A DNA stretch of 35,602 bases from NCBI GenBank assembly GCA_022614695.1, contig JAKEIC010000044.1:1-35602 (forward strand). Direction: 5' to 3'. Made by a program: the position numbers and the translations under genes. Of this stretch, positions 1-35,602 are shown in pieces. The DNA comes from Planctomycetales bacterium. Lineage in GTDB: Bacteria > Planctomycetota > JAKEIC01. Numbering within the stretch: position 1 is the stretch's first letter; each line of letters starts with the position of its first letter. The notes beneath the pieces were generated by a model. The model did no database searches, was not told the origin of the DNA, and saw only the letters and a list, made by a program, of their open reading frames with translations.

Positions 1-296
1 ACTGGGTCGCCGGAGGGGCTGCGCACGACGCCGCGGACATGGCCGGCCTGGACGGTCCCCCCCGCCCCGCGGGTGCCGGCGCCGTCGGCGGCCGGGGCGC
101 CGGCGTTCGCGGCGGAGGGAGCGCGTCCCCCGGACGCGCCGCCGGCGCGCTCCACGCTCCCGGCCGGTCCGGAGGGCGCCCGCCCGTCACCCGTACCGAG
201 CCCGGGACCCTCGCCCCCGAAGGGGCGTGTGAGGAGCACCAGCGCCCCCGCCGCGGCGACGACGACCCCCGCCCCGAGAATCGCGCCGGGTCTCAT
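1..296 (-). CDS. Anchored protein, N-terminal fragment, probable carboxypeptidase-regulatory-like domain
   Basis: The gene runs off the left edge, so only the first 98 codons are visible. It starts at ATG 296, 25 bases after the stop of the upstream Bax-inhibitor-1-like gene, and is probably co-transcribed with it. Residues 5-23 form a hydrophobic, Ala/Val-rich signal anchor. Residues 25-80 are low-complexity Gly/Ala/Pro. The last visible residues (VRGVVRSPSGDPV) look like the first strand and turn of a carboxypeptidase-regulatory-like beta-sandwich, which often opens G-x-V-x-(D/S)-x-x-G-x-P-(V/L). Such domains are usually periplasmic or cell-surface, so an inner-membrane-anchored periplasmic protein is inferred. 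No strong ribosome binding site is seen. The domain call rests on about 13 residues and is tentative; the reading frame itself is well supported by composition and spacing. Confidence 0.6.
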   Translation of the reverse strand, partial: MRPGAILGAGVVVAAAGALVLLTRPFGGEGPGLGTGDGRAPSGPAGSVERAGGASGGRAPSAANAGAPAADGAGTRGAGGTVQAGHVRGVVRSPSGDP

Positions 297-321
297 GCCG
301 CTTCGGGGTTCCCTGCCGCCC

Positions 322-1023
322 TCACTTCCGCGAACTGAGGAGCCTCAGGAGGTGCATGAAGAGGGCGAAGAACGCCGCGTAGATCCGGGCGGCGGCGAGC
401 GGGGCCTGCTCGGTCGAGTAGTGGTGGAGGATGTTGCTGGTCTCGTAGAGGACGGCCGCCGCGATCGCCACCACCGACACGGCGGAGAAGACCAGCCCCG
501 CCGTCGTCGGGAAGGGGAGGAAGATCGAGATCAGGCTGATCCCGATCAGGAGCGTGAGCCCCATCGAGAGTGCTCCTCCCATCCAGGAGAAGTCCTGCTT
601 GCGGATCAGGACGTACGCGGTGAGGCCCCCGAACGTGAAGGTGGCCAGCGCGAAGGCGTCCACCACGATCGCCGCCCCGCCCGCGCTGGCGGCGTAGATG
701 GTGAGGAGCGGCCCCGCCAGGCAGGCCGTGACGACGACGAACCCGCCGAGGAGGGCGTACCCGGCCGCCGAGCCCGCCCGCGCGATGCGGTCGCCAAACC
801 ACTGGAGCCCGTACCAGGCGGCGATCCACAGGGGCCAGAGGCGCGCGAGGGAGGCGACCGCCGGGCGATCGAGCTGCGTGATGGCGTAGGCGAGGATCCC
901 CGACGCCGCCAGGGTGACGGTGAAGAGGCCGTACACCTTCCGGATGAAGGCCTGCCTCTCGGTCGCCGGGGCGTCGAACGCTGCGAGGAAGTTGGCCGGG
1001 AGCCCGTCGGAGATCTGGGCCAT
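322..1023 (-). CDS. Bax inhibitor-1 family (UPF0005/YbhL-like) membrane protein
   Basis: This 233-residue protein has about seven hydrophobic helices separated by very short loops, the usual size and layout of bacterial BI-1/YbhL/YccA proteins. The N-terminus carries the family's charged stretch before helix 1 (ATERQAFIRKVYGLF, residues 20-34). The fourth to seventh helices contain the usual Gly/Thr-rich packing, and the C-terminal helix (ALFMHLLRLL) matches the family. Members form pH-sensitive Ca2+ leak channels or modulate membrane proteases; the role here is not known. ATG 1023 was chosen because GGAGG lies 7 bases upstream; an in-frame extension further upstream is Arg/Pro-rich and unlikely. 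The gene follows the VIT/VWA gene by 34 bases and precedes the left-edge gene by 25, so the three probably form one operon. Confidence 0.9.
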   Translation of the reverse strand: MAQISDGLPANFLAAFDAPATERQAFIRKVYGLFTVTLAASGILAYAITQLDRPAVASLARLWPLWIAAWYGLQWFGDRIARAGSAAGYALLGGFVVVTACLAGPLLTIYAASAGGAAIVVDAFALATFTFGGLTAYVLIRKQDFSWMGGALSMGLTLLIGISLISIFLPFPTTAGLVFSAVSVVAIAAAVLYETSNILHHYSTEQAPLAAARIYAAFFALFMHLLRLLSSRK

Positions 1024-1057
1024 GGACGCGCCTCCGCCCCGTGGGGGCGCGAGGAGC

Positions 1058-3388
1058 TTAGCGGCTTCGCACCGGAGGAGGCAAGGCCGCGCGCAGGGCC
1101 TCCGGCACCGCGAGGCCCGCCTCCCCGGCGACCCGGACGAGCCGGGCGGCATCGGGCTCGGCGGCGATCTCCACCGCGCGGGCGGCGAGCGCCTCGAGGA
1201 GGGCCCGGGCCGCGTCCCGGTCCCGCGCGTCGGCCCCGACCTTCCAGGCGAGGGCCCGCGCGAGGGCCGCGAGGAGCAGCTCCCGCGCGTCTCCCGCCCT
1301 CAAGGCCTCGGCGGTGAGGGAGTCCAGCGCCGCGCGGAGGGAGGGCGCCGCCGGCGACTCGCCCGTGTCGAGGCGCGCGAGCGCGGCGGCGGCGGCCGAG
1401 GGCTCCCGCGGCTTCGCAGGGGACGTCGGCGAAGACTCCGCGGCGGGAGCGTCCCTGCGGCCCGCCGGGGCCCGGTCGGCCGAGCGCCACCGGCCGCCCA
1501 CGGACGGGCCTGCAGGCGCCGCCGGCGGCTGTGGGGCGGACGTGGGCCCGGACGCGCCCGAGAGACCGCGCGTCCCTCCCGCCGGGTCGGCGCTCGCGAC
1601 CTTCTTCGCCTCGAGCCTGAGGAGCTGCTCGGCCTCCGGCCCACCGTCGAGCGGGGCCGCCGCGAGGTCGGGGGAGAGCACCAGGAACGACGTGTAGGGG
1701 CTCGCGATCCCGTACCGGAGCGAGAGGTCCACCACCTCCTGCCGCAGTTCCGCCTCCTCGCCCCGGAGGGCGATCTCCTCGAGGAGCGACTCCATCTTCT
1801 TGAGGCCCCAGAGAGTGGCCAGGAGGGGCGCGCCCCGGTGCTCGGCGGGGAATCGGACGGGGCAGCGGAACAGCCTCTCGGCGCCGCGGTCCCGAGCTGC
1901 GAGCCGGACCTCCCCCTCGCCCTCCCCCTCGAACCGCGCGCAGACGAGGAGCTGGTCGCCCGCGAAGAGGAAGGACGTGTCGGAGGGGTGGACCCGCGAG
2001 AGCGTGGCGCCGGTCGCCGAGAGCCGGAGGTCCGAGAGGACCGGGCTCGAGATCCGCCTCTCGAAGTTCCCGAGCGCCAGCTCCAGCTCGTGCTCCCGCT
2101 CGACGAACGCCGCCGCCCCGCGGCTCTTCCGGGCCACCTGCCGCAGGAGCCTGTGGTTCAGGTCGTGGCCGATCCCGAACGTGAAGATCCGCGTCTCGGG
2201 CCGGAGCCCCCGCACGCAGGCGTCCACGATCGCGTCGGCGCGGGTCTCGCCGGCCGTGGGCTGGCCGTCGGTGAGGAAGACGACCAGGTGAGGACGGCCG
2301 TCGGCCCCGTCCGCGAGCGCCGCCTCGAGCGCCGCGCCGATGTTCGTCCCCCCGCCCGCCTGGAGCGACTCGGCGAGCCGGATCGCCTCCTCGACCGCGC
2401 CGGCGTCGGCCGCGCGGAGCCCGCCCCAGAGCCGGGTCGCCCCCGCCGAGAACCGGACGATGTTGAACCGGTCGGCGGGCCGGAGGCTCCGCACGAAGCT
2501 CCGGAGTGCCGACCGGGCCTGGTCGATCTTCACGCCGCGCATGCTCCCCGAGACATCCACGACGAAGGTCACGTCGCGCGGGATCACGTCCTCGGGCCGG
2601 ATCTCGGCGCGGGGCGTGATGGCGATCAGCGCGTAGCCCGCCTCCCCGGGGACCCGGTGGAGCCGGACGTCCACCCCGGTCTCCTCGCGCCGCACGCGGA
2701 ACGCGAGGTGGAGGTCGGCGGAGGGCCGGAAGTCCGCCGCCTCCAGCCGGGCCGTCGCCCCGTGGCTCGTCCTCTCGATCCGCAGCGGGTGCGAGTCGGA
2801 CGTGGCCGACGTGAGCGGCACGACCGACGAGATCGTCGCGACGAACCCGAACCGGCCCGCCGTGGCGGGCGCCGATCCCCGGGGCAGGAGCGGATACCGG
2901 TAGGCGATCCCGCCCGCGTCGTAGGCGAGGAGCTGGACGTACGCCAGCTCCACCCGCGGGGACGATCCGTCCGGGATCCGGGCGAGGTTCACCGAGAAGA
3001 CGTCCTCTTCCCGGGACTCGGCGAGCGCCGCCTCCCGTCCCGCCGCCCGTGCCCGCTCGTAGGCCTCGCGCGCCGCGCGCTTCTCGACCATGCGCCCCTC
3101 GCGCAGCACCCCGTCCACCGTGGCCGCGAAGCGCGTCATCTGGGCCCCCCGGGGCAGCGGGAAGAGATAGACCCCCTCGACCGGGCCCCCGGTCGTGTTC
3201 CGGAACGTCTGCACGACGCGGGTGACCGCGATCGGGTCCAGGATCTCGACCGAGACGTCGTGGGTCTCGAGGCGGAGGGGCGCCCCGGTCCCGGCGGCGC
3301 GGATCTCCCCGGTCGCGGAGGCGGTGCCGGAGGTCCCGAGAAGTGCGGCTGCGGCGACGATCGGGAGAAGGCGAGCGGCGTGGGTCAT
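1058..3388 (-). CDS. VIT domain and von Willebrand factor A domain protein, secreted
   Basis: The 776-residue product has a signal peptide (residues 1-25, cleavage likely after ASA). A vault/inter-alpha-trypsin (VIT) domain follows at about 35-165, with the typical TFRNTTGGPVEGVYLFPLP stretch. A VWA domain lies at about 270-440, where DVSGSM (278-283) is the metal-ion-dependent adhesion site and LTDGQPT supplies a further metal-site Asp. The C-terminal 170 residues are a Pro/Ala/Ser-rich linker followed by an Ala-rich helical segment. VIT-VWA proteins are exported or surface proteins that bind ligands through the divalent metal; bacterial substrates are mostly unknown. ATG 3388 has GGAGG 5 bases upstream and directly precedes a good signal peptide. 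It is the first gene of the leftmost minus-strand operon and is divergent from the BNR-repeat gene across 117 bases. Confidence 0.92.
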   Translation of the reverse strand: MTHAARLLPIVAAAALLGTSGTASATGEIRAAGTGAPLRLETHDVSVEILDPIAVTRVVQTFRNTTGGPVEGVYLFPLPRGAQMTRFAATVDGVLREGRMVEKRAAREAYERARAAGREAALAESREEDVFSVNLARIPDGSSPRVELAYVQLLAYDAGGIAYRYPLLPRGSAPATAGRFGFVATISSVVPLTSATSDSHPLRIERTSHGATARLEAADFRPSADLHLAFRVRREETGVDVRLHRVPGEAGYALIAITPRAEIRPEDVIPRDVTFVVDVSGSMRGVKIDQARSALRSFVRSLRPADRFNIVRFSAGATRLWGGLRAADAGAVEEAIRLAESLQAGGGTNIGAALEAALADGADGRPHLVVFLTDGQPTAGETRADAIVDACVRGLRPETRIFTFGIGHDLNHRLLRQVARKSRGAAAFVEREHELELALGNFERRISSPVLSDLRLSATGATLSRVHPSDTSFLFAGDQLLVCARFEGEGEGEVRLAARDRGAERLFRCPVRFPAEHRGAPLLATLWGLKKMESLLEEIALRGEEAELRQEVVDLSLRYGIASPYTSFLVLSPDLAAAPLDGGPEAEQLLRLEAKKVASADPAGGTRGLSGASGPTSAPQPPAAPAGPSVGGRWRSADRAPAGRRDAPAAESSPTSPAKPREPSAAAAALARLDTGESPAAPSLRAALDSLTAEALRAGDARELLLAALARALAWKVGADARDRDAARALLEALAARAVEIAAEPDAARLVRVAGEAGLAVPEALRAALPPPVRSR

Positions 3389-3491
3389 GGGGACCTCCGT
3401 GTGGCGAGCCGGTTCCGATCGGCCCACTCGGAGGGTTAGACGTCTCCCGCCCGCGGCGGTTCCCGGCCTGGAAACGCCGCGGCCTCCCGGC

Positions 3492-3497
3492 TACGCT
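3492..3497 (+). promoter_or_regulatory. -10-like hexamer TACGCT close to the BNR-protein start
   Basis: TACGCT lies 8 bases before GTG 3506, in the 117-base divergent gap 3389-3505. No Shine-Dalgarno sequence lies between it and the GTG. The placement fits a promoter for a leaderless mRNA, but no convincing -35 box is visible and the match to TATAAT is only partial. The rest of the gap shows nothing else recognisable. Confidence 0.3.
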
Positions 3498-3505
3498 GCC
3501 GCCCC

Positions 3506-4630
3506 GTGCCCGTCCGCGTCGTCCTCCTCGTCGGGACCCGCAAGGGGGCGTTCTTCATCTCCGGGGACGGGGGCCGACGCTCTTGGAAGGTGGCCGACCC
3601 CCACTTCCTCGGGAGCACGGTCCACCACTGCGTCCAGGATCCCCGCGACGGGCGGACCCTCCTCCTGGCGGCCCGGACCGGCCACCTCGGACCGACCGTC
3701 TTCCGGTCCAGGGACTGGGGCAAGACCTGGGGCGAGGCGAAGCAGCCTCCCGCGTTCCCGAAGGCGGAGCCCGGCGGGAAGGGGCTCGTCGTGGACCACG
3801 TCTTCTGGCTCACCCCGGGACACCTCTCCCAGCCGGGGGTCTGGTACGCCGGGACCTCCCCGCAGGGGCTCTTCCGGACGACGGACGGGGGAGCGACCTG
3901 GAGCGGGGTCGAGGGCTTCAACCTCCACCCGATGCGCGGGAAGTGGGCCTCGGGGGACGGCACCCCCGACGGGCCCAAGATGCACTCGATCCTCGTGGAT
4001 CCCCGCGACCCCGCGCACCTCTACATCGGGATGTCGGGGGGCGGCGTCTTCGAGACGCGGGACTTCGGCGTCGCCTGGAAGCCCCTGAACAAGGGGGTCG
4101 CCGCCGACTTCCTGCCCGTGAAGGACCCCGAGTACGGCCACGACCCCCACCGCGTCGCGCTCCACCCGCGTCGCCCCGACCGGCTCTACCAGCAGAACCA
4201 CTGCGGGATCTACCGCCTCGACCGTCCGGCGGAGAAGTGGGTCCGGATCGGGAAGAACATGCCGAAGGCCGTCGGCGACATCGGGTTCTCGCTCGCGCTC
4301 CACCCCCGGGACCCCGACACGGCCTGGGTGATCCCGATGGACGGGACGGCGGTCTGGCCGCGCACCAGCCCCGACGGGAAGCCCGCGGTCTACGTGACGC
4401 GGGACGGCGGCCGGCGCTGGCGGCGCCAGGACCGGGGGCTCCCCCGGGCGAACGCCTGGTGGACGGTGAAGCGGCAGGCGTTCGCGGCGGACGCGGCCGA
4501 CCCCGTCGGGCTCTACTTCGGGACGACCTCCGGCGAGATCTGGGCGAGCCGGGACGAGGGGGCGCGCTGGACCCGCCTCCTGGAGCACCTGCCTCACGTC
4601 TACTCGGTCGAGGTGGCGGTCCGGAGGTAG
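3506..4630 (+). CDS. BNR/Asp-box repeat protein (sialidase-like beta-propeller)
   Basis: A 374-residue protein with at least five Asp-box motifs (S/T-x-D-x-G-x-x-W): SRDWGKTW (68-75), TTDGGATW (125-132), TRDFGVAW (184-191), TRDGGRRW (298-305) and SRDEGARW (348-355). Asp boxes mark the blade hairpins of sialidase- and YCF48-like beta-propellers. Catalytic sialidase residues cannot be assigned, so an enzymatic role is not claimed. No signal peptide is present (the N-terminus is MPVRVVLLVGTRKGAF), which suggests a cytoplasmic protein. The start is GTG 3506, without a visible ribosome binding site. Its last codons carry the GGAGG that precedes mutL, 5 bases downstream, so the two genes are very likely co-transcribed, though no functional link to mismatch repair is known. 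Confidence 0.87.
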   Translation: MPVRVVLLVGTRKGAFFISGDGGRRSWKVADPHFLGSTVHHCVQDPRDGRTLLLAARTGHLGPTVFRSRDWGKTWGEAKQPPAFPKAEPGGKGLVVDHVFWLTPGHLSQPGVWYAGTSPQGLFRTTDGGATWSGVEGFNLHPMRGKWASGDGTPDGPKMHSILVDPRDPAHLYIGMSGGGVFETRDFGVAWKPLNKGVAADFLPVKDPEYGHDPHRVALHPRRPDRLYQQNHCGIYRLDRPAEKWVRIGKNMPKAVGDIGFSLALHPRDPDTAWVIPMDGTAVWPRTSPDGKPAVYVTRDGGRRWRRQDRGLPRANAWWTVKRQAFAADAADPVGLYFGTTSGEIWASRDEGARWTRLLEHLPHVYSVEVAVRR

Positions 4631-4635
4631 TCCCC

Positions 4636-6384
4636 GTGCCTCGCATCCGCCTCCTCTCCCCGGGCCTCGTGAACCTGATCGCGGCGGGGGAGGTGATCGA
4701 GAGACCCGCCTCGGCGGCGAAGGAGCTGATCGAGAACTCCCTCGACGCGGGGGCGACCCGGATCGAGGTCGAGGCCGAGGAGGGCGGCGCGAAGCTCCTG
4801 CGGGTCGCCGACGACGGGTGCGGGATCGAGCGGGACGACCTGGCGCTGGCGGTGCGGAGCCATGCCACGAGCAAGCTCGCGGGGCCCGAGGACCTCGCGG
4901 CGATCCGGACGCTCGGGTTCCGGGGGGAGGCGCTGGCCAGCATCGGGGCGGTGGCCTGGCTGCGCGTCGCGTCGAGCGCCGGAGGCGCCGAGGCGGGGGG
5001 CGAGATCGTCGTCGAGCAGGGCCGGGTCGGGCCGCTCCGGCCGCTGCCGCGTCCACGGGGGACGACGGTCGAGGTCCGCGACCTCTTCGCGAACGTCCCG
5101 GCCCGGCGGAAGTTCCTCCGCGGCGCGCGGGCGGAGTTCGGGCATCTCGCCGAGACTGTCGAGAGGGCGGCCCTCGCGCACCCGGGGGTCGCCTTCACCC
5201 TGCGCCACGACGGGCGCGAGTCGCTCCGGCTCCCGGCCGCGCCGGGCCGCCGGGAGAGGGCGGCGGAGGTCCTGGGCGACGCCACGGTCGGGGCCTGGCG
5301 GAGCGTCCTTTGGGACGAGGGCCGTGGGCCGTCCACGGCCCCCGTCCGCGTCGAGGGCTGGGTAGCGCCAGCCGACCTTTGCGCGACACGGGCGAGGGAC
5401 CTGCGGCTGCACGTGAACGGCCGGCCGGTGCGCGACCGGGGGCTCTCGCACGCCGTCGCCCTCGGCTACCGCGAGAGACTCCCGAGGGGCTCGTACCCCA
5501 CCGGGCTCCTTTTCGTGGACCTCCCCCCCGAGAGCGTGGACGTGAACGTGCACCCGACCAAGTCGGAGGTGAGGTTCCGGGACCCGGGGCTCGTCCACGA
5601 CACGGTGGCCGCGGCGGTGGAGGCGGCGCTCTCCGGGGCGCCGGGCGCCCCGGAAGGCGCCGTTCCGGGTTCCGCGTTTGTCGTTTCGCGTTCTCCGAGT
5701 GCCGAGCCGACGACGACGATCGGGCGATCGCGTACCGGGAACGAGCCCGCGGCCCCCTCGCTCCCGTTCGCGGCTGTCCCGGCCGCCGGCTCGGCCTTCC
5801 AGGTCCTCGATTCGTTCCTGGTCGAGGAGACCGGAGGGGGGATCGAGATCTGGGACCAGCACGCGCTCCACGAGAGGCTCCTCTACGACGAGATCCTCGG
5901 GAGGATGGCGGCGGGGCCGGCTCCCCGGCAGAGGCTCCTCGTGCCGCTGCCCCTCCGGGCCGACCGGCGGCTTGCCGAGGCGGCGGACGTGGCCCGGGAG
6001 AGGCTCTCCCAGGCGGGGCTCGAGATCGAGGTGCTCCCCGGGGACGTGGTGCTCGTCCAGGCGGTTCCCGCCGGCCTCGGCGATCGGGACCCTGCGGCCT
6101 ACGCGGCCGGGGTCCTCGCAGACCTCTCCTCCCCGGCGGACGGGGTCGAGGGAGGGGGCGACGCCTCGAAGGACCCGTCCCGCCGGCTCGCCGCGACGAT
6201 GGCCTGCCACGCCGCGGTCGTGGCGGGGCAGAGGCTTACGGCCGAACAGATCCGGGCCCTCCTCGCAAAGCGGGGGGACCGGCGCGAGCCGCTCCACTGT
6301 CCCCACGGCCGTCCGGCGTCGTTCCAGCTTGCGGAAGCCGAGATCCGGAGGAAGTTCTGCCGGCACGAGCCGAGACGGGGGTAG
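4636..6384 (+). CDS. mutL: DNA mismatch repair protein MutL, endonuclease-type C-terminus
   Basis: The 582-residue MutL starts at GTG 4636, with GGAGG about 8 bases upstream inside the previous gene. The N-terminal GHKL ATPase is complete: NLIAAGEVIERPASAAKELI (13-32) with the catalytic Glu, DDGCGI (59-64) and TLGFRGEALASIG (92-104). The transducer domain has the conserved NGRPVRDR and VDVNVHPTKSEVRF. A Pro/Ser/Ala-rich linker spans about 333-385. The C-terminal dimerisation domain holds DQHALHE (407-413), an ACH variant of the ACR motif (523-525), CPHGRP (555-560) and FCR (574-576). These metal-site motifs mark nicking MutL proteins found in species without MutH. The last Glu of DQHA-x2-E-x4-E is Asp here (D418, with Glu at 419). 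MutL couples MutS mismatch recognition to strand incision; no mutS is in the window. Confidence 0.97.
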   Translation: MPRIRLLSPGLVNLIAAGEVIERPASAAKELIENSLDAGATRIEVEAEEGGAKLLRVADDGCGIERDDLALAVRSHATSKLAGPEDLAAIRTLGFRGEALASIGAVAWLRVASSAGGAEAGGEIVVEQGRVGPLRPLPRPRGTTVEVRDLFANVPARRKFLRGARAEFGHLAETVERAALAHPGVAFTLRHDGRESLRLPAAPGRRERAAEVLGDATVGAWRSVLWDEGRGPSTAPVRVEGWVAPADLCATRARDLRLHVNGRPVRDRGLSHAVALGYRERLPRGSYPTGLLFVDLPPESVDVNVHPTKSEVRFRDPGLVHDTVAAAVEAALSGAPGAPEGAVPGSAFVVSRSPSAEPTTTIGRSRTGNEPAAPSLPFAAVPAAGSAFQVLDSFLVEETGGGIEIWDQHALHERLLYDEILGRMAAGPAPRQRLLVPLPLRADRRLAEAADVARERLSQAGLEIEVLPGDVVLVQAVPAGLGDRDPAAYAAGVLADLSSPADGVEGGGDASKDPSRRLAATMACHAAVVAGQRLTAEQIRALLAKRGDRREPLHCPHGRPASFQLAEAEIRRKFCRHEPRRG

Positions 6385-6392
6385 GGGCACGC

Positions 6393-6430
6393 GCTCGCCC
6401 TTTGCTCGCTACGCGAGCAGGGGCGCGAGC
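6393..6430. terminator. Convergent bidirectional hairpin terminator after mutL
   Basis: TGCTCGC-TAC-GCGAGCA (6403-6419) is a perfect 7-bp stem with a 3-base loop. It is extended by GCTCGCCC on the left and GGGCGCGAGC on the right, with small bulges. It lies just after the mutL stop and overlaps the 3' end of the convergent membrane-protein gene, so it can serve both transcripts. No T-tract is present, as is common in GC-rich genomes. Confidence 0.55.
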
Positions 6431-7053
6431 ACGAACGGCGCGGCGATGCCGGCGAGGCACGGGAGCGCGATCGGCAGGAGGACCGCCAGCCCGAGGACCA
6501 GACCCGCGCGCGGGAGGGTCGTCTCGAACGCGGCGCGGGTGACGAGCCAGGCGGCGAGGAGGCCGGCCCCGGCGAGCGTCGCCGCGGGGCCGCCGATCGC
6601 CTGGAGGGTCCCCGAGGGGGCGAGGGACGCGAGCGAATCGCCTCCCCAGTGGATGGCGAGGACGAGCACCTTCAGGTGGAGCGCGCACGCGAGCGACGGA
6701 AGGAACTGGGCGCGCTCCCCCACGCCCGAGATCTTGGCCAGCACCCAGAGGAAGACCCCGCTCGCGAGGAGCGACAGGCCGGCGACGGCGATCAGGGTCG
6801 GGAACGAGAGGCCGCCCGCGGCCAGGGGAGTGAGGACCGGGTCGCGCTGCTCCGGGAGGATCCGGGCCAGCTCGTCCGCCCAGAGCGGCAGCGACGGGAC
6901 GGCCCCGATCGCCTGCAACGGGACGGACGCGAGGTGCGGGTCGGGCCGGCCGGCCAGGGCCGCCCCGACGGCGATCGGGATCCCCAGCGCCACCCCCACG
7001 GGGGGGGCGGGCGAAGCCGGCCCCGGGCTCTCCCCACGGCGTGCGGAGGGCAT
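6409..7053 (-). CDS. Multi-pass membrane protein, YIP1-like
   Basis: The 214-residue product has a short Pro/Ala-rich N-terminus followed by about five hydrophobic helices: around 18-36, 88-112, 120-140, 150-172 and 180-212. The order (two helices, then ALAKISGVGERAQF-like polar turns between Ala/Leu-rich helices) resembles bacterial YIP1-domain proteins, whose role is unknown. No catalytic motif is seen. ATG 7053 is the only reasonable start in the frame, but no Shine-Dalgarno sequence precedes it. The gene converges on mutL and diverges from the AsmA-like gene across 78 bases. The coding call rests on the long membrane pattern; the family assignment is weak. Confidence 0.62.
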   Translation of the reverse strand: MPSARRGESPGPASPAPPVGVALGIPIAVGAALAGRPDPHLASVPLQAIGAVPSLPLWADELARILPEQRDPVLTPLAAGGLSFPTLIAVAGLSLLASGVFLWVLAKISGVGERAQFLPSLACALHLKVLVLAIHWGGDSLASLAPSGTLQAIGGPAATLAGAGLLAAWLVTRAAFETTLPRAGLVLGLAVLLPIALPCLAGIAAPFVLAPLLA

Positions 7054-7113
7054 CCCGGAGGGGGATCGGCGCTCCCGGGGCCCAGGCTTGAAGAAAGCGG
7101 CCCGGGCTTCCAG

Positions 7114-7119
7114 TAGACT
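7114..7119 (+). promoter_or_regulatory. -10-like hexamer TAGACT upstream of the AsmA-like gene
   Basis: TAGACT ends 12 bases before ATG 7132, and nothing resembling a ribosome binding site lies between them (CCCTCGCCACTC). A TTGAAG at about 7089-7094 is a possible -35 box, but the spacing is about 19-20 bases, longer than ideal. This could drive a leaderless or very short-leader transcript. Confidence 0.35.
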
Positions 7120-7131
7120 CCCTCGCCACTC

Positions 7132-8523
7132 ATGTCGCGTGGCGCCTGGCTCGTCGGAGCGGGGATGCTGGGCCTCCTGGCGATCCCGCACCTCGGGGCG
7201 CCCGGTCCCCTCGATGCCGGGATCGCGGAGGCCCTCCGGGAGCGGCTGGGCTTCACGCCGGGGTTCCGGGCCGTGCGGATCGAGCCGGGCCGGAGGCTCG
7301 TGCTCCGGGGGGTCTCTCTCGGCGAGGGCGGAACCGGAGAGCCCCCGCCGGCCGAGGTGGCGGAGGTGGAGCTCCCCCTGGACGACCCCTCGCGGGGCCG
7401 GGGGAGCGCGATCCGGCTTCGCGGCGCCCGGATCCGGGCGGAGTCCTCGGAGGCGCTCGCACGCCTCCGGCGCCTCCGCCCCCGCGAGTCCGGGGCTCCG
7501 ATCCCCCGGTTCGAGCTGCGGGACTCGACGATCCTCCTCGCGGGGGGACTGGAGGTCCGGGTCGCGAGGGGGTCCCTCGTGACGGGCGAGGCGGGGGTGA
7601 CGATCCGCCTCGAGGGCACTCTCGCCGGGCCGGGGCTCGAGGGATCCGGGGTCGTGATCGAGACCGACGAGGAGGGGCGCCACCTCGCCGCCCAGGCCGG
7701 GGACCTCCGTTTCCACCCGGCCGGCGTGGAGGTCCGCGTCGAGGACCTGGGTGTGATCGTCCGGTCCGTCGGCGACGGCTCGAGGATCGGGACAGTCCAC
7801 GCGAGCCGGTTCTGGGTCCGCGGGATCCCCGGAGAGGAGATCTCGGCCCAGCTCGGCTCCGACGGGTCGGGCCTCTGGTCTGCGACGGCGATCTCGGGGA
7901 CCCTCGCCGGCGGGACCCTCGCCGGGAGGGCCGCTTACGCCCCCGGGGGGGAGCGTCCCGTCTCGGCCGACCTCTCCCTCCGGGACGCCTCCCTCGCGTG
8001 GGTGCCGCCGCTCCACCTCGGGGGCCGGGCGCCCCTGCGGGGGACCCTCGACCTCCTCCTCGCCGGCCTCGAGTGGGGGCCCGGCGACCTCCGCGGGGAC
8101 CTGACGGCGTCGGCGCGCGATGTCCAGCTCGCCGAGACGCCCCTCTTCCTCGGCCTCCTCTCGGCCGTCCAGTTCCAGGCGGAGTCGCGTCCGGTCTTCG
8201 CCTCGGCCGAGGCCCGCGCGTCGCTCGAGCGGGCGCGGCTCCGGTTCTCGCGGCTCCGGCTCGCGGGGGAGGCCCTCTCTCTCGACCTGGCGGACGGGGG
8301 GACCGTCGGGTGGGACGGGGCGGTGGCGCTCCCCTTCCGAGTGAGCGGCGCCGCGAGCCTGTTCAAGGACCTCCCGATCTTCGGCGAAGTGCTCGGAGCG
8401 ACCGCGAAAGCGGTCCCGATCGAGCTCCGGACCTCCCTCGGCGGCTCGCTCCGAGTCCCCCGTGTCTCGCTCGCGACGGGCCTCCGAATGCCGGGCTCCG
8501 AGGACCCGCCGCGGGGGCGGTAG
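7132..8523 (+). CDS. AsmA-like C-terminal domain protein, membrane-anchored
   Basis: A 463-residue protein with an N-terminal hydrophobic segment (about 4-22) and then an almost wholly beta-rich body of alternating polar and hydrophobic residues with many Gly turns. The last 130 residues follow the AsmA/YhdP/TamB C-terminal pattern. They contain LRGDLTASARDVQL, a structural transition around LFLGLLSAVQF, the basal VSGAASLFKDLPIFGEVLG, and the closing LGGSLRVPRVS, which resembles the family's 'G-x-L-x-x-P-x-V' ending. AsmA-like proteins span the periplasm and help move phospholipids or assemble the outer membrane, which implies a didermic host. The start is ATG 7132, without a Shine-Dalgarno sequence. 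It is monocistronic, diverging from the YIP1-like gene and converging on the helical anchored protein. Confidence 0.75.
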   Translation: MSRGAWLVGAGMLGLLAIPHLGAPGPLDAGIAEALRERLGFTPGFRAVRIEPGRRLVLRGVSLGEGGTGEPPPAEVAEVELPLDDPSRGRGSAIRLRGARIRAESSEALARLRRLRPRESGAPIPRFELRDSTILLAGGLEVRVARGSLVTGEAGVTIRLEGTLAGPGLEGSGVVIETDEEGRHLAAQAGDLRFHPAGVEVRVEDLGVIVRSVGDGSRIGTVHASRFWVRGIPGEEISAQLGSDGSGLWSATAISGTLAGGTLAGRAAYAPGGERPVSADLSLRDASLAWVPPLHLGGRAPLRGTLDLLLAGLEWGPGDLRGDLTASARDVQLAETPLFLGLLSAVQFQAESRPVFASAEARASLERARLRFSRLRLAGEALSLDLADGGTVGWDGAVALPFRVSGAASLFKDLPIFGEVLGATAKAVPIELRTSLGGSLRVPRVSLATGLRMPGSEDPPRGR

Positions 8524-8573
8524 GGCGACTTACCGGCCGAAGTCGAGGCCGGCGAGCCCGAGCCGGACGCCGC

Positions 8574-9215
8574 TCACTTGGACCACTCGTACCAGGGTAG
8601 GTCCACTCCGGAAGCATCGTGGCGGGTCCGCCATTGGACGAGGGCCGAGATCGAGCGGACCTCGTCCAATTCCGCGAGAGCCCGCTCGATGAGGCGGATC
8701 TCCTCCTCGCCGACTTGACGAGCCTTGACCGTGCTCGCGTCGCGGAGCTTCCCACGCCAGCTCTCGAGGTCGTTGTGGAGATGCCCCCGGAATCGGGAGA
8801 CCTCCTGACCCAGCCTCGCCAACTCGGCTCTTTGGATCTCCGACTCGACGCCCGCCGGGACCCTCTCGCCCACACGCCGATCCGCGACGGCGGAGTCCGC
8901 TCCCGGGGTCGGCGTGGACGCGGAGGCGGGCGTCGCGGGTCCCGGTCTTCCCGTCTCGAGAGCCGCGCGGATCCCGCGCAGTTCGTCCCGGATCTCGGCG
9001 AGGAGCGGGGCGAGGCCCGGGTCGGCGACGGCCGCCCCCCGCGGCGCCGCGAGGGCCGGGATCGGAGCCCCGGCCGGGGCGGTCGTCGTCGCCGCGGTCG
9101 TCTCCGGGACGAGGTCGGTCGGCCGCGGGCCGCCCGGGACCAGCGAGGTCGCCGCGAGGAATCCGAGCACCAGGCCCGCGACGGCGATCGCAAGGGCGGC
9201 AGCTAGCGGACGCAC
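8574..9215 (-). CDS. Hypothetical signal-anchored protein with helical C-terminus
   Basis: The function is not recognised. The 213-residue product has a hydrophobic N-terminal anchor (residues 4-25), a Pro/Ala/Thr-rich linker with one short helix (about 66-90, LLAEIRDELRGIRAALE), and a charged, heptad-like helical region at about 120-190 that could form a coiled coil. It ends with a Trp-rich tail (VDLPWYEWSK). GTG 9215 is preceded by GGAGG at an 8-base distance. It lies 42 bases after the DUF4388 gene and is probably the last gene of that minus-strand run. The anchor-linker-helix layout resembles the product of 17748-18596, though no clear sequence identity is visible. The 50 bases to its right-converging neighbour (8524-8573) show nothing notable. 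Confidence 0.75.
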   Translation of the reverse strand: MRPLAAALAIAVAGLVLGFLAATSLVPGGPRPTDLVPETTAATTTAPAGAPIPALAAPRGAAVADPGLAPLLAEIRDELRGIRAALETGRPGPATPASASTPTPGADSAVADRRVGERVPAGVESEIQRAELARLGQEVSRFRGHLHNDLESWRGKLRDASTVKARQVGEEEIRLIERALAELDEVRSISALVQWRTRHDASGVDLPWYEWSK

Positions 9216-9257
9216 GGGACCCCCCTCCTGGAACGATCCCGGCGCCGAGCCGGTTCC

Positions 9258-10016
9258 CTAGACCCTCTCGATGGCGCCCGCCTTCAGCAGCCGGTGCAGG
9301 ATCCGCATCGTCTCGGCCCAGTGGAGCGGCACCTTCGCGAGGATCTCCGATACGCTCTTCTTCCCATCGAGGAGCACCGCCACGCGCTGGTCGGAGTCCA
9401 CGAGTCTCTGGAACCCGCCCTTCTTGTAGAGCATGTCCCGCGCGGAGTGGGTGAACTGGTAGGTCGTCTCGCCGGAGCCGAGCTCCCTCTGGATCTTCTC
9501 GAACTCGAGGTAGGCGTTCTTGGCGTCGCCGAGCAGCTGGCCGAGGCTCCCGGTGAAGGAGAGCGACTTCACCCCCGCCTCGTGCTTCTTCTGGTCGAAC
9601 TCGGCCGACCGGGGGCGGCTCTGGCCCGAGGCGTATTCGTAGCGGGCTCCCGCCCAGAAGTAGAGGTCGGCGAGCTCCGAGAGGGCCTGCTCCCGCACCG
9701 CCGAGAGGACCGCGTCCTCCGTCACGAGCCGCATCGAGATCAGGATCTCCCCGAGGTAGCCCGGGCGGTCCTTCTGCGTCTCGAGTGCCTTGTCGAGGTC
9801 GGCCTTCTTGAACCCGGCGATCCGCATCAGGATCTGCCCGATCGGCGGGGCCTTCCGGTCCCCGATCGAGGTGACCTTCACGCCTCCCGACGCGAAGTCG
9901 AACTCCTTCCACGCCGTCGCGTCGCGGACCCGGAGGATCCCCCAGTACTTCTGGGCCGCGAGGTCCTGGACGATCTCGGAGAGCCGGTTCCGGCTGAGCC
10001 CGCCGCGGTTCTCCAT
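9258..10016 (-). CDS. DUF4388 (PATAN-like) domain protein
   Basis: A 252-residue soluble protein. Residues 10-55 (LSEIVQDLAAQKYWGILRVR and the following acidic and Gly turn) match the start of DUF4388 domains, in which a helix is followed by G-x-L-x-V and a short beta-meander. Residues 58-125 resemble the helical repeat found in type II secretion/pilus ATPase N-termini (IGQILMRIAGFKKADLDKAL, then LGEILISMRLVTEDAVLSAV). The C-terminus (SEILAKVPLHWAETMRILHR) looks like a small winged-helix unit. DUF4388 proteins occur with gliding, pilus and response-regulator systems in Myxococcota and related phyla; the exact role is unknown. ATG 10016 lies 14 bases after the fadJ-like stop and has no Shine-Dalgarno sequence; TAGAAT lies 11 bases before it. 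Confidence 0.82.
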   Translation of the reverse strand: MENRGGLSRNRLSEIVQDLAAQKYWGILRVRDATAWKEFDFASGGVKVTSIGDRKAPPIGQILMRIAGFKKADLDKALETQKDRPGYLGEILISMRLVTEDAVLSAVREQALSELADLYFWAGARYEYASGQSRPRSAEFDQKKHEAGVKSLSFTGSLGQLLGDAKNAYLEFEKIQRELGSGETTYQFTHSARDMLYKKGGFQRLVDSDQRVAVLLDGKKSVSEILAKVPLHWAETMRILHRLLKAGAIERV

Positions 10017-10027
10017 CGGAGGAGCCG

Positions 10028-10033
10028 ATTCTA
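10028..10033 (-). promoter_or_regulatory. -10-like hexamer TAGAAT overlapping the fadJ-like stop
   Basis: On the minus strand TAGAAT lies 11 bases before the ATG of the DUF4388 gene. Its first three bases are the TAG stop of the upstream gene, so chance overlap is possible. The 11-base spacer (CGGCTCCTCCG) contains no ribosome binding site, so an internal promoter producing a leaderless mRNA is one reading. Confidence 0.3.
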
Positions 10034-12196
10034 GCGGCTCGGCCGGCCCGGAGCGAACCCCGCGAGGCTCCCTCCCTTCGCCGCGAGGTCCCCGAGCAGC
10101 GGCGCCGGCCGGAACCGGCGGCCGTGCCGGGCGGCCAGGGTCTCGAGGTCCCGGACCACCGCCCCGAGCCCCCGGGCGTCGGCGAAGGCGCACGGCCCTC
10201 CCGTCCACGGGGCGAACCCGGTTCCGAGGACCATCGCGAGGTCGAGGTCGGAGCCCGAGGCGACGATCCCGTCGGCGAGGGCGTGAGCGGCCTCGTTCAC
10301 GAGGGCGAGCACGCAGCGCTCGCGCATCTCGAGCCGCGGGAGGTCGCGCCGCGGCGGCTTCCCGGCGGCGACGCGGGCCCGGAGCGCCTCGAGGGTGGCC
10401 CGGTCCGGGCGGCGCCTCCCGCGCTCGCCCTTCATGAGCGGGACCGTCGGGTCGAGCTCGGCGAGGAGCTTCGAGGCCTCCCACCGCTCCCCGTACGCCC
10501 CGAGCAGGACGGCCGCCGCCTTCTTCGCGGTCCCGACCCCCACCTCGTGGAGGAGCTCGAGGGGCCCCATCGGCATCCCGAAGTCCCGGAGCGCCGCGTC
10601 GAGCTCCCCGGGGTCCGCCCCCTCCTCGAGCAGGAGCCCCGCCTCGGCCATGTAGGGCCCGAGGAGGCGGTTCACGAGGAACCCGGGACGGTCGGCGACG
10701 ATCACGGGGACCTTCCCGAGCCTCCGCGCGAGCGCCACGGCCTCGGCGACGGCCTCGGGCTCGGTCGCGGGCCCCGGGATCACCTCGACGAGGAGCATCC
10801 GGCGGACGGGGTGGAAGAAGTGGAGGCCGAGGAAGCGCCCGGGGCGCCGGAGCGCGGCGGCGATCTCGCGGATCGGGATCGTCGAGGTGTTGGTGGCGAG
10901 GAGCGGCGGGCGCCCGCGCGCCGGGGCGGCCCCCTCCGCCTCCGCGAGCGCCTTCCGCTTGGCCTCGACCTCCTCGACGATCGCCTCGATCACGACGTCG
11001 GCGCGCCCGAGGCCGAGGAGATCCGTCCGGGGACGGATCCGGCGGAGCAGCGCCTCTCCATCGCGGCGGGGGAGCCGGCGGCGGCGCGCGTCCTCCCGGA
11101 CGATCCGCGCGGCCGCGGCCATCCCCTTCGCGACGAGGGCGGGCGAGACGTCCCGCATGGCCACCGGGATCCCGCGTGACGCGAGGAGATGGGCGATGCC
11201 CGAGCCCATGAGGCCGGCGCCGAGGACGGCCGCCTCGCGCGCCTCCGGCGGGGGCCCCTCCATTCGCTCGAGCGCCTCGTTCCCGGACGACCGGCTGCGG
11301 AGGAACAGCGAGACGAGGTGGTGCGCCACGGGCGTCGCGGCGCACTCCCCGACGAGGCGGGCCTCCTCCTCGTAGCCCCGGGGGCCGGGGGTCGCGAAGC
11401 CCGCCCGGACGGCCGCGAGCGCCTTCGGGGGCGCCGGGTAGAGGCCGCGCGCCTCGCGGGCCACCGCCGCGGCGGCCCGCCGGAAGATCCAGGCCCGGCC
11501 CGGCGGGGTCGCTTCGAGGAGGCGGAGGAGGAGCGGGGGCCGCGCCCGGCGGGGGGGACCGGGCCGCAGCCGCGCGAGGAAGGCCCGCGCCCCCGCGACG
11601 GGGTCCTCGACGGGGACGAGGGCGTCCACAAGGCCGATCCGGAGCGCCTCCTCCGCGCTCAAGTTGTCGCGCCCCGCGAGGATCACGCCGAGCGCGCGCG
11701 AGAGCCCGACCACGCGCGGGAGCCTCTGAGTCCCGCCCAGCCCCGGGAGGATCCCAAGCTTCACCTCGGGAAGCCCGAGCCGCGTGAGGGGCCCGGAGGC
11801 CGCAACCCGGTGGCGGCAGGCGAGCGCCACCTCGAGCCCGCCCCCGAGGCACGCGCCGGCGATCACCGCGACCGTGGGCGGGGCGAGCCGTTCCAGCTCG
11901 AGGAGCACCCCCTGTCCCTCGGCGGCGAGGGTCCGGACCCGGGATCCGGGATCGGGCCCGGAGAGGATCTCCGCCATCTCCTTCAAGTCGGCTCCGGCCA
12001 GGAACGCCCCCGGCGCCTCCGAGACGAGGAGCACGCCGCGGACGTCGCCGCGCCTCGCGAGCTCGGAGAGGATCCGCCGGAAGGCCCCCATCGCCTCGAC
12101 CGTGAGCGTGGGGGGCCCCTTCGCGGGCGCCGCGAAGCGGATCTCGGCGATCCCGTCGGGGCCGACGTCGAGCGCGACGGGCGGGCGCGACGCCAT
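10031..12196 (-). CDS. fadJ: Fatty-acid oxidation multifunctional enzyme (enoyl-CoA hydratase / 3-hydroxyacyl-CoA dehydrogenase), FadJ/FadB type
   Basis: The 721-residue length is close to FadJ/FadB. The N-terminal crotonase domain (about 8-200) has the oxyanion-hole turn GAFLAGADLKEM (63-74) and both hydratase glutamates, in GGGLEV (E122) and LPEVKLGI (E144). The NAD-binding dehydrogenase domain begins with GAGLMGSGIAHLL (326-338). Its catalytic His is in LGLHFFHPV (H462), and the C-terminal dehydrogenase domains follow (VADRPGFLVNRLL, GPLELLHEVG). It hydrates 2-enoyl-CoA and oxidises L-3-hydroxyacyl-CoA in cytoplasmic beta-oxidation. The partner thiolase is not in the window. ATG 12196 overlaps the HAD stop in TGATG, so the two are translationally coupled. 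An acyl-CoA synthetase encoded at 25278-27164 could feed it. Confidence 0.95.
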   Translation of the reverse strand: MASRPPVALDVGPDGIAEIRFAAPAKGPPTLTVEAMGAFRRILSELARRGDVRGVLLVSEAPGAFLAGADLKEMAEILSGPDPGSRVRTLAAEGQGVLLELERLAPPTVAVIAGACLGGGLEVALACRHRVAASGPLTRLGLPEVKLGILPGLGGTQRLPRVVGLSRALGVILAGRDNLSAEEALRIGLVDALVPVEDPVAGARAFLARLRPGPPRRARPPLLLRLLEATPPGRAWIFRRAAAAVAREARGLYPAPPKALAAVRAGFATPGPRGYEEEARLVGECAATPVAHHLVSLFLRSRSSGNEALERMEGPPPEAREAAVLGAGLMGSGIAHLLASRGIPVAMRDVSPALVAKGMAAAARIVREDARRRRLPRRDGEALLRRIRPRTDLLGLGRADVVIEAIVEEVEAKRKALAEAEGAAPARGRPPLLATNTSTIPIREIAAALRRPGRFLGLHFFHPVRRMLLVEVIPGPATEPEAVAEAVALARRLGKVPVIVADRPGFLVNRLLGPYMAEAGLLLEEGADPGELDAALRDFGMPMGPLELLHEVGVGTAKKAAAVLLGAYGERWEASKLLAELDPTVPLMKGERGRRRPDRATLEALRARVAAGKPPRRDLPRLEMRERCVLALVNEAAHALADGIVASGSDLDLAMVLGTGFAPWTGGPCAFADARGLGAVVRDLETLAARHGRRFRPAPLLGDLAAKGGSLAGFAPGRPSR

Positions 12197-12810
12197 CAGG
12201 CGGCGACCGGCACCCCGCGCGCCGCGAGGTCCTCGCGCAGCCCCGGGACGCCCCGGAACACGATCCCCGGGATCCCCACGTCGGCCGCCCCGGCGACGTT
12301 CCCCTCGAGGTCGTCCACGAAGAGCGCCTCGGCCGGCCGGCAGCCGGCGGCATCGAGCGCCGCGCGGAAGATCCCCGGCTCGGGCTTGCGCGAGCCGACC
12401 TCGTGCGAGGCGACGACCGCGCGGAAGGCCCCGAGGATCGGGAACGCCCGCCTCAGGTGCTCGTAGTGGAGCGCGTTCGTGTTGGTGACCGCGACGAGCG
12501 GGATCTGCGGCGCCAGCTCGCGCACGAGCGCCTCCGCCTCGGGGTAGGGGTCGAACACGTCGTTCCATGCGGCGGCGAAGGCGTCCGCCGGGACCGAGGT
12601 CCCGAACGCGGCGTTCAGGAGCGAGAGAAACTCGGCGGCCGAGTACCGGCCCTTGTGGAACAGCCCGTCGAGCGGAGACCCGAGGAAGGCGCGCTCGACG
12701 TCCTCCGGCATGCGGCCCGTCGCAGCGGCGAGGTTCCCGAGGAGTCGCGACTGGCTCCACCGGATCACGACGTTCCCGATGTCGAGGAGGAGCGCTCGGG
12801 GGGGGATCAA
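12196..12810 (-). CDS. HAD-superfamily hydrolase, YihX-like
   Basis: The roughly 204-residue HAD-IA phosphatase has motif I LLLDIGNVVI (nucleophile D10), the helical cap, motif II VAVTNTNALHYEH, motif III SRKPEPGIF (Lys) and motif IV ALFVDDLEGNV. The DxGNV and TNTNxxH signatures are those of the YihX alpha-glucose-1-phosphatase group. The start is uncertain. TTG 12810 gives the usual family N-terminus (M-I-P-P-R-A-L-L-L-D), but the frame stays open upstream through the palindromic element, offering ATG 12870 (with GAGAG about 5 bases before it) and ATG 12927. TTG is preferred because the extra residues are encoded by repeat DNA. The stop overlaps the fadJ-like start. The substrate is unknown. 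Confidence 0.87.
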   Translation of the reverse strand: MIPPRALLLDIGNVVIRWSQSRLLGNLAAATGRMPEDVERAFLGSPLDGLFHKGRYSAAEFLSLLNAAFGTSVPADAFAAAWNDVFDPYPEAEALVRELAPQIPLVAVTNTNALHYEHLRRAFPILGAFRAVVASHEVGSRKPEPGIFRAALDAAGCRPAEALFVDDLEGNVAGAADVGIPGIVFRGVPGLREDLAARGVPVAA

Positions 12811-12912
12811 CCGCGGAGACGCCGAGCGCGCGGAGAGGACAGAATCAGGATCTTGGTGCTCGTATCTCATCCATCTCTCTAGTGCCCTTGCGACCTCTGC
12901 GCCTCTGCGGTT
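12809..12912. repeat. Palindromic intergenic element (imperfect inverted repeat, about 104 bases)
   Basis: The left arm AACCGCGGAGACGCCGAG (12809-12826) and the reverse complement of the right arm 12895-12912, AACCGCAGAGGCGCAGAG, agree at 15 of 18 positions. The interior is clearly less GC-rich than the surrounding genes and includes CAGAATCAGGATCTTGG and CATCCATCTCTCTAG. The element fills the gap between the cdaA stop (12924) and the HAD gene. Arms of the 'CTCTGCGNCTCTGCGGTT' kind are, from memory, common interspersed repeats in environmental bacterial genomes; this was not checked. It could be a REP- or MITE-like relic, a structured RNA, or a terminator region for cdaA. Confidence 0.7.
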
Positions 12913-12923
12913 AGTAACCTCGG

Positions 12924-13706
12924 TCAACTGGCCGCGCGCGTGAGCCTCTCGGCGCGCTTCACGTTCTCGGTGAGGAGCTCCCGCAGGATCCGGCGCAGGC
13001 TCTCCCGGTCGAGGTCCTGCTCCAGGTGCCCTCGCACCCCGACCGAGATCTTCCCGGTCTCCTCGGAGACGACGACCGTCACCGCGTCGGTCTCCTCGGT
13101 AAGCCCCAGCGCCGCGCGGTGCCTCGTGCCGAGCCGCTTGCTCACCTCGGGGTTCTCGCTCAGCGGGAAGAGGCAGCCCGCGGCGGCGAGGCGCTCGTTC
13201 TGGATCACGACGGCGCCGTCGTGGAGCGCGCTCCCCGGCCAGAAGATCGTGTCGAGGAGGTCCGAGCTCACCTCGGCGTCGAGCGAGACGCCTCCCTCGA
13301 CGTAGGTGCCGAGCCCGATCTCCCTCTCGACGGCGATGAGAGCCCCGATCTTGTCCTTCGAGAGGTGCGCGACGGCCTTCACGACCTCCTCGACCATCGT
13401 GGACTCCCCCCGCAGGAACTTCCCGACGAAGGGGTTCTGCCCGAGCCGCATGAGGCCCCGCCGGAGCTCCGGCTGGAAGAGGACGACGAGCGCGAAGAGC
13501 GAGACGGTGAGGAACTCCTTCAGGAGGAAATCAATCTCCTGGAGCCGGAGGCGTTGGGTGACGGCGAAGACGACGACGAAGGCGATCCCGAGCAGGAGCA
13601 CGAGGCCCTTCAGGATCCCCGCGCCGCGGGTCCCCTGGAGGAACCGGAGGACGGCGTAGATCGCGGCGAAGAGTATCGCGATCTCGATCGCGTCGCGGAG
13701 AGTCAC
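12924..13706 (-). CDS. cdaA: Diadenylate cyclase CdaA
   Basis: The 260-residue enzyme condenses two ATP into the second messenger c-di-AMP. Three membrane helices (about 6-23, 30-49, 62-78) precede a DisA_N (DAC) domain at about 80-240. The catalytic motifs are present: ALHDGAVVI (DGA at 163-165) and GTRHRAALG (RHR at 195-197), along with the family's FQPELRRGL after the last helix. The start is GTG 13706, 9 bases after the folP stop. AGG lies near it, and TATAGT (13715-13720) lies 8 bases upstream. The Firmicutes partners cdaR and glmM are absent; a folP-cdaA pairing is seen outside the Firmicutes. c-di-AMP controls K+ and osmolyte transport, and a TrkA_C-bearing channel-like gene lies 1.6 kb away. 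Confidence 0.96.
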   Translation of the reverse strand: MTLRDAIEIAILFAAIYAVLRFLQGTRGAGILKGLVLLLGIAFVVVFAVTQRLRLQEIDFLLKEFLTVSLFALVVLFQPELRRGLMRLGQNPFVGKFLRGESTMVEEVVKAVAHLSKDKIGALIAVEREIGLGTYVEGGVSLDAEVSSDLLDTIFWPGSALHDGAVVIQNERLAAAGCLFPLSENPEVSKRLGTRHRAALGLTEETDAVTVVVSEETGKISVGVRGHLEQDLDRESLRRILRELLTENVKRAERLTRAAS

Positions 13707-13715
13707 GCGCGCCTA

Positions 13716-14576
13716 CTATAGCACCCCGTCCGACCGCAGGGCCGCCGCGACCCGCACGGCCCGCGCCGCCGCCCGCACGTCGTGGACGCGGACCACGAGC
13801 GCTCCTCGCAGGACGCAGGCCGCGACCGCCGCGAGCGTCCCTTCGAGGCGCTCCCCGACGGGCAGGTCGAGGAGCGCCCCGAGGAAGCTCTTCCGCGAGG
13901 GACCGACCAGGATCGGCCGGCCGATGGAGCGGAGCTCCCCGAGCCGGCGCAGGATCTCGAGGTTGTGCTCGAGGGTCTTGCCGAACCCTATCCCGGGATC
14001 CACGAGGAGCTGCTCGCGCGCGATCCCCGCCGCGACCGCCGCCTCGACCCGCTCGCGGAGGAAGGCGGCGACCTCGGCGACGACCTCTCCGTAGCGCGGC
14101 GCGGCCTGCATCGTCCGGGGCTCCCCTTGCATGTGCATGAGCACGAGGGCGCCTCCCGCGCGGGCGAGGACGCCGGCCATCGCGGGGTCGCCGCGGAGCG
14201 CGGTCACGTCGTTCACCATCGCCGCCCCCGCCTCGAGCGCCGCGGCGGCGACCGAGGCCTTGCTGGTGTCCACGGAGATCGGCACCGCCACGTCCCGGGC
14301 GAGCGCGCGGATCACGGGGATCACCCGCGCGCGCTCCTCGGCCTCGGGGACGGGCGCGGACCCGGGCCGCGTGGACTCGCCTCCCACGTCGAGGAGGTCG
14401 GCCCCCTCCTCGGCCATCGCGCGGCCGCGCGCGACCGCCGCGGCGGGGTCGAGGAAGCGGCCCCCGTCCGAGAAGGAGTCGGGGGTGACGTTGAGGATCC
14501 CCTGAACCCAGGGGCGGGGTCCGAGGGGGACTTCCCGCCCGCGGAGTCGCAGGACGAACCCCTCCGCCACGCGCAC
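13716..14576 (-). CDS. folP: Dihydropteroate synthase
   Basis: The 286-residue TIM-barrel enzyme joins 7,8-dihydropterin pyrophosphate with p-aminobenzoate in folate synthesis. The hallmark motifs are present: GILNVTPDSFSDGG (26-39, the pterin-binding first loop), DVGGESTRPGSAPV (63-76), the SVDTSKASVA strand, VNDVTALRGD, the LLVDPGIGFGKTLEHN loop, and GPSRKSFLG, where the Lys/Ser contact the substrates. The first 20 residues are a short extension. GTG 14576 begins MRVAEGF; a GTG two codons downstream (V3) is also possible. Only 12 bases separate it from the upstream lipoprotein gene and 9 from cdaA, so co-transcription is very likely. Confidence 0.97.
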   Translation of the reverse strand: MRVAEGFVLRLRGREVPLGPRPWVQGILNVTPDSFSDGGRFLDPAAAVARGRAMAEEGADLLDVGGESTRPGSAPVPEAEERARVIPVIRALARDVAVPISVDTSKASVAAAALEAGAAMVNDVTALRGDPAMAGVLARAGGALVLMHMQGEPRTMQAAPRYGEVVAEVAAFLRERVEAAVAAGIAREQLLVDPGIGFGKTLEHNLEILRRLGELRSIGRPILVGPSRKSFLGALLDLPVGERLEGTLAAVAACVLRGALVVRVHDVRAAARAVRVAAALRSDGVL

Positions 14577-14588
14577 GCCCCCGGGTCG

Positions 14589-15263
14589 CTACCTCGGCGC
14601 GACCTTGAAGTCGTCGAAGCTCGCCACCGCGTCGGCCTTCGTCCAGAGCCCCACGCGGCCCGCCGCGAACGACTCGTCCTTCATCCCGAGGAGGGGCTGC
14701 CCGTCGAAGGAGCAGGTGATCTGCGCGCCCCGGGCCTCGACGCCGATCGTGTGCCACTCATCCGTCGTTCCCGCCACCCGGGCGCTCCCGAGCTGCTCGC
14801 GCTTGCCCGCGACGACCCGATAGACGCGGAAGTTCTCCTCGAGCGGGTTCCAGCGGCAGAGGTAGTAGTTCGCGGGGTCCCGGTAGCGGAAGAGCGGACC
14901 CCCGCCCCGGTCCTCGGGGTCCGCGACGCGCGCGAGCGCCTTCACGTGCACCGAGAGGGAGAAGTCGCCGGTGTCGGCGGTGCGAGCGACGGCCAGGTTG
15001 AAGTGCGACTCGCGGAACTCGGTCGCGACCTGCGTGAGAACCTGCCTCGGGGACGGCGCGCCCGGGTCGACCTCGACGACCCACTTCCCCGCGACGGCGC
15101 CCGCGGGGGTCGCCGGCACCTCGAAGTCCGCCGGGGTGGCGCCGACCGCGTCGGCCTCGAAACTCCAGGTCCGCGGCCCCTCGAGCCTCGTCCCGCCGCA
15201 GCCAGCGACAGCCGCCGCGAACGCGATCGCCCCGACGATCCCGGTCTTGCCCGATGGGCTCAT
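14589..15263 (-). CDS. Lipoprotein with LamG/DUF1080-like beta-sandwich
   Basis: The 224-residue product has a lipoprotein signal with AAAVAGC as lipobox (C22). The body is a predicted jelly-roll. It includes the pattern RYRDPANYYLCRW, LEENFRVYRVVAGKREQL, EWHTIGVEARGAQITCSFDG and a closing GRVGLWTKADAVASFDDFKV, all typical of LamG/DUF1080 (3-keto-disaccharide hydrolase-like) domains. Such proteins usually bind or process saccharides at the periplasmic or outer membrane face. Catalytic residues cannot be assigned here. ATG 15263 has GGGAGGG 5 bases upstream and sits directly before the signal sequence. It leads the folP-cdaA run and diverges from the channel-like gene across 103 bases. Confidence 0.82.
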   Translation of the reverse strand: MSPSGKTGIVGAIAFAAAVAGCGGTRLEGPRTWSFEADAVGATPADFEVPATPAGAVAGKWVVEVDPGAPSPRQVLTQVATEFRESHFNLAVARTADTGDFSLSVHVKALARVADPEDRGGGPLFRYRDPANYYLCRWNPLEENFRVYRVVAGKREQLGSARVAGTTDEWHTIGVEARGAQITCSFDGQPLLGMKDESFAAGRVGLWTKADAVASFDDFKVAPR

Positions 15264-15350
15264 GCGGACCCTCCCCCGCGCGGGCCGGCCATGCTGGCGG
15301 CCGCGGGGGGGGGCTGTCAACCGGGGGGAGCCGCTTCCGCGACGCCCCCC

Positions 15351-15356
15351 TATAAT
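15351..15356 (+). promoter_or_regulatory. Perfect -10 hexamer TATAAT upstream of the channel/TrkA-like gene
   Basis: TATAAT is embedded in C-rich sequence (CCCCCCTATAATCGCC) and ends 10 bases before GTG 15367. Expected transcription would begin at or within a few bases of the start codon, and there is no Shine-Dalgarno sequence in the spacer. A perfect -10 box is unlikely by chance in such GC-rich DNA. No convincing -35 box is seen at 16-18 bases; TGTCAA at about 15314 is too far away. Confidence 0.6.
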
Positions 15357-15366
15357 CGCCCGGGCC

Positions 15367-16434
15367 GTGCGGGCCGGGACATGGCGGCGGGCGTGTCACC
15401 TCCAGTGGCTCTACTTCAAGATCATCGTGGCGGAGCTCCGCTGGACCCTCGTGGTCTTCGCGCTCGTCAACCTCGTCGGGGCGTTGCTCTTCCACGCCTT
15501 CTACCACCTGCATGGCCGCGAGGGGCCGTCCCCCGACTACGTGAAGAGCCTCCATGCGACCTTCGCGATGGTCTTCATGGAGTACACGCTTGAGTTCCCC
15601 GACCACTGGGCGCTGCGGGTCCTCTACTTCCTCGTGCCGGTGCTCGGTCTCGGCGCGATCGCGGACGGCCTCGTCCGGTTCGGGGTCCTCCTCTTCAACC
15701 GCGATGCCAACCGCGACCAGTGGGCGCGCGTGATGGCGAAGGCGCTCAAGGACCACGTGATCCTCTGCGGCCTCGGCCGCGTGGGGTTCCGCATCCTCGA
15801 GCAGCTCCGGCGCTTCGGCGAGGACGTCGTCGTGATCGAGAAGCTCGACGAGCAGGCGAACTCCTTCGTGAAGGAGGCGCGCCGGCTCGGTATCTCCGTC
15901 CTCGTCGGCGACGCGCGCCGCGAGCACCTCCTCGAGGTCGCCAACGTCGCCCACGCGAAGTCGGTGATCGCCGCCACGGACGACGACCTCGCGAACCTCG
16001 AGATCATCCTCGACGCCCGCACCCTCCGCCCGGGCATCCGGGCCGTCCTCCGGATGTTCGAGCACTCGATGGCGCGCAAGATCGGTGACGCGTTCGACAT
16101 CGCCGCGGTCTTCTCCACCGCCGACCTCGCCGCCCCCGCCTTCGCGGCGGCGTCCTCGGACCGCAACATCCTCCAGAGCTTCTACGTGGAGGGGACGCTC
16201 CTCGTGATCGCGCAGCTCGCGGTCCGAGAGGGCTCCGGACTCGCCGGGAAGAGCGTCGCGGATGTGAAGGGGCAGCACCGCGCCTCCGTGGTCGCCCGCC
16301 GCCCGGCCGGGGGCGAGGCGGAGATCATCCCGGGCCCCGAGAGCCGCCTCGTCACGGGGGACCGGATCACCGTGCAGACGCGCCTCGAGGACATGCCGGC
16401 GCTCCACCAGGCGAACGGCGACACCGGCTGGTAG
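15367..16434 (+). CDS. Two-helix channel-like protein with TrkA-N (RCK) and TrkA-C domains, filter motif absent
   Basis: The 355-residue protein has a first membrane helix at about 24-46, a pore-helix-like stretch (KSLHATFAMVFM, 60-71) and a second helix at about 83-109, as in MthK-type K+ channels. Where TVGYGD is expected it has EYTLEFPDH (72-80), so K+ selectivity is doubtful. A Rossmann RCK_N domain follows, with GLGRVG (135-140) and the acidic end of strand 2 (VVVIEK). A TrkA_C/RCK_C domain lies at about 272-342 (VREGSGLAGKSVADV, LVTGDRITV). RCK domains gate K+ flux in response to nucleotides, and RCK_C can bind c-di-AMP in some families. The start is GTG 15367, after TATAAT and without a ribosome binding site. 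Its TAG abuts the TAA of convergent dinB. Confidence 0.88.
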   Translation: MRAGTWRRACHLQWLYFKIIVAELRWTLVVFALVNLVGALLFHAFYHLHGREGPSPDYVKSLHATFAMVFMEYTLEFPDHWALRVLYFLVPVLGLGAIADGLVRFGVLLFNRDANRDQWARVMAKALKDHVILCGLGRVGFRILEQLRRFGEDVVVIEKLDEQANSFVKEARRLGISVLVGDARREHLLEVANVAHAKSVIAATDDDLANLEIILDARTLRPGIRAVLRMFEHSMARKIGDAFDIAAVFSTADLAAPAFAAASSDRNILQSFYVEGTLLVIAQLAVREGSGLAGKSVADVKGQHRASVVARRPAGGEAEIIPGPESRLVTGDRITVQTRLEDMPALHQANGDTGW

Positions 16435-17646
16435 TTACTTCGTGAGCGACGGCGTGCGCAGGACGAACCCGTACGAGTCCTGCGCCAGCTTCCCGAGGAG
16501 CGCGAGCGCGGGACCTGCGACGACCGCCGAGGCGCCGTAGCGGGCGCGGATCCGGTCGAGGGCGAGGAGGAGCGCGGGGCGCCGGAGGTCCGCGGGCGCG
16601 GCGAAGAGGTCCCCCTGGCGCGGGCCGGAGAGGACAAGCCGCGAGAGGGTCACGCCCACGAGCTTGAGCGCGACCCGGCGCACGTGGATGGCGGAGAGGA
16701 TCGCCTCGGCCTCGCCGAAGAGCCGGTCGTCGCGGTCGGTCGGGCGCGGGAGGGTCCGCGAGGCGACCTCCCCCTCGCCCTCGACGTCGCGGACCCTGAC
16801 CTCGATCCCGCGGGCGAGGAGCCCGAGCTGCCGGGCGGTCCCCGCGGCGCGCTCGACGAGGTAGTAGAGCATCCCCCGGATCTCGTGCGGGACGATCGTC
16901 GGGGCGTGGAACGAGGTCTCGCGCGAGATCGAGTGGGGCACCTCGCGCCGGGAGACGGCGCGGGTGTCGCGGCCGCGCGCCCTCTCGGCGAGCGCGCGCC
17001 CCACGGCCCCGAGGAGCCGCTCCAGCGCCTCGGCGGGGACCCTCGCGAGGTCGCCGACCGTGCGCACGGCGAGGGTCGAGAGGAGCCTCTCCGTCGCGGG
17101 ACCCACACCCGGGAGGTCGCGGATCGCGAAGGGCGCGAGGAACGCGGCCTCCTCGCCGGCGGGGACCAGGCGCAGGCCGTCCGGCTTCGCGGTCTTGCTC
17201 GCGCAGCGGGCGACGACGCGGCTCGGCCCGATCCCGACCGTGACCGTGAGCCCCGCCCTCTCGCGGACTTCGCGCCGGAGTTTCTCCCCCGCCGCCGCGA
17301 CCCCCCCGTGCAGCCTCTCGGTCCCCGTCAGGTCCGCGTAGGCGTCGTCGAGGTAGGTCTCGACCGAGGGCGAGAGCTCCCGCACCGCCCCGAACACCTG
17401 CTCCGCGAACGCCCGGTAGGTGGGCGCGTGGCCCGCGAGGAAGACCCCCCCCGGGCAGAGCCGTCGCGCCTCGTGGAGCGCCATCCCGGCCCGGAGCCCG
17501 AACGCCCGCGCCTCGTAGGAGCACGAGGCGATCACGCCGGTCCCCACGATCACCGGCCGCCCGCGCAGCCTCGGGTCCCGCGCCTGCTCGACCGAGGCGA
17601 AGAAGGCGTCTATGTCCACATGGAGAATCCAGGGGATGGAATACAT
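16435..17646 (-). CDS. dinB: Y-family DNA polymerase IV (DinB), altered catalytic motif
   Basis: The 403-residue protein has the DinB layout. The palm motif is HVDIDAFFASVE (9-20, metal Asp D11 and steric-gate Phe). SYEARAFGLRAGM (43-55) forms the nucleotide-binding finger. The thumb has a helix-hairpin-helix (IRDLPGVGPATERLL), and a little-finger domain spans about 240-345. RQGDLF near 349 resembles a beta-clamp binding motif. Translesion synthesis during DNA damage is the family role. The usual SxDEAYLD catalytic motif reads YLDDAYAD (98-105), so the second acidic residue is Asp rather than Glu and the preceding Ser is lost. The codons GACGAC are clear. ATG 17646 has no Shine-Dalgarno sequence; the AT-rich upstream DNA carries ATTAGG direct repeats over the start. 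Confidence 0.92.
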   Translation of the reverse strand: MYSIPWILHVDIDAFFASVEQARDPRLRGRPVIVGTGVIASCSYEARAFGLRAGMALHEARRLCPGGVFLAGHAPTYRAFAEQVFGAVRELSPSVETYLDDAYADLTGTERLHGGVAAAGEKLRREVRERAGLTVTVGIGPSRVVARCASKTAKPDGLRLVPAGEEAAFLAPFAIRDLPGVGPATERLLSTLAVRTVGDLARVPAEALERLLGAVGRALAERARGRDTRAVSRREVPHSISRETSFHAPTIVPHEIRGMLYYLVERAAGTARQLGLLARGIEVRVRDVEGEGEVASRTLPRPTDRDDRLFGEAEAILSAIHVRRVALKLVGVTLSRLVLSGPRQGDLFAAPADLRRPALLLALDRIRARYGASAVVAGPALALLGKLAQDSYGFVLRTPSLTK

Positions 17647-17661
17647 TAGGGATCTATTAGG
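17645..17661. promoter_or_regulatory. ATTAGG direct repeat spaced by one helical turn over the dinB start
   Basis: ATTAGG occurs at 17645-17650 and again at 17656-17661, 11 bases apart, so both copies face the same side of the helix. The first overlaps the dinB start codon. The surrounding 17641-17668 stretch is strikingly AT-rich for this genome and includes minus-strand TAATAG about 7 bases before the ATG. This suits a promoter plus operator for a damage-induced gene, but no known LexA box is recognisable. Confidence 0.35.
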
Positions 17662-17747
17662 TTATCTGCGGGCAAGCGCCGAGGCAAGGATCGGTCTCGG
17701 AGTCCGGACCGACCCCGCGCGTCTGCTACGATGCGGGGGACACGACG

Positions 17748-18596
17748 ATGAAGGCGCTCGCGATCGGGATCGTCGTCATCGCGGCTGCGGTGCTCGGATG
17801 GGCCCTGTGGTCCCCTCCGGCGGGGCTGGCGCCGCCCTCCACCACGGCCGAGTCGCCCGCGCCGGTCCGCGCCGAGGGGCCGAAGAAGCCCATCCCGCCT
17901 CCGCCTCCGCCTCCCTCCCCGCGGACGGCCGCGGCCGCCCCGGCCGGCGTGCCGCCTCCGGACCCCGACTCCGCGACGACTGCGCCCGCCGCCGCCTCCT
18001 CCTCCGCGCCGGGGCCGTTCCCCGAGGAGATCCTCGCCGTCCCCCGGCGTGACGGGGGCGGCCGCCACGGTCGTCTCCCGCCGCACGCCGACCGGCCGGT
18101 CCTCTTGCGGGCCGGGGAGAAAGTCCCCGAGGACGTGCAGCTGAAGTGCGGGCTCACGCGGGAGGAGACGACCGCCGTCGAGGAGGAACTCGTCCGGGAA
18201 AGGGAGGACCTCACGCCGCGGCTCCGGAAGTTCGTCCTCGAGAACCTGAAGGACGCGACCGAGGCCGGCGTCTCCGGCCGCACGGCCGACGAGCTGCTCG
18301 AGCGCCTCGCCGAGGCGAGCCAGCGCGAGATGGCCCTGCTCATGACCCAGCACGACTCGCAGAAGCTCCGCGAGGACCGCACGCCGCTCGAGGCGATCGC
18401 GGACCCCGACGGGCTCCTCGCGAAGTGGGCCCTCCTCATGCACGAGGTGCGGCGCGAGACGCACCGGCGGCTCCGCGAGAGGATCCGGCCCGAGGCCTAC
18501 CGGGAGGTGACGAAGGTCCACCTCTACGAGGGGAGCTTCGCGGTCCGCGCGCAGAACCTCTTCGCGGTCGAGTTCGGGCGGGACCCGGCCCGCTAG
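17748..18596 (+). CDS. Hypothetical signal-anchored protein with Pro-rich linker and helical domain
   Basis: The function is not recognised. The 282-residue product has an N-terminal anchor (about 3-20). A long low-complexity linker (about 22-115) includes a run of consecutive prolines near 50-57. A charged helical domain follows at about 135-282 (REETTAVEEELVREREDL, the TADELLERLAEASQREM segment). The domain looks periplasmic and may be coiled-coil; it ends ...RAQNLFAVEFGRD. ATG 17748 is preceded by GGGGGA about 6 bases upstream and by TACGAT at 17727-17732. It is divergent from dinB across 101 bases and is followed by the amrS gene 28 bases later, separated by a strong hairpin, so co-transcription with amrS is uncertain. 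Confidence 0.78.
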   Translation: MKALAIGIVVIAAAVLGWALWSPPAGLAPPSTTAESPAPVRAEGPKKPIPPPPPPPSPRTAAAAPAGVPPPDPDSATTAPAAASSSAPGPFPEEILAVPRRDGGGRHGRLPPHADRPVLLRAGEKVPEDVQLKCGLTREETTAVEEELVREREDLTPRLRKFVLENLKDATEAGVSGRTADELLERLAEASQREMALLMTQHDSQKLREDRTPLEAIADPDGLLAKWALLMHEVRRETHRRLRERIRPEAYREVTKVHLYEGSFAVRAQNLFAVEFGRDPAR

Positions 18597-18600
18597 CATA

Positions 18601-18623
18601 GAATCCCCGCGGAGCGGGGATTC
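18601..18623. promoter_or_regulatory. Perfect 10-bp hairpin immediately before the amrS start
   Basis: GAATCCCCGC (18601-18610) and GCGGGGATTC (18614-18623) are exact inverted repeats around a GGA loop. The right arm ends one base before ATG 18625, so in the mRNA it would hide the only SD-like sequence (GGGGA). The element begins inside a TAGAAT hexamer (18599-18604) and starts 4 bases after the stop of the previous gene. It may act as a terminator for the upstream gene, as an operator, or as translational control of amrS. Confidence 0.6.
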
Positions 18624-18624
18624 C

Positions 18625-20271
18625 ATGGCCGAGACTCTGGAGCAGGCCCTCGACGCGCGCACTGCCGAGGCGGCGCCGGCGCTGGTGAGGGGCGAGGGCG
18701 CGGGCGCCGTCCGCTGCCTCGCCTGCGGCCACCGCTGCCTCATCCGCTCCGGCCGGCGCGGGATCTGCCGGCTCCGCTTCAACCGGGACGGCGTCCTCCG
18801 GGTGCCGCGCGGCTACGTGGCGGCCCTCCAGTGCGACCCGATCGAGAAGAAGCCCTTCTTCCATGCCCTGCCCGGCGCCGACGCGCTCTCGTTCGGGATG
18901 CTGGGGTGCGACCTGCACTGTTCCTACTGCTTCCCGCCGGGGACGCGGATCCTGACGTCGCGGGGGCACCTCCCCATCGAGGCGATCTACGAGGAGGCGA
19001 GGAGAGAATCGGGCAACGAGGCCGAGGCGCTCCCCGCCCCAGATGGGCTCTCGGTGGCGACCCACCGGGGAGTCGTGGCACAGGCATCCCGGGTTTTCCG
19101 TCATGACTTCCGCGGGAGGTTGGTCCGGCTCATACCGACCAGCCTGCCCGCAATCGAGGCGACACCCGAGCACCCCTTCCTGGCCGTCGCTCGGCCGCGG
19201 CGTGGCGAGAGACTCGCCCCACCCAGATTCGTGCCTGCCGGCGGGCTGGGCCGGGATCACCTCCTCGCCCTTCCAAGAAGTCCCGGAGGTCCGACGGAGT
19301 CGCTGCCCGGCTCGCCAGCCGAGTTCGAGACCGAGGACTACCTATTCGTCGGCCTGCGGGGCACGGAGACCAGGGCGTACGTCGGCCCCGTTTACAACCT
19401 CGAGGTCGAGGGGGATCACACGTACCTCGCGAACGGCATCGCGGTCCACAATTGCCAGAACTGGGTCACTTCCCAGGCCCTCCGCGACCCGGCCTCGACC
19501 CTCGAGCGCGAGGACGTGACGCCCGCCCAGCTCGTGGACTTGGCCGTCCGCCGCGGGGCGCCGGTCGTCGCGAGCACCTACAACGAGCCGCTCATCACGG
19601 CCGAGTGGGGCCACGAGGTCTTCGAGGAGGCGCGGAGGCGCGGGCTCGTCTGCGCGTTCATCTCGAACGGGAACGCCACGCCCGAGGTGCTCGACTACCT
19701 CCGGCCGCTCGTGGACCTCTACAAGGTGGACCTGAAGGCCTTCGAGGAGAAGGCCTACCGGTCGCTCGGGGGGACCCTCGAGAACGTCCTGCGCACCCTC
19801 GGCCACCTGATCGAGCGGAAGTTCTGGGTGGAGGTCGTCACCCTGACGATCCCCGGCTTCAACGACTCGGAGGAGCAGCTCCGCGGCATCGCGCGGTTCC
19901 TCGCGGGGCTCTCGCGCGACATCCCGTGGCACGTGACGGCGTTCCACAAGGACTATCGGATGACCGATCCGCGCGCGACCACCGCGCGCGACCTGGTGCG
20001 CGCGGCCGAGATCGGCGAGGCCGAGGGGCTCCGGTTCGTCTACGCCGGGAACCTCCCCGGGCGCGTCGGGAAGTTCGAGGACACGCGCTGCCCCGCTTGC
20101 GGCGCGACGGTGGTCCGGCGCGTGGGCTACCGCATCCTCGACGTGGCGCTGCGCGGGAACGACTGCCGGTCCTGCGGGGCGCGCGTGCCGGGCGTCTGGA
20201 CTCTCCCCGACGGCCGCTCGACGTGGTCGGGGCCGACGGGCGAGCGCCGCCCGGCGCCCGTGACGCCGTGA
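18625..20271 (+). CDS. amrS: AmmeMemoRadiSam-system radical SAM enzyme AmrS, intein-containing precursor
   Basis: The precursor is 548 residues. Removing the intein (102-276) leaves 373, about normal for AmrS. The N-terminus has a Cys cluster, CLACGHRC (31-38) with C48, followed by the family's DPIEKKPFFHALPG (71-84) and SFGMLGC (89-95). The radical SAM motif C95-DLH-C99-SY-C is interrupted; after splicing it continues CQNWVTSQ, the classic AmrS sequence. Downstream are the TYNEP and SNGNATPE turns, the KVDLKAF strand, YAGNLPGR, and two C-terminal CxxC pairs (C489/C492 and C514/C517), possibly a zinc site. The family is named for genomic association with AMMECR1 and MEMO1 proteins; the reaction is unknown to me. 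Neither partner gene is in the window. GTGA overlap couples it to the small membrane protein that follows. Confidence 0.93.
   Translation: MAETLEQALDARTAEAAPALVRGEGAGAVRCLACGHRCLIRSGRRGICRLRFNRDGVLRVPRGYVAALQCDPIEKKPFFHALPGADALSFGMLGCDLHCSYCFPPGTRILTSRGHLPIEAIYEEARRESGNEAEALPAPDGLSVATHRGVVAQASRVFRHDFRGRLVRLIPTSLPAIEATPEHPFLAVARPRRGERLAPPRFVPAGGLGRDHLLALPRSPGGPTESLPGSPAEFETEDYLFVGLRGTETRAYVGPVYNLEVEGDHTYLANGIAVHNCQNWVTSQALRDPASTLEREDVTPAQLVDLAVRRGAPVVASTYNEPLITAEWGHEVFEEARRRGLVCAFISNGNATPEVLDYLRPLVDLYKVDLKAFEEKAYRSLGGTLENVLRTLGHLIERKFWVEVVTLTIPGFNDSEEQLRGIARFLAGLSRDIPWHVTAFHKDYRMTDPRATTARDLVRAAEIGEAEGLRFVYAGNLPGRVGKFEDTRCPACGATVVRRVGYRILDVALRGNDCRSCGARVPGVWTLPDGRSTWSGPTGERRPAPVTP
18928..19452 (+). 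mobile_element. Mini-intein (Hint domain) inside the AmrS radical SAM motif
   Basis: This 175-residue in-frame insertion carries the splicing blocks. Block A is CFPPGTRILTSRG with Cys1. Block B contains IEATPEHPFLAV, with the T-x-x-H catalytic pair at intein residues 79 and 82. Block F/G is VYNLEVEGDHTYLANG followed by IAVHN, with penultimate His174 and terminal Asn175, and Cys as the first C-extein residue. No LAGLIDADG or other homing endonuclease motif is present between the blocks, so this is a mini-intein that is not mobile on its own. Its codons include AGA, CCA, CCT and AGT, which are rare in the flanks, and local GC is lower, consistent with a different origin. All residues needed for the standard Cys1 pathway are intact, so splicing is expected. 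Confidence 0.93.
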
Positions 20272-20672
20272 CGCCCGAGGACGCCGCGACGCAGGACGAA
20301 GAGGAGACCGTCATCACGCGCGTCTGGATGAGCACGACGCTCTGCCTCACGTTCCTCACGCTCAACTCGATCGCGTTCGCCTGCGCCGCGTGGGGGGTCC
20401 CCGCCTTCCGCGGCGCGGCGCGGGCCGCCGGGATCGGCGAATTCCCGGCACTGGCGCGCCTGGCGTTCGCCCTGGGCGACGTCGTGCGGGCGAGCACACT
20501 CGCGAGTCTCGCCGCCTTCGTCGCCCTCCAGCTCGGCGCGGTCGCCCTCCAGGCCCTCGACCCGAACCGCGACCGCACGTGGCGGGTGTTCCTCGCGGCC
20601 TCGGTGGTGCCGTTCCTCTGGACCGCCCTCTCCGTGGCGGGCGGGCTGCTCGCGATCCAGGCCGTCGGCTAG
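20268..20672 (+). CDS. Small three-helix membrane protein, unknown function
   Basis: The 134-residue product is not recognised. An acidic N-terminus (EDAATQDEEE) is followed by hydrophobic helices at about 20-43, 76-96 and 106-131. Its start GTG 20268 overlaps the amrS stop in GTGA, so it is probably translated by coupling and co-transcribed with amrS. An internal ATG at residue 21 is the alternative start, but it would fall at the beginning of the first helix. The gene ends in CTAG, shared with the stop of the convergent lipoprotein gene. An accessory role with AmrS at the membrane is possible but purely inferred from position. Confidence 0.72.
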   Translation: MTPEDAATQDEEETVITRVWMSTTLCLTFLTLNSIAFACAAWGVPAFRGAARAAGIGEFPALARLAFALGDVVRASTLASLAAFVALQLGAVALQALDPNRDRTWRVFLAASVVPFLWTALSVAGGLLAIQAVG

Positions 20673-21274
20673 CGGAGCCTGAGCGAGCCGATCGCGGCCT
20701 CGAAGCCTCCCGCCGCGGCCGCGAGGGTCTTCTCGGGGCCGACCAGCTTCAGGAAGAACGATCCCTTCGGCGTCTCGACCACCGCGCCCAGGAGCCGCCA
20801 TCCGGGCTTGTCGTGGCGCTCGGGCGCGCCCGGACGGAGCGGCGCCACGTAGCGGCCGGAGACTTCCACCGTGGTCACCTCGAGGTCGCCGACCTTCCTC
20901 TCCCTCACGGCGCCGGGTTCGGCCAGGCCTCCGCCCGGCTTCTGGAACTGCCCCACCCAGCGCTCGATGTTGGCCGAGGCGCCGCCTCCCTGCCCCTCCC
21001 CGAAGTAGAAGACCCCCAGCTCCGCCTCTTCCGCGTCCCCCGCGGCGGCGGGGATCCGCAGCTCCGCGACGCGCATCCCCGAGGAGGGGGTCACCGACCG
21101 CCAGGCGGCGGGGACCGCGAAGGAGAGCCCCGCCGACGTCTCGACCGTGCGCGTCTCGGCCGCCGGGGGCGGCGGGGCCAGCGAAGGGCTCGGAGGTGGC
21201 GAGGCTCCTCCTCCGCAGCCGGCAACGAGAAGCGCGGAGATCCCGAGTGCCCTCGCCGCGTCGGACGGGGTCAT
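20669..21274 (-). CDS. Putative lipoprotein, unknown function
   Basis: The 201-residue product has a lipobox LVAGC (C20) after a short hydrophobic signal, then a Pro-rich linker (about 26-38). A globular domain at about 45-200 follows, with alternating strands (LSFAVPAAWRSVTPSSGMRV, then AELGVFYFGEG). It includes WVGQF and ends with an amphipathic helix plus SLRLR. The pattern (a hydrophobic 'F-x-V-P-x-x-W' opening and a late helix 'FEAAIGSL') resembles PsbP/LpqN/DUF1795-like folds found in small lipoproteins, but this is only an impression. ATG 21274 lies 4 bases after the stop of the SIS-domain gene, so they form an operon; AGGGG just upstream may serve as ribosome binding site. Its stop overlaps that of the convergent membrane protein. 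Confidence 0.78.
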   Translation of the reverse strand: MTPSDAARALGISALLVAGCGGGASPPPSPSLAPPPPAAETRTVETSAGLSFAVPAAWRSVTPSSGMRVAELRIPAAAGDAEEAELGVFYFGEGQGGGASANIERWVGQFQKPGGGLAEPGAVRERKVGDLEVTTVEVSGRYVAPLRPGAPERHDKPGWRLLGAVVETPKGSFFLKLVGPEKTLAAAAGGFEAAIGSLRLR

Positions 21275-21278
21275 GCCC

Positions 21279-22376
21279 CTAGTGCCAACCGTCCGGGAAC
21301 AGATGCCCCCGCGCCGCCCAGACGCGCGGCTCGTCGTAGCCGATCAGGTCCGGGTTGCGGCCGCGCGCGACCGCGCGGTGGTAGGCGAGGAGCTGCCAGG
21401 GCACCGTGTGGAGGATGGCCGATGTCGCTGCAGGTGCCGCTGGGAGCCTCAGCACCAGGTCGGCTCCCACCCCGTCCTCCTCCGCGCCCGAGGCGACCGC
21501 GACGGTACGCAGGCCGAGGACCCGGAGCCCGGCGAGCACCATCCGCGCCCGGGCGAGCGACGCCCCGTGCGCGCAGACTCCCGCGAGCCACCCCTCCTCG
21601 CAGGCGAGCTGGGGACCGTGGACGGCCTGCTCCAGCTCGTAGCCCTCGGCCACCTGGCCCGCGGCCTCGCGGACCTTGAGCGCCCCCTCGAGGGCGGCCG
21701 CCTCGCAGGCGCCGCCGGCGGCGAGCAGAAGAGGCCGCTCCTCGCCGGCCAGTTCCCGGGCGATCGGATCGGCCGTCGCGATCGTGTCGCGCAGCAGGTC
21801 CGGGAGCGCCTCCGGGTCCTCGGGTCCCCCGCAGGCCGCCGCGAGGACGAGCCCGGCCTCCCCGGCCGCGGCATACGAGACCGTGTGGCAGCGGCTCGCC
21901 TCCGTCCCCGCGGGGAGCCGCACGAAGTGCTCCGCGTCCTCCCGGATCGGCGCCCCCTCGTTCGGCGACAGTGCGATCGTGCAGGCGCCCGAGAGCCGGG
22001 CCGCCCGGACCGCCTCGCGGGTCGGGAGCGTCCTCCCCGAGTGCGAGAGCGCGATCAGGCACTCGCCCTTGCCCGGGGCGAACGAGCCGCGCCCGATCTC
22101 GAACGCGGGAGCCGCCTCCGCCGGGAGCTTCGCCGTGCGGAGGGCGGCCGCGACGACCATCGCCCCGTGGTAGGCCGTGCCGCACCCCGTGACCACGATC
22201 CGCGGGGCCCACCGGACGAACTCGAGGGCCTCGCCGAAGATCCTCGCCCCCGCCCGGAAGACCACCCGCACCGCCTCGGGCTGGGCCTGGATCATCTCCC
22301 AGGTGTGGAAGGGATGCGCCTCGCGCCGGGGCTGGCCGGGGTCGGTCGAGGGCGGCGCCCCGCCGTTCGACGCCAC
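21279..22376 (-). CDS. SIS-domain sugar-phosphate isomerase/deaminase, GlmS-isomerase-like
   Basis: The roughly 365-residue protein contains two SIS domains and no glutaminase domain. HPFHTWEMIQAQPEAV (21-36) is the usual lead-in of GlmS-related SIS proteins. The first SIS domain has VVTGCGTAYHGAM (61-73) and ALSHSGRT (109-116), the phosphosugar-binding Ser/Thr loops. The second has LLLAAGGACEAAALEGALK and YELEQAVHGPQ, in place of the GlmS E-L-K-H-G catalytic segment. It ends with a DGWH tail. It probably acts on an amino- or ketose-phosphate in the AgaS/FrlB manner; the substrate is unknown. GTG 22376 was chosen because it gives a short leader to HPFHTWEM; no Shine-Dalgarno sequence is visible. 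It is divergent from the methyltransferase gene and lies 4 bases before the lipoprotein gene. Confidence 0.85.
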   Translation of the reverse strand: MASNGGAPPSTDPGQPRREAHPFHTWEMIQAQPEAVRVVFRAGARIFGEALEFVRWAPRIVVTGCGTAYHGAMVVAAALRTAKLPAEAAPAFEIGRGSFAPGKGECLIALSHSGRTLPTREAVRAARLSGACTIALSPNEGAPIREDAEHFVRLPAGTEASRCHTVSYAAAGEAGLVLAAACGGPEDPEALPDLLRDTIATADPIARELAGEERPLLLAAGGACEAAALEGALKVREAAGQVAEGYELEQAVHGPQLACEEGWLAGVCAHGASLARARMVLAGLRVLGLRTVAVASGAEEDGVGADLVLRLPAAPAATSAILHTVPWQLLAYHRAVARGRNPDLIGYDEPRVWAARGHLFPDGWH

Positions 22377-22517
22377 CAGGGCCGCGTGGCGGCCGGAGGG
22401 AGGGCGCCGGAGTCGCTCCGAGGTCTTGCGGTTCCGATGCGCCCCGCCCACAGTGAAGCTCCATCCTACAAGATCGGCTCCGGCCTCGCCCGCCAGCGCC
22501 GGGGCCGCCGACTCCCC

Positions 22518-23177
22518 GTGACCACCAATCCCGAGCGGCAGCGCGTCTACTGGGATTCGGACCACGGCCACCGCGAGGCGAGCCATCCGGTGGTCGAAGC
22601 GTTCGCAAGGCAGCGCTGGGCGCACGTCGCCCGACGGCTCCCGCTCGCGGAGGTCCGGACCGCGCTCGACGTGGGCTGCGGGAGCGGGTTCGGGACCGCC
22701 CACGCGCCGCCGGGGATCCGGATCGCCGGCTGCGACGGGTCGCTCCGGATGCTCGGGCAACACCCGGGCGGCCCGCGGCTCCGCGCCGACGCCCTCGACC
22801 TCCCCTTCCGTCCCGCGAGCTTCGACCTCGTCTTCTGCTGGGAGCTCCTGCACCACGTGGCCGAGCCGCGGCGGGCGCTCGCGGAGATGGCCCGGGTCTC
22901 GCGCCGCTTCGTCCTGGTCTTCGAGCCGAACGTCTGGAACCCCGCGCAGTTCCTCTTCGCGCTGGCCGACCGCGAGCACCGGTGGGTGCTCCGGTTCACG
23001 CGGCGCTACCTCCTCGGGGAGGTGGCGGCGGCGGGCCTCCGCCCGGTCCGCCACGAGCGCGGGGGGCTCGTCTTCCCGAACAAGACCCCGGGCTGGCTCG
23101 CCTCGGTCTTCCGGCGGCTCCCGTTCCGGGTCCCCTTCCTCGGCATCTCGCAGCTCGTGATCGCCGAGAAGGGGTAG
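22518..23177 (+). CDS. Class I SAM-dependent methyltransferase (Methyltransf_11 type)
   Basis: The 219-residue protein has motif I ALDVGCGSGFG (49-59), the acidic loop end CDGSLRML, the post-motif ADALDLPF, and motif IV FDLVFCWELLHHV. EMARVSRRFVLVFEP follows, the usual small-molecule methyltransferase pattern. The C-terminal part (about 140-219) has RRYLLGEVAAAGL and a hydrophobic end (FRVPFLGISQLVIAEKG), like enzymes that act on quinones, lipids or glycans. GTG 22518 begins VTTNPERQRVYWDSDHGH; an in-frame ATG at 22437 is possible but adds Arg-rich sequence. It is followed by a B12-type radical SAM gene 20 bases later, so both may modify the same small molecule or lipid. The 141-base divergent gap 22377-22517 shows no clear promoter. 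Confidence 0.87.
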   Translation: MTTNPERQRVYWDSDHGHREASHPVVEAFARQRWAHVARRLPLAEVRTALDVGCGSGFGTAHAPPGIRIAGCDGSLRMLGQHPGGPRLRADALDLPFRPASFDLVFCWELLHHVAEPRRALAEMARVSRRFVLVFEPNVWNPAQFLFALADREHRWVLRFTRRYLLGEVAAAGLRPVRHERGGLVFPNKTPGWLASVFRRLPFRVPFLGISQLVIAEKG

Positions 23178-23181
23178 AATC

Positions 23182-23196
23182 CCCGGTCCCACCGGG
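23182..23196. promoter_or_regulatory. Short hairpin before the B12 radical SAM gene
   Basis: CCCGGT-CCC-ACCGGG is a perfect 6-bp stem ending 1 base before ATG 23198. It follows TAGAATCCCC (23175-23184), the same ten bases found at 18599-18608 before amrS. The TAG of this motif is the stop of the methyltransferase gene. There is no clear Shine-Dalgarno sequence for the downstream start. Confidence 0.4.
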
Positions 23197-23197
23197 C

Positions 23198-24580
23198 ATG
23201 AAGGCACTCCTCGTCCAGCCGAGCTCCGCGGAGGTCTACCGCGAGACGAACGTCCGCGAGGCGCTGCAGCCAGCGCCGCCGCTCAACCTCTGCCTGCTGG
23301 CGGCCACTCTCCGCCCGCGGCACGAGGTGCGGATCGTGGACCTCGAGGTCGTGCCGGGCGGTCCCGACGCGGCGGCGGCCGCGGCGCGGGAGTTCGCCCC
23401 CGACTGGGTCGCGGTGACGTTCCGGACTCCCCACTACGAGCAGGCGCGGACGATCGTCCGCAAGATCCGGGAGGCCGCGCCGAGGGCCCGGGTCGTGTCC
23501 GGCGGCGTCCACTCGACGGTCTTCCCCGAGGAGGTCGTCCGGGACCTCGGGGTGGACGCCGCCGCGTTCGACGAGGGGGACGAGTCCTTCCCCGCGCTCG
23601 TGGACGGGATCCCTTTCGAGAAGATCCGCGGGATCGCGTGGCGCCGCGACGACGGGACGGTCGTCCGGAACCCCGACGCCCCCCTGATGGCGATGGACAA
23701 GCTCCCGGTCCCCGCCTGGGACCTCGTGGACCTCGAGCCCTACCGCGTGAAGACGGTCACCCACAAGGGGACTCCGCTCGCCTACCTCGAGTTCTCCCGC
23801 GGCTGTCCCGCGCGGTGCGTCTACTGCACGAACTTCTTCGGCCGGAGCTTCCGGGCGAAGTCCCCCGCCCGGTTCGTGGACGAGATCGAGGCGACGATGG
23901 CCGCGGGGTTCCGCGAGTTCAACGTGGCCGACGACTCGTTCACGACCGACACCCCGCGCGCGATCGAGGTCTGCCGCGAGATCGTGCGCCGGGGGCTGAA
24001 GGTCCCCTGGTGCGCGACGAACGGGCTCCGGGTCGCGAACGTGACCGAGGAGTTCTTCGAGGCGGCCTCCAAGGCCGGCCTCCACCTCTGCTCGTTCGGG
24101 CTCGAGACCGGGAACAAGCAGGTCCTCGCGGGGATCAAGAAGGGGGCCACCCTCGAGCAGGGGCGCCAGGCGGTCCATTGGGCACGCAAGCACGGGGTGA
24201 ACGCGATCGGCTACTTCGTGCTCGGCCTACCCGGCGACACCCCCGAGACCATGGAGGAGACGATCCGCTTCGCGACGGAGCTGCCCCTCACCTTCGCCAA
24301 GTTCTCGATCACCGTCCCGCTCCCCGGGACGGAGCTCTGGTCCCGCTGGCGGGACAAGATCCACGTGAACTCCTGGGAGGACTTCAACACCCACCGCGTC
24401 CCGCGCGCCCTCTACGACCACCCCGAGCTCGCCTGGGACGTGATCGAGGACCACTACAAGCGCGCCTACCGCCGCTTCTACCTGCGGCCGCGCTACATGG
24501 CCCGGCGGTTCTTCGAGAGCCTCCGGAACGGCCGCTTCCTGCTCGAGCTGAAGATGGCGGCGACGATGAACTGGTGGTAA
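23198..24580 (+). CDS. B12-binding-domain radical SAM protein
   Basis: The 460-residue protein has an N-terminal cobalamin-binding-like Rossmann domain (about 1-140; MKALLVQPSS, then VVSGGVHSTVFPE). As in the BchE group, no DxHxxG is present. Next come the linker MDKLPVPAWDLVDLEPY and the radical SAM barrel with SRGCPARCVYC (C203, C207, C210). Later elements are VADDSFTTDTPRAIEVC, SFGLETGNKQVL, YFVLGLPGDTPETMEETI and PLPGTELW. The C-terminus (about 410-460) is basic and aromatic (YKRAYRRFYLRPRYMARRFF), which suggests membrane or lipid proximity. Members of this class methylate, cyclise or rearrange tetrapyrroles, hopanoids, lipids or natural products; the substrate is unknown. It lies 20 bases after the methyltransferase gene and ends in a strong terminator. 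Confidence 0.92.
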   Translation: MKALLVQPSSAEVYRETNVREALQPAPPLNLCLLAATLRPRHEVRIVDLEVVPGGPDAAAAAAREFAPDWVAVTFRTPHYEQARTIVRKIREAAPRARVVSGGVHSTVFPEEVVRDLGVDAAAFDEGDESFPALVDGIPFEKIRGIAWRRDDGTVVRNPDAPLMAMDKLPVPAWDLVDLEPYRVKTVTHKGTPLAYLEFSRGCPARCVYCTNFFGRSFRAKSPARFVDEIEATMAAGFREFNVADDSFTTDTPRAIEVCREIVRRGLKVPWCATNGLRVANVTEEFFEAASKAGLHLCSFGLETGNKQVLAGIKKGATLEQGRQAVHWARKHGVNAIGYFVLGLPGDTPETMEETIRFATELPLTFAKFSITVPLPGTELWSRWRDKIHVNSWEDFNTHRVPRALYDHPELAWDVIEDHYKRAYRRFYLRPRYMARRFFESLRNGRFLLELKMAATMNWW

Positions 24581-24602
24581 GCGGGCGCGCGGCGCGCCCG
24601 CT
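24580..24602. terminator. Bidirectional hairpin terminator between convergent genes
   Basis: AGCGGGCGCG-CGG-CGCGCCCGCT is a perfect 10-bp, all but one pair G-C stem. It starts at the last base of the radical SAM TAA stop and ends inside the stop region of the convergent DUF4349 gene, so it can terminate both transcripts. There is no T-tract on either side. Confidence 0.7.
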
Positions 24603-25233
24603 AATCCCAGACGAAGAGCCACCTCACGGCGTAGTAGGCCCCGTACAAGAGCCACCCGACCGGGCCGGGGCCCGACTCCGATGCGAAGTGGACCTCGACC
24701 GTGGCCCGGGCGATGCGGGACTCGAGGAGCGCGCGCGCGGCCTGGAGGCGCTCGATCTCCAGGGTCACGCGCTCGAGCTCGCGCTCGACCGTGATGGCCC
24801 CGGCCACGTCGGTCGCCCGCGCGAGGAGCTGGAGGTAGCGCGCCCGCGCTCTCTCCAGGTTGTCGAGCCGGACGGCGAGGTCGCGGTGGTGGACGGCGAA
24901 ATCCTCGGCGCGGACCTCCCGGTCCCGCACGTCGCCGAGCCCGACGAGCGCCTCGAGCAGGTCGTCCAGACGCGCGTTCGGGATCCGGAGGATTGCAGAA
25001 CCCTCCGAAGCCCGCTCCACGTAGCCGCCCCGGACCCTCGCGAGCGCCTCGGCCTCCCGGACGGCCCGTTCGGGCTCCTCGCAGACAATCGAGAGCCGGG
25101 CCGTCCGGACCACGGAGGGGTCGGGCTCCCCGAAGTGTCCGAGGCCCGCGCGGATCGCCGGGTCGTGGCGGGGCGCGAGGGCACACCCCGCGGCGAGGAC
25201 GGCGGCGGACGAGAGGGCGGCGGCGACGCGCAT
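24601..25233 (-). CDS. DUF4349 domain lipoprotein
   Basis: The 210-residue protein has the lipobox LAAGC (C17). It then follows the DUF4349 pattern closely: ARLSIVCEEPERAVREAEAL, RGGYVE, AILRIPNARLDDLLEAL, GDVRDREVRAEDFAVHHRDL, RLDNLERARARYLQLL, the coiled-coil VERELERVTLEIERLQAAR and the closing TVEVHFAS. A hydrophobic Trp-rich tail (WLLYGAYYAVRWLFVW) ends the protein and may be a C-terminal membrane helix. DUF4349 proteins are outer-surface or periplasmic; some bacterial members have been linked to envelope sensing, but the role here is open. ATG 25233 has GGAGGA at good spacing. It is the last gene of the long minus-strand run and lies 44 bases after the acyl-CoA synthetase gene. Confidence 0.88.
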   Translation of the reverse strand: MRVAAALSSAAVLAAGCALAPRHDPAIRAGLGHFGEPDPSVVRTARLSIVCEEPERAVREAEALARVRGGYVERASEGSAILRIPNARLDDLLEALVGLGDVRDREVRAEDFAVHHRDLAVRLDNLERARARYLQLLARATDVAGAITVERELERVTLEIERLQAARALLESRIARATVEVHFASESGPGPVGWLLYGAYYAVRWLFVWD

Positions 25234-25277
25234 GGGTTCCTCCTCGACCTCTCAAGGGCGCGGGCCGGCCGCGAGGT

Positions 25278-27148
<1,871 letters not shown>

Positions 27149-27164
<16 letters not shown>

Positions 27165-27847
27165 GATCCCTCCGCCAGCGCCCGGTCGGCCGCGTCGGTG
27201 AGCGAGTTCAAGGCCGACTCGAGCGCCGCGCGGCTGCCCTCGAGCGCCTCCCGGTCCCCGTCCGCCGGAACGGGCACGGGATCCCCGTAGGCGACGACCA
27301 CGCGCGCGAACGGCAGCGGGATCTGGAACCGGTCCCAGGACACGAAGCGCACGACCGGCCAGGCCGCGTAGCTCGTCGGCCAGACGGCGCCCGCGCCCGA
27401 GTCGCGCGCCGTGGCGACGGGGCCGATCTTCGAGACCCGCGCGGGTCCCCTCGGCCCGTCGGCCATGAAGCAGGCGACCTTGCCCCCGCGGACGACGTCG
27501 GTCAGCTCGAGGAGAGCCCCGGCGGCGCGGGTGCTCGAGGAGCCGCGCACGATCCCATAGCCCAGGCGCTCGAGCGTGCGGCCGATGATCTCCCCGTCCG
27601 GCGAGAGGCTCACCATCACGGCGGCCGGCTTCCCGAGCATGAACCGCGCGAAGTAGAAGAGCCTCTGGTGCCAGACGGCGAAGACGGCGGGTCCTCCCCG
27701 CGAGCGCTCCTCGGCGGCCCGGGCCTTGTCGGGGTCGAGGAACGCGACCCGGTACGTCCGGGTCAGGAGACGGATCCCGAGCGACCAGATCGGCGGGAGG
27801 ATGCGATTGAGGATGCCGTAGAGGACCTGGCTCTTGCGTGAGGCCAT
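27149..27847 (-). CDS. DUF374 lysophospholipid-acyltransferase-like protein
   Basis: The 232-residue protein matches DUF374: AVFAVWHQRLFYFARFML (the His-containing block replacing HxxxxD), VSLSPDGEIIGRTLERLG, VRGSSSTRAAGALLEL and ADGPRGPARVSKIG. One hydrophobic segment near the N-terminus (about 10-28) suggests inner-membrane association. DUF374 enzymes belong to the LPLAT superfamily, and some take the place of LpxL/LpxM in lipid A or related lipid acylation. The start ATG 27847 has GAGG 7 bases upstream and TATAAT 15 bases upstream. The 16-base overlap with the acyl-CoA synthetase gene supports a common role in acylating an envelope lipid. Confidence 0.92.
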
Positions 27848-27862
27848 CTCGCGCCTCGGGAG

Positions 27863-27868
27863 ATTATA
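27863..27868 (-). promoter_or_regulatory. -10 hexamer TATAAT upstream of the DUF374 gene
   Basis: A perfect TATAAT on the minus strand lies 15 bases before ATG 27847, in the 58-base gap after the RlmI-like gene. It predicts a very short leader that still contains GAGG. No good -35 box is seen at normal spacing. It would let the two lipid genes be transcribed apart from the upstream kinase run. Confidence 0.5.
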
Positions 27869-27905
27869 GGAGTCGAGGCGGGGCTCCTCCGGGGGGAACG
27901 ACTCG

Positions 27906-29129
27906 TCAATCCCTCACGGCGAGCACGAACTTGAGGTACCGCCCCTCCGGGAATCCGACCGGCACCGGGTGGTCCGGGGGGAGCGAGCGCCACTCGACGG
28001 CGCGGAGCGAGGCCCCCGCATCGGCGGCGCCGTCCCGGAGCGCCTCCCAGAACTGGTCCCCGGTCACATGGCCCGTGGAGGAGGAGGCGGCGAGGAGTCC
28101 CCCCGGCTTCGTCACGCGCGCGGCCGCCGCGGCGAGCTTCCGGTAGCCCGTCACCGCGCTCCAGACGCCCTTCTTCCCCGTCGCGAGGGAGGGCGGGTCG
28201 AGGATCACGATGTCGTACACGTTGCCCCGCCGGGCCTCGCGGCCGAGGAACTCGAAGACGTCGTCCGGGAAGAACCGGTGCGCGTGCGGGTCCAGCCCGT
28301 TCAGTTCGAGGTTGCGTCTCGCGGCCTCGTGGGCGCGCTTGGAGACGTCCACGCTCGTCGTGCGGGCGGCTCCCCCCGCGGCGGCGGCGACCGAGAAGCC
28401 CCCCGTGTACGCGAAGGCGTTCAGCACGTCGGCCCCCCGGGCCCGCTCGCGCACGATCCGTCGGTTCTCGCGCTGGTCGAGGAAGAGCCCCGGCCGGGCG
28501 CCGCCGTCGAGCGCTCCCAGGAACCGGAGGCCGTTCTCCCGGACGACGAGGCCGTCCGGCGGCCGGCGACCCGAGGCGAGCCGGACGGCGCCCTCTCCCC
28601 CCTCCCGCTCGGCCGGCCCGCCCGCGCCGCCCCGGAGCCGCTCGCGGACGAGCACGCCCTCGAGCGGCGCCGAGGCCCGGATCGCCTCCACCACCGCGTC
28701 CATGTGGGGCTGCCAGGCCCGCGTGTGGAGCTGGAGCGTGGCCCAGGCGCCCGAGCCGTCCTCCGCCCCGAGGAGGTCGGCGAGGAGCCCCGGCAGGGCG
28801 TCCCCCTCGCCGTTCACGAGGCGGTAGGCGGTGGTTCCCGAGAGGTCGAGCAGCCGCGCGCGGAGGTCGCGGGCGGCCGCGAACCGGCGCGCCAGCAGCT
28901 CCGGCCCGAAGACCTCGCCCTCGTCCCGCGTGAAGACGCGGACGCCGATGGGCGGATCCGGGTCCGTGAGCCCCCGCGCGAGGAACCGCCCGGTCGCGTC
29001 GAGGAGGTCCACGACGTCGCCGGGCCGCGCCCGGCGCAGCGCCGCGTAGCGCGGCCCGTGGAAAAGCCAGGGATGACCGCGGCGGAGGATCGCGGCGTCG
29101 GCCGGAGCGAGGCGGAGTTCGAGAGGCAC
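27906..29129 (-). CDS. Class I rRNA methyltransferase, RlmI/RlmK family
   Basis: The roughly 407-residue protein has an N-terminal PUA domain (about 2-80: LRRGHPWLFHGPRYAAL, PGDVVDLLDATGRFLARG), a middle EEHEA-like domain (TAYRLVNGEGDALPGLLADL) and a C-terminal Rossmann methyltransferase domain. The latter has GLFLDQRENR, motif I VLNAFAYTGGFSVAAAAGG, DVSKRAHEAARRNLELNG and motif IV DIVILDPPSLA. E. coli RlmI forms m5C1962 in 23S rRNA, and this is the closest known family; the exact site is not proven. GTG 29129 gives the conserved opening PLELRLAPADA; the frame upstream is repeat-like sequence. No Shine-Dalgarno sequence is seen; TATCAT (29142-29147) lies 12 bases before the start. It follows the small kinase-linked gene by 25 bases. 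Confidence 0.92.
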   Translation of the reverse strand: MPLELRLAPADAAILRRGHPWLFHGPRYAALRRARPGDVVDLLDATGRFLARGLTDPDPPIGVRVFTRDEGEVFGPELLARRFAAARDLRARLLDLSGTTAYRLVNGEGDALPGLLADLLGAEDGSGAWATLQLHTRAWQPHMDAVVEAIRASAPLEGVLVRERLRGGAGGPAEREGGEGAVRLASGRRPPDGLVVRENGLRFLGALDGGARPGLFLDQRENRRIVRERARGADVLNAFAYTGGFSVAAAAGGAARTTSVDVSKRAHEAARRNLELNGLDPHAHRFFPDDVFEFLGREARRGNVYDIVILDPPSLATGKKGVWSAVTGYRKLAAAAARVTKPGGLLAASSSTGHVTGDQFWEALRDGAADAGASLRAVEWRSLPPDHPVPVGFPEGRYLKFVLAVRD

Positions 29130-29135
29130 GGCGGC

Positions 29136-29153
29136 GGCGGGATGATACCCGCC
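29136..29153. repeat. Inverted repeat around TATCAT before the RlmI-like gene
   Basis: GGCGGG-ATGATA-CCCGCC is a perfect 6-bp inverted repeat that frames, on the minus strand, the -10-like TATCAT. It fills most of the 25-base gap between the small gene and the RlmI-like start. The adjoining CCCGCCCCTAC resembles half of a 'GTAGGGGCGGG' interspersed repeat known to me from other environmental genomes (unverified). It may be an operator, a hairpin or a repeat remnant. Confidence 0.4.
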
Positions 29154-29154
29154 C

Positions 29155-29472
29155 CTACGATCCGGATAGGTCCGCGCGCGCCCGTTCGAGCACCGCAAGC
29201 CCCGGCTCGATGGCGCGCCACAGGACCGGCGCGCTCCCCACGATCCGCGCGAACTCCCGGTAGGGCTCGCTCGCCTCGCCGAGGCGCTCGCGGAGGAATC
29301 GGAGGCAGTCGGTCTTCCAGCGGTTCACGGCCGCCTGGTCCCAGACGATCGGCCGGCCGCTCCCCCACTCCTCGAACGACTCGCCCCCCTCCCGGACCGT
29401 CGCGAGCGCCTCGCGCCCGCGGCGGAGGAGCGCGTCCAGCTCCGCGAGCCTCTTCGGGTCGGGGCCCGTCAT
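29155..29472 (-). CDS. Small hypothetical protein coupled to the kinase gene
   Basis: The function is not recognised. The 105-residue product is soluble and mostly helical, with charged heptad-like helices at about 5-30 and 50-66 (WKTDCLRFLRERLGEASEPY) and 76-100. It has Trp residues at conserved-looking positions (EEWGSGRPIVWDQAAVNRW). Its ATG overlaps the stop of the kinase gene in ATGA, which argues for coupled translation and for a real gene. It might act with the kinase or be a DNA/protein-binding adaptor, but nothing in the sequence decides this. Codon use matches its neighbours. Confidence 0.72.
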   Translation of the reverse strand: MTGPDPKRLAELDALLRRGREALATVREGGESFEEWGSGRPIVWDQAAVNRWKTDCLRFLRERLGEASEPYREFARIVGSAPVLWRAIEPGLAVLERARADLSGS

Positions 29473-32171
29473 CGCCGCCTCGGCTCGGCCCTCACGCGGA
29501 ACCCGTCGCCGATGTCGGCGTCCCGCCCACGTTCGGCGAGGCGCCGGGCCGCGCGGAAGCTGTTCGGGTCCCTACTGCCCCACGAGCCGCCCCGGACCGG
29601 ACGCAGGCCGCCGGGGATCTCGTCCACGCACCACTCCCGCGCGCTCCCCGCGAGGTCGAGGACGCCGAACGGCGAACGGTCGGTGGTCGCGGAACCGCCG
29701 GGATGGGGCTGGAGACTCCCGCCGTGGATCGGGCTCCGCCCGCCGACCACCCTCTCCCAACGGAAGGAGTCTCCCCATGGGTGGGGACGGCCGTCCGCTC
29801 CACGGGCGGCCCGCTCCCACTCCGCCTCGGTGGGGAGCCGCACCGGCCGCCCCTCCGTCCGCGACCTCCATTCGCAGTACGCCGCGGCGTCCGACCACGG
29901 CACGGCGAGGATGGGCCAGGCGTCCGGCCAGCCGGCGCGGACGATCCCATCCTCGATCCTCCAGCCTTCGGGGCCGCCTCGAACGGGCTGCGGACTCCGG
30001 CCTAGGACCGCCTCCGAGGGGCTTCCCTCCGAGAGGAGGACCTGGAGGAACCGGCGGTACTCGCCGACAGTCACCTCGCGCTCCCCGATGCAGAAGCCGG
30101 GGACCCACTCCCGCCGCCGGGGCCAGGCGTCGTAGGCCTGCGGGTCCCCTCCGAGGATGGACTCCCCTGGCGGCACGTAGACGTAGCCCGGCCCGATCTC
30201 CTCCTCCCGCAGGAGCGAGACCGGCTCCCGGACAACGTGATCCTCGGCGCGCCCGATCTGGACCGGGTAGCGCGTGTCGCGGTGGCCGTCCTTTCGGATT
30301 ACAAGCAGGTAGGATCCCATCGGGAGGAGGACTCTCCGGAGGGGCGCGGCACCGAGCAACCGGAAGGGCTGCTCGACGAGCAGGCCCTCCTCATCCTCGT
30401 AGCGCAGGCACTCGACCTCGGCCCCGGGCGGGTCGGTCTCGAGCGTGAGCGACCCCACGCCGCGCAGCTCCCGCGTGTACCTCTCCGGCGCCACGTCGCG
30501 GAGCACCTTCTCGTACCGGCGAGCCGCCTGGGGGTCGCCCTCCCACTCGGCCTCGCAGAGCCGGGCCCAGGCGATCTCCCCGAGGGCCTCGGCCGCCTCG
30601 CGGAACTCGGCGAGTTCGGGATGCCCGCGCAGGAGACTCCGGACCGCCTCGAAGCCCGCGCGCGCGAGAACGGTCTGCTCCTCCCGCTCCTGCCAGGCCT
30701 CCGCGCGGCCCGGGGCCGCCTCGCCCCCGGCGGCCGCCGCGCCCGCCGGGAGCCCCGACCCGGTCGCCGGGACGCGGCCGCTCCCCGGAAGCGTCCGGAG
30801 GGCTTCCGTCAGCGCCCCGATCCGGCCCCGGGCGCTGCGGGCCTGATCGAGCGGCGCCCGGGCCTCCCGGAGGAGTCGCTCGACGGCGAGAGTCTCCCGC
30901 CGGGCGCTGGCCACCGCCCGGGCCTCCTCGAGCCCCTCAGTGCCCGGGGCGTGCGCGGCGAGCCGGTCGAGGATCGCGAGCGCCTGCTCGGGGTCGGTGG
31001 GCGTGAGCGCACGCGCGACGAGGAAGTCCTCGTCGCGACGCGCCGACGCGCGCATCTCGCGGACCGCGGAGAAGGCCGTGACGCCCGCCACGGCGGCGAT
31101 CGCCGCGCCGAGCACGGCGACCAGGGCGCGGTGCCGGCGGGCGCGCCGGACCGCCCGCTCGAGCGGCCCCACGGGCCGAGCGAGCACCGGTTCACCGGCG
31201 AGAAACCGCCCGAGGTCCTCCGCGAGGGCCTCCGCGGTCGCGTAGCGGTCCGTGGGCGACTTCTCGAGGCACCTCCCGACGATGGTCTCGAGATCGCGCG
31301 GCGCTTCGGGCGCGAAGCGCCGGAGCGGAGGGGGGTCCGCCGCGAGCACCCCCGCGAGCACCGCGAGCGGAGTCTCGCCCCCGAACGGGCGGGTCCCCGT
31401 GAGGCACTCGTAGAGGACGACCCCGCAGGACCAGAGGTCGGTCCGGCCGTCGAGAGCGCCGGGGCGACCCTCCGCCTGCTCGGGGGACATGTACTGCGGC
31501 GTCCCGAGCACGACCCCGGACCGCGAGAGGGCGCCCGACCCCCCGACCTCGCGCGCGAGACCGAAGTCCGCGAGGTGCGGCTCACCCTGGGGGTCGAGGA
31601 GGATGTTGCCGGGCTTCACGTCCCGGTGGATGACCCCGTTCGCGTGCGCGTGAGCGAGCGCGCGGGCGACCTTCTGGACGACCCGCGCCCCCTGCTCGGG
31701 CGAGAGCGGCTGCTCGGCGAGGATCGCCGAGAGGCTGCGTCCCGCGATCAGTTCCTCGACGATGTAGGCCTGGCCGTCGGCCTCACCCGCGGCGTGGACG
31801 GCGACGATCCCCGGGTGGCGGAGTCGCGCGCCCGTCCGGGCCTCGCGGAGGAATCGCGCCCGGACGTCCGGCGGCGCCCCCGGTTCGACGACCTTCACCG
31901 CCACGTCGCGCCCGAGCGCCGGGTCGTGCGCGCGGTAGACGATCCCCATGCCCCCGCGGCCCAGGACGCCGGAGAGGACGTAGGGACCGAGGCGCTGGCC
32001 GGGGGGGGCGGCGGCCGCGAGGCGGAGCGCGGGGCTCGAGAGGTCCGGGGGGGGCGACCCGGAGGGGAGGACGAGGGTCGAGCCCTCGTCCGGTTCCCCT
32101 CCGCTCCCCGATCTTGAGCCGGGCGTCGGGGTCGGTGGCTCCGGCCCTGCCCTCGTAGGCGGGACGGACAC
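29469..32171 (-). CDS. Ser/Thr protein kinase fused to PEGA-like and formylglycine-generating-enzyme (SUMF1) domains
   Basis: The 900-residue transmembrane protein begins with a low-complexity head (1-55). A PknB-type kinase follows (about 61-325), with the glycine loop GVLGRGGMGIVY (68-79), VAVKVV (K93), HRDVKPGN (182-189), DFG (202-204) and GTPQYMSPEQ (223-232), so it should be active. A membrane helix lies at about 349-370. A helical region spans about 380-560, and a PEGA-like beta domain spans about 573-655 (GSLTLETDPPGAEVECL, YLLVIRKDGHRDTRYPV). An FGE/SUMF1 domain covers about 660-897, with EVTVGEYRRFLQ, PVRLPTEAEWERAARG and RPVRGGSWGS. Outside the cell, FGE-like domains often serve as binding modules rather than oxidases. 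GTG 32171 lies 5 bases after the HerA-like stop. Substrates are unknown. Confidence 0.95.
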   Translation of the reverse strand: MSVPPTRAGPEPPTPTPGSRSGSGGEPDEGSTLVLPSGSPPPDLSSPALRLAAAAPPGQRLGPYVLSGVLGRGGMGIVYRAHDPALGRDVAVKVVEPGAPPDVRARFLREARTGARLRHPGIVAVHAAGEADGQAYIVEELIAGRSLSAILAEQPLSPEQGARVVQKVARALAHAHANGVIHRDVKPGNILLDPQGEPHLADFGLAREVGGSGALSRSGVVLGTPQYMSPEQAEGRPGALDGRTDLWSCGVVLYECLTGTRPFGGETPLAVLAGVLAADPPPLRRFAPEAPRDLETIVGRCLEKSPTDRYATAEALAEDLGRFLAGEPVLARPVGPLERAVRRARRHRALVAVLGAAIAAVAGVTAFSAVREMRASARRDEDFLVARALTPTDPEQALAILDRLAAHAPGTEGLEEARAVASARRETLAVERLLREARAPLDQARSARGRIGALTEALRTLPGSGRVPATGSGLPAGAAAAGGEAAPGRAEAWQEREEQTVLARAGFEAVRSLLRGHPELAEFREAAEALGEIAWARLCEAEWEGDPQAARRYEKVLRDVAPERYTRELRGVGSLTLETDPPGAEVECLRYEDEEGLLVEQPFRLLGAAPLRRVLLPMGSYLLVIRKDGHRDTRYPVQIGRAEDHVVREPVSLLREEEIGPGYVYVPPGESILGGDPQAYDAWPRRREWVPGFCIGEREVTVGEYRRFLQVLLSEGSPSEAVLGRSPQPVRGGPEGWRIEDGIVRAGWPDAWPILAVPWSDAAAYCEWRSRTEGRPVRLPTEAEWERAARGADGRPHPWGDSFRWERVVGGRSPIHGGSLQPHPGGSATTDRSPFGVLDLAGSAREWCVDEIPGGLRPVRGGSWGSRDPNSFRAARRLAERGRDADIGDGFRVRAEPRRR

Positions 32172-32176
32172 GCCCG

Positions 32177-34312
32177 CTACTTCTTCGCCGGGATCGTGAG
32201 CGGCTTCCCGACCACCCCGTCCACGCGGACGAGGCGCTTCTCGCCGCCGCGGGACTTCAGCTCCCCCACCCAGTAGGGGAGGAAGACGAGCGCGGTCCGG
32301 AGCACCTCGACATCGAACTTCCGCTTGGTCACGACCGCCGCCCGCTCCCCGTCCATCATCTCCTCGAAGACCTTGGCGTTCAGGTCCATTTCGCCGGGGC
32401 CCCGCTCCTCGAAGTCGCAGGCGTCATCCAAGTCCTGGAATTCGACGGGGTTCTCCTCGGTCGTGGGGACGGTGAAGAACCCGCGCTTCCTCTCGTACCC
32501 CCAGATCTCCTCGGAGACGGTGTCGAGGTAGATCGTCGCGACCGCCTCCTCGAGCCGCCTCCCGAGCCAGCCGCGCGCGACGCGGCCGCGGATGTGGACC
32601 TGCCAGATCGGGTGGTGACGGAGGACGAGCTTCCCGAGCGCCTCGTTCGCCCGCAGCCCGAAGAAGCTCCGCTGCGCCTCGTCCTCGGCGAGCGATCGGG
32701 CGCGCGCCTCGAGCACCTCGAGCCGGGCCACCGACACGAGGGTCGTGAGGCCGAGGTCGGGCCGGAGCGCGTAGTCGGCGTGCCAGGCGAGGAGGCCCGA
32801 CTTGTCGTTCGCGGTCCTCACCCTCTTTTCGGCCACGAGGGCCTTGAGGATGCCCGAGATCTTCTTCTCGGGGAGCCCGGCGTCCTGGGCGAGCTCCCGG
32901 GGCCGCCGCGCCGCCTTGGCGCCCTTCATCGCCCCGAGGAGCCGCTCCGTGTCGGACATCATCTCCGTCCCGCGGGAGGTGAGCCGACCCTCGAGCCCGC
33001 CCGCCATGGCCTTCGCCCGCATCTCGGGCTTCGTCACCTGCTCGACGGCCTCCTCGTCGAGCGTCTTGTGCGCCGAGACGAGCCAGCGGACCTGGTAGGG
33101 GACCGGCCTCTCGAACTCGTCCGGGGAGAGCAGGAGGAACTCGCCCGCCGAGAGCGAGGGGAGCTTCCCCACCACCTCGTCGGCGTCCGTCGGCGCGAGC
33201 GACTTCACCACCCCCTCGACCTTCTTCACGTCCTGCTTCGTGAGGAGGCGCCCCAGGTTCCAGGTCGAGAACTGCGAGAGGGCCATGTAGTCCATGTCGC
33301 CCGGGTTCTGGGTCGCGGCGAGGCAGCCGATGCCGTACTTCCGGGCCTGCTTGAAGAGGAGCTTCAGGATGTCCTTGCAGGCGGGCTTCTTCACGGGCGG
33401 GAGGAAGGGGGCGATCTCGTCTATGTAGAAGAGCGCCTGCAGCTCCCGCGACGGGTGCGCGAGCATCCAGCGGTAGATCTCCTCGGCGAGGACGGAGACG
33501 AAGAACTCCTTCTCCTCCTGGCCGGGGAGCGAGTTCAGGTAGACGACCGAGATACGCGTCCGGCCCGGGAGCCCGCCGGCCTTCCCGAGGAGCGTGTCCA
33601 CCGAGAGGGGCGCCCCCATCCCGAAGAGGAGCTTCGAGGCGCCGACGTCGAGGACCCGGAGCCGGCGCGCCACCTCGGCGGGCTGGCCGCCCGTCGCGAC
33701 CGACCCGAACCGGGCCTTGAGCGAACCGTCCGGCTCCTCGAGCGCTTGGGCGAGCTCCCCCATCCCCCGCGGGCTCGAGTTCTCGACGTGGAAGCTCTCG
33801 AGCGCGAGGTCCACGAGCGCCGCGGCGGCCCGTCCCTCGTCGTTCCCCATGTCGAAGCCCACGAGCCCGGCGAGGCTCCCGGCGAGGAGGCTCCTCTCGC
33901 GGATCACCTCCTCAGGCCGGCCCCCCGCCGGCGGGGCGCGGAGCGGGTCGAGCGACACGGGCACCCCGCGCGTGCTCCCCGGGGTCCAGATCACGGTCTC
34001 CACCCTCTCGCGGAACTCGCGGATCACCTCTTCCGGGACGCCCTTCGCCCGCGCCCCCTCGGGGTCGGGGGGGCAGGCGAAGCTGGCGATGTCGCCCTGC
34101 GGGTCCACCGCGATCACCGGGATCCCGAGCCGCACCGCCTCCTCGACGATCACCTTGCAGGCGACGGTCTTGCCCGAGCCGGAGGAGCCGAGGCAGGCGA
34201 CGTGACGGAGCAGCGTCTCCGGCTTCAGCCGGACTTCGCCGCTCCCGCCGCGGCCGAGGAGGAGTGACGCCGCCACGACCGGATTCTGCGTCCGGGCCCC
34301 GGCCGGGGGCAA
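32177..34312 (-). CDS. HerA-like ATPase (DUF87/DUF853-type ATP-binding protein)
   Basis: The roughly 711-residue protein carries a FtsK/HerA-type RecA fold. Walker A is GSSGSGKT (42-49), and the strand after it is PVIAVDPQGDIASF. Walker B is LFYIDEIAPFLP (294-305), and LAATQNPGDMDY is the sensor/arginine-finger region, typical of HerA and DUF853 ATPases that pump or unwind DNA. The C-terminal 280 residues include a possible winged helix (RRPRELAQDAGLPEKKISGILKAL-like, split across about 470-495) and a beta-rich end. No nuclease partner such as NurA or SIR2 is beside it. The start is uncertain: TTG 34312 is the longest, and GTG 34276 (12 codons later) is a good alternative. It heads the seven-gene minus-strand run and precedes the kinase gene by 5 bases. 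Confidence 0.88.
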   Translation of the reverse strand: MPPAGARTQNPVVAASLLLGRGGSGEVRLKPETLLRHVACLGSSGSGKTVACKVIVEEAVRLGIPVIAVDPQGDIASFACPPDPEGARAKGVPEEVIREFRERVETVIWTPGSTRGVPVSLDPLRAPPAGGRPEEVIRERSLLAGSLAGLVGFDMGNDEGRAAAALVDLALESFHVENSSPRGMGELAQALEEPDGSLKARFGSVATGGQPAEVARRLRVLDVGASKLLFGMGAPLSVDTLLGKAGGLPGRTRISVVYLNSLPGQEEKEFFVSVLAEEIYRWMLAHPSRELQALFYIDEIAPFLPPVKKPACKDILKLLFKQARKYGIGCLAATQNPGDMDYMALSQFSTWNLGRLLTKQDVKKVEGVVKSLAPTDADEVVGKLPSLSAGEFLLLSPDEFERPVPYQVRWLVSAHKTLDEEAVEQVTKPEMRAKAMAGGLEGRLTSRGTEMMSDTERLLGAMKGAKAARRPRELAQDAGLPEKKISGILKALVAEKRVRTANDKSGLLAWHADYALRPDLGLTTLVSVARLEVLEARARSLAEDEAQRSFFGLRANEALGKLVLRHHPIWQVHIRGRVARGWLGRRLEEAVATIYLDTVSEEIWGYERKRGFFTVPTTEENPVEFQDLDDACDFEERGPGEMDLNAKVFEEMMDGERAAVVTKRKFDVEVLRTALVFLPYWVGELKSRGGEKRLVRVDGVVGKPLTIPAKK

Positions 34313-34389
34313 GGGCCTTTCGGGACACCCGCGGAGTCGCTAGCCTATCCCCATTCCGCGGCCCGTCCGTCGGGGCGCGGGGGGTGCCC

Positions 34390-35602
34390 GTGACCGACCT
34401 CGTCCTCGTCAACCCGCCCTTCATCTTCTGGAAGGAGGACCTCCAGGGGATCCGGGCGGCGACGGACGCGACGCCGGCGCTCGGGCTCTACACCCTCGCT
34501 GCGGTCGCGCGGCAGGCCGGGCTCACGGTCTCGGTCCTCGAGATGCCCTACCGGCAGATGGGCTACGAGGAGGCCGTGGACTGCATCCTGCGGCAGGAGC
34601 CGCGCTGGGTCGGGCTCTCGGCCGCGACGATCGCGATCCACAACGCCGCGAAGATCGCCGAGATGCTCAAGGCCCGCCGGCCCGACCTGCCGCTGATCAT
34701 CGGCGGGCCGCACGTGACCGCCGTGCCCGAGGACACGATGCGGCGCTTCCCGCAGTTCGACCTCGGGATGGTGGGCGAGGCCGAGGACACGCTGCTCCCC
34801 GCCCTCGACGCCCTCGAGGGGGGGCGGCCGCTCTCGCAGGTGGGCGGGGCCCTCTACCGCGCGAACGGCATCGTCCAGAAGAACCCGCGCGCGAAGCCGA
34901 TCGTGGACATGGACCGGATCCCGTTCCCCGCCTGGGACCTCCTGCCCAACTTCCCGCGCGGCTACTCGGCGCCGGTCTTCAACTTCCGGCGCCTCCCGGT
35001 CGCGGCCATGGTCACGAGCCGGGGCTGCCCGTTCACCTGCACCTTCTGCGACACGGCGGTCTTCGGCCAGCGCGTGCGCGGGTTCTCGGCCGACTACGTC
35101 CTCGAGGCCGTGGACCAGCTCGTGCGCCGGTACGGCGTCCGCCACGTGCTCTTCTTCGACGACCTCTTCCCGGCGCTCCGGTCGCGCTGCATCGAGATCT
35201 GCGAGAAGCTGATCGCGGCCGGCTCGCCCGTCTCGTGGTCCTGCAACGCACGGGTCACCTCGATGACGCCGGACCTCGCGAAGCTCATGGCGCGGGCCGG
35301 TTGCTGGCAGATGGCCTTCGGGATCGAGAGCGGCTCGCAGAGGATCCTCGACCTCATAGACAAGCGGACCACGATCGAGGCGATCGAGAACGCGGTCCGG
35401 TGGACGAAGGCGGCCGGGATCCGGGTGAAGGGCCTCTTCATCCTCGGCCACCCCTCCGAGACCCGCGAGGAGATGGAGCAGACCCTTCAGCTCGCGATGC
35501 GCTTGAAACTCGATCTCTTCCAGATCACGAAGTTCACCCCGCTCCCGGGGTCGCCGATCTACCCGCGGGCCCGTGACTACGGCGAGTTCGACGACGACTG
35601 GA
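34390..35602 (+). CDS. B12-binding-domain radical SAM protein, 3' end outside the window
   Basis: At least 404 codons are visible and the frame is still open at the right edge. The N-terminal B12-binding-like domain covers about 1-150 (TDLVLVNPPFIFWKEDL, LGLYTLAAVARQAG, LIIGGPHVTAVPED). The linker MDRIPFPAWDLLPNFP and the radical SAM motif SRGCPFTCTFC follow (C213, C217, C220). Later barrel elements are HVLFFDDLF, AFGIESGSQRILDLI, GLFILGHPSETREEMEQTL and TPLPGSPIY. It is a paralogue of the gene at 23198-24580, sharing the order and several motifs, but its N-terminus and Cys surroundings differ. GTG 34390 was preferred over GTG 34384 because GGGGG lies just upstream; either may be used. It diverges from the HerA-like gene across 77 bases. 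The substrate is unknown. Confidence 0.9.
   Translation, partial: MTDLVLVNPPFIFWKEDLQGIRAATDATPALGLYTLAAVARQAGLTVSVLEMPYRQMGYEEAVDCILRQEPRWVGLSAATIAIHNAAKIAEMLKARRPDLPLIIGGPHVTAVPEDTMRRFPQFDLGMVGEAEDTLLPALDALEGGRPLSQVGGALYRANGIVQKNPRAKPIVDMDRIPFPAWDLLPNFPRGYSAPVFNFRRLPVAAMVTSRGCPFTCTFCDTAVFGQRVRGFSADYVLEAVDQLVRRYGVRHVLFFDDLFPALRSRCIEICEKLIAAGSPVSWSCNARVTSMTPDLAKLMARAGCWQMAFGIESGSQRILDLIDKRTTIEAIENAVRWTKAAGIRVKGLFILGHPSETREEMEQTLQLAMRLKLDLFQITKFTPLPGSPIYPRARDYGEFDDDW

Follow-up and report, generated by a model that had tools for sequence, protein, structure and literature searches.

A mini-intein in the cluster-binding motif of the radical SAM enzyme AmrS from a Planctomycetales bacterium, and its same-site relatives in other phyla

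The AmrS gene of a Planctomycetales bacterium is interrupted, within a 35,602-nucleotide stretch of DNA (contig JAKEIC010000044.1; hereafter the window), by an in-frame insert that in all probability (roughly nine chances in ten) is a class 1-type mini-intein that splices, and that represents an endonuclease-less member of a mobile intein family found at one fixed site of AmrS. AmrS is a new host and insertion site for an intein of a known kind.

The AmrS open reading frame occupies positions 18625-20271 of the forward strand, encodes 548 amino acids, and is free of stops over 18625-20268. Its translation reads GC95-DLH-C99-SY101 / C102-FPPGTRILT...ATPEH...VYNLEVEGDHTYLANGIAVH-N276 / C277-QNWVTSQ, where the slashes mark the two junctions. 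An N-extein of 101 residues (18625-18927, forward strand), which carries the cluster cysteines C95 and C99, is followed by an insert of exactly 175 codons (18928-19452, forward strand) that extends from Cys102 to Asn276, and by a C-extein of 272 residues (residues 277-548; 19453-20268, forward strand) that starts with Cys277 as the +1 residue and carries a C-terminal CxxC...CxxC. Removal of the insert leaves 373 residues and restores the CxxxCxxC motif as CDLHCSYCQNW, the same as in empty-site homologues, with C277 as the third cluster cysteine of mature AmrS. An earlier note, made from the sequence alone, had given the same insert of 175 residues and had predicted an AmrS of normal length after excision; translation and comparison with empty-site relatives show its boundaries to be correct to the base, and its prediction also stands. 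Upstream of the frame, an inverted repeat with perfect 10-bp arms and a loop of 3 bases (GAATCCCCGC GGA GCGGGGATTC; window positions 18601-18623) stops 1 base short of the AmrS start codon, where it would span the gene's ribosome-binding region.

The assignment of the host protein to AmrS, also proposed in the earlier note, is supported by the AmrS profile TIGR04337, which matches the whole protein with 243.5 bits (cut-off 220) and takes in both exteins, and by alignment of the exteins with AmrS proteins. Alignment of the N-extein with empty-site homologues extends as far as the splice junction, the C-extein contains a match to the Radical_SAM domain (PF04055), and the CQNW sequence at the downstream junction is identical in empty-site homologues. 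In two relatives from the same phylum (G023 and G020), AmrS lacks the insert and its N- and C-terminal parts are contiguous. A scan of 392 genomes of the phylum for the motif CDxHCx(Y/F)C found the motif followed by TT, with which a Phe codon begins, in the window alone; in 14 other genomes the next two bases were CA, which begin the Gln codon at empty sites. The empty-site relatives, together with 23 homologous filled sites at other loci, support the proposed location of the insert between the second and third cluster cysteines. The exteins retain the residues that are invariant in AmrS, and a single AmrS hit was obtained in the window's genome (88% complete, 369 contigs), where AMMECR1 (PF01871) and Memo (PF01875) were found at two and three places, respectively, all on other contigs.

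Identification of residues 102-276 as an intein is based on profiles and on structure prediction. A search with Hint and intein profiles, which the earlier note had proposed as a check, gave matches above cut-off to TIGR01445 (intein_Nterm; E 5e-9, 37.0 bits, cut-off 24.5) and PF14890 (6.6e-9, 36.2 bits, cut-off 35.8) on the insert, and to TIGR01443 (intein_Cterm; 39.1 bits, cut-off 15.6) in the full protein. The insert with short flanks is predicted by AlphaFold2 to adopt a Hint fold (mean pLDDT 88.2, pTM 0.85), and Foldseek comparison of this model with the PDB places inteins on top (6rpq with E 3e-10; PhoCDC21-1, RadA, PolB1, KlbA, DnaB and GyrA). The Hint strands also appear when the whole precursor is modelled (pLDDT 84.1); in that model the loops around the junctions are of low confidence.

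Class 1 inteins have a Cys or Ser at position 1, a TxxH in block B, a catalytic Asp in block F, and a penultimate His and terminal Asn followed by Cys, Ser or Thr at +1. Block A of the AmrS intein (CFPPGTRILTSRG; 18928-18966, forward strand) begins with the nucleophile Cys102, or Cys1 of the intein, which stands at the place of the third cluster cysteine and is present in all 21 extracted members of the family. Block B reads TPEH (19162-19173, forward strand), and T91 and H94 are invariant in an alignment of 19 inteins. Blocks F and G (VYNLEVEGDHTYLANGIAVHN; 19390-19452, forward strand) end in the sequence VHN/C, which supplies the penultimate His, the terminal Asn and the +1 Cys, and position 258, that of the catalytic Asp in block F, is occupied by Asn; this Asp is strongly conserved in class 1 inteins, albeit not universal. 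The earlier note had read blocks A, B and G correctly, but not block F: the block usually so called reads VYNLEVEGDHTYLANG, with Asn for Asp. Because this Asp is missing, the designation class 1-type is founded on Cys1 and on the absence of the block-F Cys of class 3. A profile search of the 175-aa insert gave no LAGLIDADG match, which bears out the absence of a homing endonuclease and the designation mini-intein.

The suspicion that copies of the intein might exist in databases proved right, and such copies are widespread. A survey of other AmrS loci found 23 of 80 fetched loci filled, a fraction that is not a prevalence among AmrS genes because the pattern set of the genome scan included VHNCQNWV, which favours filled sites. 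Filled sites were recognised by the distance between extein matches, and in every locus with two legible junctions the insert interrupts the same codon position. By record title, the filled loci belong to Chloroflexota, Rokubacteria, Latescibacterota, Omnitrophota, Bipolaricaulota and Acidobacteriota. The extracted inteins are 154-454 aa in length, the majority being 421-454 aa, and three other mini-inteins are present at the AmrS site (L043, L044 and L045). Each of the three full-size members scanned contains a match to LAGLIDADG_3 (PF14528), with E of about 1e-12 to 1e-15, and a profile of the family hits intein endonucleases of solved structure, for example PI-PkoII (E 2e-31). The family shows a consistent Asp-to-Asn change at the catalytic position of block F, with Asn in 20 of 21 members; the penultimate His, present in the window's intein, is missing in 13 of the 21 extracted inteins. 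Several same-site copies are irregular. Two acidobacterial loci lack parts of the gene, most of intein block A in one (L056:3001-5208) and the cluster motif and intein start in the other (L059:3001-5151), for which an assembly fault is possible, while one filled site has an internal stop (L047:1818-4226) and two have a frame change between the exteins (L053:1211-3566 and L064:3001-5377), which may reflect sequencing error or decay.

Several lines of evidence indicate that the family is mobile. On an extein tree of 82 AmrS proteins (24 filled, the window's included, and 58 empty), the filled or empty label requires 13 changes, and at least seven of these changes are forced by well-supported branches. 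A filled and an empty locus (L043 and L057) are near-identical sisters, with about 92% DNA identity on the C-extein side, and their DNA alignment picks up again at the splice codon. In the intein tree, the inteins of sister exteins are separated, and AU tests reject intein pairs that would mirror the extein sisters (L052+L063, p=0.0005; L046+L050, p=0.001; L070+L083, p=0.002), a conflict which indicates that inteins moved between lineages. The window's intein has a GC3 of 82% and its exteins one of 98% (Fisher p 1e-9); in each of the 18 other loci measured, intein GC3 was likewise below extein GC3, with a significant difference in 16 of them. The patchy filling, the tree conflict and the GC3 gap agree with horizontal transfer into a fixed site, and the family probably entered AmrS genes via endonuclease-driven homing between distantly related bacteria. 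By identity, the intein closest to that of the window is found in L051 (51% over the Hint part), and the place of the window's intein in the intein tree is weakly supported (83/73). Since the window's intein has no endonuclease, the endonuclease was presumably lost after arrival; alternatively, the intein may have arrived already as a mini-intein by recombination. Searches of viral, phage and plasmid sequences with the intein retrieved no AmrS-like relative, the matches being distant or limited to the C-terminal block. The family thus supplies natural empty, full-size and mini alleles of a single site.

With all canonical residues present save the block-F Asp, splicing of the AmrS intein is likely. 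The 548-aa precursor would splice autocatalytically, with an acyl shift at Cys1 followed by transfer to Cys277 and cyclisation of Asn276, and the product would be a 373-aa AmrS with an intact cluster motif and the junction peptide CDLHCSYCQNWVTSQ. The Asp of block F has a catalytic role in inteins (PMC10663303), and DnaX, CDC21, KlbA and DnaB, the solved inteins matched here, all have Asp at the corresponding position. The unspliced precursor reads CDLHCSYC, a nominal CxxxCxxC completed by Cys1 of the intein. The earlier note had considered the enzyme dead until spliced; the insert does lie in the cluster motif, but Cys1 fills the third-cysteine position, so that inactivity of the precursor is plausible by reason of the broken loop and not of a missing cysteine.

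The same cysteines suggest a possible role for the intein as a redox or Fe-S gate, through which AmrS would be made only in a reducing cell. Oxidising conditions would trap Cys1 either by a disulfide with Cys-3 (C99) or by cluster ligation together with C95 and C99. The intein of Pyrococcus abyssi MoaA, which also has a radical SAM host, contains a Cys-3 and Cys1 that are reported to form a redox trap (PMC3922620), and their spacing is the same as that of C99 and C102 in the AmrS precursor. This likeness is drawn from the published description and not from a comparison of sequences, and the P. abyssi protein, in which the trap was shown, is archaeal and a different enzyme. By analogy with this arrangement (PMC3922620, PMC10663303), redox-gated splicing of the AmrS intein is plausible; Cys1 is the sole cysteine of the 175-aa intein, CDLHCSYC is intact in the precursor, and Foldseek matches the insert to 3nzm, a DnaE redox-trap structure. 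That the intein has been retained as such a gate is nonetheless rather doubtful, as the patchy distribution and the near-identical empty alleles fit a mobile parasite that is dispensable to its host. Moreover, Cys-3 is provided by the choice of the cluster motif as insertion site and is therefore no evidence of selection for regulation. A stronger version, in which natural selection has repeatedly favoured AmrS inteins as an on-switch of this oxygen-sensitive enzyme, with Cys1 completing the motif, a disulfide or Fe-S cluster gating splicing, and the family splicing with a block-F Asn, is distinctly unlikely. The Cys-3/Cys1 pair of AmrS nevertheless offers material for testing redox control.

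It is more improbable still that the insert is degenerate, or a Hint domain capable of cleavage only, in which case the precursor would be cut, the exteins would stay unjoined and AmrS would be inactive in this organism. The Asp-to-Asn change in block F, the loss of the endonuclease and the broken appearance of some same-site copies (L056 and L059) could be read in this way, but the other splicing residues are canonical, including His-Asn/Cys, the exteins keep the AmrS-invariant residues, and the gene is the sole AmrS hit in a genome where the usual partners are present. The possibility that the segment is a normal structural domain or the product of a chimeric assembly, the latter conceivable in so fragmented a genome (369 contigs), is rejected because same-site homologues occur at 23 other loci and the segment is absent from colinear empty alleles, and the intein profiles also score above cut-off.

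The splicing mini-intein preferred here joins other inteins of radical SAM enzymes, which are already known from MoaA (described in the literature) and from curated models for Tes (NF045703) and the Rv2578c family (NF038136), and the novelty implied by the earlier note is correspondingly smaller. The NF045703 profile for intein-containing Tes aligns with the AmrS precursor from C95, the first of its cluster cysteines, into the intein, but this match is far below the model cut-off, and Tes is a different enzyme. A search of curated profiles found no NCBIfam model for AmrS inteins, and a full-text search, weak in that subscription journals are mostly uncovered, found no paper on an AmrS (AmmeMemoRadiSam) intein or on intein-containing Tes. 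What is added is an intein insertion site that recurs over six named phyla, in a family for which no published or NCBIfam-curated intein was found.

A second radical SAM enzyme of the window's genome is similarly interrupted. A PA0069/Rv2578c-type protein (L132:28-2142, reverse strand; G000:C107), which scores above the cut-off of the PA0069 family model NF033668 and below that of NF038136, contains a 341-aa intein at CETACVY/C...HN/CYARPTHEY. This intein occupies the same position in CxxxCxxC as the AmrS intein, but its best match among the AmrS inteins, at E 0.76, is not significant, so that two intein lineages appear to hold the same motif, apparently independently, which makes CxxxCxxC look like an insertion hot spot. 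In contrast, a full-size intein of 368 aa in IspG of a rokubacterial genome (G395 C50, L136:113-2356, forward strand), inserted at VMG/C...HN/CEVNGPGEA, is related to the AmrS inteins (E down to 7e-25). It precedes an IspG cysteine and has Asn in block F; IspG is not a radical SAM enzyme, and the same genome also has an AmrS intein.

The best same-phylum match to the intein in the survey (35%; L135:2-2683, forward strand, G029:C76) is not an AmrS intein and was set aside as a Hint domain, ending in VHN near the C-terminus of a repeat-rich, Rhs-like protein. The window's genome contains further inteins, one of 434 aa with an HN/S junction in GyrB (L133:736-4701, reverse strand; G000:C204), and another in a protein which, from its sequence, we take to be RtcB-like (L134:3-2339, forward strand; G000:C319).
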